From Xenophilus azovorans DSM 13620 (lineage in GTDB: Bacteria > Pseudomonadota > Gammaproteobacteria > Burkholderiales > Burkholderiaceae_C): a stretch of DNA of 64,000 bases. The notes under the pieces were generated by a model that had not been told where the DNA came from, searched no databases, and was given only the letters and a program-made list of their open reading frames with translations. The translations under genes were made by a program, and so were the position numbers. The stretch spans positions 124,001 to 188,000 of the forward strand of contig NZ_JQKD01000003.1 in the NCBI RefSeq assembly GCF_000745855.1. The letters are read 5' to 3'. Shown here piece by piece: positions 1 to 64,000 of this stretch (positions are counted from its first letter, which is position 1; every line of letters begins with the position of its first letter).

Positions 1-2255
1 AGCTCCTGCGCCAGCAGCTCGGCCTCGGCCTGGGCCAGCAGGCGATTGGCCGGGTCGTACTTGCGCAGCACCTCCCAGAACAGCGACGAGGAGGCCTGTA
101 CCTGCCGGCTGCTGCGCCGCTCGCCCGGGTAGCCCTGGAAGATCAGGCCCGCCACGCGCGCGATCTCGCGGAAGCGCCGCTGCGCCAGCTCGCCGGCGTT
201 GAGGCTGGCCAGCACCTCGTGCAGCAGGTCGCCGCGCGCGTCGTGGCCCGCGTGCAGCACCTGCGGCAGCAGCTCGGCCCAGTCGACCGGCGTGGCGCTC
301 AGCAGTTCGAAGCCGTAGTCGTTGACGGCGATGGAGAAGGTGCGCGGCGCGTGCTGCGCCACGCGCCAGCCGATCAGGCTCGCCAGGCCCATGTGCACCG
401 GGCGGCCGGCGAAGGGGTAGAGGAAGAGGTGCGTCCCCTCGCGCGAGGCCAGCACCTCGGCCAGCAGCGTGTCGGGCGTGGGCAGGTGCGACCAGCGCTG
501 CTGGATCTCCAGCAGCGGCCGCACGCACTGCAGCTCGGGCGCGTCGAAGCGGCCGGCGTCGGCGCGGGCGAGCTGGTCCACCACCGCATCGGCCAGCGTG
601 GTGGACAGCGGCATGCGCCCGCCGTTCCAGCGTGGCACCGCGGGGCGGCCGCCGGTGGCGCGGCGCACCCAGGCGGTCATCTCGTGCACCCGCACCAGCT
701 CCAGCATGCGGCCGCCGAAGAGGAAGCAGTCGCCCGGCTTCATGCGGGCGACGAAGCTTTCTTCCACGCTGCCGATGCGCGCGCCGCCGACGAACTGCAC
801 GCTCATGCTGGCGTCGCTGACGATGGTGCCGATGTTCATGCGGTGGCGCCGCGCCAGGCGCGCGTCGGGCACGCGCCACACGCCCCCGGCGTCGGGCACG
901 GCGCGGTGGTAGTCAGGGTAGGCGGCGAGCGAGGGGCCGCCCTGGCGCACGAAGTCCAGGCACCACTGCCAGTTCTCGTCGGACAGGTGTTCGTAGGCCG
1001 CCGTGCGGCGCACTTCGGCCAGCAGATCCTCGGGCCGGAAGCCGCCGCCCAGCGCCACGGTGACGAGGTGCTGCACCAGCACGTCCAGCGGTTCCTCGGG
1101 CGAGTGGCGCGACTCGATGTGGCCGGCGGCGATGGCGTCGCGCGCCGCGGCGCCCTCGACGATCTCCAGGCTGTGCGTGGGCACGAGGGTCACGCGCGAG
1201 GGCCGGCCCGGCGCATGGCCCGAGCGGCCGGCGCGCTGCAGCAGCCGTGCCACGCCCTTGGGCGAGCCGATCTGCAGCACGCGCTCGACCGGCAGGAAGT
1301 CCACGCCCAGGTCCAGGCTCGACGTGCAGACCACCGCCTTGAGCTGGCCGCTCTTCAGGCCCAGCTCGACCCACTCGCGCACCGCCTTGTCGAGCGAGCC
1401 GTGGTGCAGCGCGACGACGCCGGCCCACTCGGGCTTCGCGTCCAGCAGGGCCTGGTACCAGAGCTCGGCCTGCGAGCGGGTGTTGGTGAAGACCAGCGTG
1501 GTGGCGCTGGCCTCGATCTCGGCCACCACCTGCGGCAGCATGGTGATGCCGAGGTGCCCGCCCCAGGGGAAGCGCTCGGCGCGGCCCGGCAGCAGCGAAT
1601 CGACGACCAGCTTCTTGGGCACCTGGCCCTGCACCAGCGTGCCCTGCGCGCCCGGCCCCAGCAGCGTGTGCATCGCCTCGTGCAGGTTGCCCAGCGTGGC
1701 CGACATGCCCCAGGTGAGCACCGCGGGATGCCAGCCGCGCAGCCGCGCCAGCGCCAGTTGCACCTGCACGCCGCGCTTGTTGCCCAGCAGCTCGTGCCAT
1801 TCGTCGACCACCACCAGCTTCAGGTGCCGGAAGATCTCGCGCGCATCGGCGCGGGCCAGCATCAGCGACAGGCTTTCGGGCGTGGTGACGAGCACGGTGG
1901 GCAGGCGCCTGTCCTGCGCGGCGCGCTCGCCCGAGGGCGTGTCGCCGCTGCGCGCGCCGGCGGACCACTGTGGCGCGAGGGTTTCGAGCGGCTCCTTCAG
2001 CGCGCGCAGCGTGTCGGCTGCGAGCGCACGCATGGGGGTGAGCCACAGCACGGTGAGCGGCGGCGGCCTGCCGCCCTCGGACGCCGCGGCGAAGGCCTGC
2101 AGCGCCCCGAGCCACACCGCATAGGTCTTGCCGGCGCCGGTGGTCGCATGCAGCAGGCCGCTTTCACCCTTTCCGATGGCGCGCCACACCTCGCGCTGGA
2201 AGGCGAAGGGCTTCCAGGCGCGGGCGGTGAACCAGTCGGCGAGCGGGCGCTTCAT
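1..2255 (-). CDS. Ligase-associated DEXH-box DNA helicase (Lhr-like), 3' end cut by window
   Basis: ATP-dependent superfamily 2 helicase that acts with the ligase and exonuclease encoded just upstream, probably in DNA repair. The ATG at 2255 overlaps the ligase stop as ATGA. Walker A TTGAGKT lies at residues 38-44 and the DEXH box reads [10 protein letters not shown], which separates it from RecQ/UvrD types. About 751 codons are present and open to the window edge. The family is usually a little over 800 residues, so only the extreme C-terminus is missing; the last readable stretch ([20 protein letters not shown]) fits that region. A phosphoesterase gene (pdeM-like) often follows in such clusters but would lie outside the window. 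Confidence 0.93.
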
Positions 2256-3898
2256 GGCGGCAGCAGCGCCTCCAGCGTCTGCAGCGTATCGGCCTCCTCC
2301 ACCGGCTTGTCCTCGCGCCAGCGCAGCATGCGAGGAAAACGCACGGCGATGCCGCTCTTGTGTCGGGTGCTGCGGGCGATGCCCTCGAAGCCGAGTTCGA
2401 AGACGAGCGTGGGCTTCACGGAGCGCACGGGGCCGAAGCTCTCGACGGTGGTCTTTCGGATGACGGCGTCGACGCGCGCCATCTCGGCGTCGGTGAGGCC
2501 GGAGTAGGCCTTGGCGAAGGGCACCAGCTTGCGATCGGTGCTGCCGGGCGGCCCGTCCCACACGGCGAAGGTGTAGTCGGTGTAGAGGCTGGCGCGGCGG
2601 CCGTGGCCGCGTTGCGCGTAAACCAGCACGGCGTCGATGCTAAGCGGGTCGATCTTCCACTTCCACCACACGCCCACGTCCTTGGTGCGGCCGACGCCGT
2701 ACTGCGCGTCGCGGCGCTTGAGCATCATGCCCTCGACGCCGCGCTCGCGGGCCGACTCGCGCAGGCGGGCCAGGGCGGGCCAGTCGTCGCCCTCGATCAC
2801 CGGGCTGGGGATGAGCAGCGGGTGGTTCACCTCGCGCAGCAGGTTGTCGAGCAGCGCGCGGCGCTCGTCCTGCGGCAGCGCGCGCAGGTCGCGGCCCGCG
2901 TGCTCGATCAGGTCGTAGGCCAGCAGCACCACCGGCACGTCGCGCAGCAGCTTGGGGCCCAGCGTCTTGCGGCCGATGCGCTTCTGCAGGTCGGCGAAGG
3001 GCTGCGCCTTGCCGTCGCGCCAGACCACGATCTCGCCGTCGAGCACGGTGCCGTCGGGCAATGCCTCGCCCATCGCGGCGAGTTCGGGGAAGCGCTCGGT
3101 CACCAGTTCCTCGCCGCGCGACCACAGCCACACCTGGCCGGCGCGCTTGACCAACTGCGCGCGGATGCCGTCCCACTTCCACTCGACCAGCCAGCCGGCG
3201 GGCGGACCGAGCAGCGCATCGAACTGCGCGACGTCGACGTTGAAGGGATGCGCCAGGAAGAAGGGGTACGGCTGGCCGCTGGTCTGCGCCTCGCGCTCCT
3301 GCGCGGCCTCGGGCGCGATCAGGGCGGCATAGGCCGCGGCGTCGGGCCGCGCGCCGATGTGGGTGTAGCCCATCAGGCGCTGCGCGACGCGCTTGGCGTC
3401 CACGCCGCCGACCGCCGCCAGCGCCTGCGTGACCTGCAGCTTCGACACGCCGACGCGGAAGGCGCCGGTGATGAGCTTGAAGTAGACCAGGCGCTCGTCG
3501 GGCGCGAGGCGGCGCCACTGGGTGCGCAGGCGCTCGGGCAGTTCGTCGGCGGGGGCGCCGCGCAGGGGCAGCAGATGCGCCTGCACCCATTGCGCCAGGC
3601 CCAGGTCGTGCGCGTCGTCGGGCGGCGGCAGCAGCAGCGCGATGGTCTCGGCCAGGTCGCCGACGGCCTGGTAGCTCTCCTCGAACAGCCACTCGGGCAG
3701 GCCGGCCGCCTCCTGCGCCAGCAGGCGCAGCAGCTTGACGGGCACCAGCTGGCGCGGCTTGCCGCCGGCGAGGAAGTAGACGGCCCAGGCCGCGTCTTCA
3801 TGCGGCGCGGCGCGCAGGTAGCGCTGCAGCGCGGCCTGCTTGGCGAGGCTGGAGGTGCTGGCGTCCAGGTCGCGGTAGAGGGCGGCGAAGGCTTTCAT
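2252..3898 (-). CDS. ATP-dependent DNA ligase
   Basis: Joins nicks in DNA through a lysyl-AMP intermediate; 548 residues. The adenylation motif KWDGIRAQL is visible with the nucleophilic lysine at residue 241, preceded by an all-helical N-terminal domain and followed by OB-fold-like sequence ending in the [13 protein letters not shown] type motif VI region. The start at 3898 ([12 protein letters not shown]) overlaps the exonuclease stop by 4 bp (ATGA), and its own stop overlaps the helicase start the same way, so the three proteins are translationally coupled. This is the stand-alone bacterial ATP-dependent ligase found with an MBL exonuclease and DEXH helicase, distinct from the NAD-dependent replicative LigA and from the NHEJ LigD. 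Confidence 0.95.
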
Positions 3899-4968
3899 GC
3901 GGCCGCGCCCTCGCCTGCGTCGCCAGCGGCCTGCCCGTCCTCCTCGCCGTACTCGGTGGCGAAGCCCTGCGCATCGAGCCCGCACTCGCGCAGCCAGCGC
4001 ACCATCACGGCCACGCTGCCGTGGGTGACGATGGCGCGCTGCGCGCCGGTGGCGCCGATGGCGCGCTCCAGGCCGGGCCAGTCGGCGTGGTCGCTCATGA
4101 CGAAGCCGCGGTCCACGCCGCGCCGGCGGCGCGTGCCGCGCAACTGCATCCAGCCGCTGGCGAAGGCATCGGCGTAGGAACCGAAGCGACGCAGCCAGGG
4201 CGTGCCCTGCGCCGAGGGCGGCGCCAGCACCAGCGCGCGTTTCAGCAGCGCCGCATCGACGCCCGGATCGGTGACGCGCAGCGTCGGCGGCAGCGCCACG
4301 CCAGCGGCGCGGTAGACGGCATTGAGCGGCTCGACGGCGCCGTGCACGACGACGGGGCCGATGGACGCATCCACGCCGTGCAGGATGCGCTGCGCCTTGC
4401 CGAAGGCGTAGCAGAAGAGCACCGAGGCGCGGCCCTCCTCCGCGTTGCGCCGCCACCAGGCGTCGATCTCGGCGAAGAGCTGCGGCTGCGCGGGCCAGCG
4501 GTAGATCGGCAGGCCAAAGGTGGACTCGGTGATGAAGGTGTCGCAGGGCACGGGCTCGAAGGGCACGCAGGTGCCGTCGGGCTCGGTCTTGTAGTCGCCG
4601 GAGGCCACCCACACGCGCCCGCCGTGTTCGAGCCGCACCTGGGCCGAGCCCAGTACGTGCCCGGCCGGGTGCAGCGACACGCGCACGCCGCGGTGCTCGA
4701 TGGTCTCGCCGTAGGCCAGGGTCTGCAGCGTGATGTCCGCACCCAGCCGCTGGCACAGCACCCCTTCGCTGTCGGTATGGGCGAGGTAGTGCGCGTGGCC
4801 CGGGCGCGCATGGTCGGAATGGCCATGGGTGACGACGGCGCGCGCCACCGGCTTCCAGGGGTCGATGTAGAAGTCGCCGGGCGGACAGTACAGGCCCTCG
4901 GGGCGGGCGATGACGAGATCGTCCGGGCGTGGCGGCGCGGCGGCGGGCGGCAGGGTCTCGTCGGCCAT
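3895..4968 (-). CDS. Ligase-associated MBL-fold DNA exonuclease
   Basis: Metallo-beta-lactamase/beta-CASP type nuclease (357 residues) of the kind encoded beside bacterial ATP-dependent ligases; it probably trims DNA ends before ligation. The metal-binding motif HGHSDHARPG is near residue 50, and GHVLGSAQV and GDYKTEPDGTC follow as in SNM1-like nucleases. Start: I chose ATG 4968 (MADETLPP) rather than the longer reading at 5013, because the extra 15 residues are low-complexity and family members begin close to the conserved region. It is the first gene of a three-gene ATGA-coupled operon. Confidence 0.92.
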   Translation of the reverse strand: MADETLPPAAAPPRPDDLVIARPEGLYCPPGDFYIDPWKPVARAVVTHGHSDHARPGHAHYLAHTDSEGVLCQRLGADITLQTLAYGETIEHRGVRVSLHPAGHVLGSAQVRLEHGGRVWVASGDYKTEPDGTCVPFEPVPCDTFITESTFGLPIYRWPAQPQLFAEIDAWWRRNAEEGRASVLFCYAFGKAQRILHGVDASIGPVVVHGAVEPLNAVYRAAGVALPPTLRVTDPGVDAALLKRALVLAPPSAQGTPWLRRFGSYADAFASGWMQLRGTRRRRGVDRGFVMSDHADWPGLERAIGATGAQRAIVTHGSVAVMVRWLRECGLDAQGFATEYGEEDGQAAGDAGEGAAA

Positions 4969-5040
4969 GGCGGCGATGGTAGGCCCCGCGCCGCCGCGCA
5001 ACGCACCGGCCAAGGGCGCGTCCGCGCCGTGGGCGGCGGC

Positions 5041-5721
5041 CTACTTGCCGGAGGCGGCGGCCGGCATGCGCTTCTGCATCTCGGCGGCCATGCGCTTCAT
5101 CGCCTCCATGTCGACCTTGGTGCCGTCGGGCAGGGTCATCTCGCCGGGGCGGGCGTCGGGGCCGGTGCGCATGATCCCGCTGGCCATGCCGCCCAGGGCG
5201 GTGAGGTCCGCGATGTTCATCTTCATGCCGCCGGGCATCGCCATGTCGCCCGGCTTCATGCCGGCCGGGCAGGCGCCGAGCCAACGCATCTCGGCCACCA
5301 TGTCGTCCCTGGGCGGCGAGGTCTTGGGCATCGGCTCGTAGGTGGTGTGCGACTGCACGCGGTAGGCGCTGTTGAAGTCGCCGGAGATGACGATGCGGCG
5401 CGTCACGGTGGTCTCGCTCTGCTTGCAGACCTCGGTGTGGACCAGCATCTTGCCGGCCTCGTTGCGCATCTGCTCCTTGCAGAACTTGCGGTTCATCTTC
5501 GGCTGCGAGAGGCCGTATTCCTGCAGCGCCTTGTCGGTGGCGGCATCGGCGCACTGGGTGACGACCATCTCCTTGTCCTTCCGCGGCCCTTCGGCGTTGG
5601 TGCGCATTTCCCACAGGCCGGGCTTGCGCTCGGGGAAGGCGGGGCCGGCGGCCGCACCCGCCATGGCAAGCGCGAGCAGCGCCGCCAGGCAGGGGCGGCA
5701 GGGCATGGAGGACGATGGCAT
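5041..5721 (-). CDS. DUF3617 domain secreted protein
   Basis: A protein of unknown function, predicted to be exported. Start ATG 5721 is preferred over the GTG at 5748 because AGAGG sits about 8 nt upstream; it gives 226 residues. The N-terminus is a signal peptide (CLAALLALAMAGAAAGPAFP), then the KPGLWEMRT opening typical of DUF3617, several cysteines likely paired in the periplasm (QCADAATD, KFCKEQM, EVCKQ), and a methionine/glycine-rich C-terminal region (PGGMKMNIADLTALGGM). Families like this are common and uncharacterised in proteobacteria. It stands alone between the repair operon and xylB. Confidence 0.85.
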   Translation of the reverse strand: MPSSSMPCRPCLAALLALAMAGAAAGPAFPERKPGLWEMRTNAEGPRKDKEMVVTQCADAATDKALQEYGLSQPKMNRKFCKEQMRNEAGKMLVHTEVCKQSETTVTRRIVISGDFNSAYRVQSHTTYEPMPKTSPPRDDMVAEMRWLGACPAGMKPGDMAMPGGMKMNIADLTALGGMASGIMRTGPDARPGEMTLPDGTKVDMEAMKRMAAEMQKRMPAAASGK

Positions 5722-5799
5722 GGGGCGGGCCTCTTCGCAGCGGAACACAACGGCGCGGTTGTACCGGCCTTGCCGTGCGCCCGGAATAGCCTGTTCGCG

Positions 5800-7260
5800 C
5801 TAGGCCGCCGCCGGGAAGCAGGGGGCGACGCGGTGGTAGAGCACGTCGAAGCGCGCGGCACGTTCGTGCAGCAGGGCGTGGCGTGCGGCATCGGGCGCAT
5901 GCGCAGCGACCAGCGCCGGCTCGGGACAGGCCACGTCCGCGTCGATGCCCTCGCAGCCCATCCAGGCCAGCCGCGCGGCGCCGAGCGCCGGACCGACCTC
6001 GCCGCCGGCCCGCCGCAGCAAGGTCTTGCCCGAGAGATCCGCCAGCATCTGCGCCCAGTACGCGCTGCGCGAGCCGCCGCCGATGAGCGTGAGTCCGCCG
6101 CCGAAGTCGGCGCCGGCCGCCTCCAGCGCGCCGAGGCCCTGCGCCAGCCCGTGGCCCACGCCTTCCAGCGTGGCGTTGAACAGGTCCGCCCGGTCGGTGG
6201 ACGCCGTCAGGCCGAAGAACACGCCCTGCGCCGCCGGATTGTTGTGCGGCGTGCGCTCACCGTTCAGGTAGGGCAGGAAGAGCGGCGTGTCGTCGTTCAG
6301 GCCGCGCGCCTGGGCTTCGGCCAGCAATTGCGGCACCTCGGCGCCGACCAGGCGCGCGGTGAAGTCCAGGCAGGCCGCGGCCGACAGCATCACCGACATC
6401 AGGTGCCAGGTGGCCGGCAGCGCATGGCAGAAGCTGTGCACCGCCTGCGCCGGGTTGGCGAGGAAGCGGTCGGTGGCCGCGAAGCACACGCCGGAGGTGC
6501 CCAGCGACAGCATCGCCTGGCCGGCGCGCACCACGCCGACGCCGACGGCGCCGGCTGCGTTGTCGCCGCCGCCGGCGACCACCGGGATGCGCTGCAGGCC
6601 GAAGCGATCGGCGATGTCCTCGCGCAACCGGCCGGTCACTTCTGGGCCTTCGCGCAGCCGCGGCATCTGCGCGCGCGTGAGGCCGGTGGCCGCCAGCAGT
6701 TCGTCGCTCCAGTCGCGGCGCGCCACGTCCAGCCACAGCATGCCGGCCGCGTCCGAGAGGTCGGTGGCGAACTCGCCCGTCAGGCGCAGGCGCAGCCAGT
6801 CCTTGGGCAGCAGCACATGGGCCACGCGATCGAACACCGCCGGCTCGTGCCGCCGCAGCCATGCCAGCTTGGGCGCGGTGAAACCCGGCATCATCAGGTT
6901 GCCGGTGATCCCGCGCGCCGCGGGCACGGCCGCTTCCAGTTCAGCGCACTCGCGCCAGGCGCGGCCGTCGTTCCACAGGATGGCCGGGCGCAGCACCTCG
7001 CCGCGCGCGTTGAGCAGCGTGGCGCCGTGCATCTGGCCCGAGAGGCCGATCGCCTCGATGCGCTGGCGGTCCACCTGCGCCAGCACGGCATGCAGCGCCG
7101 TCTCGCAGGCCTGCCACCAGTCGGCCGGCGCCTGCTCGCGCCACAGCGGCTGCGGCTGCTGCACCGTGAGCGGCGCCGAGGCGCTGGCCAGCACGCGCTG
7201 CGTGCGGTCGAGCACGATGGCCTTGAGGCCGGAGGTGCCGAGGTCGATGCCGAGGAACAT
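5800..7260 (-). CDS. xylB: Xylulokinase (FGGY family)
   Basis: Phosphorylates D-xylulose to xylulose 5-phosphate for the pentose phosphate pathway; 486 residues, normal for the family. The N-terminal phosphate-binding motif DLGTSGLKA and the GLSGQMHG motif typical of xylulokinases are visible, with SLGTSGVCF and the second ATPase domain (GGGSRSAYWAQMLADL) further on. Start ATG 7260. It is the last gene of the carbohydrate operon, 18 bp after the dehydrogenase stop. No xylose isomerase gene lies in the window, so xylulose is probably made from another pentose or polyol by the upstream dehydrogenase/isomerase pair. Confidence 0.93.
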   Translation of the reverse strand: MFLGIDLGTSGLKAIVLDRTQRVLASASAPLTVQQPQPLWREQAPADWWQACETALHAVLAQVDRQRIEAIGLSGQMHGATLLNARGEVLRPAILWNDGRAWRECAELEAAVPAARGITGNLMMPGFTAPKLAWLRRHEPAVFDRVAHVLLPKDWLRLRLTGEFATDLSDAAGMLWLDVARRDWSDELLAATGLTRAQMPRLREGPEVTGRLREDIADRFGLQRIPVVAGGGDNAAGAVGVGVVRAGQAMLSLGTSGVCFAATDRFLANPAQAVHSFCHALPATWHLMSVMLSAAACLDFTARLVGAEVPQLLAEAQARGLNDDTPLFLPYLNGERTPHNNPAAQGVFFGLTASTDRADLFNATLEGVGHGLAQGLGALEAAGADFGGGLTLIGGGSRSAYWAQMLADLSGKTLLRRAGGEVGPALGAARLAWMGCEGIDADVACPEPALVAAHAPDAARHALLHERAARFDVLYHRVAPCFPAAA

Positions 7261-7278
7261 GATGTCCCCGACGCTAGC

Positions 7279-8430
7279 CTAGAAATCGGTCCACTTCTGT
7301 ACGCTGGCGGCGCTTTCCAATGCTCTCTCGATGAAGCGCACGCCGCGCGCGCCGTCGGCCAGCGTCGGGTAGTCGGCCAGCATCGGATCGGGCGCCGCGC
7401 CCTGCTGCAGCGCGCGGATGTGCGCGATCACGCCGAGGTACACGTTGGCGAAGGCCTCGATGAAGCCCTCCGGGTGGCCCGCGGGCAACCGCGTCGCCAG
7501 GCGCGCCGATTCGCTCAGCCACGGCGAGCCGCGCGTGAGCAGGCGCGGCGGGCCGTCCAGTGGCGCGTGCAGCAGCGTGTTGGGTTCTTCCTGCCGCCAG
7601 TCGAGCGTGCCGGTGGTGCCGAAGACGCGCAGGCGCAGGCCGTTCTCGCAGCCGGCGGCGATCTGCGAGACGACCAGCACGCCGCGCGCGCCGCCGCGGA
7701 AGCGCAGCAGCATGCTGGCGTCGTCGTCCAGCCGGCGGCCGGGCACGAAGGTGCCGAGGTCGGCGCACAGGCGCTCGGTCTCCAGGCCGGTGACGGTGGC
7801 GACCAGGTTCTCGGCGTGCGAACCGATGTCGCCCAGCGCGCCGGCCGCGCCGCTGCGGGCCGGGTCGGTGCGCCATGCGGCCTGTTTGTTGTCGCCGCCG
7901 TCTTCCAGCTTCGTCGCCAGCCAGCCCTGGTGGTACTCGACGACGACCTTGCGGATGTCGCCGATGGCACCGCTTTGCACCAGCGCGCGCGCCTCGCGCA
8001 CCATCGGGTAGCCGCCGTAGTTGTAGGTGACGCCGAACACGCTGCCGCTGCGCTCGACGATGCGTGCCAGTTCGGCGGCCTGCTCGCTGGTGTGCACCAG
8101 CGGCTTGTCGCACACGACGTGGAGGCCGGCCTCGGCGAAGGCTTTCGCCACCGGGTAGTGCAGGTGGTTGGGCGTGACGATGGAGACGAAGTCGATGCGC
8201 TCATCGGCAGGGCGCTTCAGTTCGTCATCGAGCAGCGCCTGCCAGTCGGCGTGATTGCGGTCGTCGGCCAGGCCCAGCTCGCGGCCCGATGCATGGGCGC
8301 GCTCGGGCGTGGAGGCCAGCGCGCCGGCCACCAGCTCGGCCTGCCCGTCCAGCGCCAGCGCCTTGCGGTGCACGGCGCCGATGAAGGCGCCCTGGCCGCC
8401 GCCGACCATCGCGTAGCGCAGTCTTTTCAT
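7279..8430 (-). CDS. Gfo/Idh/MocA family oxidoreductase
   Basis: NAD(P)-dependent sugar or polyol dehydrogenase, 383 residues. The Rossmann motif [12 protein letters not shown] is at the N-terminus, and CDKPLVHT corresponds to the conserved EKP motif of the family with Asp instead of Glu; the C-terminal GFO_IDH_MocA domain follows ([10 protein letters not shown], the usual catalytic His region). The start at ATG 8430 ([12 protein letters not shown]) is set by the Rossmann fold; the open frame extends further upstream but only through the repeat element. Substrate unknown: inferred to be a pentose, polyol or inositol-like compound from the operon context. Confidence 0.88.
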
Positions 8431-8512
8431 CGCCGGGCCGCCCCAAGATGAAAAGCGGCCCCCTCGGGGGGCAGCGACCACACGAAGTGGGGAGCGTGGG
8501 GGCTCATCGTCG
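8431..8512 (-). repeat. Intergenic structured repeat, short type (family B)
   Basis: Spacer between the isomerase stop and the dehydrogenase start. In the direction of transcription it begins CGACGATGAGCCCCCACGC and contains two hairpins: CCAC-TTCGT-GTGG and GCCCCC-CGA-GGGGGC. I recognise this kind of sequence as a common intergenic repeat in Comamonadaceae. It starts directly after a stop codon, like the longer family A elements in this window, with a similar layout (C-run, small hairpin, G/C hairpin). Function unknown; a 3'-end or mRNA-stability role is inference. Confidence 0.55.
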
Positions 8513-9538
8513 TCATGAGCCGGCCATGCCGCCTTGCGCGGCCTTGTCGAATGCGGCATCGAAGGCGCCGGCCGCGGCAGGGAAATCCAGCCGGCGGCAG
8601 AAGGCGGCGCTCTCCGTGGCGCCGTGAACACGGTCCATGCGGCTGTCCTCCCATTCCACCGAGAGCGGCCCGGCGTAGCCGATGTCGTTGAGCGCGACGA
8701 TGATGGCCTCGAAGTCCACCATGCCGCGCCCGACGCTGCGGAAGTCCCAGAAGCGCCGCGCGTCGCCGAAGCTGGTGTGGCCGCCGAACACGCCCACCGT
8801 GCCGTCGCCCCTGCCCCACCACACGTCCTTCATGTGGGCGTTGTAGATGCGGTCGGCGAAGCGGCGGATGAAGCGCACGTAGTCCACGCCCTGGTAGGCG
8901 AGGTGGCTGGGGTCGAAGTTGAAGCCGAAGCGGCGGTGCCCGCCCACCGCCTCGATGGCGCGCTCGGCCGAGGCGATGTCGAAGGCGATCTCGGTCGGGT
9001 GCACCTCGAGCGCGAAGTTGACGTCGTGCTGCTCGAAGGTGTCGAGGATCGGCCCGAAGCGCCGGCCGAAGTCGGCGAAGCCCGCGTCCCAGTACGCCTG
9101 CGAGGTGGGCGGGAAGGCGTAGGTCGCGTGCCAGATCGACGAGCCGGTGAAGCCGGTGACGGTCTTCACGCCGAACTTCGCGGCGGCGCGTGCCGTGTCG
9201 GCCAGCTCGCTCGCCGCACGCCGGCGCACGCCTTCCGGCTCGCCGTCGCCCCACACGTGCGGCGGCAGGATGGCACGGTGGCGCTCGTCGATCAGGTCGC
9301 ACACGGCCTGCCCGACCAGGTGGTTGCCGATGGCCAGGCAGGTCAGGCCGTGCTCGCGCAGCAGCGCCCATTTGTCCTTGACGTAGGTCTCGGATGCGAG
9401 CGCTTGCTGCACGTCGAAGTGGTCGCCCCAGCAGGCCAGCTCCAGCCCGTCGTAGCCCATGCGCCGCGCCAGCGGCGCCAGCTCGGCCAGCGGCAGGTCG
9501 GCCCACTGGCCGGTGAAGAGGGTGACGGGACGTGGCAT
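8513..9538 (-). CDS. Sugar phosphate isomerase/epimerase (AP-endonuclease 2 TIM barrel)
   Basis: TIM-barrel isomerase/epimerase, 341 residues. Likely metal-ligand segments are spread as in the family: [29 protein letters not shown] and [10 protein letters not shown]. Start ATG 9538 ([10 protein letters not shown]) has AAAGGAAA upstream; the open frame continues upstream only through the repeat. It sits between the ABC-transporter binding protein and the Gfo/Idh/MocA oxidoreductase, so both enzymes probably act on the transported sugar. Xylose-isomerase-like TIM-barrel proteins paired with Gfo/Idh dehydrogenases are common in inositol and unusual-sugar pathways. The exact substrate cannot be read from the sequence. 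Confidence 0.85.
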
Positions 9539-9586
9539 TCGGGTTTCCTTTGCTCGGCACTCGCTCCACCTCGCATCCCCTCTGGC

Positions 9587-9706
9587 GGCCGCGGAGCAGG
9601 CCATGCGGGAACCGCCGCGGAACTGGCTCTGCCAGGCCGCAGGCGGTGCCCCCTTGAGGGGGTTGGCGGAGCGGAACGAAGTCCGCGAAGACTGGGGGTG
9701 GGTCGT
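9587..9706 (-). repeat. Structured 3'-end repeat, family A copy 1
   Basis: About 120 bp between the binding-protein stop (9707) and the isomerase gene. On the + strand: hairpin 1 at 9611-9647 with nested stems ACCGCC/GGCGGT, GCGG/CCGC and CTGGC/GCCAG around a TCT loop; hairpin 2 at 9649-9662 (CCCCC-TTGA-GGGGG); hairpin 3 at 9671-9686 (GCGGA-ACGAAG-TCCGC). Two further copies (28512-28632, 36162-36287) keep the stems while changing the bases in a paired way. In transcript sense the element starts a few bases after the stop codon. The rest of this gap (9539-9586) shows only the isomerase ribosome-binding site. Confidence 0.8.
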
Positions 9707-10669
9707 TCAGAACGGCGAGTTCGGGTGGTAGAAGTCCTTGGCGTTTTCCTTCGTGATCAGTACGGAAGGAATGATGGTGGTCTCGGGCAGCTTCTCGCCC
9801 TTCAGCCGCGCCTCGGCAGTGAGCTTGATGGCGTCGTAGATGAACTTGGGCGAATAGCTCACGTCGGCCTGGATGCGCGGGTCCTTGCCGTCGAGAATGG
9901 TCTTGACCATGCCCTTGGCGCCGGCGCCGCCGAAGACGATCTTGATGTCCTTGCGCTTGGCCTGCTCGATGGCCTTGAGCACGCCCACCGCCATGTCGTC
10001 GTCGGCCGCCCAGATGGCGTCGATCTCCTTGAAGCGCGTCAGGTAGTCCTGCGTGACCTTGAAGGCGTCGTCGCGGTTCCAGTTGGCGTACTTGGCGTCC
10101 AGCAGCTTGATGTCGGGGTGGTTCTTGAGCACGCTGTTGAAGGCGTCCATGCGCTCGTTGTCCAGCGTGGTGGCGATGCCGCGCAGTGCGACGACGTTGC
10201 CCTTGCCGTTCAGCTGCTTGGCGATGTACTCGGCCGGGATCTTGCCGAAGGCGGTGTTGTCGCCGGCCACGTAGGCGTCCTGCGCGCTGGTGTCGGTGAG
10301 GCCGCGGTCGACCACCGTGACGTACGCGCCCTTGGCCTTGACCTGCGCCACCGGCTTGGTCAGCGCCGCCGACTCGAAGGGGAAGACCACCAGCGCGTTG
10401 ATCTTGGTGACGGTGCTGAAGTCCTGCAGTTGGTTGGCCTGCTCCTGCGCGTTGGCGGCCGTCTTGATGGTGATCTTCAGGTCCTTGTGCTGCTTCTCCA
10501 GGTCCTTCTTGGCCTGGTTCGCCCAGTAGTTGATGCCGCCCATGAAGCTGTGCGTGGCGGCCGGGATGGACACGCCCAGGTTCACTTTCTCGGCGGCCAG
10601 CGCGGGCACGCTGGCGAGCGCGGCGGCAGCGACGGCCGTGAGGGCGATGCGACGGGTGATGGATGTCAT
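9707..10669 (-). CDS. Sugar ABC transporter, periplasmic substrate-binding protein
   Basis: Ribose/xylose-type periplasmic binding protein (Peripla_BP_4), 320 residues, delivering a sugar to the permease/ATPase encoded upstream. A signal peptide is evident ([18 protein letters not shown]...) with likely cleavage after ALA at residue 25. Conserved features include [33 protein letters not shown] and AADDDMAVG, typical of the pentose-binding cluster. Start ATG 10669 has GGAGACATCC upstream. It is the fourth gene of the ROK-ABC operon and the one directly followed by the family A repeat, which could help give the binding protein a higher mRNA level than downstream enzymes (inference). Confidence 0.92.
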
Positions 10670-10718
10670 GCTGGATGTCTCCTGGGTTGAAAGTTCACTG
10701 ACACGGGAAGGTTCTTCA

Positions 10719-10780
10719 CCCGTTCACGCTGAGCCTGTCGAAGCGCGGCGCGCGGCTTCGACAGGCTCAGCCCGAACGGG
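10719..10780. repeat. Dispersed palindrome (TTCGACAGGCTCAG type)
   Basis: Imperfect inverted repeat with 26-nt arms (10719-10744 and 10755-10780, two mismatches) around a 10-nt GC loop; the arm core is GCTTCGACAGGCTCAGC. It lies in the 134 bp gap between the permease stop and the binding-protein start. I recognise the core as a palindrome scattered through many proteobacterial genomes. Between adjacent genes of a transporter operon such hairpins commonly protect or attenuate mRNA; here that is inference. Confidence 0.75.
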
Positions 10781-10803
10781 GCGGGCGGGCGGATGCCCCG
10801 CGT

Positions 10804-11826
10804 TCATCGCCTGCCTCTTTGCAAGAAGGCCACCACGATGATCACGAAGCCCTGCACCGCCGCGTTGAGGTACACGCTGATGATGCTGGTGAGGTTGAGG
10901 ATGTTGCTGATGACCGAGAGCAGGATCGCACCGACCACCGTGCCGGTGATGCTGCCGGCGCCGCCCTTGAGCGCCGTGCCGCCGACGATCACCGCGGCGA
11001 TGGCCTCCAGCTCCCACAGGAGGCCGGTGGTGGGCGAAGCCGAGCCCAGGCGCGGCACGTACAGCAGCGTGGCGATGCCCACGCACGCACCCAACAGCAC
11101 GTAGGTGAGCGTCTTCACGCGGTCGACGTGCACGGCGGCGTAGCGGGCCACCTGCTCGTTGGAGCCGATGGCCTGCACGTAGCGGCCGTAGGCGGTGCGG
11201 TTGAGGATGACGGCGCCCGCCACCGCCACCAGCAGGAAGACCCACACCGGCACCGGGATGCCCAGCAGGCTCGCGTAGTAGACCGGCGCGTAGAGGTCCG
11301 ACAGGTCGTTGTCGAGCGTGATCGCGCCGCCGTTGGCGAAGTAGGTGAGGTAGGCACGGAAGATGCCCAGCGTGCCCAGCGTGACGATGAAGGGCTCGAT
11401 GCGCCCGCGCGTGATGAGCAGGCCGTGCGCCAGCCCGAAGAGCGCGCCCAGCAGCACCGCCAGGCCCGCGCCCAGCACCACGGCCAGCAGCGGCGATCCC
11501 GTCGCCGGCCCGGCCCAGTTGATGAACAGGATCACGCTGCCCGCGATCAGCGCCGCCATCGAGCCCACCGACAGGTCGATGCCGCCGGAGATGATGACGA
11601 AGCACATGCCCACCGCGATGATGCCGATGAAGGCGGTGCGGGTGAGCACGTTCATCAGGTTGTCGAGCGTGGCGAAGTCGCTGTTGAGCACGCCGCCGGC
11701 GATGCACAGCAGCACCAGGCCGATGACGGGGCCCAGGCCGTGCAGGCGCTCGGTCCAGCGCGGCTTGGATTCGGCGCGGTGCGCGGCGCCCTCGGCGGCG
11801 GCGGTGGGCGTGTCAGGCTTCGGCAT
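10804..11826 (-). CDS. Sugar ABC transporter permease (RbsC/AraH type)
   Basis: Inner-membrane permease of a ribose/xylose-class importer, 340 residues, with about eight to ten hydrophobic segments and the family motif [19 protein letters not shown] (seen here as [19 protein letters not shown]) plus [15 protein letters not shown]. Start ATG 11826; it overlaps the ATPase gene end (11813) by 14 bp, so the two are translationally coupled. It forms the transmembrane homodimer through which substrate from the periplasmic protein passes. The N-terminal 35 residues before the first membrane segment are Ala/Pro-rich and hydrophilic. Confidence 0.93.
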
Positions 11827-13318
11827 GGGCGGTCCCTGTCGCGTAGGCGATGAGTGTTTCTTCGGTCAGCCCCTCGCCGGGCAGCGTGGCCTCCAGCCGG
11901 CCCGCGCGCATCACGGCGACGCGGTGGGCCAGGCCGATGAGTTCCATCAGCTCCGACGAGATGACGATGACGGCCAGGCCCTCGCGGGCCAGGCGCTGGA
12001 TGAGGAAGTAGATGTCGCGCTTGGCGCCCACGTCCACGCCGCGCGTGGGCTCGTCGAGCACCACCACCTTGGGCCGCGGCTGCAGCACCTTGGCCAGCGC
12101 GAGCTTCTGCTGGTTGCCGCCCGAGAGCGAGGCGGCCTTGACCTCCAGCGAGCCGGCGCGGATGCCGTAGTCCTTGACGGCGGTGGCCAGCGCGGCGCGC
12201 TCGGCCTCGGGCCGCAGCCAGGGACGGGCGTACTGCTCCAGCGCCATCAGCGTCAGGTTCTCGCGCAGGCCGAAGGCCACGTGCAGGCCCTTGCCCTTGC
12301 GGTCCTCGCTCAGGTAGGTCAGGCCGTGGCGGGCCGCCTCGCGCGGCGAATGCAGGCGCACGGTGCGGCCCTGCAGTTCGACGGTGCCGCTGGCCGGGCG
12401 CAGGCCGAGCAGGCCCTCGAACAGCTCGGTGCGGCCCGCGCCGACCAGGCCCGCGAAGCCGAGGATCTCGCCGGGCCGCACCTCGAAGTCGATGTTCTGC
12501 GCCCAGCCGGGCACGCTGAAATCCTGCACGCGCAGCGCCGGCACGCCGCCGGTGGGCATGGGGTCGCGCGGCGGGTACAGGTCGGCGATCTCGCGGCCGA
12601 CCATCAGGTTGGCCATCTGGTGGCGCGTCAGCTCGTGCGTGGGCGCGCGCGCGACGAAGCGGCCGTCGCGCATCACGATCACCTCGTCGGTCACGCGCTC
12701 CACCTCGTCGAGCTTGTGCGAGATGTAGACGATGGTCACGCCCTCGGCGCGCAACTGGGCGATCAGGCCGAACAGCCGCTCGGTCTCGCCCGGCGTCAGC
12801 GTGGCGGTGGGCTCGTCCATGATCAGCAGGCGCGCGTGGCGGGCCATGGCCTTGGCGATTTCGACCAGCTGCTTCTCGGCCACGATCAGGCGGCGCACCT
12901 TGGTCGCCGGGTCCACCGCGAGGCCGACCTGCGCCAGCGCGGCGGCCGCCTCGGCGCGCATCGCGCGGTCGTCGAGGAACAGGCCCTTGCGTTTCTCATG
13001 GCCGAGGAAGATGTTGTCGGCCACGCTCAGGTCTTCCGCCAGGTTGAACTCCTGGTGGATCAGCACGATGCCCAGCGCCTCGGCGTCGCGCGAGCTGCGG
13101 AACTGCTGCGCCTGGCCGTTGACGCGCAGCTCGCCGCCGGTCAGCGGCTCGTAGCCGGCCAGGATCTTCATCAGCGTGGACTTGCCGGCGCCGTTCTCGC
13201 CCAGCAGGCCGTAGACGCGGCCGGGCGCCAGGTCGAAGCTCACGCCGTGCAGCACCTGCACCGGGCCGAAGGCCTTGACCACGTTGTCGAAGGCGACGGC
13301 GACGCCCTGGGTGTTCAT
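11813..13318 (-). CDS. Sugar ABC transporter ATP-binding protein (two-domain)
   Basis: Cytoplasmic ATPase of the ribose/xylose-class importer, 501 residues with two fused ABC domains. Domain 1: Walker A GENGAGKS at residues 40-47 and Walker [10 protein letters not shown]; its signature is degenerate ([14 protein letters not shown]), normal for this class. Domain 2: degenerate Walker A (GLVGAGRTE) with a canonical signature LSGGNQQK and Walker [13 protein letters not shown]. Start ATG 13318 ([10 protein letters not shown]) overlaps the ROK stop by 4 bp (ATGA). The longer open frame upstream runs antiparallel-free through the ROK gene in another frame and is not coding. Confidence 0.94.
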
Positions 13319-14535
13319 GCGATCGCCCTCCCGACCTTGAGCGACTCGTGCATCGCCAGCACGCCGGCGCCGATCACGCCGCCCTGCGGCCCCAGCGGCG
13401 TGTACTGGATCTCCAGGTGCCGCGTCGACAGCGCCAGCGAGCGCTGGTAGACGCTCTGCCGCACGGCCGCCAGGAACAGCGGCCCGATGTGCGTGATGCC
13501 GCCGCCGATGAACACGTGCGACGGGTTGAAGAAGTTGACCACCGACGCGAGCATCTGCCCGACCAGCGCGCCGGCGCGCTGGATGATGCCGTTGGCCGCC
13601 ACGTCGCCCGCGCGCACCGCCTGGCCCACGTCCACCGCGTCGATGCGGCCGTGCGCGCGCAGGTGCTCGGCCAGCAGCGGGCTCTGGCCCGCCTCGGCCG
13701 CTGCCACCGCCATGCGCACGATCGCCGGGCCGGCCGCCATCGCCTCCACGCAGCCGACGTTGCCGCAGTGGCAGCGCGGGCCGTCGTGGTCCACGCAGAT
13801 GTGGCCCACGTCGCCGGCCGAACCGGCCGCGCCGCGGTACACCTCGCCGTGGCAGACGATGCCGCAACCGATGCCGGTGCCGATCTTGATGACGAGGAAG
13901 TTGGGCAACTGCCGCTGCAGGCGCCACAGCTCGCCCAGCGCCATCAGGTTGACGTCGTTGTCGACGAACACCGGGGCGCCGTACTCCTCGCGCAGGTAGT
14001 CGCGGATCGAGAAGCCGTCCCAGCCGGGCATCAGCGGCGGGTTGACGAGCTGGCCGCTGTCGAAGTCCACCGGGCCGGGCACGCCGATGCCGATGCCCAG
14101 CACCCGCGCGGGCTGCGCGCCGCAGCGCCCGAGGAGTTCACGCATCAGCTCCCGCACGCGCGCCAGCACCACGCCGGGACCCTTGCGCACGTCGGCCGGC
14201 TCCGCCGCATGGGCCAGCACGGTGAGGTCGGGCTGGAGCACGGCCACGTCGAGGCTGGTGGCGCCGATGTCCACCGCCAGCAGCAGGCCAAGGTCCGCGT
14301 GCAGGCACAGGTGCTCGGCGCGCCGCCCGCCGGTGGATTCGCGCTGGCCGGCTTCGGAGAGCAGCCCCTGGTCCAGCAGCCCTGCGATCAGCGAGTTGGC
14401 CTTGCTGCGCGAAAAGCCCAGCCGCGCCGCCATGCCATGGCGCGAGCCGCCGGCCGACCAGAAGGTGGTCTGCAGCAACTGCATCTCGGGCGTGGACAGG
14501 CCGTTCCAGGGGGCCAAGCGTGTGTCTCCGTGCAT
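13315..14535 (-). CDS. ROK-family transcriptional regulator (XylR/NagC type)
   Basis: Sugar-responsive regulator, 406 residues: an N-terminal winged helix (STPEMQLLQTTF...SKANSLIAGLLDQGLL) and a C-terminal ROK sugar-kinase-like domain. DIGATSLDVAVL is the phosphate-binding-like loop, and the zinc motif is complete (GHICVDHDGPRCHCGNVGC). It lies first in the operon and is ATGA-coupled to the transporter ATPase, so it very likely controls its own operon in response to the imported sugar. A palindrome 93 bp upstream (14628-14652) is a candidate operator. Start ATG 14535. Confidence 0.9.
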   Translation of the reverse strand: MHGDTRLAPWNGLSTPEMQLLQTTFWSAGGSRHGMAARLGFSRSKANSLIAGLLDQGLLSEAGQRESTGGRRAEHLCLHADLGLLLAVDIGATSLDVAVLQPDLTVLAHAAEPADVRKGPGVVLARVRELMRELLGRCGAQPARVLGIGIGVPGPVDFDSGQLVNPPLMPGWDGFSIRDYLREEYGAPVFVDNDVNLMALGELWRLQRQLPNFLVIKIGTGIGCGIVCHGEVYRGAAGSAGDVGHICVDHDGPRCHCGNVGCVEAMAAGPAIVRMAVAAAEAGQSPLLAEHLRAHGRIDAVDVGQAVRAGDVAANGIIQRAGALVGQMLASVVNFFNPSHVFIGGGITHIGPLFLAAVRQSVYQRSLALSTRHLEIQYTPLGPQGGVIGAGVLAMHESLKVGRAIA

Positions 14536-14627
14536 GTCTCTTCTTGCTCCGCGTCGGGCGCCTTGCCGATGCCGGAAGCGCGAAGTGGGCGAATGCTAGG
14601 GAGCGCGCTTTGGCCAGACAAGACTTA

Positions 14628-14652
14628 ACTTCAGCCCATTTTGAGCCGAAGT
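14628..14652. promoter_or_regulatory. Candidate operator for the ROK regulator
   Basis: Imperfect palindrome: ACTTCAGCCC, a 5-nt spacer ATTTT, then GAGCCGAAGT; 8 of 10 arm positions are complementary. It sits upstream of the ROK gene and just before the atp terminator, in the only AT-containing stretch of the gap. ROK repressors bind palindromes with an A/T-rich centre, which fits. No convincing -35/-10 pair could be assigned. Low to moderate support. Confidence 0.4.
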
Positions 14653-14670
14653 GATGCCGAGATGCCAAAG

Positions 14671-14694
14671 AAAAAGCCGCCCGGAGGCGGCTTT
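14671..14694 (-). terminator. Rho-independent terminator of the atp operon
   Basis: On the minus strand: AAAGCCGCC, loop TCCG, GGCGGCTTTTT. A perfect 9-bp stem, a UNCG-type tetraloop and a T run, 44 bp after the atpC stop. It closes the ATP synthase operon before the carbohydrate operon begins. Confidence 0.88.
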
Positions 14695-14737
14695 GGCTGG
14701 AAGCGCGGGCAGGCGGGCGGCCGCCTGCGGGCGCTTT

Positions 14738-15157
14738 TCACTTCTTCTGACGGTACTTGCGCAGCGCCGCGATCTGCGCGGCCATCACCGCCAACTCGGA
14801 CTGCGCCATGGCGATGTCGATGTCGCTCTTGGCGTTCTTCAGCGCCTCTTCGGCCGCGCGCTTGGCGGCGTTGGCCTTCTCGTCGTCCAGGTCCTTGCCG
14901 CGGATGGCGGTGTCGGACAGCACCGTGACGCAGTTCGGCTGCACCTCCAGGATGCCGCCGGCGACGAAGACGAATTCCTCGCCGCCGTCGGCCGTCTCGA
15001 TGCGCACGGCGCCGGGACGGATGCGGGTGATGAGCGGGGTGTGGCGCGGATAGACGCCGAGCTCGCCGGCTTCACCGGGCAGCGCGACGAACCTCGCCTC
15101 GCCCGAGTAGATGGACTCCTCGGCGCTGACGACGTCGACGTGAATGGTGTTTGCCAT
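14738..15157 (-). CDS. atpC: ATP synthase F1 epsilon subunit
   Basis: Central-stalk subunit of F1, 139 residues, linking gamma to the c-ring and able to inhibit ATP hydrolysis. The N-terminal beta-sandwich ([36 protein letters not shown]) and the C-terminal two-helix hairpin ([19 protein letters not shown]) are both present. Last gene of the operon, 15 bp after atpD and followed by the terminator. Confidence 0.97.
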
Positions 15158-15172
15158 GCTCGCTGCCTCTTA

Positions 15173-17480
<2,308 letters not shown>

Positions 17481-17515
17481 CGATGCTCCTTAAGCCTCGT
17501 TGCGTCCGGGCGCCA

Positions 17516-19069
<1,554 letters not shown>

Positions 19070-19110
19070 GACTCTTTCCTTCTTTCAATCGGTGTGACGG
19101 CCCGGCCGCC

Positions 19111-19641
19111 TTACGCGGTGAGCGCCGCCTTCATTTGTTCGAGCCGGGCCTTGACGGAGGTGTCCAGCACTTCGTCGCCCACCACGGCGCGCACGCCGCC
19201 GATGAGCGAGGGATCGACCTCGACGTGGGTGGTCAGCTTGCGGCCGAAGCGCTTCTCCAGCACGGCCTGCACCTCGGCCACCGCGGCGGCATCCATCGGG
19301 AAGGCGCTGTAGATGGCGGCATCGGCCACGCCGCTGGCGGCGTTCTTCAGGGCGCGGAACTGCGTCGCCACCTCGGGCAGCGCGGCCAGGCGGCCGTTCT
19401 CCAGCACCATGCGCAGGAAGTTCTGCCCGGCCTGCGGCAGGCCTTGCGGCACGAGGCCCGCGATCAGTCCGTAGACCTGCTCGGCGCCCAGCCTGGGATT
19501 GGCCGCGGCCTCCTGCAGCTGCGCGCTGCCGGCCACCTGGGCCAGCGGCTCGAGCCAGGCGAGCGTCGCGTCGGCGTCGCCGGCACTGGCCTTGAACAGC
19601 GCCTCGGCGTACGGACGGGCAATGGTGGCGAGTTCGGCCAT
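19111..19641 (-). CDS. atpH: ATP synthase F1 delta subunit
   Basis: Peripheral-stalk subunit joining the b subunits to the top of F1; 176 residues, normal length. The N-terminal helical domain begins [15 protein letters not shown], and the C-terminal signature [19 protein letters not shown] is clear. It lies between atpF and atpA, 12 bp after atpF. Confidence 0.96.
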
Positions 19642-19653
19642 CGCGTCGTCCTC

Positions 19654-20124
19654 TTACAGCTCGGTCTTCAGGCGGGCCAGCAGGTCGGCATGCACGTTGG
19701 CATCGACCTCCTTGCGCAGGATCTGCTCGGCGCCCTTGACGGCCAGCGCAGCCACCTGCTCGCGCAGCGTCTCGCGGGCGCGCACGGCCTGCTGCTCGGC
19801 TTCCTCGCGGGCGGCGGCCACGATCTTGTTGGCCTCGTCCGTCGCGCGGGACTTGGCCTCCTCGACGATCTGCTGCGCGCGGCGCTCGGCATCGGCCAGG
19901 CGATTGCTGGTCTCGGTGCGCGAAGCCTGCAGCTCCTGCTCGACGCGCTGGTTGGCGGACGCGAGTTCGGCCTTGGCCTTCTCGGCGGACGCCAGACCCG
20001 CGGCGATCTTTTGGGCTCGCTCATCCAGCGCCTTCGCGATCGGCGGCCACACGAACTTCATCGTGAACCACACGAGCAGCAGGAAGACGACGGCCTGAAC
20101 GAACAGGGTCGCGTTGATACTCAC
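19654..20124 (-). CDS. atpF: ATP synthase F0 b subunit
   Basis: Peripheral stalk, 156 residues: one N-terminal membrane helix ([23 protein letters not shown]) followed by a long charged amphipathic coiled coil ([20 protein letters not shown] onwards) that reaches F1 and binds delta. There is only one b gene (no b'), as in other proteobacteria with an E. coli-type operon. Confidence 0.97.
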
Positions 20125-20161
20125 GGCAACACCTTTCTAAGGACGGTGTGGCAGGAGAGGA

Positions 20162-20425
<264 letters not shown>

Positions 20426-20472
20426 TTAGTTGAAAGGCAAGAGTGAGGAAAGGGGAAGGGAAAGCGGAACGG

Positions 20473-21351
20473 TCAGTGCGCGCTGTGCGACTGGCCGAGG
20501 TAGATGAGCGCCAGCATCATGAAGATGAAGGCCTGCAGCGTGATCACCAGGATGTGGAACACGGCCCAGATGAAGCCGGCGACCACGTGGCCCACCGGCA
20601 ACAGCACGCCCGTGAGCGACATCGCCATGGCGCCGCCCATCAGGGCGATCAGCATGAACACCAGCTCGCCCGCATACATGTTGCCGAACAGCCGCATGCC
20701 GTGCGAGACGGTGTTGGCGATGTACTCGATGCACTGCATCAGCAGGTTGATCGGCCACAGCACGGGGTGCGAGCCGAAGGGCGCGGTCACCAGCTCGTGG
20801 CCCCAGCCGCCGGCGCCCTTGACCTTCAGGCTGTACCAGAAGCGCAGGAACAGCACCGCGACGGCCAGGCCCAGCGTGGTCGACAGGTCGGCCGTGGGCA
20901 CGACGCGCATGTAGGCATGGTGCGGGTCGCCGCCCGTCGCCGCGTGCAGCTGGGTCCACAGGGCCGGCAGCAGGTCCACCGGCAGCAGGTCCATCGCGTT
21001 GAGCAGGAAGACCCACACGAACACCGTCAGCGCCAGCGGGGCGATGAACTTGCGGCTCTGCGCGTTGTGGATGTTGGCCTTGGCCTGGTTGTCGACCATC
21101 TCGACCAGGATCTCGACCGCGGCCTGGAAGCGGCCCGGCACGCCCGAGGTGGCCTTGCGCGCGGCCAGCCACATCACGAAGCAGCCCAGCGCGCCGAGCA
21201 CCAGCGCATAGAGGATGGAGTCCAGGTTCAGGACATTGAAGTCGACGATGGCCTTCTGCACCACCGGGTGGCCACTCCAGTCCACCTGCCAGTGCTGCAA
21301 GTGGTGGACGATGTATTCGCTGGCGGTCGGGGCGTGTCCTTCGGCGGCCAT
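20473..21351 (-). CDS. atpB: ATP synthase F0 a subunit
   Basis: Stator proton-channel subunit, 292 residues, multi-spanning membrane protein. The essential arginine is at about residue 220 in HGMRLFGNMYAGEL. A periplasmic N-terminal segment precedes the first helix, as is common in betaproteobacteria, and the last helix is LVITLQAFIFMMLALIYLGQ. Start ATG 21351; 26 bp after atpI. Confidence 0.97.
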   Translation of the reverse strand: MAAEGHAPTASEYIVHHLQHWQVDWSGHPVVQKAIVDFNVLNLDSILYALVLGALGCFVMWLAARKATSGVPGRFQAAVEILVEMVDNQAKANIHNAQSRKFIAPLALTVFVWVFLLNAMDLLPVDLLPALWTQLHAATGGDPHHAYMRVVPTADLSTTLGLAVAVLFLRFWYSLKVKGAGGWGHELVTAPFGSHPVLWPINLLMQCIEYIANTVSHGMRLFGNMYAGELVFMLIALMGGAMAMSLTGVLLPVGHVVAGFIWAVFHILVITLQAFIFMMLALIYLGQSHSAH

Positions 21352-21377
21352 CTTTCTCGATCTCTTCTCTTAAACGG

Positions 21378-21851
21378 TCAAATCCGGTTCAACAAACGGG
21401 GCCGCACGGCAAGCGCCACCCAGTACATCTTCAGCGCGACCACCATGCCAGCCAGCAGGGCCAGCCAGTGGACGCCCTCGATCAGCCAGCGCGCCGCGAC
21501 CAGCAGGGCCACGGTCAGCGCGATCTTGATCAGCTCCCAGATCACGAATCCCATCATGGCAGCGGACTGTGACGCGACGTCCTTCGCTCGCCGCATCGCC
21601 CGGGCGAACAACGCCGCCGGCAGGGCCACCGCCATCGCTCCGTAGAACGCCGACACCGCCGCCACCGGCCGGTGCGTCCAGAACCACGCCACCACCGCCA
21701 CGAGCAGGCCCGCCGCCACCTGGGCGCCAATCACCCACCAGGATGACAATTCGGGATGTTGCTCGCGCAAGCGCTGCGCCTCCTCGGCGGTCAGCGGCTT
21801 GAAGTCGGAGGCTTCGGCGTCGACTTCGGAAGACGGGGCGTTGGTTGTCAT
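21378..21851 (-). CDS. atpI: ATP synthase assembly protein I
   Basis: Small membrane protein at the head of the atp operon, 157 residues with four predicted hydrophobic segments; AtpI assists c-ring assembly in other bacteria. The hydrophilic N-terminus (about 40 residues, acidic) is longer than in E. coli. First gene of the operon, 45 bp downstream of a perfect TATAAT box. Confidence 0.9.
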   Translation of the reverse strand: MTTNAPSSEVDAEASDFKPLTAEEAQRLREQHPELSSWWVIGAQVAAGLLVAVVAWFWTHRPVAAVSAFYGAMAVALPAALFARAMRRAKDVASQSAAMMGFVIWELIKIALTVALLVAARWLIEGVHWLALLAGMVVALKMYWVALAVRPRLLNRI

Positions 21852-21895
21852 TCGAATGGCCGCCCCAATCTCGCGGAAATTCTACAAAGCCTCTC

Positions 21896-21901
21896 ATTAT
21901 A
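21896..21901 (-). promoter_or_regulatory. -10 box of the atp operon promoter
   Basis: TATAAT on the minus strand, 45 bp before the atpI start, inside the only A/T-rich stretch of this gap. No good -35 hexamer is present 16-18 bp upstream (CCGGGG/CGGGGA), so promoter strength may depend on the -10 region or an activator. The dat gene starts divergently nearby. Confidence 0.6.
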
Positions 21902-22006
21902 AGTAAAAACCCGTCCATCCCCGGCAGGACACGGCCGAAAGATGTGGCGTCATGGCCTCGCCGCCGGGCGGCGGCCCACTTGTCGGGGCTTCCGGATAAT
22001 CCCGCG

Positions 22007-22888
22007 ATGCACCCCGCCTTCCCGGACGCCCTGCCCTCCACGCCCTGCCACCTGAACGGCGACTACCTTCCGCTGCGGGAGGCACGGGTCAGCGTGCTGG
22101 ACCGCGGCTTCATCTTCGGCGACGGCGTCTACGAGGTGGTGCCCGTCTACGACGGCCATCTGTTCTGCTTCGAGGAACACATGGCGCGGCTGGCCCGATC
22201 GCTGGACGAGCTGCGCATCCCGAACCCGCACGGCCTGGACGGATGGCGCGCCATCGCGCAGCGGCTGGTGCGCGAAGCGCCGCCCGCAGCCACCCAGGGC
22301 CTGTACTTCCAGGTGACGCGCGGCGTCGCGATGCGCGACCACGCGATGCCCACCGGCCTGGTGCCCACGGTCTTCGCCATGATCAACCCGCTCAAGCCGG
22401 TGCCGGCCGAGGTGCGTGCGCGCGGCGTGGCCTGCGTCAGCGCCGAGGACTTCCGCTGGCAGAAGGCGCACATCAAGGCCACCAGCCTGCTGGGCGCGGT
22501 GCTGGCGCGGCAGATCAGCGTGGAGGCCGGCGCGGCCGAGACCGTCATGTTCCGCGGCGATCTTCTCAGCGAGGCCTCGTCGAGCAACGTGTGGGTGGTG
22601 AAGGACGGCCGCGTGAGCGGTCCGCAGGCCGACCACCGCGTGCTGCGCGGCATCCGCTACGGGCTGCTGGAGCGGCTGTGCGCGCGGCGCGGCATCCCGT
22701 TCGCGCTGCGCGACATCACGCGCGAGGAGGTGCGGCAGGCGGACGAGCTGCTGCTGTCGTCCGCCTCCAAGGAGGTGCTGCCGGTGACGCGGCTGGACGG
22801 GCAGCCGGTTGGAAAGGGCGTGCCCGGCCCCATCTACGACTGCTTGTACGCCGCCTACCAGGAAGCCAAGCAGGCCGCGGCGGCATGA
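22007..22888 (+). CDS. dat: Aminotransferase class IV (D-amino-acid transaminase-like)
   Basis: PLP enzyme of fold type IV, 293 residues; most like D-amino-acid aminotransferase, which makes D-Ala/D-Glu for the cell wall, though branched-chain aminotransferases share the fold. The PLP lysine is K157 (AHIKATS). The N-terminal motif VSVLDRGFIFGDGVYEV and C-terminal LLLSSASKEVLPVT are typical. ATG 22007 was chosen; an open frame reaches 21845 but its extra sequence is not family-like. GATAAT lies only 7 bp before the ATG, so the transcript may be leaderless. It heads the dat-ybeD-lipB-lipA set. Confidence 0.87.
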   Translation: MHPAFPDALPSTPCHLNGDYLPLREARVSVLDRGFIFGDGVYEVVPVYDGHLFCFEEHMARLARSLDELRIPNPHGLDGWRAIAQRLVREAPPAATQGLYFQVTRGVAMRDHAMPTGLVPTVFAMINPLKPVPAEVRARGVACVSAEDFRWQKAHIKATSLLGAVLARQISVEAGAAETVMFRGDLLSEASSSNVWVVKDGRVSGPQADHRVLRGIRYGLLERLCARRGIPFALRDITREEVRQADELLLSSASKEVLPVTRLDGQPVGKGVPGPIYDCLYAAYQEAKQAAAA

Positions 22889-22906
22889 ACCTCTGAAAGG
22901 CAAGCC

Positions 22907-23191
22907 ATGACCACGAAAACCGACGACCCGCGCAAGGACTCGCTGATCGAGTACCCCTCGCCCTTCCCCATCAAGGTGATGGGCGCCAACGTCGACGGCT
23001 TCGTGCACGCGGTGACGCAGGTGGCCAGGCAGTTCGATCCCGGCTTCGACGCCAGCACCGTCGAGCTGCGCGACAGCAAGGCCGGCAACTACCTGGGCGT
23101 CACCATCACGGTGACGGCCACCAGCCGCGAGCAGCTCGACGACCTGTACCGCGCCCTGTCCTCGCACCCGATGGTGAAGGTCGTGCTGTGA
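22907..23191 (+). CDS. ybeD: YbeD-like DUF493 protein
   Basis: Small UPF0250/DUF493 protein, 94 residues, with an ACT-like fold known from E. coli YbeD; function unresolved but it is regularly encoded beside lipB. Motifs: [14 protein letters not shown] and the C-terminal SHPMVKVVL. Its stop overlaps the lipB GTG start (GTGA), so the two are coupled. Confidence 0.9.
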
Positions 23192-23901
23192 ACGCCGCCA
23201 CGGCGCCCGAGACCGCCGCGCCGGCGTGGGCGCCGGAGCTGCGCATGCTCGGCCGCGCCGACTACCAGGCCACCTTCGCCGCCATGCGGCAGTTCACGCA
23301 GGAGCGCCCCGCCGACGCGCCCGACCGGCTGTGGGTCTGCGAGCACCCCCCCGTCTTCACCCAGGGCCTGGCCGGCCGGCAGGACCACATCCTGCTGCCC
23401 GGCGACATCCCCGTGGTGCAGACCGACCGCGGCGGACAGGTCACGTACCACGGCCCCGGCCAGGTGGTGGCCTACCCGCTCGTGGACCTGCGCCGCGCCG
23501 GCTACTACGTCAAGGAATACGTGTACCGGCTGGAAGAGGCGGTGCTGCGCACCCTGGCGCACTTCGGCGTGACGGGGCACCGCGTGGCGGGCGCGCCGGG
23601 CATCTACGTGCGGCTGGACGATCCTTTCAGCCACGCCGCGCTGGCCGGCCCGCAACCGGGCGGCGACCCCTTCCGCGGCCTGGGCAAGATCGCCGCGCTG
23701 GGCATCAAGGTCAGCCGGCACTGCACCTACCACGGGGTGTCGCTCAACGTGGCGATGGACCTGGAACCCTTCACGCGGATCAACCCTTGCGGCTATGCCG
23801 GGCTGAAGACAGTGGACCTTTCTACAATCGGCGTCTCCGTTGCCTGGGACGAAGCCGCCCAGGTCCTAGGCCGGAAGCTCGTCGCCTTCCTGGCCCCCTG
23901 A
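23188..23901 (+). CDS. lipB: Lipoyl(octanoyl) transferase
   Basis: Moves octanoate from acyl carrier protein to lipoyl domains of 2-oxoacid dehydrogenases and GcvH; 237 residues. The catalytic pair is present: Lys167 ([11 protein letters not shown]) and Cys201 (NPCGYAGL); the substrate loop reads [13 protein letters not shown]. The start is GTG 23188, overlapping the ybeD stop; no later ATG keeps the conserved N-terminus ([13 protein letters not shown]). Confidence 0.96.
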
Positions 23902-23909
23902 AAGATCCC

Positions 23910-24890
23910 ATGAGCACCCCCGAAGTCGTCCGCGAGGCCCAGTCCGCCGAAAACTACAACGCATCGGCCAAGCAGAAGGCGGCCGCCAAGCTGTCGCGCA
24001 TCCCCGTCAAGGTGGTGCAGGCCGAGGTGCTGAAGAAGCCCGAGTGGATCCGCGTCAAGGCCGGCAGCCCGACCACGCGCTTCTACGAGATCAAGCAGAT
24101 CCTGCGCGAGTCGAACCTGCACACGGTCTGCGAGGAAGCCTCCTGCCCCAACATCGGCGAATGCTTCGGCAAGGGCACGGCCACCTTCATGATCATGGGC
24201 GACAAGTGCACGCGCCGCTGCCCCTTCTGCGACGTCGGCCACGGCCGGCCCGACCCGCTGGACAAGGACGAGCCGCTCAACCTGGCGAAGACCATCGCCA
24301 AGCTGCGCCTGAAGTACGTGGTGATCACCAGCGTGGACCGCGACGACCTGCGCGACGGCGGCAGCGGCCACTTCGTCGAGTGCATCCAGCGCACGCGCGA
24401 GCTGTCGCCCGCCACGCAGATCGAGATCCTGGTGCCCGACTTCCGCGGCCGCGACGACCGCGCGCTGGAGATCCTGAAGGCCGCGCCGCCGGACGTGATG
24501 AACCACAACCTGGAGACCATCCCCCGCCTGTACAAGGAGGCGCGGCCGGGCTCCGACTACCAGTTCAGCCTGAACCTGCTGAAGAAGTTCAAGGCGCTGC
24601 ACCCCGCGGTGCCGACCAAGAGCGGCCTGATGGTCGGCCTGGGCGAGACGGACGAGGAGATCCTCGACGTGATGCGCGACATGCGCGCGCACGACATCGA
24701 CATGCTGACCATCGGCCAGTACCTGGCACCTAGCAACAGCCACCTGCCGGTGCGCCGATACGTGCACCCGGACACCTTCAGGATGTTCGAGGAGAAGGCC
24801 TACGAGATGGGCTTCTCGCACGCGGCGGTGGGTGCGATGGTGCGCTCCAGCTACCACGCCGACCAGCAGGCCGGCCACGTGCTCGGCTGA
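23910..24890 (+). CDS. lipA: Lipoyl synthase
   Basis: Radical-SAM enzyme inserting two sulfurs into protein-bound octanoate, 326 residues. The auxiliary cluster cysteines are C74, C79 and C85 ([13 protein letters not shown]); the radical-SAM CxxxCxxC motif is C100, C104 and C107 (KCTRRCPFC). The C-terminal RSSYHAD serine that ligates the auxiliary cluster is present. Start ATG 23910, 8 bp after lipB. Works directly after LipB. Confidence 0.97.
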
Positions 24891-24917
24891 GTTGGCGCCT
24901 CCTGTCGCCGCCAGCCC

Positions 24918-26198
24918 TCACGCCCCGGCCACCACCCTGGCCTGCGGGCTGCCGGCGCCGTAGGCAGGCAACCGCATCGACACCACGGCCGCGGCGACGA
25001 GGAACAGCGCCGCGGAGCCGAAGGCCGGCCAGTGGGTGCCGAGGTGCTCGTAGGCCCAGCCGCCGGCCCAGGAACTGATCATGCCGCCGACCTGGTGCGC
25101 GACGTAGGCCAGGCCGTAGAGCAGGCCGACCAGCCGCACGCCGTAGACGTCGGCCAGGATGGCCGAGGAGGCGGCAATGCTGCCGGCCCACACGAGACCG
25201 CCGATGACGGAGGTCGCATAGAGCGCCCACGGCGAGGTGACCGCAACAAGGCACAGGAAGCCGATGCCGCGCACGAGGTAGATGGCGGCGAGCACATTGC
25301 GCCGCGGCACCGCGTCGGAGATGCGGCCCAGCACCAGCGAGCCGACGATCGCAACCGCCCCGATGAGGCCGATGCCCGAGGCGCTGGTCGGGCCATCGAA
25401 GCCGTGGTCCATGAGCATGGGCATGCCATGCGTGCCGAGCAGGTTCATGCTGTAGCCGCAGGCGAACAGGCCGAAGCAGATCTGCCAGAAGACCGGCGTG
25501 CGTATCGCCTCGGCCGCGCTGCCGGCGCCGGCCAGCGGCTGGAGACCGGCCTTCGAGGCCGCGGCGCCCTCCTGTCCCGGCAGGCGGTCGGCCCCCGGCG
25601 GCACCTCGTCGCGGATCACGAGAAGGATGGTGGGCACCGCGACCACCAGGAACACGACGGCGAAGCCCAGCATCGTCGCGCGCCAGCCCACATGGGCGAT
25701 CGCATGCGCGAACACCGGCGTCAGCACGGCGATGCCCGCCATCGACCCGGTGGACAGGAAGAACAGCGCCGTGCCGCGGCGGCGCACGAACCACCGGCTG
25801 AGGACCGGCGTCAACGCCACCTGGCTGGTGAAGGCCAGCCCCAGCGAGGCACAGACCCCGAACGCGAGGAAGAAGCTGATGGCCCCGCGGGTCACCACGG
25901 TCCACGCCAGGGAGGCGACGGTGACCGCCGTGCCCAGCAACAGGACGAAGCGCGTGCCGCGCACCGCCGCCAGGTGGCCGGCCAGCGGCAGGCCCAGGCC
26001 GTAGACCAGCATGCCGACGGCGATCATGGCCGACAGCAGGCTGCGGCTGAAGCCCAGGTCCTGCGCCATCGGAAGAAAGAATGGGCCGATGCCCATGCGC
26101 ATGCCGACCGTGAGCAAGGTGAGCACCGTCGCCGCCGCGACGATGTTCCAGCCGAAGTACCAGCGGGGGGCTCCGGCGGGTGGGGACGTGGGCGCCAT
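24918..26198 (-). CDS. MFS transporter (monocarboxylate/OFA-like)
   Basis: Twelve-helix major facilitator, 426 residues. The N-terminus (RWYFGWNIVAAATVLTLLTVG) and the loop with WFVRRRGTALFFLSTGSMAG resemble the oxalate/formate-monocarboxylate porter subgroup. The mid-loop (DEVPPGADRLPGQEG) is cytoplasmic. Start ATG 26198 (MAPTSPPAG); the open frame extends far upstream, but only antisense to glgB. Convergent with lipA (27 bp between stops) and divergent from glgB. Substrate unknown. Confidence 0.85.
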   Translation of the reverse strand: MAPTSPPAGAPRWYFGWNIVAAATVLTLLTVGMRMGIGPFFLPMAQDLGFSRSLLSAMIAVGMLVYGLGLPLAGHLAAVRGTRFVLLLGTAVTVASLAWTVVTRGAISFFLAFGVCASLGLAFTSQVALTPVLSRWFVRRRGTALFFLSTGSMAGIAVLTPVFAHAIAHVGWRATMLGFAVVFLVVAVPTILLVIRDEVPPGADRLPGQEGAAASKAGLQPLAGAGSAAEAIRTPVFWQICFGLFACGYSMNLLGTHGMPMLMDHGFDGPTSASGIGLIGAVAIVGSLVLGRISDAVPRRNVLAAIYLVRGIGFLCLVAVTSPWALYATSVIGGLVWAGSIAASSAILADVYGVRLVGLLYGLAYVAHQVGGMISSWAGGWAYEHLGTHWPAFGSAALFLVAAAVVSMRLPAYGAGSPQARVVAGA

Positions 26199-26348
26199 GG
26201 CGGGGCATGGTACCCAACAGGAGGCCGTCGCGTGGTTCGCGGGCCCGAAGCGCCCACGGCAGGAATCACCACCCGCTGACGCCTCGCCGGAGCACCCTGC
26301 GGGCTGGCGTACGATGTGCCGGACCTGCCGCAGCCCCCTCCCCCAGCG

Positions 26349-28511
26349 ATGCACCTGCCAGAGGCCGAAGTCCATGCCCTGATGCGCGCCGAGCACGGCG
26401 ATCCGTTCGCGGTGCTGGGCCCGCACGAGACACCCGAGGGGCTGGTCGTGCGCGTGCTGATGCCGGGCGCGCGCCAGGTGGGCGTGGTGCATGCCGCCTC
26501 GGGCGACCCGCTGGCGGTGCTGCAGCGCCAGGGCGATTCCGACCTGTTCTCTGCCCTGGTGCCGGCCGCGCCGGCGCGCATGGGCTACCGCCTGCACGTG
26601 CAGTGGGAGGACCACGCCGCGCTGCTGGACGACCCCTACCGCTTCCCGCCCGTGCTGGGCGAGCTGGACGCCTGGCTGCTGGCCGAGGGCACCCACCTGC
26701 GCCCCTGGGAGCGGCTGGGTGCGCACCTGTGCGAGCTGGGCGGCGCGCGGGGCGTGGCCTTCGCCGTCTGGGCGCCCAACGCGCGCCGGGTCTCGGTGGT
26801 CGGCCCCTTCAACCAGTGGGACGGCCGCCGCCACATGATGCGGCTGCGCCGCGAGTGCGGCGTGTGGGAGATGTTCGTGCCCCACATGGCGGCCGGCGAC
26901 GCCTACCAGTTCGAGATCCTCGGCGCCGACGGCCACCTGCTGCACAAGGCCGACCCCTACGCCTTCGGCTCGCGCCTGCGGCCGGACACGGCCAGCGTGG
27001 TGCGACAACTGCCACCGCCCGCCACGCTGCCGCCGGCGCGCGCGGCAGCCAACCGGCGCGATGCACCGATCAGCATCTACGAAGTGCACCTGGGCTCGTG
27101 GCGGCGCAAGAACGGCCACGAGTGGCTGAGCTACCGCGACCTGGCCGAGACGCTGGTGCCCTACGCGCGCGACATGGGCTTCACCCACCTGGAGCTGATG
27201 CCGGTGAGCGAGCATCCCTTCGACGGCTCCTGGGGCTACCAGCCGGTGGGGCTGTACACGCCGACGGCCCGCTTCGGCGCGCCGGAGGACTTCCGCCACT
27301 TCGTGCAGGCGGCGCACGAGGCCGGCCTGGGCGTGATCCTCGACTGGGTGCCGGCGCACTTCCCGACCGATCCGCACGGGCTGGCCCGCTTCGACGGCAC
27401 GCCGCTGTACGAGTACGCCGACCCGCGCGAGGGCTTCCACAACGACTGGAACACGCTGATCTTCAACTGGCGCCGCACCGAGGTGCGCAACTACCTGGTG
27501 GGCAACGCCCTGTTCTGGCTGGAGCGCTACGGCGTGGACGGCCTGCGCGTGGACGCGGTGGCCTCCATGCTGTACCGCGACTACAGCCGCCCGCCCGGCG
27601 AGTGGGTGGCCAACGAGCACGGCGGCCGCGAGAACCTGGAGGCGATCGACTTCCTGCGCCGCACCAACCGCGTGGTGGGCACCGAGCGGCCCGGCGCCAC
27701 CACCATCGCCGAGGAGTCGACCAGCTTCCCAGCCGTCACCCGCCCGCCCGAGGACGGCGGCCTGGGCTTCCACTTCAAGTGGAACATGGGCTGGATGAAC
27801 GACACGCTGGCCTATGCGCGCACCGACCCGCTGTACCGCCGGCACGAGCACCGCAAGATCACCTTCGGCCTGATGTACGCGCACAGCGAGAACTTCGTGC
27901 TGCCGCTCTCGCACGACGAGGTGGTGCACGGCAAGGGCTCGCTGATCGGCAAGATGCCGGGCGACGACTGGCAGAAGTTCGCCGGGCTGCGCAACCTGTA
28001 CGGCTACCTGTGGGCCTACTCGGGCAAGAAGCTGCTCTTCATGGGTGGCGAGTTCGCCCAGCGCGCCGAGTGGAACCACGACCACGGCCTGGACTGGCAC
28101 CTGCTGGAGTACCCGACGCACCAGGGCGTGCAGCGGCTGGTGCGCGACCTGAACAACGTGTTGCGCCACTTCCCGGCGCTGCACGAGCTGGACTGCGAGC
28201 CGCAGGGCTTCGAGTGGATCGTGCACGACGACGAGCAGCAGTCCGTGTTCGCCTTCGTGCGCCGCGCGAAGGACGGCACCTGCGTGGTCGCGGTGTGCAA
28301 CTTCACGCCGGAGGTGCGGCGCGGCTACCGCCTCGGGGTGCCGGCGCCGGGCGCCTGGCGCGAGGTCATCAACACCGACGGCGAGGTCTACGGCGGCAGC
28401 GGCGTGGGCAACGGCGTCGTTCACACCGAATCGCTGCCCTGGCACGGGCGGCCGCAGTCCATCGACATCACGGTGCCGCCGCTGGCGAGCGTGTACTTCG
28501 TGCTGACATGA
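26349..28511 (+). CDS. glgB: 1,4-alpha-glucan branching enzyme
   Basis: Makes alpha-1,6 branches in glycogen; 720 residues, close to the usual ~730. Layout: N-terminal beta-sandwich ([14 protein letters not shown]), CBM48 ([20 protein letters not shown]), GH13 barrel. Catalytic Asp402 is in [11 protein letters not shown], Glu in TIAEEST and the third acid in LSHDEVVHG. Start: ATG 26349 ([12 protein letters not shown]) preferred to GTG 26316, whose extra residues are PDLPQPPPP. First gene of the glgBXCAP operon. Confidence 0.96.
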
Positions 28512-28632
28512 ATCACCCCCAGTCTTCGCGGACTTCGTTCCGCTCCGCCAACCCCCTCAAGGGGGCACATCCAGCGGCCCGGCAGAGCCGGTTCCGCGGA
28601 TGTTCCCGCATGGCCTGCTCCGCGGCCTTCTG
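28512..28632 (+). repeat. Structured 3'-end repeat, family A copy 2
   Basis: Begins immediately after the glgB stop. Same three hairpins as copy 1 in opposite genomic orientation but the same orientation relative to the gene. The main hairpin spans 28567-28603 (ACATCC/GGATGT outer stem, CCGGC/GCCGG inner stem around AGA). Compared with copy 1, the outer stem has two and the inner stem one compensatory pair change. It fills most of the 216 bp glgB-glgX gap; 28633-28727 shows nothing else recognisable. Confidence 0.8.
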
Positions 28633-28727
28633 AGCGGCGAGCCGAATGGTGTTGACGTGAAGCGCAGCGGCACGGTTTCTGCTGCCCGGCCTGCGTGCGT
28701 GCACCACCACTGCCTTCATCGCCCTTC

Positions 28728-30809
<2,082 letters not shown>

Positions 30810-30854
30810 CGGGCCTGCCGCAGCAGGACGCACCACACGACTGAGGAGACCCGG

Positions 30855-32189
30855 ATGAACCAATCTCTCGAAACCCACCAGCTGGTGCGCCGCAGCGTCG
30901 CGCTGGTGCTGGCCGGCGGCCGCGGCTCGCGCCTGAAGCAGTTGACCGACCGCCGCGCCAAGCCGGCCGTCTACTTCGGCGGCAAGTTCCGCATCATCGA
31001 CTTCGCGCTGTCCAACTGCATCAACTCGGGCATCCGGCGCATCGCGGTGGTCACGCAGTACAAGTCGCACTCGCTGATGCGCCACCTGCAAAGCGGCTGG
31101 AACTTCCTGCGCGCCGAGCTGGGCGAGATGGTCGAGGTGCTGCCCGCGCAGCAGCGCCTGAGCGAGGAGCACTGGTACCGCGGCACCGCCGACGCGGTGT
31201 TCCAGAACGCCGACATCATCCGCTCGCGCGCGCTACGCAACGACTACGTGGTGGTGCTGGCGGGCGACCACGTCTACAAGATGGACTACTCGCTGATGCT
31301 GCGCGACCACGTCGCCAACGGCGGCGGCTGTACGGTCGGCTGCATCGAGGTGCCGCGGCTGGAGGCGCGCGCCTTCGGCGTGATGGCGGTGGACGAAGAC
31401 CGCCGCATCCGCGCCTTCGTCGAGAAGCCCGCCGACCCGCCGCCCATGCCCGGCCGGCCCGACGCGGCGCTGGCCAGCATGGGCATCTACGTCTTCGACG
31501 CCGACTACCTGTACCGGCTGCTGGAGGAAGACCACGCCAACCCCGCCTCCAGCCACGACTTCGGCAAGGACATCATCCCGCGCGCGGTGGCCGAGGGGCG
31601 GGCGCTGGCGCACCCCTTCGGCCTGTCCTGCGTCACCCGCACGCCCGGCGCCGCGTCCTACTGGCGCGACGTGGGCACGATTGATGCGTTCTGGTCGGCC
31701 AACCTCGACCTGGCCTCGGTGACCCCGGAGCTGGACATCTACGACCCCGAATGGCCGATATGGACCTACCAGCGCCAGCTGCCCCCGGCGAAGTTCGTGC
31801 ACGACCGGCGCGGCGAGCCCGGCCAGGCGGTGAACATCATCGTCTCGGGCGGGTGCATCGTCTCGGGCTCGGTGGTGCGCGACTCGGTGCTGTTCTCGGG
31901 CGTGCGGGTGCATTCCTTCTGCCGCATCGAGCAGGCGGTGATCCTGCCCGACGTGACGATCGGCCGCGGCGCGCGCCTGTCGAAGGTGGTGATCGACCGC
32001 GCCTGCGAGATCCCGCCGGGCATGGTGGTGGGCGAGGACCCGGCGGCCGATGCTGCCCGCTTCGAGCGCACCGAGGGCGGCGTGGTGCTGATCACGCGCG
32101 AGATGCTGCGCCGACTGGCGGCGGCCGGCGGCGCGGCGCCCGCGCCCGACGAGGGCGACGCCTCCGTGCTGCAGGACCTGGGCCGCTGA
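30855..32189 (+). CDS. glgC: Glucose-1-phosphate adenylyltransferase
   Basis: Makes ADP-glucose, the committed step of glycogen synthesis; 444 residues. Nucleotide loop [20 protein letters not shown], catalytic-region motifs GTADAVFQN and [10 protein letters not shown], glucose-1-P site FVEKP, and a C-terminal left-handed beta-helix ([19 protein letters not shown]) that holds the allosteric site. Start ATG 30855 with GAGGAG upstream. Stop overlaps the glgA start (TGATG). Confidence 0.97.
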
Positions 32190-33646
32190 TGCGGGTGCTC
32201 CAGGTCAGCGCCGAGATCTTCCCGCTGCTCAAGACCGGCGGCCTGGCGGACGTGGCCGGCGCCCTGCCGGCCGCGCTGGCCGCCGCCGGCGAGGACGTGC
32301 GGGTGCTGCTGCCGGGCTTCCCGGCCATCCTGGCGGGCGTGGCCGGCCTGGTGCCCGTGGCCGGGCTGCGCGCGCCGTGGGGCGAGGCGGCGCGGCTGCT
32401 GCACGGCCGCATCCCCGCCCTGGGGCAATTGCCGGCCTACGTGCTGGACGCGCCGGCCCTGTACGACCGGCCCGGCAACCCCTACGAGGACGCCGAGCAC
32501 CGGCCCTACGCCGACAGCCACCGCCGCTTCGCCCTGCTGGGCTGGGCCGCCGCGCAACTGGCGCGGGGCGCCGACCCCCACTGGGCGCCCGAGCTGGTGC
32601 ACGCGCACGACTGGCACGCCGGCCTGGCGCCGGCCTACCTGGCCTACCTGCCCGGCCAGCCCGCGCGCAGCGTGTTCACCGTCCACAACCTGGCCTACCA
32701 GGGCCGCTTCGGCCCCGACGTCTTCGCCGGGCTGGGGCTGCCCTCCAGCGCCTTCCAGGTCAACGGGCTGGAGTTCCACGGCGACGTCTCCTTCATGAAG
32801 GCCGGCCTGTACTTCGCCGACCGGATCACCACCGTCAGCCCCAGCTACGCGCGGGAGATCCAGACCCCCGCGCAGGGCCAGGGGCTGGACGGCCTGCTGC
32901 GCGGGCGCGCCGGCGTGCTCGACGGCATCCTCAACGGCGTGGACGACCGCGTGTGGGACCCCGCCACCGACACGCTGCTGCCGCACCGCTACCGCATGCC
33001 CGAAGGCCGCCGCATGGCGGGCAAGGCGCTGTGCAAGGCGTCCCTGCAGCACGCGCTGGGCCTGGAGGTGCGCGCCGACGCGCCGCTGTTCGTGCTGGTC
33101 AGCCGCCTGACCGAGCAGAAGGGCCTGCACCTGGTGCTCGACGGGCTGGACGAACTGCTCGCCCGCGGCGGGCAGCTGGCCCTGCTGGGCTCGGGCGACG
33201 CCGCGCTGGAAGAGGCGTTCCGCCAGCGCGCCGCCGCCGCGCCGCGGCGCGTCGCGGCCAGCCTCGGCTATGACGAGGCGCTGGCCCACCGCCTGTTCGC
33301 CGGCGGCGACGTGACCCTGGTGCCGTCGATGTTCGAGCCCTGCGGCCTCACGCAGATGTACGGGCTGCGCTATGGTGCGCTGCCGCTGGTGCACCGGGTC
33401 GGGGGGTTGGCTGACACCGTGACCGACTGCACGCTGGAAGACTTGGCCGAAGGCACGGCCAACGGCTTCGTCTTCGACGGCTTCACCGCCCGCGACTTCG
33501 GCCGCGCGCTGCGCCGGGCCTTCGCGCTGTTCGCGCGGCCCGCCGACTGGCGCCGCGTGCGCGCCACCGGCATGCGCCGGCCGGCCGGCTGGGCCGAGCC
33601 CGCGCAGCGCTACATCGAGGTCTACCGCCACGCCGCGGCACGCTGA
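32189..33646 (+). CDS. glgA: Glycogen synthase (ADP-glucose, GT5)
   Basis: Extends alpha-1,4-glucan from ADP-glucose; 485 residues. KTGGLAD at residues 15-21 binds ADP-glucose; VHAHDWHAGLAPAYL, VFTVHNLAYQG and PSMFEPCGLTQMYGLRYG are characteristic. Start ATG 32189 shares one base with the glgC stop (TGATG), giving strict coupling. The C-terminal segment (RRPAGWAEPAQRYIEVY) is slightly diverged from the usual FSWxxSAxxY pattern but the fold should be intact. Confidence 0.96.
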   Translation: MRVLQVSAEIFPLLKTGGLADVAGALPAALAAAGEDVRVLLPGFPAILAGVAGLVPVAGLRAPWGEAARLLHGRIPALGQLPAYVLDAPALYDRPGNPYEDAEHRPYADSHRRFALLGWAAAQLARGADPHWAPELVHAHDWHAGLAPAYLAYLPGQPARSVFTVHNLAYQGRFGPDVFAGLGLPSSAFQVNGLEFHGDVSFMKAGLYFADRITTVSPSYAREIQTPAQGQGLDGLLRGRAGVLDGILNGVDDRVWDPATDTLLPHRYRMPEGRRMAGKALCKASLQHALGLEVRADAPLFVLVSRLTEQKGLHLVLDGLDELLARGGQLALLGSGDAALEEAFRQRAAAAPRRVAASLGYDEALAHRLFAGGDVTLVPSMFEPCGLTQMYGLRYGALPLVHRVGGLADTVTDCTLEDLAEGTANGFVFDGFTARDFGRALRRAFALFARPADWRRVRATGMRRPAGWAEPAQRYIEVYRHAAAR

Positions 33647-33685
33647 CGCCGCGCCCCACCGAACCCTGCAAGACACCCCCGCACC

Positions 33686-36142
<2,457 letters not shown>

Positions 36143-36161
36143 GTAGCGGCCCACCGGAACA

Positions 36162-36287
36162 GAAGGCCGCGAAGCAGGCCATGCTGGAACATCCGCGGGA
36201 CCGGCTCTGCCAGACCGCAGGATGTGCCCCCTGGAGGGGGTTGCCGGAGCGGAACGAAGTCCGCACACGCACAGGCTGGGGGGTGGG
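36162..36287 (-). repeat. Structured 3'-end repeat, family A copy 3
   Basis: Fills the gap between the convergent glgP and acyl-CoA synthetase genes. In transcript sense it starts directly after the synthetase TAG (36290-36288). Main hairpin 36189-36225 (ACATCC/GGATGT, GCGG/CCGC, CCGGC/GCCAG with one C-A mismatch), then CCCCC-TGGA-GGGGG at 36227-36240 and GCGGA-ACGAAG-TCCGC. The tail near the stop is diverged from copies 1 and 2. Also downstream of glgP in the other direction, so it could serve both. Confidence 0.78.
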
Positions 36288-37964
36288 CTATTTGTCCCGC
36301 AGTTCGCGCCGCAGGATCTTGCCCACCGGCGTCTTGGGCATCTCGGTGCGGAACTCGATGATCTTGGGCCGCTTGTAGCCGGTGAGGTTGGCGTTGCAGA
36401 AGTCGCGCACCTGCTGCTCGGTGAGCGACTCGTGCTTCTTCACGATCACCAGCTTGACGGCCTCGCCGGTCTTCTCGTCCGGCACGCCGACCACCGCGCA
36501 CTCGAGCACGCCGTCCAGCGCCGCCACCACGTCCTCGATCTCGTTGGGGTACACGTTGAAGCCGCTGACCAGCACCATGTCCTTCTTGCGGTCGACGATC
36601 TTGAAGTAGCCGCGTTCGTCCACCGTGCCGATGTCGCCGGTCTTGAAGTAGCCGTCGGCGGTCATGACCTTGGCCGTCTCGTCGGGCCGCTGCCAGTAGC
36701 CGGCCATCACCTGCGGGCCCTTGATCGCGATCTCGCCGCGCTCGCCCGGCGGCACCTCGTGGCCGTCGTCGTCGAGCAGCTTCATCCAGGTGCTGGGCAG
36801 GGGCACGCCGATGGTGCCGGTGTACTCCTTGCTGGTGGTCGGGTTGCAGCTCGCCGAGGGGCTGGTCTCCGACAGGCCGTAGCCCTCGCAGATCGGGCAG
36901 CCGGTCCTCTCCAGCCACAGCTTGGCGACCGCGCCCTGCACCGCCATGCCGCCGCCCACCGAGACCTTGAGGTGGCTCCAGTCCACCGTCTTGAAGTCGG
37001 GATGGTTGGCCAGGCCGTTGAACAGGGTGTTGACGGCCGGGAAGCTGTGGATGGTGTGCTTGGACAGCTCCTTGAGCGTGGCCGCCAGGTCGCGCGGGTT
37101 GGGGATGAGCACCAGCTTGCCGCCGGTGCGCATGCTCAGCATCATGCCCACGGTGAAGGCGAAGATGTGATAGAGCGGCAGCGCACACACGCTGGTAGGC
37201 TGCTGGTCCTTCGGCACGCGCTCCATCACCGGCTGGTTCCACGCCTCCGACTGCAGCACGTTGGCGATGACGTTGCGGTGCAGCAGCACGGCACCCTTGC
37301 TCACGCCGGTGGTGCCGCCGGTGTACTGCAGCACGGCGACGTCGTCCGGGCCGATCTCGGGCGCCTGCAGCGTGCGGCTGCCGCCCTGCGCGATCGCGTC
37401 GTTGAAGCGGATGACGCCCGGCAGCTGGAAGGCCGGCACCATCTTCTTCACGTTGCGCAGCACGTAGTTGACCAGCGCGCCCTTGAGGAAGCCGAGCCGG
37501 TCGCCCATGGCCGCCAGCACGATGTGCTTGACCTGCGTGTGCGGCAGCGCCTGCTGCAGCGTCGCGGCGAAGTTCTCCATGATGACGATCGCCTTGGCGC
37601 CCGCGTCCTTGAGCTGGTGCTCCAGCTCGCGCGCGGTGTACAGCGGGTTCACGTTCACCAGGATCAGCCCCGCGCGCAGGATGCCGGCGACGGCGATCGG
37701 GTACTGCGGGCAGTTGGGCATCATCACCGCCACGCGGTCGCCCTTGGCCAGTCCCAGCCCCTGCTGCAGGTAGGCGGCGAAGGCGCGGCTGGCCTGGTCC
37801 ACCTCGGCATAGCTGACGTCCTTGCCCATGAAGCTGTAGGCCGTGCGATCCGCGAAACGGCCGAAGCTCTCCTCCATCAGCGCCACCAGGGAGCGGTACT
37901 GGGTCGGGTCGATGTCGGCGGGCACGCCGGCGGGGTAGGCGGAAAGCCAGGGGCGGTCGGTCAT
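36288..37964 (-). CDS. fadD: Long-chain fatty acid-CoA ligase (AMP-binding)
   Basis: Activates fatty acids to acyl-CoA through an acyl-AMP; 558 residues. P-loop-like motif YTGGTTGVSKGA, EGYGLSETSP, and GYFKTGDIGTVDERGYFKIV followed by DRKKDMVLVSGFNVYPNEIE; C-terminal lysine in KTPVGKILRRELRDK. Start ATG 37964 with GGAGA upstream. Length and motifs fit FadD-type long-chain ligases. Not obviously in an operon with pntAB (145 bp gap, no clear function seen in 37965-38108). Confidence 0.9.
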   Translation of the reverse strand: MTDRPWLSAYPAGVPADIDPTQYRSLVALMEESFGRFADRTAYSFMGKDVSYAEVDQASRAFAAYLQQGLGLAKGDRVAVMMPNCPQYPIAVAGILRAGLILVNVNPLYTARELEHQLKDAGAKAIVIMENFAATLQQALPHTQVKHIVLAAMGDRLGFLKGALVNYVLRNVKKMVPAFQLPGVIRFNDAIAQGGSRTLQAPEIGPDDVAVLQYTGGTTGVSKGAVLLHRNVIANVLQSEAWNQPVMERVPKDQQPTSVCALPLYHIFAFTVGMMLSMRTGGKLVLIPNPRDLAATLKELSKHTIHSFPAVNTLFNGLANHPDFKTVDWSHLKVSVGGGMAVQGAVAKLWLERTGCPICEGYGLSETSPSASCNPTTSKEYTGTIGVPLPSTWMKLLDDDGHEVPPGERGEIAIKGPQVMAGYWQRPDETAKVMTADGYFKTGDIGTVDERGYFKIVDRKKDMVLVSGFNVYPNEIEDVVAALDGVLECAVVGVPDEKTGEAVKLVIVKKHESLTEQQVRDFCNANLTGYKRPKIIEFRTEMPKTPVGKILRRELRDK

Positions 37965-38108
37965 AGGTCTCCTCGCGTTCTCGAATTCAACAAGACAAAC
38001 AAGCGAAGCGCCCGCCGTGCGGTCGCTGCCAGCTATCGAAACAGTAGCGATCCCTGCCGGATGCTACCCGATGGCCCCGCAGGCGTCGAAGATCGGCATG
38101 ACAGCCGA

Positions 38109-39521
<1,413 letters not shown>

Positions 39522-39554
39522 GGTCGTCCTTCCTTCTTGTTGTTGTCGTTCTCG

Positions 39555-41162
39555 TCACTTGCGGAACATGGCGAGCATGCGGCGCGTGACGGCGAAGCCG
39601 CCGAACATGTTGACTGCCGTGAGCACCAGCGCGGCGAAGGCCAGCCAGCGGATCAGCTCGTCGGGCCGGCCGCCGGCCGCGGCATCGGGCGGCGCGATCT
39701 GCACCAGCGCGCCGATGGCGATGATGCTGGAGATGGCGTTGGTCACGCTCATCAGCGGCGTGTGCAACGCGGGCGTGACGTTCCACACCACCATGTAGCC
39801 GATGAAGCAAGCCAGCACGAACACCGTGAAGTGGCCCAGGAAGGCGGCCGGCGCGAAGGCGCCGATGAGCCAGAACAGCACCGCCGCCACCGCGAACAGG
39901 ACGACGACCGTCTTCGCCGGCAGCGGGCCGCCGCTGCCATGGCCGTGGCCGCCCTTCTTCTCCGCCACCGGCGCGGTGGCCGGCTTGGGCGCGGGCACGG
40001 CAGCGGGCTTGAGCGGCGGCGCGGGCCAGGTGATGGCGCCGTCCTTGATCACGGTGAGGCCGCGGATCGCGTCGTCCTCCATGTTGACCACGGCATGGCC
40101 GTCCTTGGCCTTGCACAGCTCCTCGGTCAGGCGCAGCAGGTTGGTCGCATACAGCGTGGACGACTGCTTGGCCAGGCGCGAGGCCAGGTCGGTGTAGCCG
40201 ATGATCGTGACGCCGTGGCGCACCACCGCCTCGCCGGGCACTGTCAGCTCGCAGTTGCCGCCCTGCTCGGCCGCCATGTCCACGATCACGCTGCCGGGCT
40301 TCATCGACTGCACCATCTCGGCGGTGATGAGCTTGGGCGCCGGCTTGCCCGGGATCAGCGCGGTGGTGATGATGATGTCGGCGTCCTTGGCCTGCTGCGC
40401 GTACATCTGGCGCTGCGCGGCCTGGAAGCCCTCGCTCATCACCTTGGCGTAGCCGCCGCCGCCCGAGCCTTCTTCCTCGTAGTCCACCTTGACGAACTCG
40501 CCGCCCAGCGACTTGACCTGGTCGGCCACCTCGGCGCGCGTGTCGTTGGCGCGCACGATGGCGCCCAGGCCGGCTGCGGTGCCGATGGCCGCCAGACCCG
40601 CCACGCCGGCGCCGGCGATGAACACCTTGGCCGGCGGCACCTTGCCGGCGGCCGTGATCTGCCCATTGAAGTAGCGGCCGAAGGCGTTGGCCGCCTCGAT
40701 CACGGCGCGGTAGCCGCTGACGCCGGCCATCGACGTGAGCGCGTCCATCTTCTGCGCGCGCGAGAGTGTGCGCGGCAGGCAGTCGATGGCCAGCACCGTG
40801 GCCTGCTTGCCCGCCAGTTGCTGCATCAGCTCGGGGTTCTGCGCCGGCCAGATGAAGTCGATGAGCGTGCCGCCCTCGCGCATCAGCGCCACCTCGCCCT
40901 CGCTGGGCGGGCGCACCTTGAACACGATGTCGGACGTCGCCCAGAGGGCGGCTGCGCCTTCGACGATCTCGGCCCCGGCGGCGCGGTAGGCGTCGTCGCT
41001 GAAGTTGGCCGCCTCGCCGGCGCCGGCCTCCACGGCGACCTGGAAGCCGAGCTTGATCAGTTTCTCGACGACGTCGGGCACCGTGGCCACGCGCTTCTCG
41101 CCGGGGAAGGTCTCCCGGGGGATGCCGATGCGCTGCACGGGCGGAGTGGGACTGCTGGACAT
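39555..41162 (-). CDS. pntA: NAD(P) transhydrogenase subunit alpha (soluble and membrane parts fused)
   Basis: NAD-binding subunit, 535 residues, with the NAD domain ([20 protein letters not shown]; Rossmann [17 protein letters not shown]) and four C-terminal membrane helices in one chain, as in E. coli; some relatives split these into two genes. The linker between them is Pro/Ala/His-rich ([20 protein letters not shown]). Start ATG 41162 ([10 protein letters not shown]) with GAGGAG upstream; the open frame beyond it runs into the palindrome at 41208-41374. Uses the proton gradient to reduce NADP. Confidence 0.95.
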
Positions 41163-41207
41163 GAAGAATCTCCTCGCAAAAGGGGTTCGTGTGTGATGCG
41201 GGACGGA

Positions 41208-41374
41208 CTCAGAAGGTGCGAATGAATCCGGCGTGCCCGAGCAGGCCGTCAAAACGTGCCCGATCAAGGCGCAAAGCGCAGCCATAGCTCGGGCTATGGC
41301 GAGCATTTGCAACGCGGAGCGGGTGCGTTTTGGCGGGATGAGCGGGCATGTCGGGTTCGTTCACACCTTCTCAG
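41208..41374. repeat. Long imperfect palindrome upstream of pntAB
   Basis: About 167 bp forming one large inverted repeat, centred near 41291 on GCCATAGCTC/GGGCTATGGC. The arms (41208-41290 and 41291-41374) match at roughly three quarters of positions, including CAGAAGGTG, TGCCCG, CAAAACG, CCCG and GCAAA blocks. It lies 46 bp upstream of pntA, so the pntA transcript may carry or follow a very long hairpin. The arms resemble a dispersed Burkholderiales repeat, but no second copy is in this window. Confidence 0.8.
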
Positions 41375-41528
41375 GCCCCGCGCGCGCGTGCCGGCGGCGT
41401 GCACGCGCAGCAGCACCGGGGGCGGGGTCCGGGATGTCCGGGGAGGCGCCGGCGCAATGCCGCGCGGGCGCCCGGCCGCGATGGCACGGCCGATGTCGTT
41501 CGCAGCGCCTGCGCTGCGCCAGGCAGAT

Positions 41529-41672
41529 TCACGAGGCGCACGGGCCCCACGCCCGCGTGGCGGCCGGCCTCGCCGACGGTGTCGGCCGCAGGGCCGTCAC
41601 CCGGGTGGCCTGCGTGATGACGGCAATGCGGGTTTCGCCCACCTTCGTCCCGGCAGGCACGCCTATCTGCAT
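41529..41672 (-). pseudogene. Possible remnant: pntA/alanine-dehydrogenase-like N-terminus
   Basis: A 47-codon reading frame with a strong ribosome-binding site (GAGGAGA about 7 nt before the ATG at 41672). Its first 19 residues, MQIGVPAGTKVGETRIAVI, match the opening of PntA and alanine dehydrogenases (pattern M-x-IGVP-x4-3-E-x-RVA). After that the reading no longer resembles the family and stops at 41529. The real pntA lies further along the same strand, beyond the palindrome. Either a decayed second pntA or a short leader ORF; the region 41375-41528 holds no recognisable gene. Confidence 0.45.
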
Positions 41673-41688
41673 GGAAGTCTCCTCGTCC

Positions 41689-41704
41689 TGCCCCGGCCGG
41701 GGCA
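41689..41704 (-). terminator. Palindrome after the TpgA-like gene
   Basis: TGCCCCGGCCGGGGCA, a perfect 16-bp palindrome 63 bp downstream of the lipoprotein stop. No T run follows, so if it terminates transcription it needs help from Rho. It also lies just upstream of the pntA-like remnant and could act as an operator. Confidence 0.35.
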
Positions 41705-41766
41705 ATGGCGTGCGAGCTTACATGAAGATGACATGCGCACCGCCGGCGCGGCGCGCCGCGGCGGCG

Positions 41767-42573
41767 TCAGCGGACGGCGTGCACGCGCACGTCGACGCGC
41801 CGGTTCGGCGCCAGGCAGGCCACCAGTGCCGCGTGGTCGCGCTGGTGACACTCGACCTCGGGCTCGCGGTCGCCGCGGCCCTGCGCCACGATGCGCCCGG
41901 CCGCCACGCCGGCCTCGACCAGCGCGGCGCGCACCGCGCCGGCGCGCCGCTGCGACAGCTGCTGGTTGTAGCCCTCGGCGCCCAGCCGGTCCGTGTGGCC
42001 GATGAGTTCCACGCGCTCGTAGGCCGTCTTGTTCAGCTCCGCCGCCAGGCGCGCGACCTCGCTTCGGCCTTCCGGCTGCAGCACCGCGCTGTCGAAGGGA
42101 AAGAGTGCGTCGGTCGCCAGGCGGAACCGGGGCGCCTCTGCCGCCTTCACCGGCACGGCCAGTGCCGGGCCGGCCAGCAGCGCGCGGCATTGCGCGGGCT
42201 TCCAGTGGAAGCTCTGCGCCAGGTAGGCCTTGTCGAAGATCAGCTTGTACTGGCAGACCGTCGTGCCGCCGCCGCTGCGGAAGTTGAACACGTAGTCCCA
42301 CTCGCGCACGCCGAGCAGCCCTTCCTGGAAGTGCGGCCGGCCCAGCAGCGCGTACAACTGGTCCTTGGTCATCCCCGGCGCCACCTCCCGCAGGTTGTCC
42401 AGGTTGGGGAAGACGCCTTCCGGCAGCGTCGCGTCGGCGGCGATGTCCGGGAAGACGACCTCCTCGGCCCGGCCGTGGTCGTCGATGCCCCGGCTGAGGG
42501 ACGTGCTGCAGCCGGCGAGCAGCCCGGCGGCGAGCGCCGCGGGCAGGCAGATCGCATGCATGGCGATGTTCAT
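41767..42573 (-). CDS. tpgA: TpgA-like OmpA-family lipoprotein, partner of the trimeric autotransporter
   Basis: Outer-membrane lipoprotein, 268 residues: lipobox LAGC near residue 21, a SmpA/OmlA (BamE-like) domain (GMTKDQLYALLGRPHFQEGL, REWDYVFNFR), then an OmpA peptidoglycan-binding domain (RVELIGHTDRLGAEGYNQQL, SQRRAGAVRAAL, NRRVDVRV). TpgA of Acinetobacter, required for biogenesis of its trimeric adhesin AtaA, combines the same features. Start ATG 42573, only 20 bp after the adhesin stop, so the pair is an operon. Start choice follows the signal peptide. Confidence 0.85.
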   Translation of the reverse strand: MNIAMHAICLPAALAAGLLAGCSTSLSRGIDDHGRAEEVVFPDIAADATLPEGVFPNLDNLREVAPGMTKDQLYALLGRPHFQEGLLGVREWDYVFNFRSGGGTTVCQYKLIFDKAYLAQSFHWKPAQCRALLAGPALAVPVKAAEAPRFRLATDALFPFDSAVLQPEGRSEVARLAAELNKTAYERVELIGHTDRLGAEGYNQQLSQRRAGAVRAALVEAGVAAGRIVAQGRGDREPEVECHQRDHAALVACLAPNRRVDVRVHAVR

Positions 42574-42593
42574 GGTGTTCTTCCTCTCCCTGC

Positions 42594-45500
42594 CTACCAC
42601 TGGTAGCCCACGCCGACCGCCGCGCCCACCCTGCCGCGCGAATTGGCCGAGCCGGTGATCTTGGTCACCCACTTGCCGTTGTCAGAGATCTTCGACAGGC
42701 CGACGGCGATGGCGCTCTGCCCCTCGTAGTAGCCCACGCCCGCGGCCAGCATGCCCTTGCCCGGCATGTAGGCCTGCGGCATGCCGGCCATCGCCATCGC
42801 GCCGGCGGTGCCGGCGTCGGCGTCCTGGCGCGTGGCCGCGAGTTCGGAGCGCAAGGCGTTGACGTTCTGGTTGACCGTGCCGATGCCGGCGTTGAGCTGG
42901 TTCACGTTGACCGCATCGGTGCCGTTGACGCCCGGCGCCACGTTGGTGACGGCGGTGCCACCGGCGTTGATGCCGCCGGTGGTCATGCTCGGCCCGCCCT
43001 GGATGCTCACCCCGTTGTTCGTGATGCTGGTGTTGCCCACGGTCAGGCTGTTGAAGGTGGGGTTGTCGCTCACCGCGAAGGCCACGTTCGCCCCGTTCTG
43101 CGTGAGCACCATGTTGTTGCCCGCCGTGTAGGTGGCCACGCCGCCCGAGCCCACGTTGGCCACGCTGGTGCCCACCGCCACGCCCGTGCCCGTGGCCGCC
43201 GTGGTCACGTTGATGCCCGCGTTGGCCGTCACGCTCAGCGTCTCCAGCGCCTGGTTGGTGGCATAGAGCTGGCTGCCGTTGACCGCGTCCGTGCTGGTGG
43301 CGCTGAGCTGCCCGGCCGCCACGTTCTGGATCTGGCGCTCGGCCCCCGCGCTGCCCACGCTGACCACGCCCGTGGGGTTGCCCCCGGCGAAGGTGTAGTC
43401 CTGCCCGCGGATGGTGGTGCCGGAGGTGGGGGTGGCCGCGGTGGTGGTGCTGCCCGCGCCCAGGGCCACGCTGTTGGCGGTGGTGGCGCTGGCGTTGGCG
43501 CCCATGGCCACCGCGTTGCCCGCAGTGGCCGAGGCGTTGATGCCCGAGGCGATGGCCCCGGCCGCCGTGGCACCGTTGTTGGCGTAGTTGCCGTCCGCGC
43601 TGGTGCCGCCGTTGACGCTGTAGAAGTGCGAGCTGGCGTTGTTGACGATGGTGGTGATATTGCCGCTGATGGCGTTCACCTGGCTGGCCACCGAATACAG
43701 CTGGCTGCCGTTGACGGCGTCGGTGCTGTCCTTGCTGATCGCACCAGGCGCGACGTTGACGATCTGGCGCTCCGCGCCCGCTGCGCCCACGCTGACCACG
43801 CCCGTGGCGGTGCCGGCGAAGCCGCCGTAGGTGATGGCCGGGCCGGGCGAGTACTCGACCGTGCCGTCCGCCTTGAGCGTGGCGATCACGCCGGGGATCG
43901 TGGCGCTGCTCACCTGCGCGACGGCCTTGTCCGTACTGCCCGCGCCCAGCGCCACGCTGTAGCTGTGGCTCGCCGTGGCGCCCTGCCCGATGGCCACCGC
44001 ATAGTCCACCGGGTTGGTGCCGTCGATCACCTTGGCCTCGTTACCCAGCGCCACGCTGCCCTTGGTGTAGTAGCCGGTCTGCGCCGACGAACCGATCGCC
44101 ACGCCGCCGTCGACGGCGTTCATGCCGATCTGGTCCGCATGTGCATCGGAGCCGATCGCCACGCTGTACGCGTAGCTGGTCGCGCCGGTGCCCACCGACA
44201 CGGCATTGATTTCGGCCGCGTGCGCGTTCACGCCCGCCGCCAGCGTATTGGTGCCGGTGGCACCCTTGTTGTCGTGGTTGCTGCCGGCGCCGGTCACAGT
44301 GGAGTTGACGCTGTAGTAGTGCATCTCGCCCGCCGCCGCAGCCTCCTGTACGGCCCTGAGCTGACTCACGTTGACCGCGTCGGTGGCGTCTGCGCCGGCC
44401 GCCACGTGGGTGATGCGACGCTCGCCGCCGGTGGTGCCCACACTCACCTCGCCCACCGGCACCAGGCCCGCCACCGTCGCGCCGCCCGGCGCATAGGCCG
44501 CCTTGGCCGCGAGGGCCGCCGCGTCCTGCGTGGCCTGCGCGCCGGCGCCGAGCGCGACACTGTTGACGGCTGTCGCCGCGGCGCCGTCGCCGAGCGCCAC
44601 GGCGCGGTCGGCCACCTGGGTGTCGCTGCCGACGGCGACGGCCTCCTTGCCGTCGAACGCGATGCGGTCGCCCAGCAGCACGCTCTGGCTGGCGCCATCG
44701 AGCGACTGTTCGCTGCCGATGGCCAGCACGTTGCGCACGCCGGCCACGCTGTTGCCGGTGCCCGCGATGAAGGCGTTCTTCGCATCCGAGACCTGGTTCG
44801 AGGCGCCGGCGATGAACGTGTTCTCGATGCCCGACGCCTCGTTCCCGAAGCCCTGCACCGAGGACATCACGGCATCGCTCACCTTGCTGCGCATGCCCAT
44901 CAGCAGCACGTTGTTGCCGTTGTCGAGCGTGTTGCCGGCGCCGATCACGCCGACCTGGCCGAGCTTGGTGCCGTTGTCGCGGATGAGGCTCGCGAGGCTG
45001 CCGGCATTGAGCGACTCGTGGATGCCGCTGACGTCGATCTGGTCGTCGTAGGAGTTGGTGACGGTGTTGCCGTAGCCGCTCACGAACACGCCGTTGCTGT
45101 CCTGCACGTTGTTGGCGGAACCGGCCACGGTGACGGCGACGCCGCTGTAGACCTTGCTGTTGGTGGTGGTGTCGGTGGTGGAGGTGCCACGCGTGCCTAC
45201 CGTGTTGTACGCGCCAAGGATGTTGGAGAAGGCACCCTGCGCCACGAACTGGCTTCCCAGCAGGCCGGTGGCGGTGATGTTCTGGTTGACCAGCAGATTG
45301 TTGCTGTTGCCGATCACGGTCGAGTACAGGCCCTGCGAGTTGGCGCTGTCGCCGATCAGCGTGCTGCCGCGCCGGAACGCACCGGTGTGGTTGCTGCGAT
45401 TGCCGTTGACGCTGGAGGTGCCGATGTGGATGGCATCCACCCCCGCATAGGCGCTCTGGCCGATCGCCACGGAACCCTGCTGGTTGGCGTCGGCGCTGTG

Positions 45501-47606
45501 GCCGATGGCGACGCCGTAGGTGTTGGCGCTCGCATAGCGGCCGACGGCGATCGCGTTCGCCTGGGCGGTGCTGTCGCCGATGGCCACGCTGTCTGCCCCG
45601 GCGGCGGTGGCGCCCCAGCCCAGCGCGGTGGCACGCGCACCCTGCGCCCGCGCCGCGTTGGCCGCCGTCGACGCGCCGCCGACGGCAGTCGCATCGGCGG
45701 CCGATGCAGCGGCGTAGCCGCCCACAGCCACCGCATTGGCCGCGGCGGACGTGGTAGAGGCGTTCGCTCCTGCCGCGAGGGAGTTCGCGCCCTGCGCGCC
45801 ATCGTTGTCGCGGTTGCTGCCGGCGCCGACGGCGGCGGACTTCACGCTGTAGTAGTGAACCTGGCCTGCCTCGACCGTGCCGGCCAGCGACTGCAGCTGG
45901 CTGACGTTGACCGCATCGCTCGGCGCACTGCCCGCCGCGACGTTGGTGATGCGCCGCTCGCTGCCGGCTGCGCCCACGCTCACCACGTTGCTGCCGGCGG
46001 CATTGGGCGCGCCCGCCACGATGCCGGTGCCCGGGTTGTAGGCGGCGCCCTTCGATGCGGACACCGTGCTGCCGTCGCCCAAGGCCACAGCGCCATCCAG
46101 GCCTGCAGCCACGGTCACGTCGTTGCCGAGAACGAAGGTCCTGCTGGCGTCGATCTTGTTGTTGTTGCCGATGGCGTAGCTGTCGTCGCCGGTGATGTAG
46201 GTCGGATCGCCGATGGCGCCCGAACGCGCGCCGCTGACCACGTTGCCGGTGCCGATGCTGATGCTGCGCTCGCCCGTGGCCTGGGCGCCCGTGCCGATGG
46301 CGATGGCGTCGGGCTTGCCCGCGGCGCCTGCCAGTGCGTTCTTGCCGATCGCGATGCTGCGGTCCGCATCGGTGATGGCCAGGTCGCCGATGGCCACGGC
46401 GTCGTTGAGGGCCGGCAGGGTGAACGGCGGATCGTCGGGGATGTCGTTGCCGTGGCGGTCGAGGACCTTGCCCGTCGCCCAGTCGAGCTGGATCCCGGTG
46501 CCCGCCGCACGCCCGATGGCCACGTTGTTGCTGCCCTGGATCCCAACGCCGGCGCTCGTGCCCGCGGCGATGTTGTTGTTGCCGCTCACCAGGCTGGCCG
46601 CGGCGCTGCCGGCGGCGACGTTGTTGTTCCCTTGCAGGAAGGCCCCTGACCAGCTGCCAAGGCTGGCGTTGTCGTTGCCGGTCACGCCGCTGCCCGCCGT
46701 GTAGCCCATGGCGGTGTTGTTGTTGCCCGAGAAGACCGTGCCGGCCAGGTTCCCGACGGCGGTGTTGGCATTGCCCCGGACACCGATGCCCGCGCCGTAG
46801 CCGACGGCCGTGTTGGCGTCACCCTGCGTGCCCATGCCCGCGGAGCCGCCGAAGGCCGCGTTCTGGTCGCCGGTGACGTTCGTGCCGCTCGAATAGCCCG
46901 AGGCGGTGTTGGCATTGCCGGTGACGAGGCTGCCGGCGCCGTTGCCGAAGGCGGCGTTGTTGCTGCCCTTCACGTTCGTGCCGGCCGCCATGCCCACGGC
47001 CGTGTTGAACTGCCCCTCGGAGAACTGGCCGGCCTGGTGGCCGAGATGGACGCTCTGCTCGGCCGTGGAGCCGACACCCGCCACGTCGCCGATGGCGATC
47101 GTGCCGCGGCCTGCTGCCTGTGCGTTGGTGCCCATCGCGATCGAGTACTTGCCGCCGGCGGAGGCATAGGCACCGATCGCGATGGCGTACTCGCCTGCGG
47201 CAGAAGTGTCCATCGAGCCGATCGCGATGGCATGGGCGCCCAGGTTCTCTGAGACCCAGGTGGAGAGGGCGGCTGTGTCCGGATATCCGTTCGCCGCGCC
47301 CGGCAACCCGCTGACGGTGGCGAAGCCGCCGTTGCCGTTGGGCACCTGGCAGGTCCAGGTCGATGCTGACGTGGACGGCCGATCCGGCGTGGTGCAGACG
47401 GCGCCGCCGGCGTTGTCGATCTTGGCCGGGCCGATGGCCGTGTCCGCCCATGCCGCGCCCACGGGGACCGCCATCGACAGCACCGCCGCAGCCGCTGCGA
47501 TGGCCGTGCGCGCGGTGCTGCGCTTGCCGTTCGTCCGAGTGGTTTCCGCAGCCGCCACCCAAGCGCCGAGGGCGTCGTTCCAGAGGCTTCGATAGCAGTG
47601 ATTCAT
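42594..47606 (-). CDS. Trimeric autotransporter adhesin (YadA-like)
   Basis: Surface adhesin, 1670 residues. N-terminus: ESPR extension (MNHCYRSLWNDALGAWVAAAE) and signal peptide ending near AWA-DT (residue ~54). Head: eleven 16-residue repeats at residues 198-373 and many Hep/Hag-type AIAIG/AVALG turns. At least four neck motifs (such as ERRITNVAAG...DAVNVSQL, AERQIQNVAAG...DAVNGSQL) and three H-x-YSV segments divide head from stalk. C-terminus: YadA anchor (MLAAGVGYYEGQSAIAVGLS) ending in YQW. Start ATG 47606 has AAGG upstream and the conserved ESPR; the open frame begins 14 codons earlier without support. Confidence 0.95.
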   Translation of the reverse strand: MNHCYRSLWNDALGAWVAAAETTRTNGKRSTARTAIAAAAAVLSMAVPVGAAWADTAIGPAKIDNAGGAVCTTPDRPSTSASTWTCQVPNGNGGFATVSGLPGAANGYPDTAALSTWVSENLGAHAIAIGSMDTSAAGEYAIAIGAYASAGGKYSIAMGTNAQAAGRGTIAIGDVAGVGSTAEQSVHLGHQAGQFSEGQFNTAVGMAAGTNVKGSNNAAFGNGAGSLVTGNANTASGYSSGTNVTGDQNAAFGGSAGMGTQGDANTAVGYGAGIGVRGNANTAVGNLAGTVFSGNNNTAMGYTAGSGVTGNDNASLGSWSGAFLQGNNNVAAGSAAASLVSGNNNIAAGTSAGVGIQGSNNVAIGRAAGTGIQLDWATGKVLDRHGNDIPDDPPFTLPALNDAVAIGDLAITDADRSIAIGKNALAGAAGKPDAIAIGTGAQATGERSISIGTGNVVSGARSGAIGDPTYITGDDSYAIGNNNKIDASRTFVLGNDVTVAAGLDGAVALGDGSTVSASKGAAYNPGTGIVAGAPNAAGSNVVSVGAAGSERRITNVAAGSAPSDAVNVSQLQSLAGTVEAGQVHYYSVKSAAVGAGSNRDNDGAQGANSLAAGANASTTSAAANAVAVGGYAAASAADATAVGGASTAANAARAQGARATALGWGATAAGADSVAIGDSTAQANAIAVGRYASANTYGVAIGHSADANQQGSVAIGQSAYAGVDAIHIGTSSVNGNRSNHTGAFRRGSTLIGDSANSQGLYSTVIGNSNNLLVNQNITATGLLGSQFVAQGAFSNILGAYNTVGTRGTSTTDTTTNSKVYSGVAVTVAGSANNVQDSNGVFVSGYGNTVTNSYDDQIDVSGIHESLNAGSLASLIRDNGTKLGQVGVIGAGNTLDNGNNVLLMGMRSKVSDAVMSSVQGFGNEASGIENTFIAGASNQVSDAKNAFIAGTGNSVAGVRNVLAIGSEQSLDGASQSVLLGDRIAFDGKEAVAVGSDTQVADRAVALGDGAAATAVNSVALGAGAQATQDAAALAAKAAYAPGGATVAGLVPVGEVSVGTTGGERRITHVAAGADATDAVNVSQLRAVQEAAAAGEMHYYSVNSTVTGAGSNHDNKGATGTNTLAAGVNAHAAEINAVSVGTGATSYAYSVAIGSDAHADQIGMNAVDGGVAIGSSAQTGYYTKGSVALGNEAKVIDGTNPVDYAVAIGQGATASHSYSVALGAGSTDKAVAQVSSATIPGVIATLKADGTVEYSPGPAITYGGFAGTATGVVSVGAAGAERQIVNVAPGAISKDSTDAVNGSQLYSVASQVNAISGNITTIVNNASSHFYSVNGGTSADGNYANNGATAAGAIASGINASATAGNAVAMGANASATTANSVALGAGSTTTAATPTSGTTIRGQDYTFAGGNPTGVVSVGSAGAERQIQNVAAGQLSATSTDAVNGSQLYATNQALETLSVTANAGINVTTAATGTGVAVGTSVANVGSGGVATYTAGNNMVLTQNGANVAFAVSDNPTFNSLTVGNTSITNNGVSIQGGPSMTTGGINAGGTAVTNVAPGVNGTDAVNVNQLNAGIGTVNQNVNALRSELAATRQDADAGTAGAMAMAGMPQAYMPGKGMLAAGVGYYEGQSAIAVGLSKISDNGKWVTKITGSANSRGRVGAAVGVGYQW
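46488..47015 (-). repeat. Eleven tandem 48-bp units in the adhesin head
   Basis: Encodes eleven 16-residue units of the form G-x-x-N-T/A/V-A-x-G-x-x-A-G-x-x-V-x (for example GNANTAVGNLAGTVFS, GNNNTAMGYTAGSGVT), residues 198-373. The period is regular with no insertions. Canonical YadA head repeats are about 14 residues, so this is a variant of the left-handed beta-roll head. Unit number could vary between strains by slippage. Confidence 0.85.
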
Positions 47607-47916
47607 GGTTTGCCTTGTGGGGAGGCGCTGCATGGCGCCAGGCGGCAAACTGTATGTAATACGTACTAATTTTCTGCGTGATGAAATTCACCGCTCGCTG
47701 ATCGACGTCGTGCGATCAGCTCTTTATCGATGCATTTGTGACAAATTGGATGCTGTTGACACAATGTCTTTGCACTTGCAAACAATGTTCGCAAATACCC
47801 CGAATTAATGAAAAAGCATGTGCGGAAGTTCTCGGTTACAAAGGTTGGGTGAGTGTTATCACTCGCAGCCTTGCCTAGACTGCCTGTCTCACAAGAAGCG
47901 ACAGGGAGTCACAGTA
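47607..47916. promoter_or_regulatory. Divergent A/T-rich promoter region between adhesin and response regulator
   Basis: A 310 bp gap, markedly A/T-rich against its surroundings. It contains an inverted repeat GCTGATCG-8-CGATCAGC (47697-47720), a consensus -35 TTGACA (47756-47761), a palindrome TTTGCA-CT-TGCAAA (47769-47782) and a direct repeat ACAATGT at 47761 and 47782, spaced 21 bp (two helical turns) as for OmpR-family sites. No good -10 could be fixed. The adhesin ribosome-binding site (AAGG) is at its left end and that of the regulator (AGGGAG) at its right end. Confidence 0.5.
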
Positions 47917-48648
47917 ATGCGAATCGCCGCCCTCGACGACGAGCCGAGCCAGCTGGAGCTGATCCGGCACACGATGGAAAGCATTGGCCACGAGTGCCAT
48001 GGCTTCGAGGATGCAAAGTCCCTCCTCAGGGCACTGCGCCAACAGACCTTCGACCTGCTGATCCTGGACTGGACACTGCCGGACGTGATGGGCCCGGACG
48101 TCGTGCGCGCCATCCGCGGCGAGATGCTCAGCCGGCTGCCGATCCTGTTCGTGACCAACCGCCGCGAGGAGGCGGACATGGTCCGGGGCCTGGAAGCCGG
48201 TGCCGACGACTTCATGGTCAAGCCCATCCGCACGGGCGAGCTGGCGGCGCGCACGCAGGCGCTGCTGCGGCGCGCCTACCCGCACCAGCACGAGCCGGAG
48301 ATCGTCTTCGGGCCCTATCACTTCTCTCCGCAGCTGCGCACGCTGCAGGTCAATGGCGAGCCGCTGGAACTCAAGCACCGCGAGTACGAGCTGGCGCTGT
48401 TCCTGTTCCAGAACATGGGGCGTCTGCTCTCGCGCGAGCACCTGCGCGAGGCGGTCTGGGGCCAGGGGCCGGAGGCCTCGTCGCGCTCGCTGGACACGCA
48501 CATCTCGCGCCTGCGCGCCAAGCTCGACCTGCGGCCGCACAACGGCTTTCTCCTGTCTGCGATCTACGGCCTGGGCTACCGGCTGGAGGCGATCGACGCC
48601 GACACGCTGATGTCCTCGCGCCCCGCGCCGCTCGGCTCGCCGACATGA
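47917..48648 (+). CDS. OmpR-family response regulator
   Basis: Two-component regulator, 243 residues. Receiver domain with acidic pocket ALDDEPSQ, phospho-acceptor Asp51 (LLILDWTLPDVMGPD), conserved Thr/Lys region (FVTNRREEA, DDFMVKPI). C-terminal winged helix (LKHREYELALFLFQNMGRLL, SRSLDTHISRLRAKL, YGLGYRLE). Start ATG 47917 with AGGGAG upstream; the longer frame from 47818 adds non-family residues. Stop overlaps the next gene (ATGA). Probably phosphorylated by the CHASE2 kinase two genes downstream; likely target is the divergent adhesin operon. Confidence 0.93.
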   Translation: MRIAALDDEPSQLELIRHTMESIGHECHGFEDAKSLLRALRQQTFDLLILDWTLPDVMGPDVVRAIRGEMLSRLPILFVTNRREEADMVRGLEAGADDFMVKPIRTGELAARTQALLRRAYPHQHEPEIVFGPYHFSPQLRTLQVNGEPLELKHREYELALFLFQNMGRLLSREHLREAVWGQGPEASSRSLDTHISRLRAKLDLRPHNGFLLSAIYGLGYRLEAIDADTLMSSRPAPLGSPT

Positions 48649-50324
48649 CGACCGGCCGCGCACAGGCCGCCCAGGCGGTGCTGTGCCTGCTGCTGGCGCT
48701 GGGTGCGACCGGTGTGCAAGGCGCCGAAGGCTATGTGGAGCACCGGGTCGAGGCCGGCGACACGCTGCCCTCCATCGCGCAGCGCTACCTGCGCCAGCCG
48801 GAGCGGTGGCGCGTGCTGCAGCGGCCCAACGGCGTGAAGGACCCGCAGGCGCTGCCGGCGGGCAGCACGGTGCGCATCCCGGCCCGGCTGCTCAGGCCGG
48901 GGGCGGTGGCCGCGCGGGTGGAGTTCGTGCGCGGCCAGGCGCTGGTCACGCCGGCCGGCGCGAAGGCGCCCGAGCCGGCGGCACCCGGCGCGCGGCTGGC
49001 CGAAGGCGCGCGCATCGAGGTGCCGCAGGACGGCTACCTGAGCCTGCGGCTGGCCGACGGCTCGGTGGTGCGCGTGCTGGCCGGCTCCGACGTCGAACTC
49101 AAGCGCCTGCGCCGGCGCAACGGCGCCACCAGCTTCGAGTCGGTGCTGGGCGTGCGGCGCGGCAAGGTCGAGTCCGAGGTCGCGCCGCAGCCGCGCGGGC
49201 GGGTGTTCGAGATCCAGGCGCCCGGCGCGGTGGCCAGCGTGCGCGGCACCCGCTTCGACGTCTCCGTGGGAGCCGACGGCCAGGTGGGCACGGCCGTGAC
49301 CCGGGGCGAGGTGGCGCTGCGCGCCGCCAGGCCGGTGCGCAGGAACAGCCGGCGACTGACGCGCGTGGGCGCCGGCCAGGGCGCGGTGGTGCAGGCCAAC
49401 GGGCAGCTCGGGACGCAACGCCCGCTGCCGGAGGCGCCCGACCTGTCCACCGCCGCCGACCGCTACGAGGACGCGGGCAGCCTGGCCGTGGACCTCGGCC
49501 CGGCCGCCCGTGGCGACTACGAGGTGCGGCTGGCGCGCGAGGCGGACTTCGCCGAGGTGCTGCGCGACGGCGTCGCGCGCGGCGGTCGGGTGCGCTTCGC
49601 TCCGGTGGAGGATGGCGTGTACGTCCTGGGCGTGCGCGCGCTGGACGCCGATGGCCTGGCCGGCCCCGAGAGCCGGCGCACGGTGCACGTGGATGCGCAG
49701 CCGGTGCCGCCGCTGTACCGCTTTCCGGCGCCGGGCGCACGCGTGGCGGCCGAGGACGCGCGGCTGCTGTGCTCGCCGGTGGCCGATGCGCAGTGGGTGC
49801 ACCTGCAGGTGTCGCGCCGGGCGGACTTCGCCGCGCCGGAGATCGACGAGCCCCGGCTGGCGCACTGCGAGCTGGGGCTGTCGGCGCTGCCCGCGGGCGA
49901 CTACCACTGGCGCGTGGCGTCGGTGCGGCGCGATGCGGACGGACGGCCCGACCAGGGGCCCTTTGCGCCCGCCGTGCCCTTCACCCTGGTGGACGTGGCC
50001 GCCCCGAGCGGCCTGCAATGGGTGGAGGACGGCGAGCGCCCGACGCTGCACTGGGCAGCGCAGCCGGGCCTGACCTACGAGGCCCAGCTCGCCGCCGACC
50101 CGGCATTCGGCCACATCCTGGCCAGCGCACAAGCCCTGGAGGCCCGCTGGGCGCTGCCTGCGCTGCCTCGCGGCGCCTACTTCGTGCGCCTGCGCGCCCG
50201 CGAGCCGGGCGGCGCCGCCGGCCCCTTCACGGCCGCACGGCGCGTGCACGTGGGCAGCATCGTGCGCAGCGGCAGCGGGGAAGCGCTGCGCAGCACCGAC
50301 GGCGAGCCGGTGGCGCAGCCCTGA
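48645..50324 (+). CDS. Secreted LysM and FecR domain protein
   Basis: Predicted periplasmic/envelope protein, 559 residues: signal peptide (VLCLLLALGATGVQG-A), LysM peptidoglycan-binding domain at about residues 30-78 (HRVEAGDTLPSIAQRYLRQP), FecR domain at about 90-230 (GYLSLRLADGSVVRVLAGS, APGAVASVRGTRFDVSV), then three fibronectin-type-like repeats to the end. FecR domains elsewhere relay signals to membrane regulators. Located between the response regulator (ATGA overlap) and the CHASE2 kinase (20 bp gap), so it is probably a wall-anchored part of the sensor. Precise role unknown. Confidence 0.87.
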   Translation: MTTGRAQAAQAVLCLLLALGATGVQGAEGYVEHRVEAGDTLPSIAQRYLRQPERWRVLQRPNGVKDPQALPAGSTVRIPARLLRPGAVAARVEFVRGQALVTPAGAKAPEPAAPGARLAEGARIEVPQDGYLSLRLADGSVVRVLAGSDVELKRLRRRNGATSFESVLGVRRGKVESEVAPQPRGRVFEIQAPGAVASVRGTRFDVSVGADGQVGTAVTRGEVALRAARPVRRNSRRLTRVGAGQGAVVQANGQLGTQRPLPEAPDLSTAADRYEDAGSLAVDLGPAARGDYEVRLAREADFAEVLRDGVARGGRVRFAPVEDGVYVLGVRALDADGLAGPESRRTVHVDAQPVPPLYRFPAPGARVAAEDARLLCSPVADAQWVHLQVSRRADFAAPEIDEPRLAHCELGLSALPAGDYHWRVASVRRDADGRPDQGPFAPAVPFTLVDVAAPSGLQWVEDGERPTLHWAAQPGLTYEAQLAADPAFGHILASAQALEARWALPALPRGAYFVRLRAREPGGAAGPFTAARRVHVGSIVRSGSGEALRSTDGEPVAQP

Positions 50325-50344
50325 GCGGTCGACCGCCGAGCACG

Positions 50345-52750
50345 ATGCCCCGCGCCCCCGAACCCCCGCTGCCCTACGACCCGACGGCCGAGCCGCCGGA
50401 GGGCTGGCTGCGCCGGCTGTGGCACCGGCGCGCGCCCTGGCTGCTGCTGGCCGGCGGGCTGCTGCTGGTGACGGCGGTGCTGACCCTGCTGCAGCCCTTC
50501 CCGCGGGTGGACCGGATGCTGCAGGACAACGCCCGCGCCGCCATGGGCCAGGGCCACGGCGGCGACGTGGTGATCGTCGCCATCGACGATGCCTCGCTCG
50601 CCGCGGTCGGCCGCTGGCCCTGGCGCCGCGCCCTGCACGCCGAGGTGCTGCGCCGCATCGCCGCCCAGTCGCCGCGCTGCATCGGCCTGGACCTGCTGCT
50701 GACCGAGCAGGACACGGCGCCGCCGCTGGACGACGAGGTGCTGGCCCACGCCATCCGCGACAGCGGCTGCGTGGTGCTGCCGATGGCGCTGCAGTCGGCC
50801 GGCGCCGCGGCGCAGCGGGAACTGGTGCCGCTGCCCGGGCTGGCCGATACGGCGGCCGGCATCGGCCACGCGCACATCTCGCTCGACCAGGACGGCGTGG
50901 CCCGCAGCGTGTACCTGAGCGAGGGCTTCGCCGGCCGGCCCTGGCAGCACTTCGCCAGCGTGCTGCACGAGGCGGGCGAAGCCTGGGCCCACGGCGGCGC
51001 GCTGCCCGCGCACCCGCGGCTGCCGGCCCCGCTCCCCGACGGACAGCCATGGGAGCGCAGCGGGCACCAGCTCATCGTCTTCACCCACGCCGACCAGCCC
51101 TTCACCACCGTGTCCTACGTCGACGTGCTGCGTGGCAACGTGCCACCGGCGATCTTCAAGGACCGCTATGTCCTGATCGGCGCCACCGCGCTGGGCCTGG
51201 GCGACGCCTACGCCACCTCGGCGCCGAGCGAGACCGGCCTGACCCCCGGCGTGGTGATCTTCGCCAACGTGCTGCAAGGGCTGCTGAGCGGGCACCGGGT
51301 GGTGGTCGCCTCGTCCTGGCAGGACCTCGCCTTCAACGTGCTGCCGCTGGCCGTGGCGCTGCTGGGCCTGCTGTGGCTGCCGCCGGCGGGCGTGCTGCTG
51401 CTCATCGGCTCGATGCTGGCACTGCGCCTGGGCCTGCACGTGGCGCGGCCCTGGGTGGGAGTGCAGTTCGCGCCGGCGGTGGGCTTCATGGCGCTGCTGC
51501 TGGTCTACCCGCTGTGGAGCCTCACGCGGCTGACGGCGGCGCTGCGCTTCCTGCACATCGGCACGCAGCAGCTCACCCGCGAATTCGAGGGCTTCCCCAC
51601 GCCCGCGCCGCCGGCGCACGGCGGCGACTACCTGGAGCGGCAGATGGCCGCCACCGCCACGGCCGCGCTGCGGCTGCGCAACCTGCACCGCTTCGTGCGC
51701 GACGGCATCGACCACCTGCCCGACGCGACGCTGGTGCTCGACGACGAGGCGCGCGTGCTCATCGCCAACCTGTCGGCGCTGCGGCACTGGGGCGCCGAGA
51801 GCGAGGGCCTGGCCGGACGGGACGCCCACGAGCTGCTGGGCGACATCCGGCGGCGCAACGGCAGTGCGCCGATGCTGGCGCCAGGCCGGCTGCTGCACAG
51901 CCAGGAGCCGATCCTCGGCGAGGGCGAGGACGACCAGGGCCGCATCCTGCTGGTGCGCTGCGTCCCCTTCTACGACATCCGCAACGACCATGCCGGCTGG
52001 ATGATCGCGCTGGTCAACATCACCAGCGTGCGCCGCGCCCAGAGCCAGCGCGACGAGGCGCTGCGCTTCATCTCGCACGACATCCGCGAGCCGATGGCCT
52101 CCATCCTCACCATCCTGGAGCTGGCACGCTCGCGGCCCGAGCAGTTCGACGGCGAGGCGGCGTATGCGCGCATCGAGCGCCACGCGCAGGCCGGGCTGGA
52201 GCTGGCGGACGGCTTCGTCAACGTGGCGCGCGCCGAGGTGCAGGCCTTCCATGCCGAGCCGCTGGACCTGGTGGCGCTGGTGCAGGAGGCGGCCGACGAC
52301 TGCTGGGTCGCCGCGCGCAAGCGCAAGGTGCAGCTGGCGATCGGCCCCGTGCCTGCGGAAGCGCCTTTCGTCGGCGACCGCAGCCTGCTCGGGCGGGCCC
52401 TGGTCAACGTGCTGAGCAACGCCCTGAAGTACTCGCCGGAAGGCGGCCAGGTCCGCTGCGCGCTGGACACGCGCGGGCCGCACTGGGCGCTGTCGGTCCA
52501 CGACCAGGGGCCGGGCATCCCGCCGGCGCTACAGTCCCAGTTGTTCCGGCCGTTCCATCGGCTGCACCGGGAGACGCATCCCCAGGTGCAGGGCGTGGGG
52601 CTGGGGCTGCTGCTGGTGCGCGCGGCCGTCCAGCGCCACGGCGGCTCGATCGAGATCGACAGCGCCGAGGGCGGCGGCTGCACCGTCACGCTGCTGCTGC
52701 CCCGGCCGAGCAGGACGCAGCTGGAAGCCTTCCCCATCGACCTGGAATGA
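50345..52750 (+). CDS. CHASE2-domain sensor histidine kinase
   Basis: Membrane kinase, 801 residues. N-terminal helix (PWLLLAGGLLLVTAVLTLLQ), extracytoplasmic CHASE2 domain (VVIVAIDDASLAAVGRWPW, RCIGLDLLL, YVLIGATALGLGD), three C-terminal helices after it, a PAS-like domain (HLPDATLVLDDEARVLIAN), then HisKA with phospho-acceptor His578 (ISHDIREPMASIL) and HATPase (NVLSNALKYSP, DQGPGIP, GVGLGLLLV). Cognate regulator is two genes upstream. Its stop overlaps the next start (ATGA). The sensed signal is unknown; the neighbouring LysM/FecR protein suggests cell-wall status. Confidence 0.92.
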   Translation: MPRAPEPPLPYDPTAEPPEGWLRRLWHRRAPWLLLAGGLLLVTAVLTLLQPFPRVDRMLQDNARAAMGQGHGGDVVIVAIDDASLAAVGRWPWRRALHAEVLRRIAAQSPRCIGLDLLLTEQDTAPPLDDEVLAHAIRDSGCVVLPMALQSAGAAAQRELVPLPGLADTAAGIGHAHISLDQDGVARSVYLSEGFAGRPWQHFASVLHEAGEAWAHGGALPAHPRLPAPLPDGQPWERSGHQLIVFTHADQPFTTVSYVDVLRGNVPPAIFKDRYVLIGATALGLGDAYATSAPSETGLTPGVVIFANVLQGLLSGHRVVVASSWQDLAFNVLPLAVALLGLLWLPPAGVLLLIGSMLALRLGLHVARPWVGVQFAPAVGFMALLLVYPLWSLTRLTAALRFLHIGTQQLTREFEGFPTPAPPAHGGDYLERQMAATATAALRLRNLHRFVRDGIDHLPDATLVLDDEARVLIANLSALRHWGAESEGLAGRDAHELLGDIRRRNGSAPMLAPGRLLHSQEPILGEGEDDQGRILLVRCVPFYDIRNDHAGWMIALVNITSVRRAQSQRDEALRFISHDIREPMASILTILELARSRPEQFDGEAAYARIERHAQAGLELADGFVNVARAEVQAFHAEPLDLVALVQEAADDCWVAARKRKVQLAIGPVPAEAPFVGDRSLLGRALVNVLSNALKYSPEGGQVRCALDTRGPHWALSVHDQGPGIPPALQSQLFRPFHRLHRETHPQVQGVGLGLLLVRAAVQRHGGSIEIDSAEGGGCTVTLLLPRPSRTQLEAFPIDLE

Positions 52751-53232
52751 ACGACCGCATGAACACGCCCCTCGCCCCCCGATGCCTGCGCCGGCCATGG
52801 CGGACCACCGCCGCCGGCCTGGGCCTGTCGCTCGCCCTGGCCGCCACGGCAGCCCACGCGCAGGACGTCGATGCCACCGGCATCGTCCAGGGCGGCCTGG
52901 CGGCCGTCCAGTTGGTGGACCGGGGCAGCCTCGGCGAGCTGTGGGACGGCGCCTCGGACGGTGCCCGCAAGAAGGTGACGCGCAACGACTTCGCCCGGCA
53001 GGTGACGCAGGCGCGCCAGCCGCTCGGCGCGCCGCTGCAGCGCACCTGGGTGGCGATCAACCGGCACGCGCTGGCCAACGACGACGGCGACCTGGCGGGG
53101 CAGTACGTCAGCGTCGAGTACGAGACGCGCTTCGCCGGCAAACCCGAGCGCGCCGCGCGCGAGCTGGTGTCCTTCCATCTCGGGCGCGACGGCACCTGGC
53201 GCTTCTCCGGCTACGTGCTGCGCCAGCCATGA
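52747..53232 (+). CDS. DUF4019 secreted protein
   Basis: Small exported protein, 161 residues: signal peptide (TTAAGLGLSLALAATAAHA-QD) and one DUF4019 domain (VQLVDRGSLGELWDGASDGA, RQPLGAPLQRTW, GQYVSVEYETRF, DGTWRFSGYVLR). Function unknown. Overlaps the kinase stop (ATGA) and the Nudix start (ATGA), so it is coupled to the sensor operon and may be part of the envelope-sensing module. Confidence 0.82.
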   Translation: MNDRMNTPLAPRCLRRPWRTTAAGLGLSLALAATAAHAQDVDATGIVQGGLAAVQLVDRGSLGELWDGASDGARKKVTRNDFARQVTQARQPLGAPLQRTWVAINRHALANDDGDLAGQYVSVEYETRFAGKPERAARELVSFHLGRDGTWRFSGYVLRQP

Positions 53233-53729
53233 GCCGCCGCTGGAAGCCGAACGTCACCGCGGCCGCGCTGATCGAGCGCGACGGCCGCTTCCTGCTGGTG
53301 GAGGAGCACACCGACCGCGGCCTGAAGCTCAACACGCCGGCCGGCCACCTGGACCCGGGCGAGTCGCCGGCCGAGGGCTGCGCCCGCGAGGCGCTGGAAG
53401 AGACGGCGCACCACTTCACCCCCACCGCGCTGGTGGGCGTGTACATGGCGCGCTTCGAGCGCGGCACGCCCGGCGACGAGGGCGAGACCGACATCACCTA
53501 CCTGCGCTTCGCCTTCGCCGGCGAGCTGGGCGCCTTCGAGCCCGGCCGCGCGCTGGACGAGGGCATCGTGCGCACGGTCTGGATGACGCCCGACGAGATC
53601 CGCGCCAGCGTCGAGCGCCACCGCAGCCCGCTGCTGCTGCGCTGCATGGAGGACCACCTGGCAGGCCAGCGCCATCCGCTGGACCTGTTCCACGTCGATC
53701 CGTCGGTCAGGTCGCCCGGGCGGGCGTAG
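53229..53729 (+). CDS. Nudix hydrolase (NudJ-like)
   Basis: Nucleoside-diphosphate-linked phosphohydrolase, 166 residues. Nudix box at residues 39-61: [20 protein letters not shown] followed by TAHH, where the usual glycine position is changed, as in some NudJ relatives. NudJ-type enzymes hydrolyse thiamin pyrophosphate and nucleotides. Commonly encoded next to mnmA; here its 3' end overlaps the convergent mnmA 3' end by 23 bp. Start overlaps the DUF4019 stop. Confidence 0.85.
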
Positions 53730-54891
53730 CGGCCGCGATCACGCCGCCGCCCAGGCAGACCTCGCCGTCGTAGAGCACGGCGGACTGGCCCGGCGTCACC
53801 GCCCACTGCGGCTGCGGGAAGTCCAGGCGGAAGGCGTCGGCGCCCTCCACCGCCAGCGTGCCGGGCGCATCGGCCTGCCGGTAGCGCGTCTTGGTGCCGT
53901 AGCTGCCGGGCGCGGGCGGCGCGCCGGCCACCCAGCTCGCGTCGCCGGCCACCAGCGCGCGCGACAGCAGCCACGGGTGGTCGTGGCCCTGCACCACCCA
54001 CAGCGTGTTCTTCTCCATGTCCTTGCGCGCCACGAACCACGGCGCGTGCTCGCCGCCGCCGCGCTGCGCCCCCTTCTCCTTCACGCCGCCGATGCCCAGC
54101 CCCTGGCGCTGGCCCAGCGTGTAGAACGACAGGCCGTGATGCTCGCCCAGCACGCGGCCGCGCTCGTCCTTGATCGGCCCCGGCGCCTTGCTGATGTAGC
54201 GGTTGAGGAACTCGCGGAAGGGCCGCTCGCCGATGAAGCAGATGCCGGTCGAGTCCTTCTTGGCCGCCACCGGCAGGCCGATCTCGGCGGCGATGCGGCG
54301 CACCTCGGTCTTGTGCAGCTCGCCCACCGGGAACAGCGCCTTCGACAGCTGCGCCTGGTTCAGGCGGTGCAGGAAATAGCTCTGGTCCTTGGCCGGATCG
54401 AGGCCCTTGAGCAGTTCATAGCGCACGCGGGCGCCATCACGCGCGGTCGCGCGTGATGTTCCATCCTGCCCGACGGGCTCGCCCGTGTCCGCTGCAACGC
54501 AGCGGACACGGGCGTAATGCCCGGTCGCGATCTTCTCCGCGCCCAGGCGCATCGCATGGTCGAGGAAGGCCTTGAACTTGATCTCGGCGTTGCACAGCAC
54601 GTCCGGGTTGGGCGTGCGCCCTGCCTGGTACTCGCGCAGGAACTCGGCGAAGACGCGGTCCTTGTAGTCGGCCGCGAAGTTCACGTGCTCGATCTCGATG
54701 CCCAGCACGTCCGCCACGCTGGCGGCGTCGACGAAATCGATGTTCGACGAGCAGTACTCGCTGTCGTCGTCGTCCTCCCAGTTCTTCATGAAGATGCCGA
54801 CGACCTCGTGCCCCTGCTGTTTCAGCAGGTGCGCGGTGACGGCGGAATCCACGCCGCCCGAGAGGCCGACGACGATGCGGTGACGGGTCAT
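53707..54891 (-). CDS. mnmA: tRNA-specific 2-thiouridylase
   Basis: Adds sulfur to U34 of Lys/Glu/Gln tRNAs; 394 residues, slightly long. PP-loop SGGVDS at 11-16, catalytic Cys100 ([12 protein letters not shown]) and Cys218 ([13 protein letters not shown]) are intact, and GHYARVR is at 124-130. An in-frame insertion of about 25 residues (131-157) separates this from [16 protein letters not shown]; its DNA is made of hairpins (54421-54513). Both catalytic cysteines remain, and the insertion lies in a variable loop, so the enzyme should work. Start ATG 54891. Confidence 0.95.
54421..54513. repeat. Palindromic insertion inside mnmA
   Basis: Two perfect hairpins within the coding sequence: CATCACGCGC-GGTC-GCGCGTGATG at 54435-54458 and GCCCGTGTCCGCTG-CAACG-CAGCGGACACGGGC at 54481-54513, with a smaller GACGGGC-TC-GCCCGT-type hairpin between them. 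They code for residues ~127-157, which the MnmA family lacks. The right arm at 54500-54513 encodes native ARVR codons, so the insert extends an inverted copy of host sequence. Reading frame preserved. Confidence 0.8.
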
Positions 54892-54934
54892 GGGGCCGGA
54901 TTGTCCCAGTCCGCCGCCGCCTTCGCCGGTGCCG

Positions 54935-55921
54935 CTACTTCAACCAGCCGCGCTTGCGGAAATAGAGCATCGGGCCGACTGCGCTGGCGACCATCAGCGC
55001 CAGCACGTAGGGATAGCCGAAGCCCCATTCCAGCTCGGGCATGAACTTGAAGTTCATGCCGTAGATGCTGGCGATCAGCGTCGGCGGCAGGAGCGCCACG
55101 CTGGCCACCGAGAAGATCTTGATGATCTTGTTCTGGTTGATGTTGATGAAGCCGACCGTGGCGTCCATCAGGAAGTTGATCTTGTCGAACAGGAAGGCCG
55201 TGTGGTTGTCCAGCGATTCGATGTCGCGCAGGATCTGGCGCGCATCCTCGAACTGCTCGGCGTCGAGCATGCGCTGGCGCATCATGAAGCTCACGGCGCG
55301 GCGCGTGTCCATCATGTTGCGGCGGATGCGCCCGTTCAGGTCCTCCTGGTGCGCGATCAGGCCCAGCACCTCGCCGGCGGTCTCGTCGCTCACGTTGCCC
55401 TTGAGCACGCGGTTGCCGGCCTTCTCCAGCTCGTCGTAGATGCCTTCCAGCGTGTCGGCCGAATACTCCGCGTCGGCATCGAACAGCGCCAGCAGCACGT
55501 CCTTGGCGTTGTCGATCAGCCCCGGTGCGCGCCGCGCGCGCATGCGCAGCAGGCGGAACACGGGCACGTCCTCGTCGTGGATGGAGAACAGCACGCCGCG
55601 GCTCTTCAGCTCGGCGTTGTGCTGGTTCAGGATGAAGGCCACGCGCACGCTGCGCGGCTCGTCGGCGTCGGAGATCAGGAAGTCGCTGCGCACGTGCAGG
55701 TCGCCGTTGTCTTCCTCGTAGAAGCGGGCCGACTCCTCGATGTCCTCGTCGGTCACGTCCTCCGGGATCGACAGGCCGTAGTACTGCTTGACCCAGCGCT
55801 TCTCGTCGAGCGAGGGCGATTCGAGGTCCACCCAGATGGGCTGGAAACGCGAGAGTTCCTCCAGCGACTCGATCTCTTCCTGGACGAGCCGGCCGTTGGC
55901 GAGCGTGAAGATGTTGAGCAT
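54935..55921 (-). CDS. corA: CorA magnesium/cobalt transporter
   Basis: Pentameric Mg2+ channel, 328 residues: long cytoplasmic N-terminal domain (alpha/beta plus stalk helix), then two C-terminal membrane helices with the signature [10 protein letters not shown] between them and a positively charged tail (YFRKRGWLK). Start ATG 55921 ([10 protein letters not shown]) with GGGGAG upstream; the open frame starts 23 codons earlier without family support. Separated by 43 bp from mnmA. Confidence 0.95.
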
Positions 55922-56191
55922 GGCGTGCTCCCCTGGTGTGTTCGGACGGTGAGGGCAAAAGACGGGGAAGAAGACGGGGCGCGCTCGCACGCCCTTGTTC
56001 CCATGGACCGGCCCTGCACCGCACCCAGCGCGCGGGAGACTAGAGGGGGGACGCCGAACGCTGCCGAGACGGGTCGCTATCCAAGGCGATTTCTCCTGTG
56101 TGGCAACGGGGCGCGATTATGGCACCGCAGCATGATGCGGCGCGCCCGCGCGCCGCGCGGCATCTGGATGGATGTCCAGTACATTCGGGGC

Positions 56192-58318
56192 ATGTCCGCC
56201 CTGGCTTCCGACACCCCGACCGCCTCCGGCATCGCCGCCGCCGAGGCGCGGCTGGCCGAGGCCCTGGCCGGGCTCAACGACGCGCAGCGGGCGGCGGTGG
56301 AACACGGCCTCGCGTCGGACGACGGCGCCGGCGCGCCGCCGCTGCTGGTCATCGCCGGCGCCGGCTCGGGCAAGACCAGCACCCTGGCGCACCGCGTCGC
56401 GCACCTGATCGCCCGCGGGGCCGACCCGCAGCGCATCCTGCTGATCACCTTCTCGCGCCGCGCGGCGCAGGAAATGTCGCGCCGCGCCGGCCAGGTGGCC
56501 GCGCGTGTGCTGGGCCTGCACGCCGACGCCCTGCCGCACCTGCCCTGGGCCGGCACCTTCCACGGCATCGGCGCGCGGCTGCTGCGCGAATATGCGCCGC
56601 AGATCGGCCTGGACCCCCAATTCACCATCCACGACCGCGGCGATGCCGAGGACCTGATGGGCTGGGTGCGCAGTCGCCTGGGCCTGGCGGCGCGGGAGGG
56701 CCAGAAGCGCTTCCCGCTCAAGAGCACCTGCCTCTCGATCTACTCGCGCACCGTCAACACCTGCATGCCGCTGCCCGAGGTGCTGCGCCAGCACTTCCCC
56801 TGGTGCGCCGAATGGCACGACGAGCTGGAGCGCCTCTTCGGCGCCTACGTCGAGGCCAAGGCGCAGCAGAACGTGCTCGACTACGACGACCTGCTGCTGG
56901 CCTGGGCCGAGATGATGGGCGAGCCCGCGCTGGCCGCGCATGTCGGCGCGCGCTTCGACCACGTGCTGGTCGACGAGTACCAGGACACCAACCGCCTGCA
57001 GGCGCGCATCCTCCTGCGCCTGAAGCCCGATGGCCGCGGCGTGACGGCGGTGGGCGACGACGCGCAGTCGATCTATTCGTTCCGCGGCGCGACGGTGCGC
57101 AACATCCTGGACTTTCCCGGCCAGTTCGCGCAAGCGGCGCGCGTGGTCACGCTGGCGCGCAACTACCGCTCGACGCAGCCCATCCTCGACGCGGCCAACG
57201 CGGTGATGGCCCATGCCGGCGAAGGCCACGCCAAGCGGCTGTGGACCGAGCGGCCCTCGCTCGGCGCGCCGCAGCTCGTGCTGGTGGCGGACGAGGCCGC
57301 GCAGGCCACCTGGGTGGCCGACCGCGTGCTCGCCTGCCGCGAGAACGGCCTCAGGCTCAAGCAGCAGGCCGTGCTGTTCCGCACCAGCAGCCACAGCGCG
57401 GCGCTCGAACTGGAGCTGGCACGCCGCAACATCCCCTTCGTCAAGTACGGCGGCCTGAAATTCCTGGAGGCCTCGCACGTCAAGGATCTGCTGGCGCTGC
57501 TGCGCTTCGTCCAGAACCCCCGCGCGCGGCTGGCGGGCTTTCGCGTGGTGCAGCTCATCCCCGGCATCGGCCCGGCCACCGCCGCGAAGCTGATGGACGC
57601 GATGGCGCTGGCGGCCGACCCCGACGCGGCGCTGCATGCCTTCGCGCCGCCGGCCGCCGCGCGCGATGAATGGCAGCGCCTGGCTGCCGCCTGGACCGCC
57701 CTGCGCGGCGGCGCGGCCGGCTGGCCCGCCGAGATGGCCGTGGCGCAGGACTGGTACCTGCCGCACCTGGAACGCCTGTTCGACGACGCCACGGTGCGCC
57801 GCGGCGACATCGAGCAGCTTGCGCAACTGGCCGCCGGCTACGCCTCGCGCGAGCGCTTCGTCACCGAACTCACGCTCGACCCGCCCGAGGCCACCAGCGA
57901 CCGCCCCGGCCCGCCGCTGCTCGACGAGGACTTCCTCATCCTCTCCACCATCCACTCCGCCAAGGGCCAGGAATGGAACGCCGTCTACCTGCTCAACGCA
58001 GTCGACGGCTGCATGCCGGCCGACGTGGTGCAGGGCGCGCACGAGCTGGAGGAGGAGCGCCGCCTGCTCTACGTCGCCATGACCCGCGCGCGCGACCACC
58101 TGCACTTGGTGATGCCGCAGCGCTTCCACGTCACGCAGCAGACGCCGCGCGGCGATCGCCACCTGTACGCGGCGCGCACCCGCTTCATCCCTGAAACGGA
58201 CCTGGGCCGCTACGAGCGCCTGACCTGGCCGCCGCCACCGCCGCAGCCCGCCTTTGTCCCACCGCCGCCTGCGGTCATCGACCTGCGCAGCCGCCTGCGC
58301 GCGGCCTGGCGCACCTAG
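56192..58318 (+). CDS. UvrD/Rep-family ATP-dependent DNA helicase
   Basis: Superfamily 1A 3'-5' helicase, 708 residues. Q-motif LNDAQRAAVEHG, Walker A AGAGSGKTSTLAHR, motif Ia ITFSRRAAQEM, Walker B LVDEYQDTN, motif III VGDDAQSIYSFRGA, motif IV NYRST, motif V STIHSAKGQEW, motif VI RRLLYVAMTRAR. C-terminal tail ends VIDLRSRLRAAWRT. The start is uncertain: ATG 56192 and ATG 56168 both keep the core; neither has a strong ribosome-binding site. The 270 bp gap 55922-56191 upstream shows no clear promoter. Confidence 0.9.
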   Translation: MSALASDTPTASGIAAAEARLAEALAGLNDAQRAAVEHGLASDDGAGAPPLLVIAGAGSGKTSTLAHRVAHLIARGADPQRILLITFSRRAAQEMSRRAGQVAARVLGLHADALPHLPWAGTFHGIGARLLREYAPQIGLDPQFTIHDRGDAEDLMGWVRSRLGLAAREGQKRFPLKSTCLSIYSRTVNTCMPLPEVLRQHFPWCAEWHDELERLFGAYVEAKAQQNVLDYDDLLLAWAEMMGEPALAAHVGARFDHVLVDEYQDTNRLQARILLRLKPDGRGVTAVGDDAQSIYSFRGATVRNILDFPGQFAQAARVVTLARNYRSTQPILDAANAVMAHAGEGHAKRLWTERPSLGAPQLVLVADEAAQATWVADRVLACRENGLRLKQQAVLFRTSSHSAALELELARRNIPFVKYGGLKFLEASHVKDLLALLRFVQNPRARLAGFRVVQLIPGIGPATAAKLMDAMALAADPDAALHAFAPPAAARDEWQRLAAAWTALRGGAAGWPAEMAVAQDWYLPHLERLFDDATVRRGDIEQLAQLAAGYASRERFVTELTLDPPEATSDRPGPPLLDEDFLILSTIHSAKGQEWNAVYLLNAVDGCMPADVVQGAHELEEERRLLYVAMTRARDHLHLVMPQRFHVTQQTPRGDRHLYAARTRFIPETDLGRYERLTWPPPPPQPAFVPPPPAVIDLRSRLRAAWRT

Positions 58319-58370
58319 GCTTTCTCCACGCCTGCCTTGCGGTACGCGCTATGGATTCAGGAGTTGTCTG

Positions 58371-58389
58371 CGGTTGCCGAACGCAACCG
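58371..58389. promoter_or_regulatory. Small palindrome in the hpf leader
   Basis: CGGTTGC-CGAAC-GCAACCG, 7-bp perfect arms, followed by TTGACG (58390-58395, -35-like) without a clear -10. It lies between the helicase and hpf (226 bp gap). Could be a terminator for the helicase or an hpf operator. The rest of the gap has a GAC-rich stretch (58448-58472) and the strong hpf ribosome-binding site AGGAGG. Confidence 0.35.
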
Positions 58390-58544
58390 TTGACGGCCGG
58401 GATTGCATTTCCATGACACCGCGGGCATAGTGAATCCGACCCTCTCTTGCGACGACAACGACAACGACGACAAGCTTCTTTTCCCGCCGGCCACGCCTCC
58501 CGGCGCGGCCGATTTCCCAACCGTCAATTTCCAGGAGGTCATTC

Positions 58545-58877
58545 ATGAATTTGACGATCAGCGGCCATCACCTCGACGTCACCCCGGCGCTTCGCAGCTA
58601 CGTCACCACCAAGCTCGACCGGATCACGCGTCACTTCGACCAGGTGGTCGATGTCAAGGTGATCCTGACGGTGGAAAAGCAGAAGGAGAAGGAAAGGCGG
58701 CAACGCGCGGAATGCAACATCCACGTCAAGGGCAACGACCTGTTCGCCGAGAGCAGCCACGCTGATCTGTACGCCGCCGTGGACGAGCTGGTCGACAAGC
58801 TCGACCGTCAGGTGGTGCGGCACAAGGACCGCCTGCAGGACCACCACCACGTCGGCAGCAAGCGCACCATCCAGTAG
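58545..58877 (+). CDS. hpf: Ribosome hibernation-promoting factor
   Basis: Short HPF/YfiA-type protein, 110 residues, binding the ribosome decoding centre in stationary phase. N-terminus [20 protein letters not shown]; later [25 protein letters not shown]; a His-rich C-terminus ([12 protein letters not shown]). Strong ribosome-binding site AGGAGG. First of hpf-ptsN-hprK; the rpoN gene that usually precedes it in relatives is not upstream here. Confidence 0.94.
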
Positions 58878-58925
58878 GGCGTTCGTCCTCACCCGAGGGG
58901 AGACCCCCGGGCAAATCCTCTTGCC

Positions 58926-58948
58926 AAGCCGCCTCCGGGCGGCTTTGT
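58926..58948 (+). terminator. Attenuator/terminator between hpf and ptsN
   Basis: AAGCCGCC, loop TCCG, GGCGGCTTT then GTGT. Stem and loop are identical to the atp terminator on the opposite strand at 14671-14694 but with a shorter T run, so partial termination is likely, letting hpf be expressed more than ptsN. Confidence 0.6.
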
Positions 58949-58989
58949 GTCGTCTGGACTGCGGGTGCATAATCGCGCCCCGACCCACC

Positions 58990-59460
58990 ATGAACCGCCT
59001 CGCGTCCATCCTGCCGCCCGCTCAAGTGCTCGTGAGCGTCGACGCCACCAGCAAGAAACGCGCTTTCGAGGAAGCGGGCCTGCTGTTCGAGAACCTGCAC
59101 GGTCTCGGGCGCGCCCTCATCACCGACAGCCTGTTCGCCCGCGAGCGGCTCGGCTCCACCGGCCTCGGCCACGGCGTGGCCATCCCCCACGGCCGCATCA
59201 AGGGCCTGAAGGCGCCGATGGCGGCCGTCTTCCAGCTCGCGCAGCCGATCGGCTTCGACGCCCCGGACGAGCAGCCGGTGGTGCTGCTGATCTTCCTGCT
59301 GGTGCCCGAAGCCGCCACGCAGAAGCACCTGGAGATCCTGTCCGAGATCGCCGAGATGCTGAGCGACGCCGCCCTGCGCGAGCGCATCAAGGCCAGCACC
59401 GACGCGGCCGAACTGCACGGCCTGATCGCCGGCTGGCGTTCAGCCCAGTTGGCCGCCTGA
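58990..59460 (+). CDS. ptsN: PTS IIA-Ntr protein
   Basis: Regulatory EIIA of the nitrogen phosphotransferase system, 156 residues. Phosphorylated His67 in [11 protein letters not shown]-terminal [17 protein letters not shown]; later [25 protein letters not shown]. Start ATG 58990 after an attenuator-like hairpin. No HPr/PtsI genes in the window; HprK follows. Confidence 0.95.
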
Positions 59461-59482
59461 TTTCCCCACCCCCCGTCGCTGC

Positions 59483-60436
59483 TTGAAACCCACCGTCATC
59501 AGCGCGGACGCGATGTTCGAGGAGTTCCGCGGCTCCCTGCGCTGGGAGTGGCTGGCGGGGCTGGGCGCCTCGGAGCGGCAGTTCGACCCGGAGGTCATCA
59601 GCCAGGCCCAGTCGGCGGCGGACCTGGTCGGCTACCTCAACTACATCCACCCCTACCGCGTGCAGATCATGGGCGCGCGCGAGATCGCCTACCTCACGCG
59701 CGGCACGCAGGAGGACTGCATCCGCCGCATCGCCCGCATCGTCACGCTGGAGCCGCCGATGCTGGTGCTGGCCGACGGCCAGGCGGCGCCGGACGAGCTG
59801 CTGTCGATCTGCGAGCGGGCCCAGTTGCCGCTGTTCGCCACGCGCGAGGGCTCGGCCTTCGTCATCGACGTGCTGCGCGCCTACCTGTCCAAGCACTTTG
59901 CCGAGCGCACCTCGATGCACGGCGTGTTCATGGACATCCTGGGCATGGGCGTGATGATCACGGGCGAGTCGGGCCTGGGCAAGAGCGAACTGGGCCTGGA
60001 GCTGATCTCGCGCGGCAACGGCCTGGTGGCCGACGACGCGGTCGACCTGTTCCGCATCAACCAGACCACCATCGAGGGCCGCTGCCCCGACCTGCTGCAG
60101 AACCTGCTGGAGGTGCGCGGCATCGGCCTGCTGGACATCCGCGCCATCTTCGGCGAGACCGCCGTGCGCCGGAAGATGCGCCTGAAGCTGATCGTGCACC
60201 TGGTGCGGCGCGACTCCTTCGAGCGCGACTACGAGCGCATGCCGGCCGAGCCGCTGACACAGGACGTGCTGGGCGTGCCCATCCGCAAGGCGGTCATCCA
60301 GGTGGTGGCCGGCCGCAACATCGCGGTGCTGGTGGAGGCGGCGGTGCGCAACTCCATCCTGCAGCTGCGCGGCATCGACACCTATGCCGACTTCGTGGCC
60401 CGGCACCACCGAGCCATGGAAAAAGGCGGCGACTGA
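59483..60436 (+). CDS. hprK: HPr kinase/phosphorylase
   Basis: Phosphorylates and dephosphorylates HPr on serine; 317 residues. P-loop GESGLGKS at 161-168, catalytic-region His146 (SMHGVFMDI), and the C-terminal signature [15 protein letters not shown]. Start is TTG 59483: family members begin MKPxxIS, read here as [12 protein letters not shown]; the next ATG at 59513 would lose that. Convergent with fur, one base between the two stop codons. Confidence 0.94.
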
Positions 60437-60437
60437 C

Positions 60438-60857
60438 TCAGCGGCGGCTGGCGCAGTCGGCGCACAAGCCGTACAGCGACATGGCGTGGTCCTGCAGCAC
60501 CCAGCCCTTGTCCTTGGCGATCATCTGCTGGCGGCGTTCGATCTCGGCGTCGTAGAACTCCTCGACCTTGCCGCAGGAGGTGCACACCAGGTGGTCGTGG
60601 TGCGTGCCCTCGTTCAGCTCGTAGACGGCCTTGCCGCTCTCGAAGTGGCTGCGCGAGAGGATGCCGGCCTGCTCGAACTGCGTGAGCACGCGGTACACCG
60701 TGGCCAGGCCGATGTCCGAGTGCTCGTTGAGCAGCACGCGGTACACGTCCTCGGCCGTCATGTGGCGCTGCGCGCCGGCCTGGAAGATCTCCAGGATCTT
60801 CAGGCGCGGAAGGGTGGCCTTGAGGCCGGTGCTCTTGAGATTGTCGATGTTGCTCAT
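60438..60857 (-). CDS. fur: Ferric uptake regulator
   Basis: Iron-responsive repressor, 139 residues. DNA-binding winged helix ([22 protein letters not shown]), metal sites with [16 protein letters not shown], structural zinc cysteines C92/C95 and C132/C135 (LCADC). Start ATG 60857. Divergent from bamE (85 bp gap), the common arrangement in betaproteobacteria. Confidence 0.97.
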
Positions 60858-60906
60858 GGTCGTTCCCGGCGGCGGGCCGCGGCCAGGGCCCTCCGAGGGG
60901 GGCCGC

Positions 60907-60912
60907 TACAAT
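60907..60912 (+). promoter_or_regulatory. Candidate -10 box for bamE
   Basis: TACAAT 30 bp before the bamE ATG, in the fur-bamE gap. A conventional -35 17 bp upstream is poor (CAGGGC). Low to moderate support. Confidence 0.4.
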
Positions 60913-60942
60913 CGCGCGATCATATCGCCACCCTTTTTCCCC

Positions 60943-61509
60943 ATGCTTGGTACCCCAAGACGCCAGCTCGGCCGGCTCGTGCTGCCGGCCGCCGCCCTGC
61001 TCGCCGGGGTCGTCCTGGCCGGCTGCAGCAGCACCAGCGACCGCATGCGCAACGCACTGCACGCCATCACGCCCTACAAGGTCGAGGTGGTGCAGGGCAA
61101 CGTCGTGACCAAGGAGCAGGTGCAGGCGCTGCGCAACGGCATGACGCGCCAGCAGGTGCGCGAAGTGCTGGGCACGCCGCTGCTGGCGGACATCTTCCAC
61201 GCCAACCGCTGGGACTACGTCTTCACCATCCAGCGCCAGGGCGTGGAGGCGCAGCAGCGCCGCCTGACCGTGTTCTTCGAGGGCGACACGCTGGCCCGCT
61301 TCGAGGGCGACGAGATGCCCGCCGAGGAAGAGTTCGTCGCCACCATTGACACCCGCAAGAAGCCGGGCAAGGTGCCGCCGCTCGAAGCCAGCGAAGACCA
61401 GCTCAAGAAATACGACGCGCCGGCCGACGCCAAGGCCGCCGGCGGCGCATCCGGCACCAACGCCGCGGCGCCGCTGCCACCGTCCTACCCCCCGCTCGAA
61501 TCGCGCTGA
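60943..61509 (+). CDS. bamE: Outer membrane assembly factor BamE (lipoprotein)
   Basis: Part of the Bam complex that inserts outer-membrane proteins (including the C-terminal barrel of the adhesin in this window); 188 residues, longer than E. coli's ~110. Lipobox VLAGCSS near residue 24-27; SmpA/OmlA domain with LRNGMTRQQVREVLGTPLLA and RWDYVFTIQR. The C-terminal third is a low-complexity extension (KKPGKVPPLEASEDQ, then Ala/Pro-rich). Start ATG 60943 is set by the lipoprotein signal peptide. Two hairpins follow at 61510-61547. Confidence 0.93.
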   Translation: MLGTPRRQLGRLVLPAAALLAGVVLAGCSSTSDRMRNALHAITPYKVEVVQGNVVTKEQVQALRNGMTRQQVREVLGTPLLADIFHANRWDYVFTIQRQGVEAQQRRLTVFFEGDTLARFEGDEMPAEEEFVATIDTRKKPGKVPPLEASEDQLKKYDAPADAKAAGGASGTNAAAPLPPSYPPLESR

Positions 61510-61547
61510 GGCGGCTTAGAAAGAGCCGCCCGGGGCCGCCGGCCCCG
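61510..61547 (+). terminator. Tandem hairpins between bamE and dapB
   Basis: GGCGGCT-7-AGCCGCC at 61510-61530 followed directly by CGGGGCC-GCC-GGCCCCG at 61531-61547. No T run follows, so it is more likely an attenuator or mRNA stabiliser than a full terminator. Confidence 0.5.
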
Positions 61548-61588
61548 CACCGTCGTCCTTCGAGCGCATGCCTTCCGAGGATCTCCGC

Positions 61589-62416
61589 GTGAACGCTCCC
61601 GCTTCTTCCCCATCGCCGCGCCGCGTGGCCGTGGCCGGCGCCTCCGGCCGCATGGGCCGCATGCTGGTCGAGGCCGTGCTGGCCTCGGACGATCTGCAGC
61701 TCGCCGGCGCGCTGGATGTGCCCGGCAGCCCGGCGCTCGGCACCGATGCCGGCGCCTTCCTCGGCCGCAGCACCGGCGTGCGCATCACCGACGACCTGCG
61801 CGCGGGCCTCGGCAACGCCCAGGTGCTGATCGACTTCACCCGCCCCGAGGGCACGCTGGCGCACCTGGCCGCCTGCCGCGAACTGGGCGTGCAGATGGTG
61901 ATCGGCACCACCGGGTTCTCCGACGCGCAGAAGGCGCAGATCGCGGAAAGTGCGAAGACCGCCGCCATCGTGATGGCACCCAACATGAGCGTGGGCGTGA
62001 ACGTCACCTTCAAGCTGTTGGAGATGGCGGCCAAGGCGCTGGCCACCGGCTACGACATCGAGGTCATCGAGGCGCACCACCGCCACAAGGTGGACGCGCC
62101 CTCGGGCACGGCGCTGAAAATGGGCGAGGTGATCGCCGACGCGCTGGGCCGCGATTTGAAAGACTGCGCCGTGTACGCACGCGAGGGCGTCACCGGCGAG
62201 CGCGACCCGTCCACCATCGGCTTCGCCACCATCCGCGGCGGCGACATCGTGGGCGACCACACGGTGCTGTTCGCCGGCATCGGCGAGCGCATCGAGATCT
62301 CGCACAAATCCAGCAGCCGCGCCGGCTACGCCCAGGGCAGCCTGCGCGCGGCGCGCTTCCTGGCGGACCGGCCGACCGGCCTGTTCGACATGTTCGACGT
62401 ACTGAAGCTGCGCTGA
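61589..62416 (+). CDS. dapB: 4-hydroxy-tetrahydrodipicolinate reductase
   Basis: NAD(P)H-dependent step of lysine/diaminopimelate synthesis; 275 residues from GTG 61589, the usual length. Rossmann motif [18 protein letters not shown], substrate-binding [26 protein letters not shown], and the C-terminus ending [10 protein letters not shown]. The start is ambiguous: ATG 61568 (7 more residues) also reads, but GAGGA lies at ideal spacing only before GTG 61589. Confidence 0.94.
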
Positions 62417-62438
62417 ACGCGCCGGGCCGGATCGCCGC

Positions 62439-63146
62439 ATGTCCGCGCTGGAACTGCTGACCCACGGCGACGCGTTCAGCCGCGGCGTGGCGGCGCTGCT
62501 GCTGGCGATGTCGGTCGCGAGCTGGGTGGCGATCCTCTGGAAGGCCTGGCTGCTGCGCGGCGGCACGCGCGACGTGCTGCGCAGCACGGCCGCCTTCTGG
62601 CAGGCCCGCACGCTGGACGACGCACGCCAGCGCGTGGCGTCCTTCGACCGCGCCGGCCTGGTCGGCCCCGCGGTCGCGGCGCTGGGCCAGGTGGCGGCCG
62701 ATGCGCGAGAAACGCAAGGCACCCTCGCAGGCCAGGGTGCGCTGCCACAGCGCCTGACCCGCGCGCTGCGCGACGCCCTGCACGGCGCGCTGCGGCGCCT
62801 CTCGTCGGGGCAGATCCTGCTGGCCACGGTCGGCGCCACCGCGCCCTTCGTCGGCCTCCTGGGCACGGTATGGGGCATCCACCGCGCGCTGGCGACCATT
62901 GCCGTGCAGACCGGCGGCTTCACCATCGACAAGGTGGCCGGCCCGGTGGGCGAGGCGCTGGTGATGACGGCCTTCGGCCTGGCGGTGGCGATCCCCGCCG
63001 TGCTGGCCTACAACGTCTTCGGCCGCGTCATCGGCCGCATCGAGGCGGAGCTGGAAGGCTTCGCGCACGACCTGCTGGCGGTGTTCGCGCCCGAGGGCGC
63101 ACCGCCGCCGCCCCCCGCGCGGCCGATGCCCGCGGCCACCGCCTGA
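62439..63146 (+). CDS. exbB: MotA/TolQ/ExbB proton-channel protein
   Basis: Inner-membrane proton-channel subunit, 235 residues with three hydrophobic segments (VAALLLAMSVASWVAILWKA; ATVGATAPFVGLLGTVWGIH; GEALVMTAFGLAVAIPAVLA). These match ExbB/TolQ; with the next gene it energises an outer-membrane or envelope process. The C-terminal tail is Pro-rich. No tonB, tolA or tolB gene is beside it, so ExbB rather than TolQ is a likelihood, not a certainty. Confidence 0.85.
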   Translation: MSALELLTHGDAFSRGVAALLLAMSVASWVAILWKAWLLRGGTRDVLRSTAAFWQARTLDDARQRVASFDRAGLVGPAVAALGQVAADARETQGTLAGQGALPQRLTRALRDALHGALRRLSSGQILLATVGATAPFVGLLGTVWGIHRALATIAVQTGGFTIDKVAGPVGEALVMTAFGLAVAIPAVLAYNVFGRVIGRIEAELEGFAHDLLAVFAPEGAPPPPPARPMPAATA

Positions 63147-63151
63147 ACGCC

Positions 63152-63631
63152 ATGGCCTTCGGCCGCAGCGCCCTCGGAAGCGCCGCCGCCTCGGGCGGCC
63201 GGGCGCTGGGCAGCGGCGGCCAGCGGCCGCTGTCGGACATCAACGTCACGCCGCTGGTCGACGTGATGCTGGTGCTGCTGGTGATCTTCATCATCACCGC
63301 GCCGCTGATGGCCAGCAGCATCAGGCTGGACCTGCCGCGCACCGATGCCGGCCAGCCGAGCGACACGCCGCGCTTCGTGAGCCTGGTGGTGAACGCGGCG
63401 GGCGAGGTCTTCCTGGACGAGCAGCGCATCGCCGGCAACGACGAGCTGGCGACGAAGCTGCGCGCCGCCGCCGAGCGCAGCCGCGACACCGAGGTGCAGC
63501 TGCGCGCCGACAGGACGGTGCCCTACGGCCAGGTGGTGGAGCTGATGGGCATCGCCAACCAGGCGGGGCTGGGCCGCATCGGCTTCGTCACCGAGGCGCC
63601 GCCGGCCGCCGGAGACACCGCGCCCCGCTGA
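63152..63631 (+). CDS. exbD: ExbD/TolR biopolymer transport protein
   Basis: Partner of the preceding channel protein, 159 residues: Gly/Ser-rich N-terminus, membrane helix with the essential Asp (SDINVTPLVDVMLVLLVIFI), then a periplasmic domain (VVNAAGEVFLDEQRIAG, PYGQVVELMGIANQAGLG). Start ATG 63152, 5 bp after the exbB stop. Confidence 0.9.
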   Translation: MAFGRSALGSAAASGGRALGSGGQRPLSDINVTPLVDVMLVLLVIFIITAPLMASSIRLDLPRTDAGQPSDTPRFVSLVVNAAGEVFLDEQRIAGNDELATKLRAAAERSRDTEVQLRADRTVPYGQVVELMGIANQAGLGRIGFVTEAPPAAGDTAPR

Positions 63632-63688
63632 AACGCACGCGCGCGATCCGTGGCACAGTGGGCCTTCCCGCTGTTCCCCACACCCCCC

Positions 63689-64000
63689 GTGAACACTGCA
63701 AGCCCTCCCCTGGCCGAAGCCGGCCGCTTCGGCAGCGGCCAGGCCGTGCGCCGCCTGGAAGACGACGCCCTGCTGGCCGGCCGCGGCCGCTACACCGACG
63801 ACCTGCGCACGCACGACCAGGCCCACCTGGTCTTCCAGCGCTCGCCCTACCCGCATGCCCGCATCGTCTCCATCGACGCCGAGGCGGCGCGCGGCATGCC
63901 CGGCGTGCTCGCCGTCCACACCGGCGCCGACCTGGTGGCGGCCGGCGTGAAGCCCCTGCCCGGCGTGGCCGGCTTCAAGCGCCCCGACGGCGCGCCCGCC
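63689..64000 (+). CDS. Molybdenum hydroxylase large subunit (xanthine dehydrogenase/CoxL family), 5' part
   Basis: First 104 codons of a gene cut by the window edge. Starts at GTG 63689; the reading (FGSGQAVRRLEDDALLAGRG, YTDDLRTHDQAHLVFQRSPY, PHARIVSIDAEAARGMPGV) is the N-terminal domain of the molybdopterin-binding subunit of xanthine dehydrogenase/aldehyde oxidase/CO dehydrogenase type enzymes. Substrate cannot be assigned. 57 bp downstream of exbD. Confidence 0.88.
   Translation, partial: MNTASPPLAEAGRFGSGQAVRRLEDDALLAGRGRYTDDLRTHDQAHLVFQRSPYPHARIVSIDAEAARGMPGVLAVHTGADLVAAGVKPLPGVAGFKRPDGAPA

Follow-up and report, generated by a model that had tools for sequence, protein, structure and literature searches.

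The window, a 64,000-nt stretch of the Xenophilus azovorans DSM 13620 genome, contains three copies of a hairpin-forming sequence whose stems differ between copies by changes on both sides of a pair. These copies raise three questions: whether their fold is maintained, whether it works as RNA or as DNA, and why they lie where they do. The original prediction, made from the letters of the window alone, described them as a conserved RNA or cruciform structure.

Both a reading of the sequence and a covariance model located the three copies at the predicted places (Table 1). They are mutually 89–92% identical, and a 19-nt segment, GGAGCGGAACGAAGTCCGC, has three matches in the window, all of them exact, against 0.05 expected at three or fewer mismatches. 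The paired changes described in the first predicted hairpin are present in the outer stem (ACCGCC/GGCGGT versus ACATCC/GGATGT) as well as in the inner stem (CTGGC/GCCAG versus CCGGC/GCCGG), and so are the C5/G5 hairpin and the GCGGA..TCCGC hairpin. The predicted strand is the reverse of the gene-sense strand; accordingly, the C-A mismatch noted in copy 3 exists on the predicted strand and is a U-G wobble on the gene-sense strand. A mechanically called open reading frame at 8513-9604 has its ATG (9604-9602) inside copy 1, and relatives place the real start of that gene near 9538.

Table 1. Copies of the element in the window, their parts and their neighbours (HP, hairpin)
Feature	Position	Strand	Description
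Copy 1	9584..9700	-	117 nt; covariance-model match G000:C2:133584-133700:-
Copy 1, junction			Gene 9707-10669 (-), stop TGA 9709-9707, then 6 nt, then copy 1
Copy 1, HP1 GCGGACTTCGTTCCGC	9671..9686	-	Read from the sequence; pairs co-vary across copies; exact in all three window copies
Copy 1, HP2 CCCCC TCAA GGGGG	9649..9662	-	Read from the sequence; 98.8% of helix cells paired in alignment A3
Copy 1, HP3	9611..9647	-	6 bp, bulge, 4 bp, asymmetric internal loop, 5 bp, 3-nt loop
Copy 1, HP4 GGCCTGCTCCGCGGCC	9587..9602	-	Common in the genus; also in a Comamonas plasmid copy
Gene upstream of copy 1	9707..10669	-	Peripla_BP_4; same end in relatives with and without the element
Copy 2	28514..28630	+	Between glgB-like gene 26316-28511 (stop TGA, then 2 nt) and glgX-like open frame 28695-30809
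Copy 3	36162..36287	-	Model match 36162-36278; follows stop TAG of AMP-binding enzyme gene 36288-37964 (-)
Copy 3, gap			Convergent; opposite partner glycogen phosphorylase gene 33686-36142 (+)

The claim that all copies form the same three hairpins holds for the co-varying pairs and only in part for the lowest-energy folds. In copy 1 the lowest-energy fold contains the three hairpins on the sense strand and lacks them on the predicted strand, in copy 2 they form on both strands, and in the sense-strand fold of copy 3 HP2 and HP3 form while HP1 folds otherwise. In addition, the consensus fold of this genus has a fourth hairpin (GGCC..GGCC). The single-sequence folding energies are ordinary (z -0.6 to -1.9 for the window copies), and the evidence for the fold is therefore the covariation.

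This covariation is extensive. In alignment A3, which has 89 distinct rows, 98.8% of the 2758 helix cells are paired and 21 of the 32 pairs have changed on both sides; the covariation score is 0.242, compared with 0.081 for shuffles (none of 500 as high) and at most 0.060 for slid partners. Since A3 was fitted to the model, we added a tree-aware null of 60 simulated alignments, in which the changes of each column were redistributed over a FastTree tree. The significant pairs under this null were all structure pairs, three of three in this genome (85 rows) and eight of eight across genera (81 rows); seven of the latter eight lie at positions left free by the collection pattern, while the eighth (118/139) is partly constrained by it. 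Most of the covariation resides in HP3. Among 271 copies of this hairpin, 199 are fully Watson-Crick and represent 72 distinct fully paired stems, in a set where the search pattern fixed 4 of the 15 pairs, a floor of 12 paired positions was applied and some loci came from a pattern fixing more. The bulge and the asymmetric internal loop of HP3 persist across copies. Thus, the predicted upkeep of the fold is borne out, also in the statistical covariation check, and the explanation that the original prediction had held against itself, two repeat subfamilies copied whole, is excluded by the 72 distinct stems.

Selection on the fold is not the only process that could change both sides of a stem. 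The paired changes might mostly arise by template switching (quasipalindrome correction) or by exchange of whole hairpins. Such a mutational origin would fit the observation that two-sided changes nearly always fall on the same branch (at the most variable pair, 16 of 17 changes in the genome and 16 of 18 across genera). It would also fit the rarity of one-sided intermediates: among copies with 12 or more of the 15 pairs, they account for 50 of 4065 cells. Some HP2 loops also occur in both orientations (TGCAA 13, TTGCA 9). HP1 differs wholesale between copies, in six rough classes of 45, 11, 4, 7, 13 and 8 of the 88 copies, as hairpin exchange would have it, and exchange between copies could inflate the count of independent covariation events. 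However, template switching should also erase the bulge, the asymmetric internal loop and the loop orientation of HP3, all of which persist, and it leaves the position and orientation of the element unexplained. We consider it improbable as the main source of the paired changes. The two-sided change is so strict that this family could allow selection and template-switch mutation to be separated.

Other palindromes occur inside some copies. L059 and L072 have in common two additional long hairpins, located between HP2 and HP3, with stems differing by paired changes. Five copies (L254:6838-6978, L254:10537-10678, L026:1454-1594, L257:897-1038 and L060:1487-1627) enclose a further palindromic repeat, CCTTGGCCTGCCCTGAGCCTGTCGAAGGG or its reverse, which lies in the HP1 or HP3 loop where the sequences were read, as if a mobile palindrome had inserted into the hairpin loops of another. 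The possibility that the element encodes a small protein was considered and rejected; an open reading frame spans some copies, and by inspection 1-nt changes in HP2-loop length break it.

The original prediction counted three copies, whereas the genome has about 90. With copy 1 as a BLAST query, at least 41 matches were obtained (40 of 172 candidates scored). A covariance model (R1) of 117 positions, built from 47 copies, was run on the 6.5-Mb genome; with 150 of 10719 first-look candidates scored, it found at least 91 matches with an E-value of no more than 0.01. Searching 86 fetched loci yielded 93 matches and 89 distinct sequences, of which 88 were used after half of one split copy was dropped. 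Three of the four merged pairs were one place fetched twice. The fourth, L304:1002-1121 and L305:982-1101, is an identical 120-nt copy at two genomic places with different upstream flanks; it is a recent copying event, and the best sign of one. The element in this genus is about 117 nt long, a chain of hairpins with two C5 runs and CACCCCC at its gene-sense start. No tandem arrays were found among the copies of this genome. Near-tandem copies occur elsewhere, three within 454 nt in G260:C15:34933-35386 and two within 255 nt in G227:C1:233474-233728.

The family is found in genera of Comamonadaceae and Sphaerotilaceae. In a sample of 40 genomes, 23 had matches: this one, all 14 others of the genus and 8 of 9 from other genera of its family, while none of the 16 genomes from other families had any. 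Genomes of the genus carry between 20 and at least 91 copies each. Among 399 genomes of the order, R1 matched 13, namely this one, 8 of 11 others of its family, two of family f4, one of f3 and one of f30. A broader model, R2, also matched 13 (this one, the same 8 of 11, three of f4 and one of f3), with nine candidates per genome scored and stricter filters. Named records, comprising at least 80 loci in 114 stretches, include Variovorax, Ramlibacter, Polaromonas, Pseudacidovorax, Xenophilus, Rubrivivax, Leptothrix, Rhizobacter, Roseateles and others. The family is also present in Methylibium; among the matches listed, one copy is in a metagenome bin labelled Brevundimonas, and the best-scoring named loci are those of Xenophilus strains and an unclassified Comamonadaceae. 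Plasmids and phages were considered as vehicles and rejected: each of two queries matched seven plasmid records, all from Comamonadaceae or Sphaerotilaceae, and neither matched a phage record.

The most striking property of the copies, absent from the original prediction, is their sense orientation and their placement at stop codons. Upstream coding frames were called from third-position GC. Of the 88 copies examined, 85 had such a frame (L015, L025 and L310 gave none in sense orientation), and in 82 of these 85 the stop codon ends no more than 9 nt ahead of the first base of the element and no more than 2 nt past it. Random intergenic placement would give 0.8% per copy, as estimated from 37 window gene calls, one of them cut at the edge. 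The stop-to-element distance peaks at 7 nt (17 copies) and at 3 to 1 nt (41 copies), and two of the three outliers, L266 and L312, are longer variants with their own CACCCCC near the stop. In other genera, 60 of the 66 copies with a called frame have the stop between 20 nt before and 3 nt after the element start. This set started from 90 rows, which became 84 after removal of five short rows and one duplicate; 12 had no recognisable HP2 and six no called frame. The placement holds whichever stop codon is used (TGA 38, TAG 11 and TAA 11 in the 60 copies). Annotated plasmid records of named strains agree: one copy follows arsC, another follows ahpF, and a third separates two TRAP permease genes.

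The next gene is co-directional for 63 of the 88 copies, convergent for 17 and unclear for 8, close to the window background of 28 to 8; thus, only the end of the upstream gene matters. A run of four or more T near the 3′ end occurs in only 3 of the 88 copies, a rarity that makes ordinary intrinsic termination unlikely. One way to account for the placement would be a mobile element that targets stop codons, in which an RNA- or ssDNA-based copying machinery is guided to any stop in sense orientation, for example via mRNA cut or stalled at termination. We regard this as a long shot. If true, insertion itself would sense the end of translation, rather than being random and then filtered by selection.

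Comparison with relatives revealed that occupancy of these sites varies between species. All 14 other genomes of the genus have long matching stretches around the sites, with the matches breaking at the element. At the copy 1 site, 13 relatives were fetched. In four (G006, G007, G008 and G010) the stop is followed by 13 nt and the next ATG. G011 and apparently G001, judged by the right-hand part, carry another subtype of the element; G002, G009, G012 and G013 have an unrelated hairpin repeat, G005 another hairpin, and G003 and G004 a different following gene. The upstream protein ends at the same residue with the element, in this genome, or without it, in the four tight-gap relatives. Copy 2 is absent from all seven relatives fetched, two of which have the unrelated hairpin repeat instead. 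Among the five sites s1–s5, s2–s4 are filled in some species and empty in others; at s4 the filled allele of G009 and G014 has TAG, whereas the empty alleles read have TGA. Because these gene ends do without the element in sister species, it is not indispensable to any one gene. The pattern suggests repeated gain or replacement at these sites, perhaps together with losses.

The very close pair G009 and G014 has all listed copies in common by score, save one extra in G014, and the turnover between them is therefore slow. No clean empty site for defining the exact element ends was found among the matches listed for this pair. Two G014 copies, G014:C40:17660-17766 and G014:C39:336170-336276, have equal scores where G009 has one, a possible recent duplication. 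Other repeats occupy the same kind of place. In other species of the genus, an unrelated hairpin repeat (..CGCCCG..CGGGCG..AGCTATCGA..GTAGC..) immediately follows the same stop codons (L362, L369, L372, L373, L375 and L379), and a similar stretch lies around position 38032 of the window. At sites orthologous to L254:485 and L254:5459, the post-stop gaps of some relatives (loci L275, L281, L287 and L288) are filled by a third repeat, CGCAGAGG..CGCAAAG.., together with an inverted copy of it.

The original prediction is thus supported in part: the fold is kept up, and the wobble pairs give no significant support to its being kept as RNA rather than as DNA. G-U is usually favoured over A-C in RNA helices. 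The pattern-based count of HP3 pair cells in 271 copies gave 3979 Watson-Crick, 29 G-U, 21 A-C and 36 other, so that the preference for G-U over A-C on the gene-sense strand, 29:21, is not significant (p 0.32). Model-fitted alignments gave ratios of 81:12 (A3) and 53:13 (A2); in A3, 52 of the 81 G-U cells come from one HP1 column pair with G-U as its commonest state, and for HP3 alone the ratios are 11:4 (A3) and 11:7 (A2). We took the pattern-based count as the fairer one. On the other hand, the gene-sense orientation and the place right behind the stop codon favour a role in the mRNA.

An origin at the DNA level has to be weighed here. A recombinase or transposase could recognise the hairpins in folded single-stranded DNA, in the manner of TnpA-REP, with the pairing kept for mobility and selection sparing only the insertions behind stops. 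The stems, almost purely Watson-Crick and without a significant G-U preference, fit this reading. The HP3 loop is strand-specific: of the 83 copies readable in this genome, 81 have A as the third loop base, which the collection pattern left free. For HP1, 120 of 270 copies gave a triloop hairpin, and 40 of the 55 distinct ones read C(TNC)G; the opposite strand then reads C(GNA)G, which belongs to a class of loops that is extra stable in DNA. The presence and absence of copies between species and the identical L304/L305 copy also accord with mobility, and the reading of hairpins by TnpA-REP is itself described as strand-specific (PMC8266576, in the part consulted). However, no partner was found. 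Inspection of 56 rows and of filled and empty sites showed neither terminal inverted repeats nor target duplications, although intergenic divergence limits the test for the latter, and mobility at the DNA level alone leaves the sense orientation and the 10-nt window unexplained. We therefore consider this reading unlikely, yet worth more attention than a purely mutational origin of the pairing.

The obvious candidate for a mobiliser, a RAYT, was rejected. One Y1_Tnp gene is present in 14 of the 15 genus genomes, and no model match at E 1 or better was found within about 1.5 kb on either side of the 14 loci. The protein of this genome (L081, G000:C20:73415-73684) stands apart: alone among the 14, it has HFR for HFH and CMAA for CMAY, with the tyrosine lost, which suggests a product that is catalytically dead but retained. 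One hint in favour of a RAYT comes from G003: it alone lacks a Y1_Tnp gene, and its copies number only 20 and are weak. In Methylibium, one copy lies under a gene annotated as 'transposase', but it runs on the other strand and gave no lead.

Taken together, we give about an even chance to a REP-like reading: a dispersed, non-autonomous element, hosted by Comamonadaceae and Sphaerotilaceae, that takes up the beginning of the 3′ UTR. The element would be transcribed within the mRNA of the upstream gene, and its RNA would fold directly beside the terminating ribosome. Folded in this way, it may shield the 3′ end of the cistron from 3′-5′ exonucleases and may uncouple the upstream gene from the next one. 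By analogy with E. coli REPs within 15 nt of a stop, it might also tune termination.

The original prediction named no described family, and Rfam gave no match at gathering score for the window and nine further loci (best sub-threshold scores, 21 and 16.7 bits). A non-exhaustive literature search did not find CCCCCTCAAGGGGGC or its complement and returned a single near candidate, the BRE repeat named in Bordetella by Hot et al. 2011. BRE is given as about 75–91 bp long with an average GC of 69%, in Bordetella, Polaromonas, Delftia and other Comamonadaceae (PMC3110155, available portions). The two are compared here by their descriptions. Both are betaproteobacterial, mostly intergenic, similar in GC and partly hosted by Comamonadaceae, and the size of about 90 bp, the GC of 69% and these hosts would suit identity. 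So would the tabulated Bordetella loci, none of 13 lying between divergent genes, and the tandem arrays of BRE, given the near-tandem copies in G260 and G227 (PMC3110155, available portions). Against this, BRE differs in its VNTR-like tandem arrays in Bordetella, its 75–91 bp and its host list: the host table lacks Variovorax, Leptothrix and Methylibium, in which the present family occurs, and the available text is silent on whether these were searched (PMC3110155). Among the 399 order genomes, moreover, R1 and R2 matches are confined to f1, f4 and single genomes of f3 and f30, in a sample from which Bordetella is possibly missing. It is thus improbable that the element is BRE.

Other described repeats share fewer traits. 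The Bor repeats of Bordetella (Petrillo et al. 2006, PMC1590033) are likewise palindromic and close to coding regions, but they are 26–30 bp long, belong to Bordetella, and form a short single stem-loop resembling the E. coli REP; the same account, as far as available, states that stable stem-loops in general prefer the first 50 bp after a stop codon. ERIC, NEMIS/Correia and RUP, as described in the accessible part of PMC2229807, are alike in being about 100–200 bp, non-coding and transcribed into stem-loops with suggested effects on mRNA stability. Most of these, however, have terminal inverted repeats and several have target duplications, unlike the copies inspected here.

The closest comparison is with REP. 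High copy number, extragenic location and hairpin formation are shared, as seen in the at least 91 matches and the covariation-backed fold. A REP unit, in contrast, is a single hairpin of 20–40 nt, whereas the present element is about 117 nt long with four hairpins in the genus consensus; its units are oriented, unlike REP, and the GTAG or CGTC tag beside the REP hairpin is absent from the A1 consensus, although three copies in other genera (L165, L167 and L214) have GTAG before HP1. Proximity to stop codons is shared, but nearly all copies here touch a stop, as compared to only a fraction of REPs. The primary study of ribosome stalling at REPs near stops is reportedly that of Liang, Rudd and Deutscher in 2015. 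In E. coli, RepRanger places 446 of 4072 REPs within 15 nt of a stop codon, and REPs at no more than 15 nt stall ribosomes, as cited there (PMC12306157, available sections); GTAG REPs often provide the TAG stop codon of flanking genes (PMC3733652, available sections). Because the size, the tag and a flanked RAYT are all lacking, the element is REP-like in its possible working and not a REP. It appears to be a new cousin of the E. coli REP repeats, and an unusually strict one, and the same gene with or without it in sister species supplies many natural replicates for the study of REP-like repeats at stop codons.
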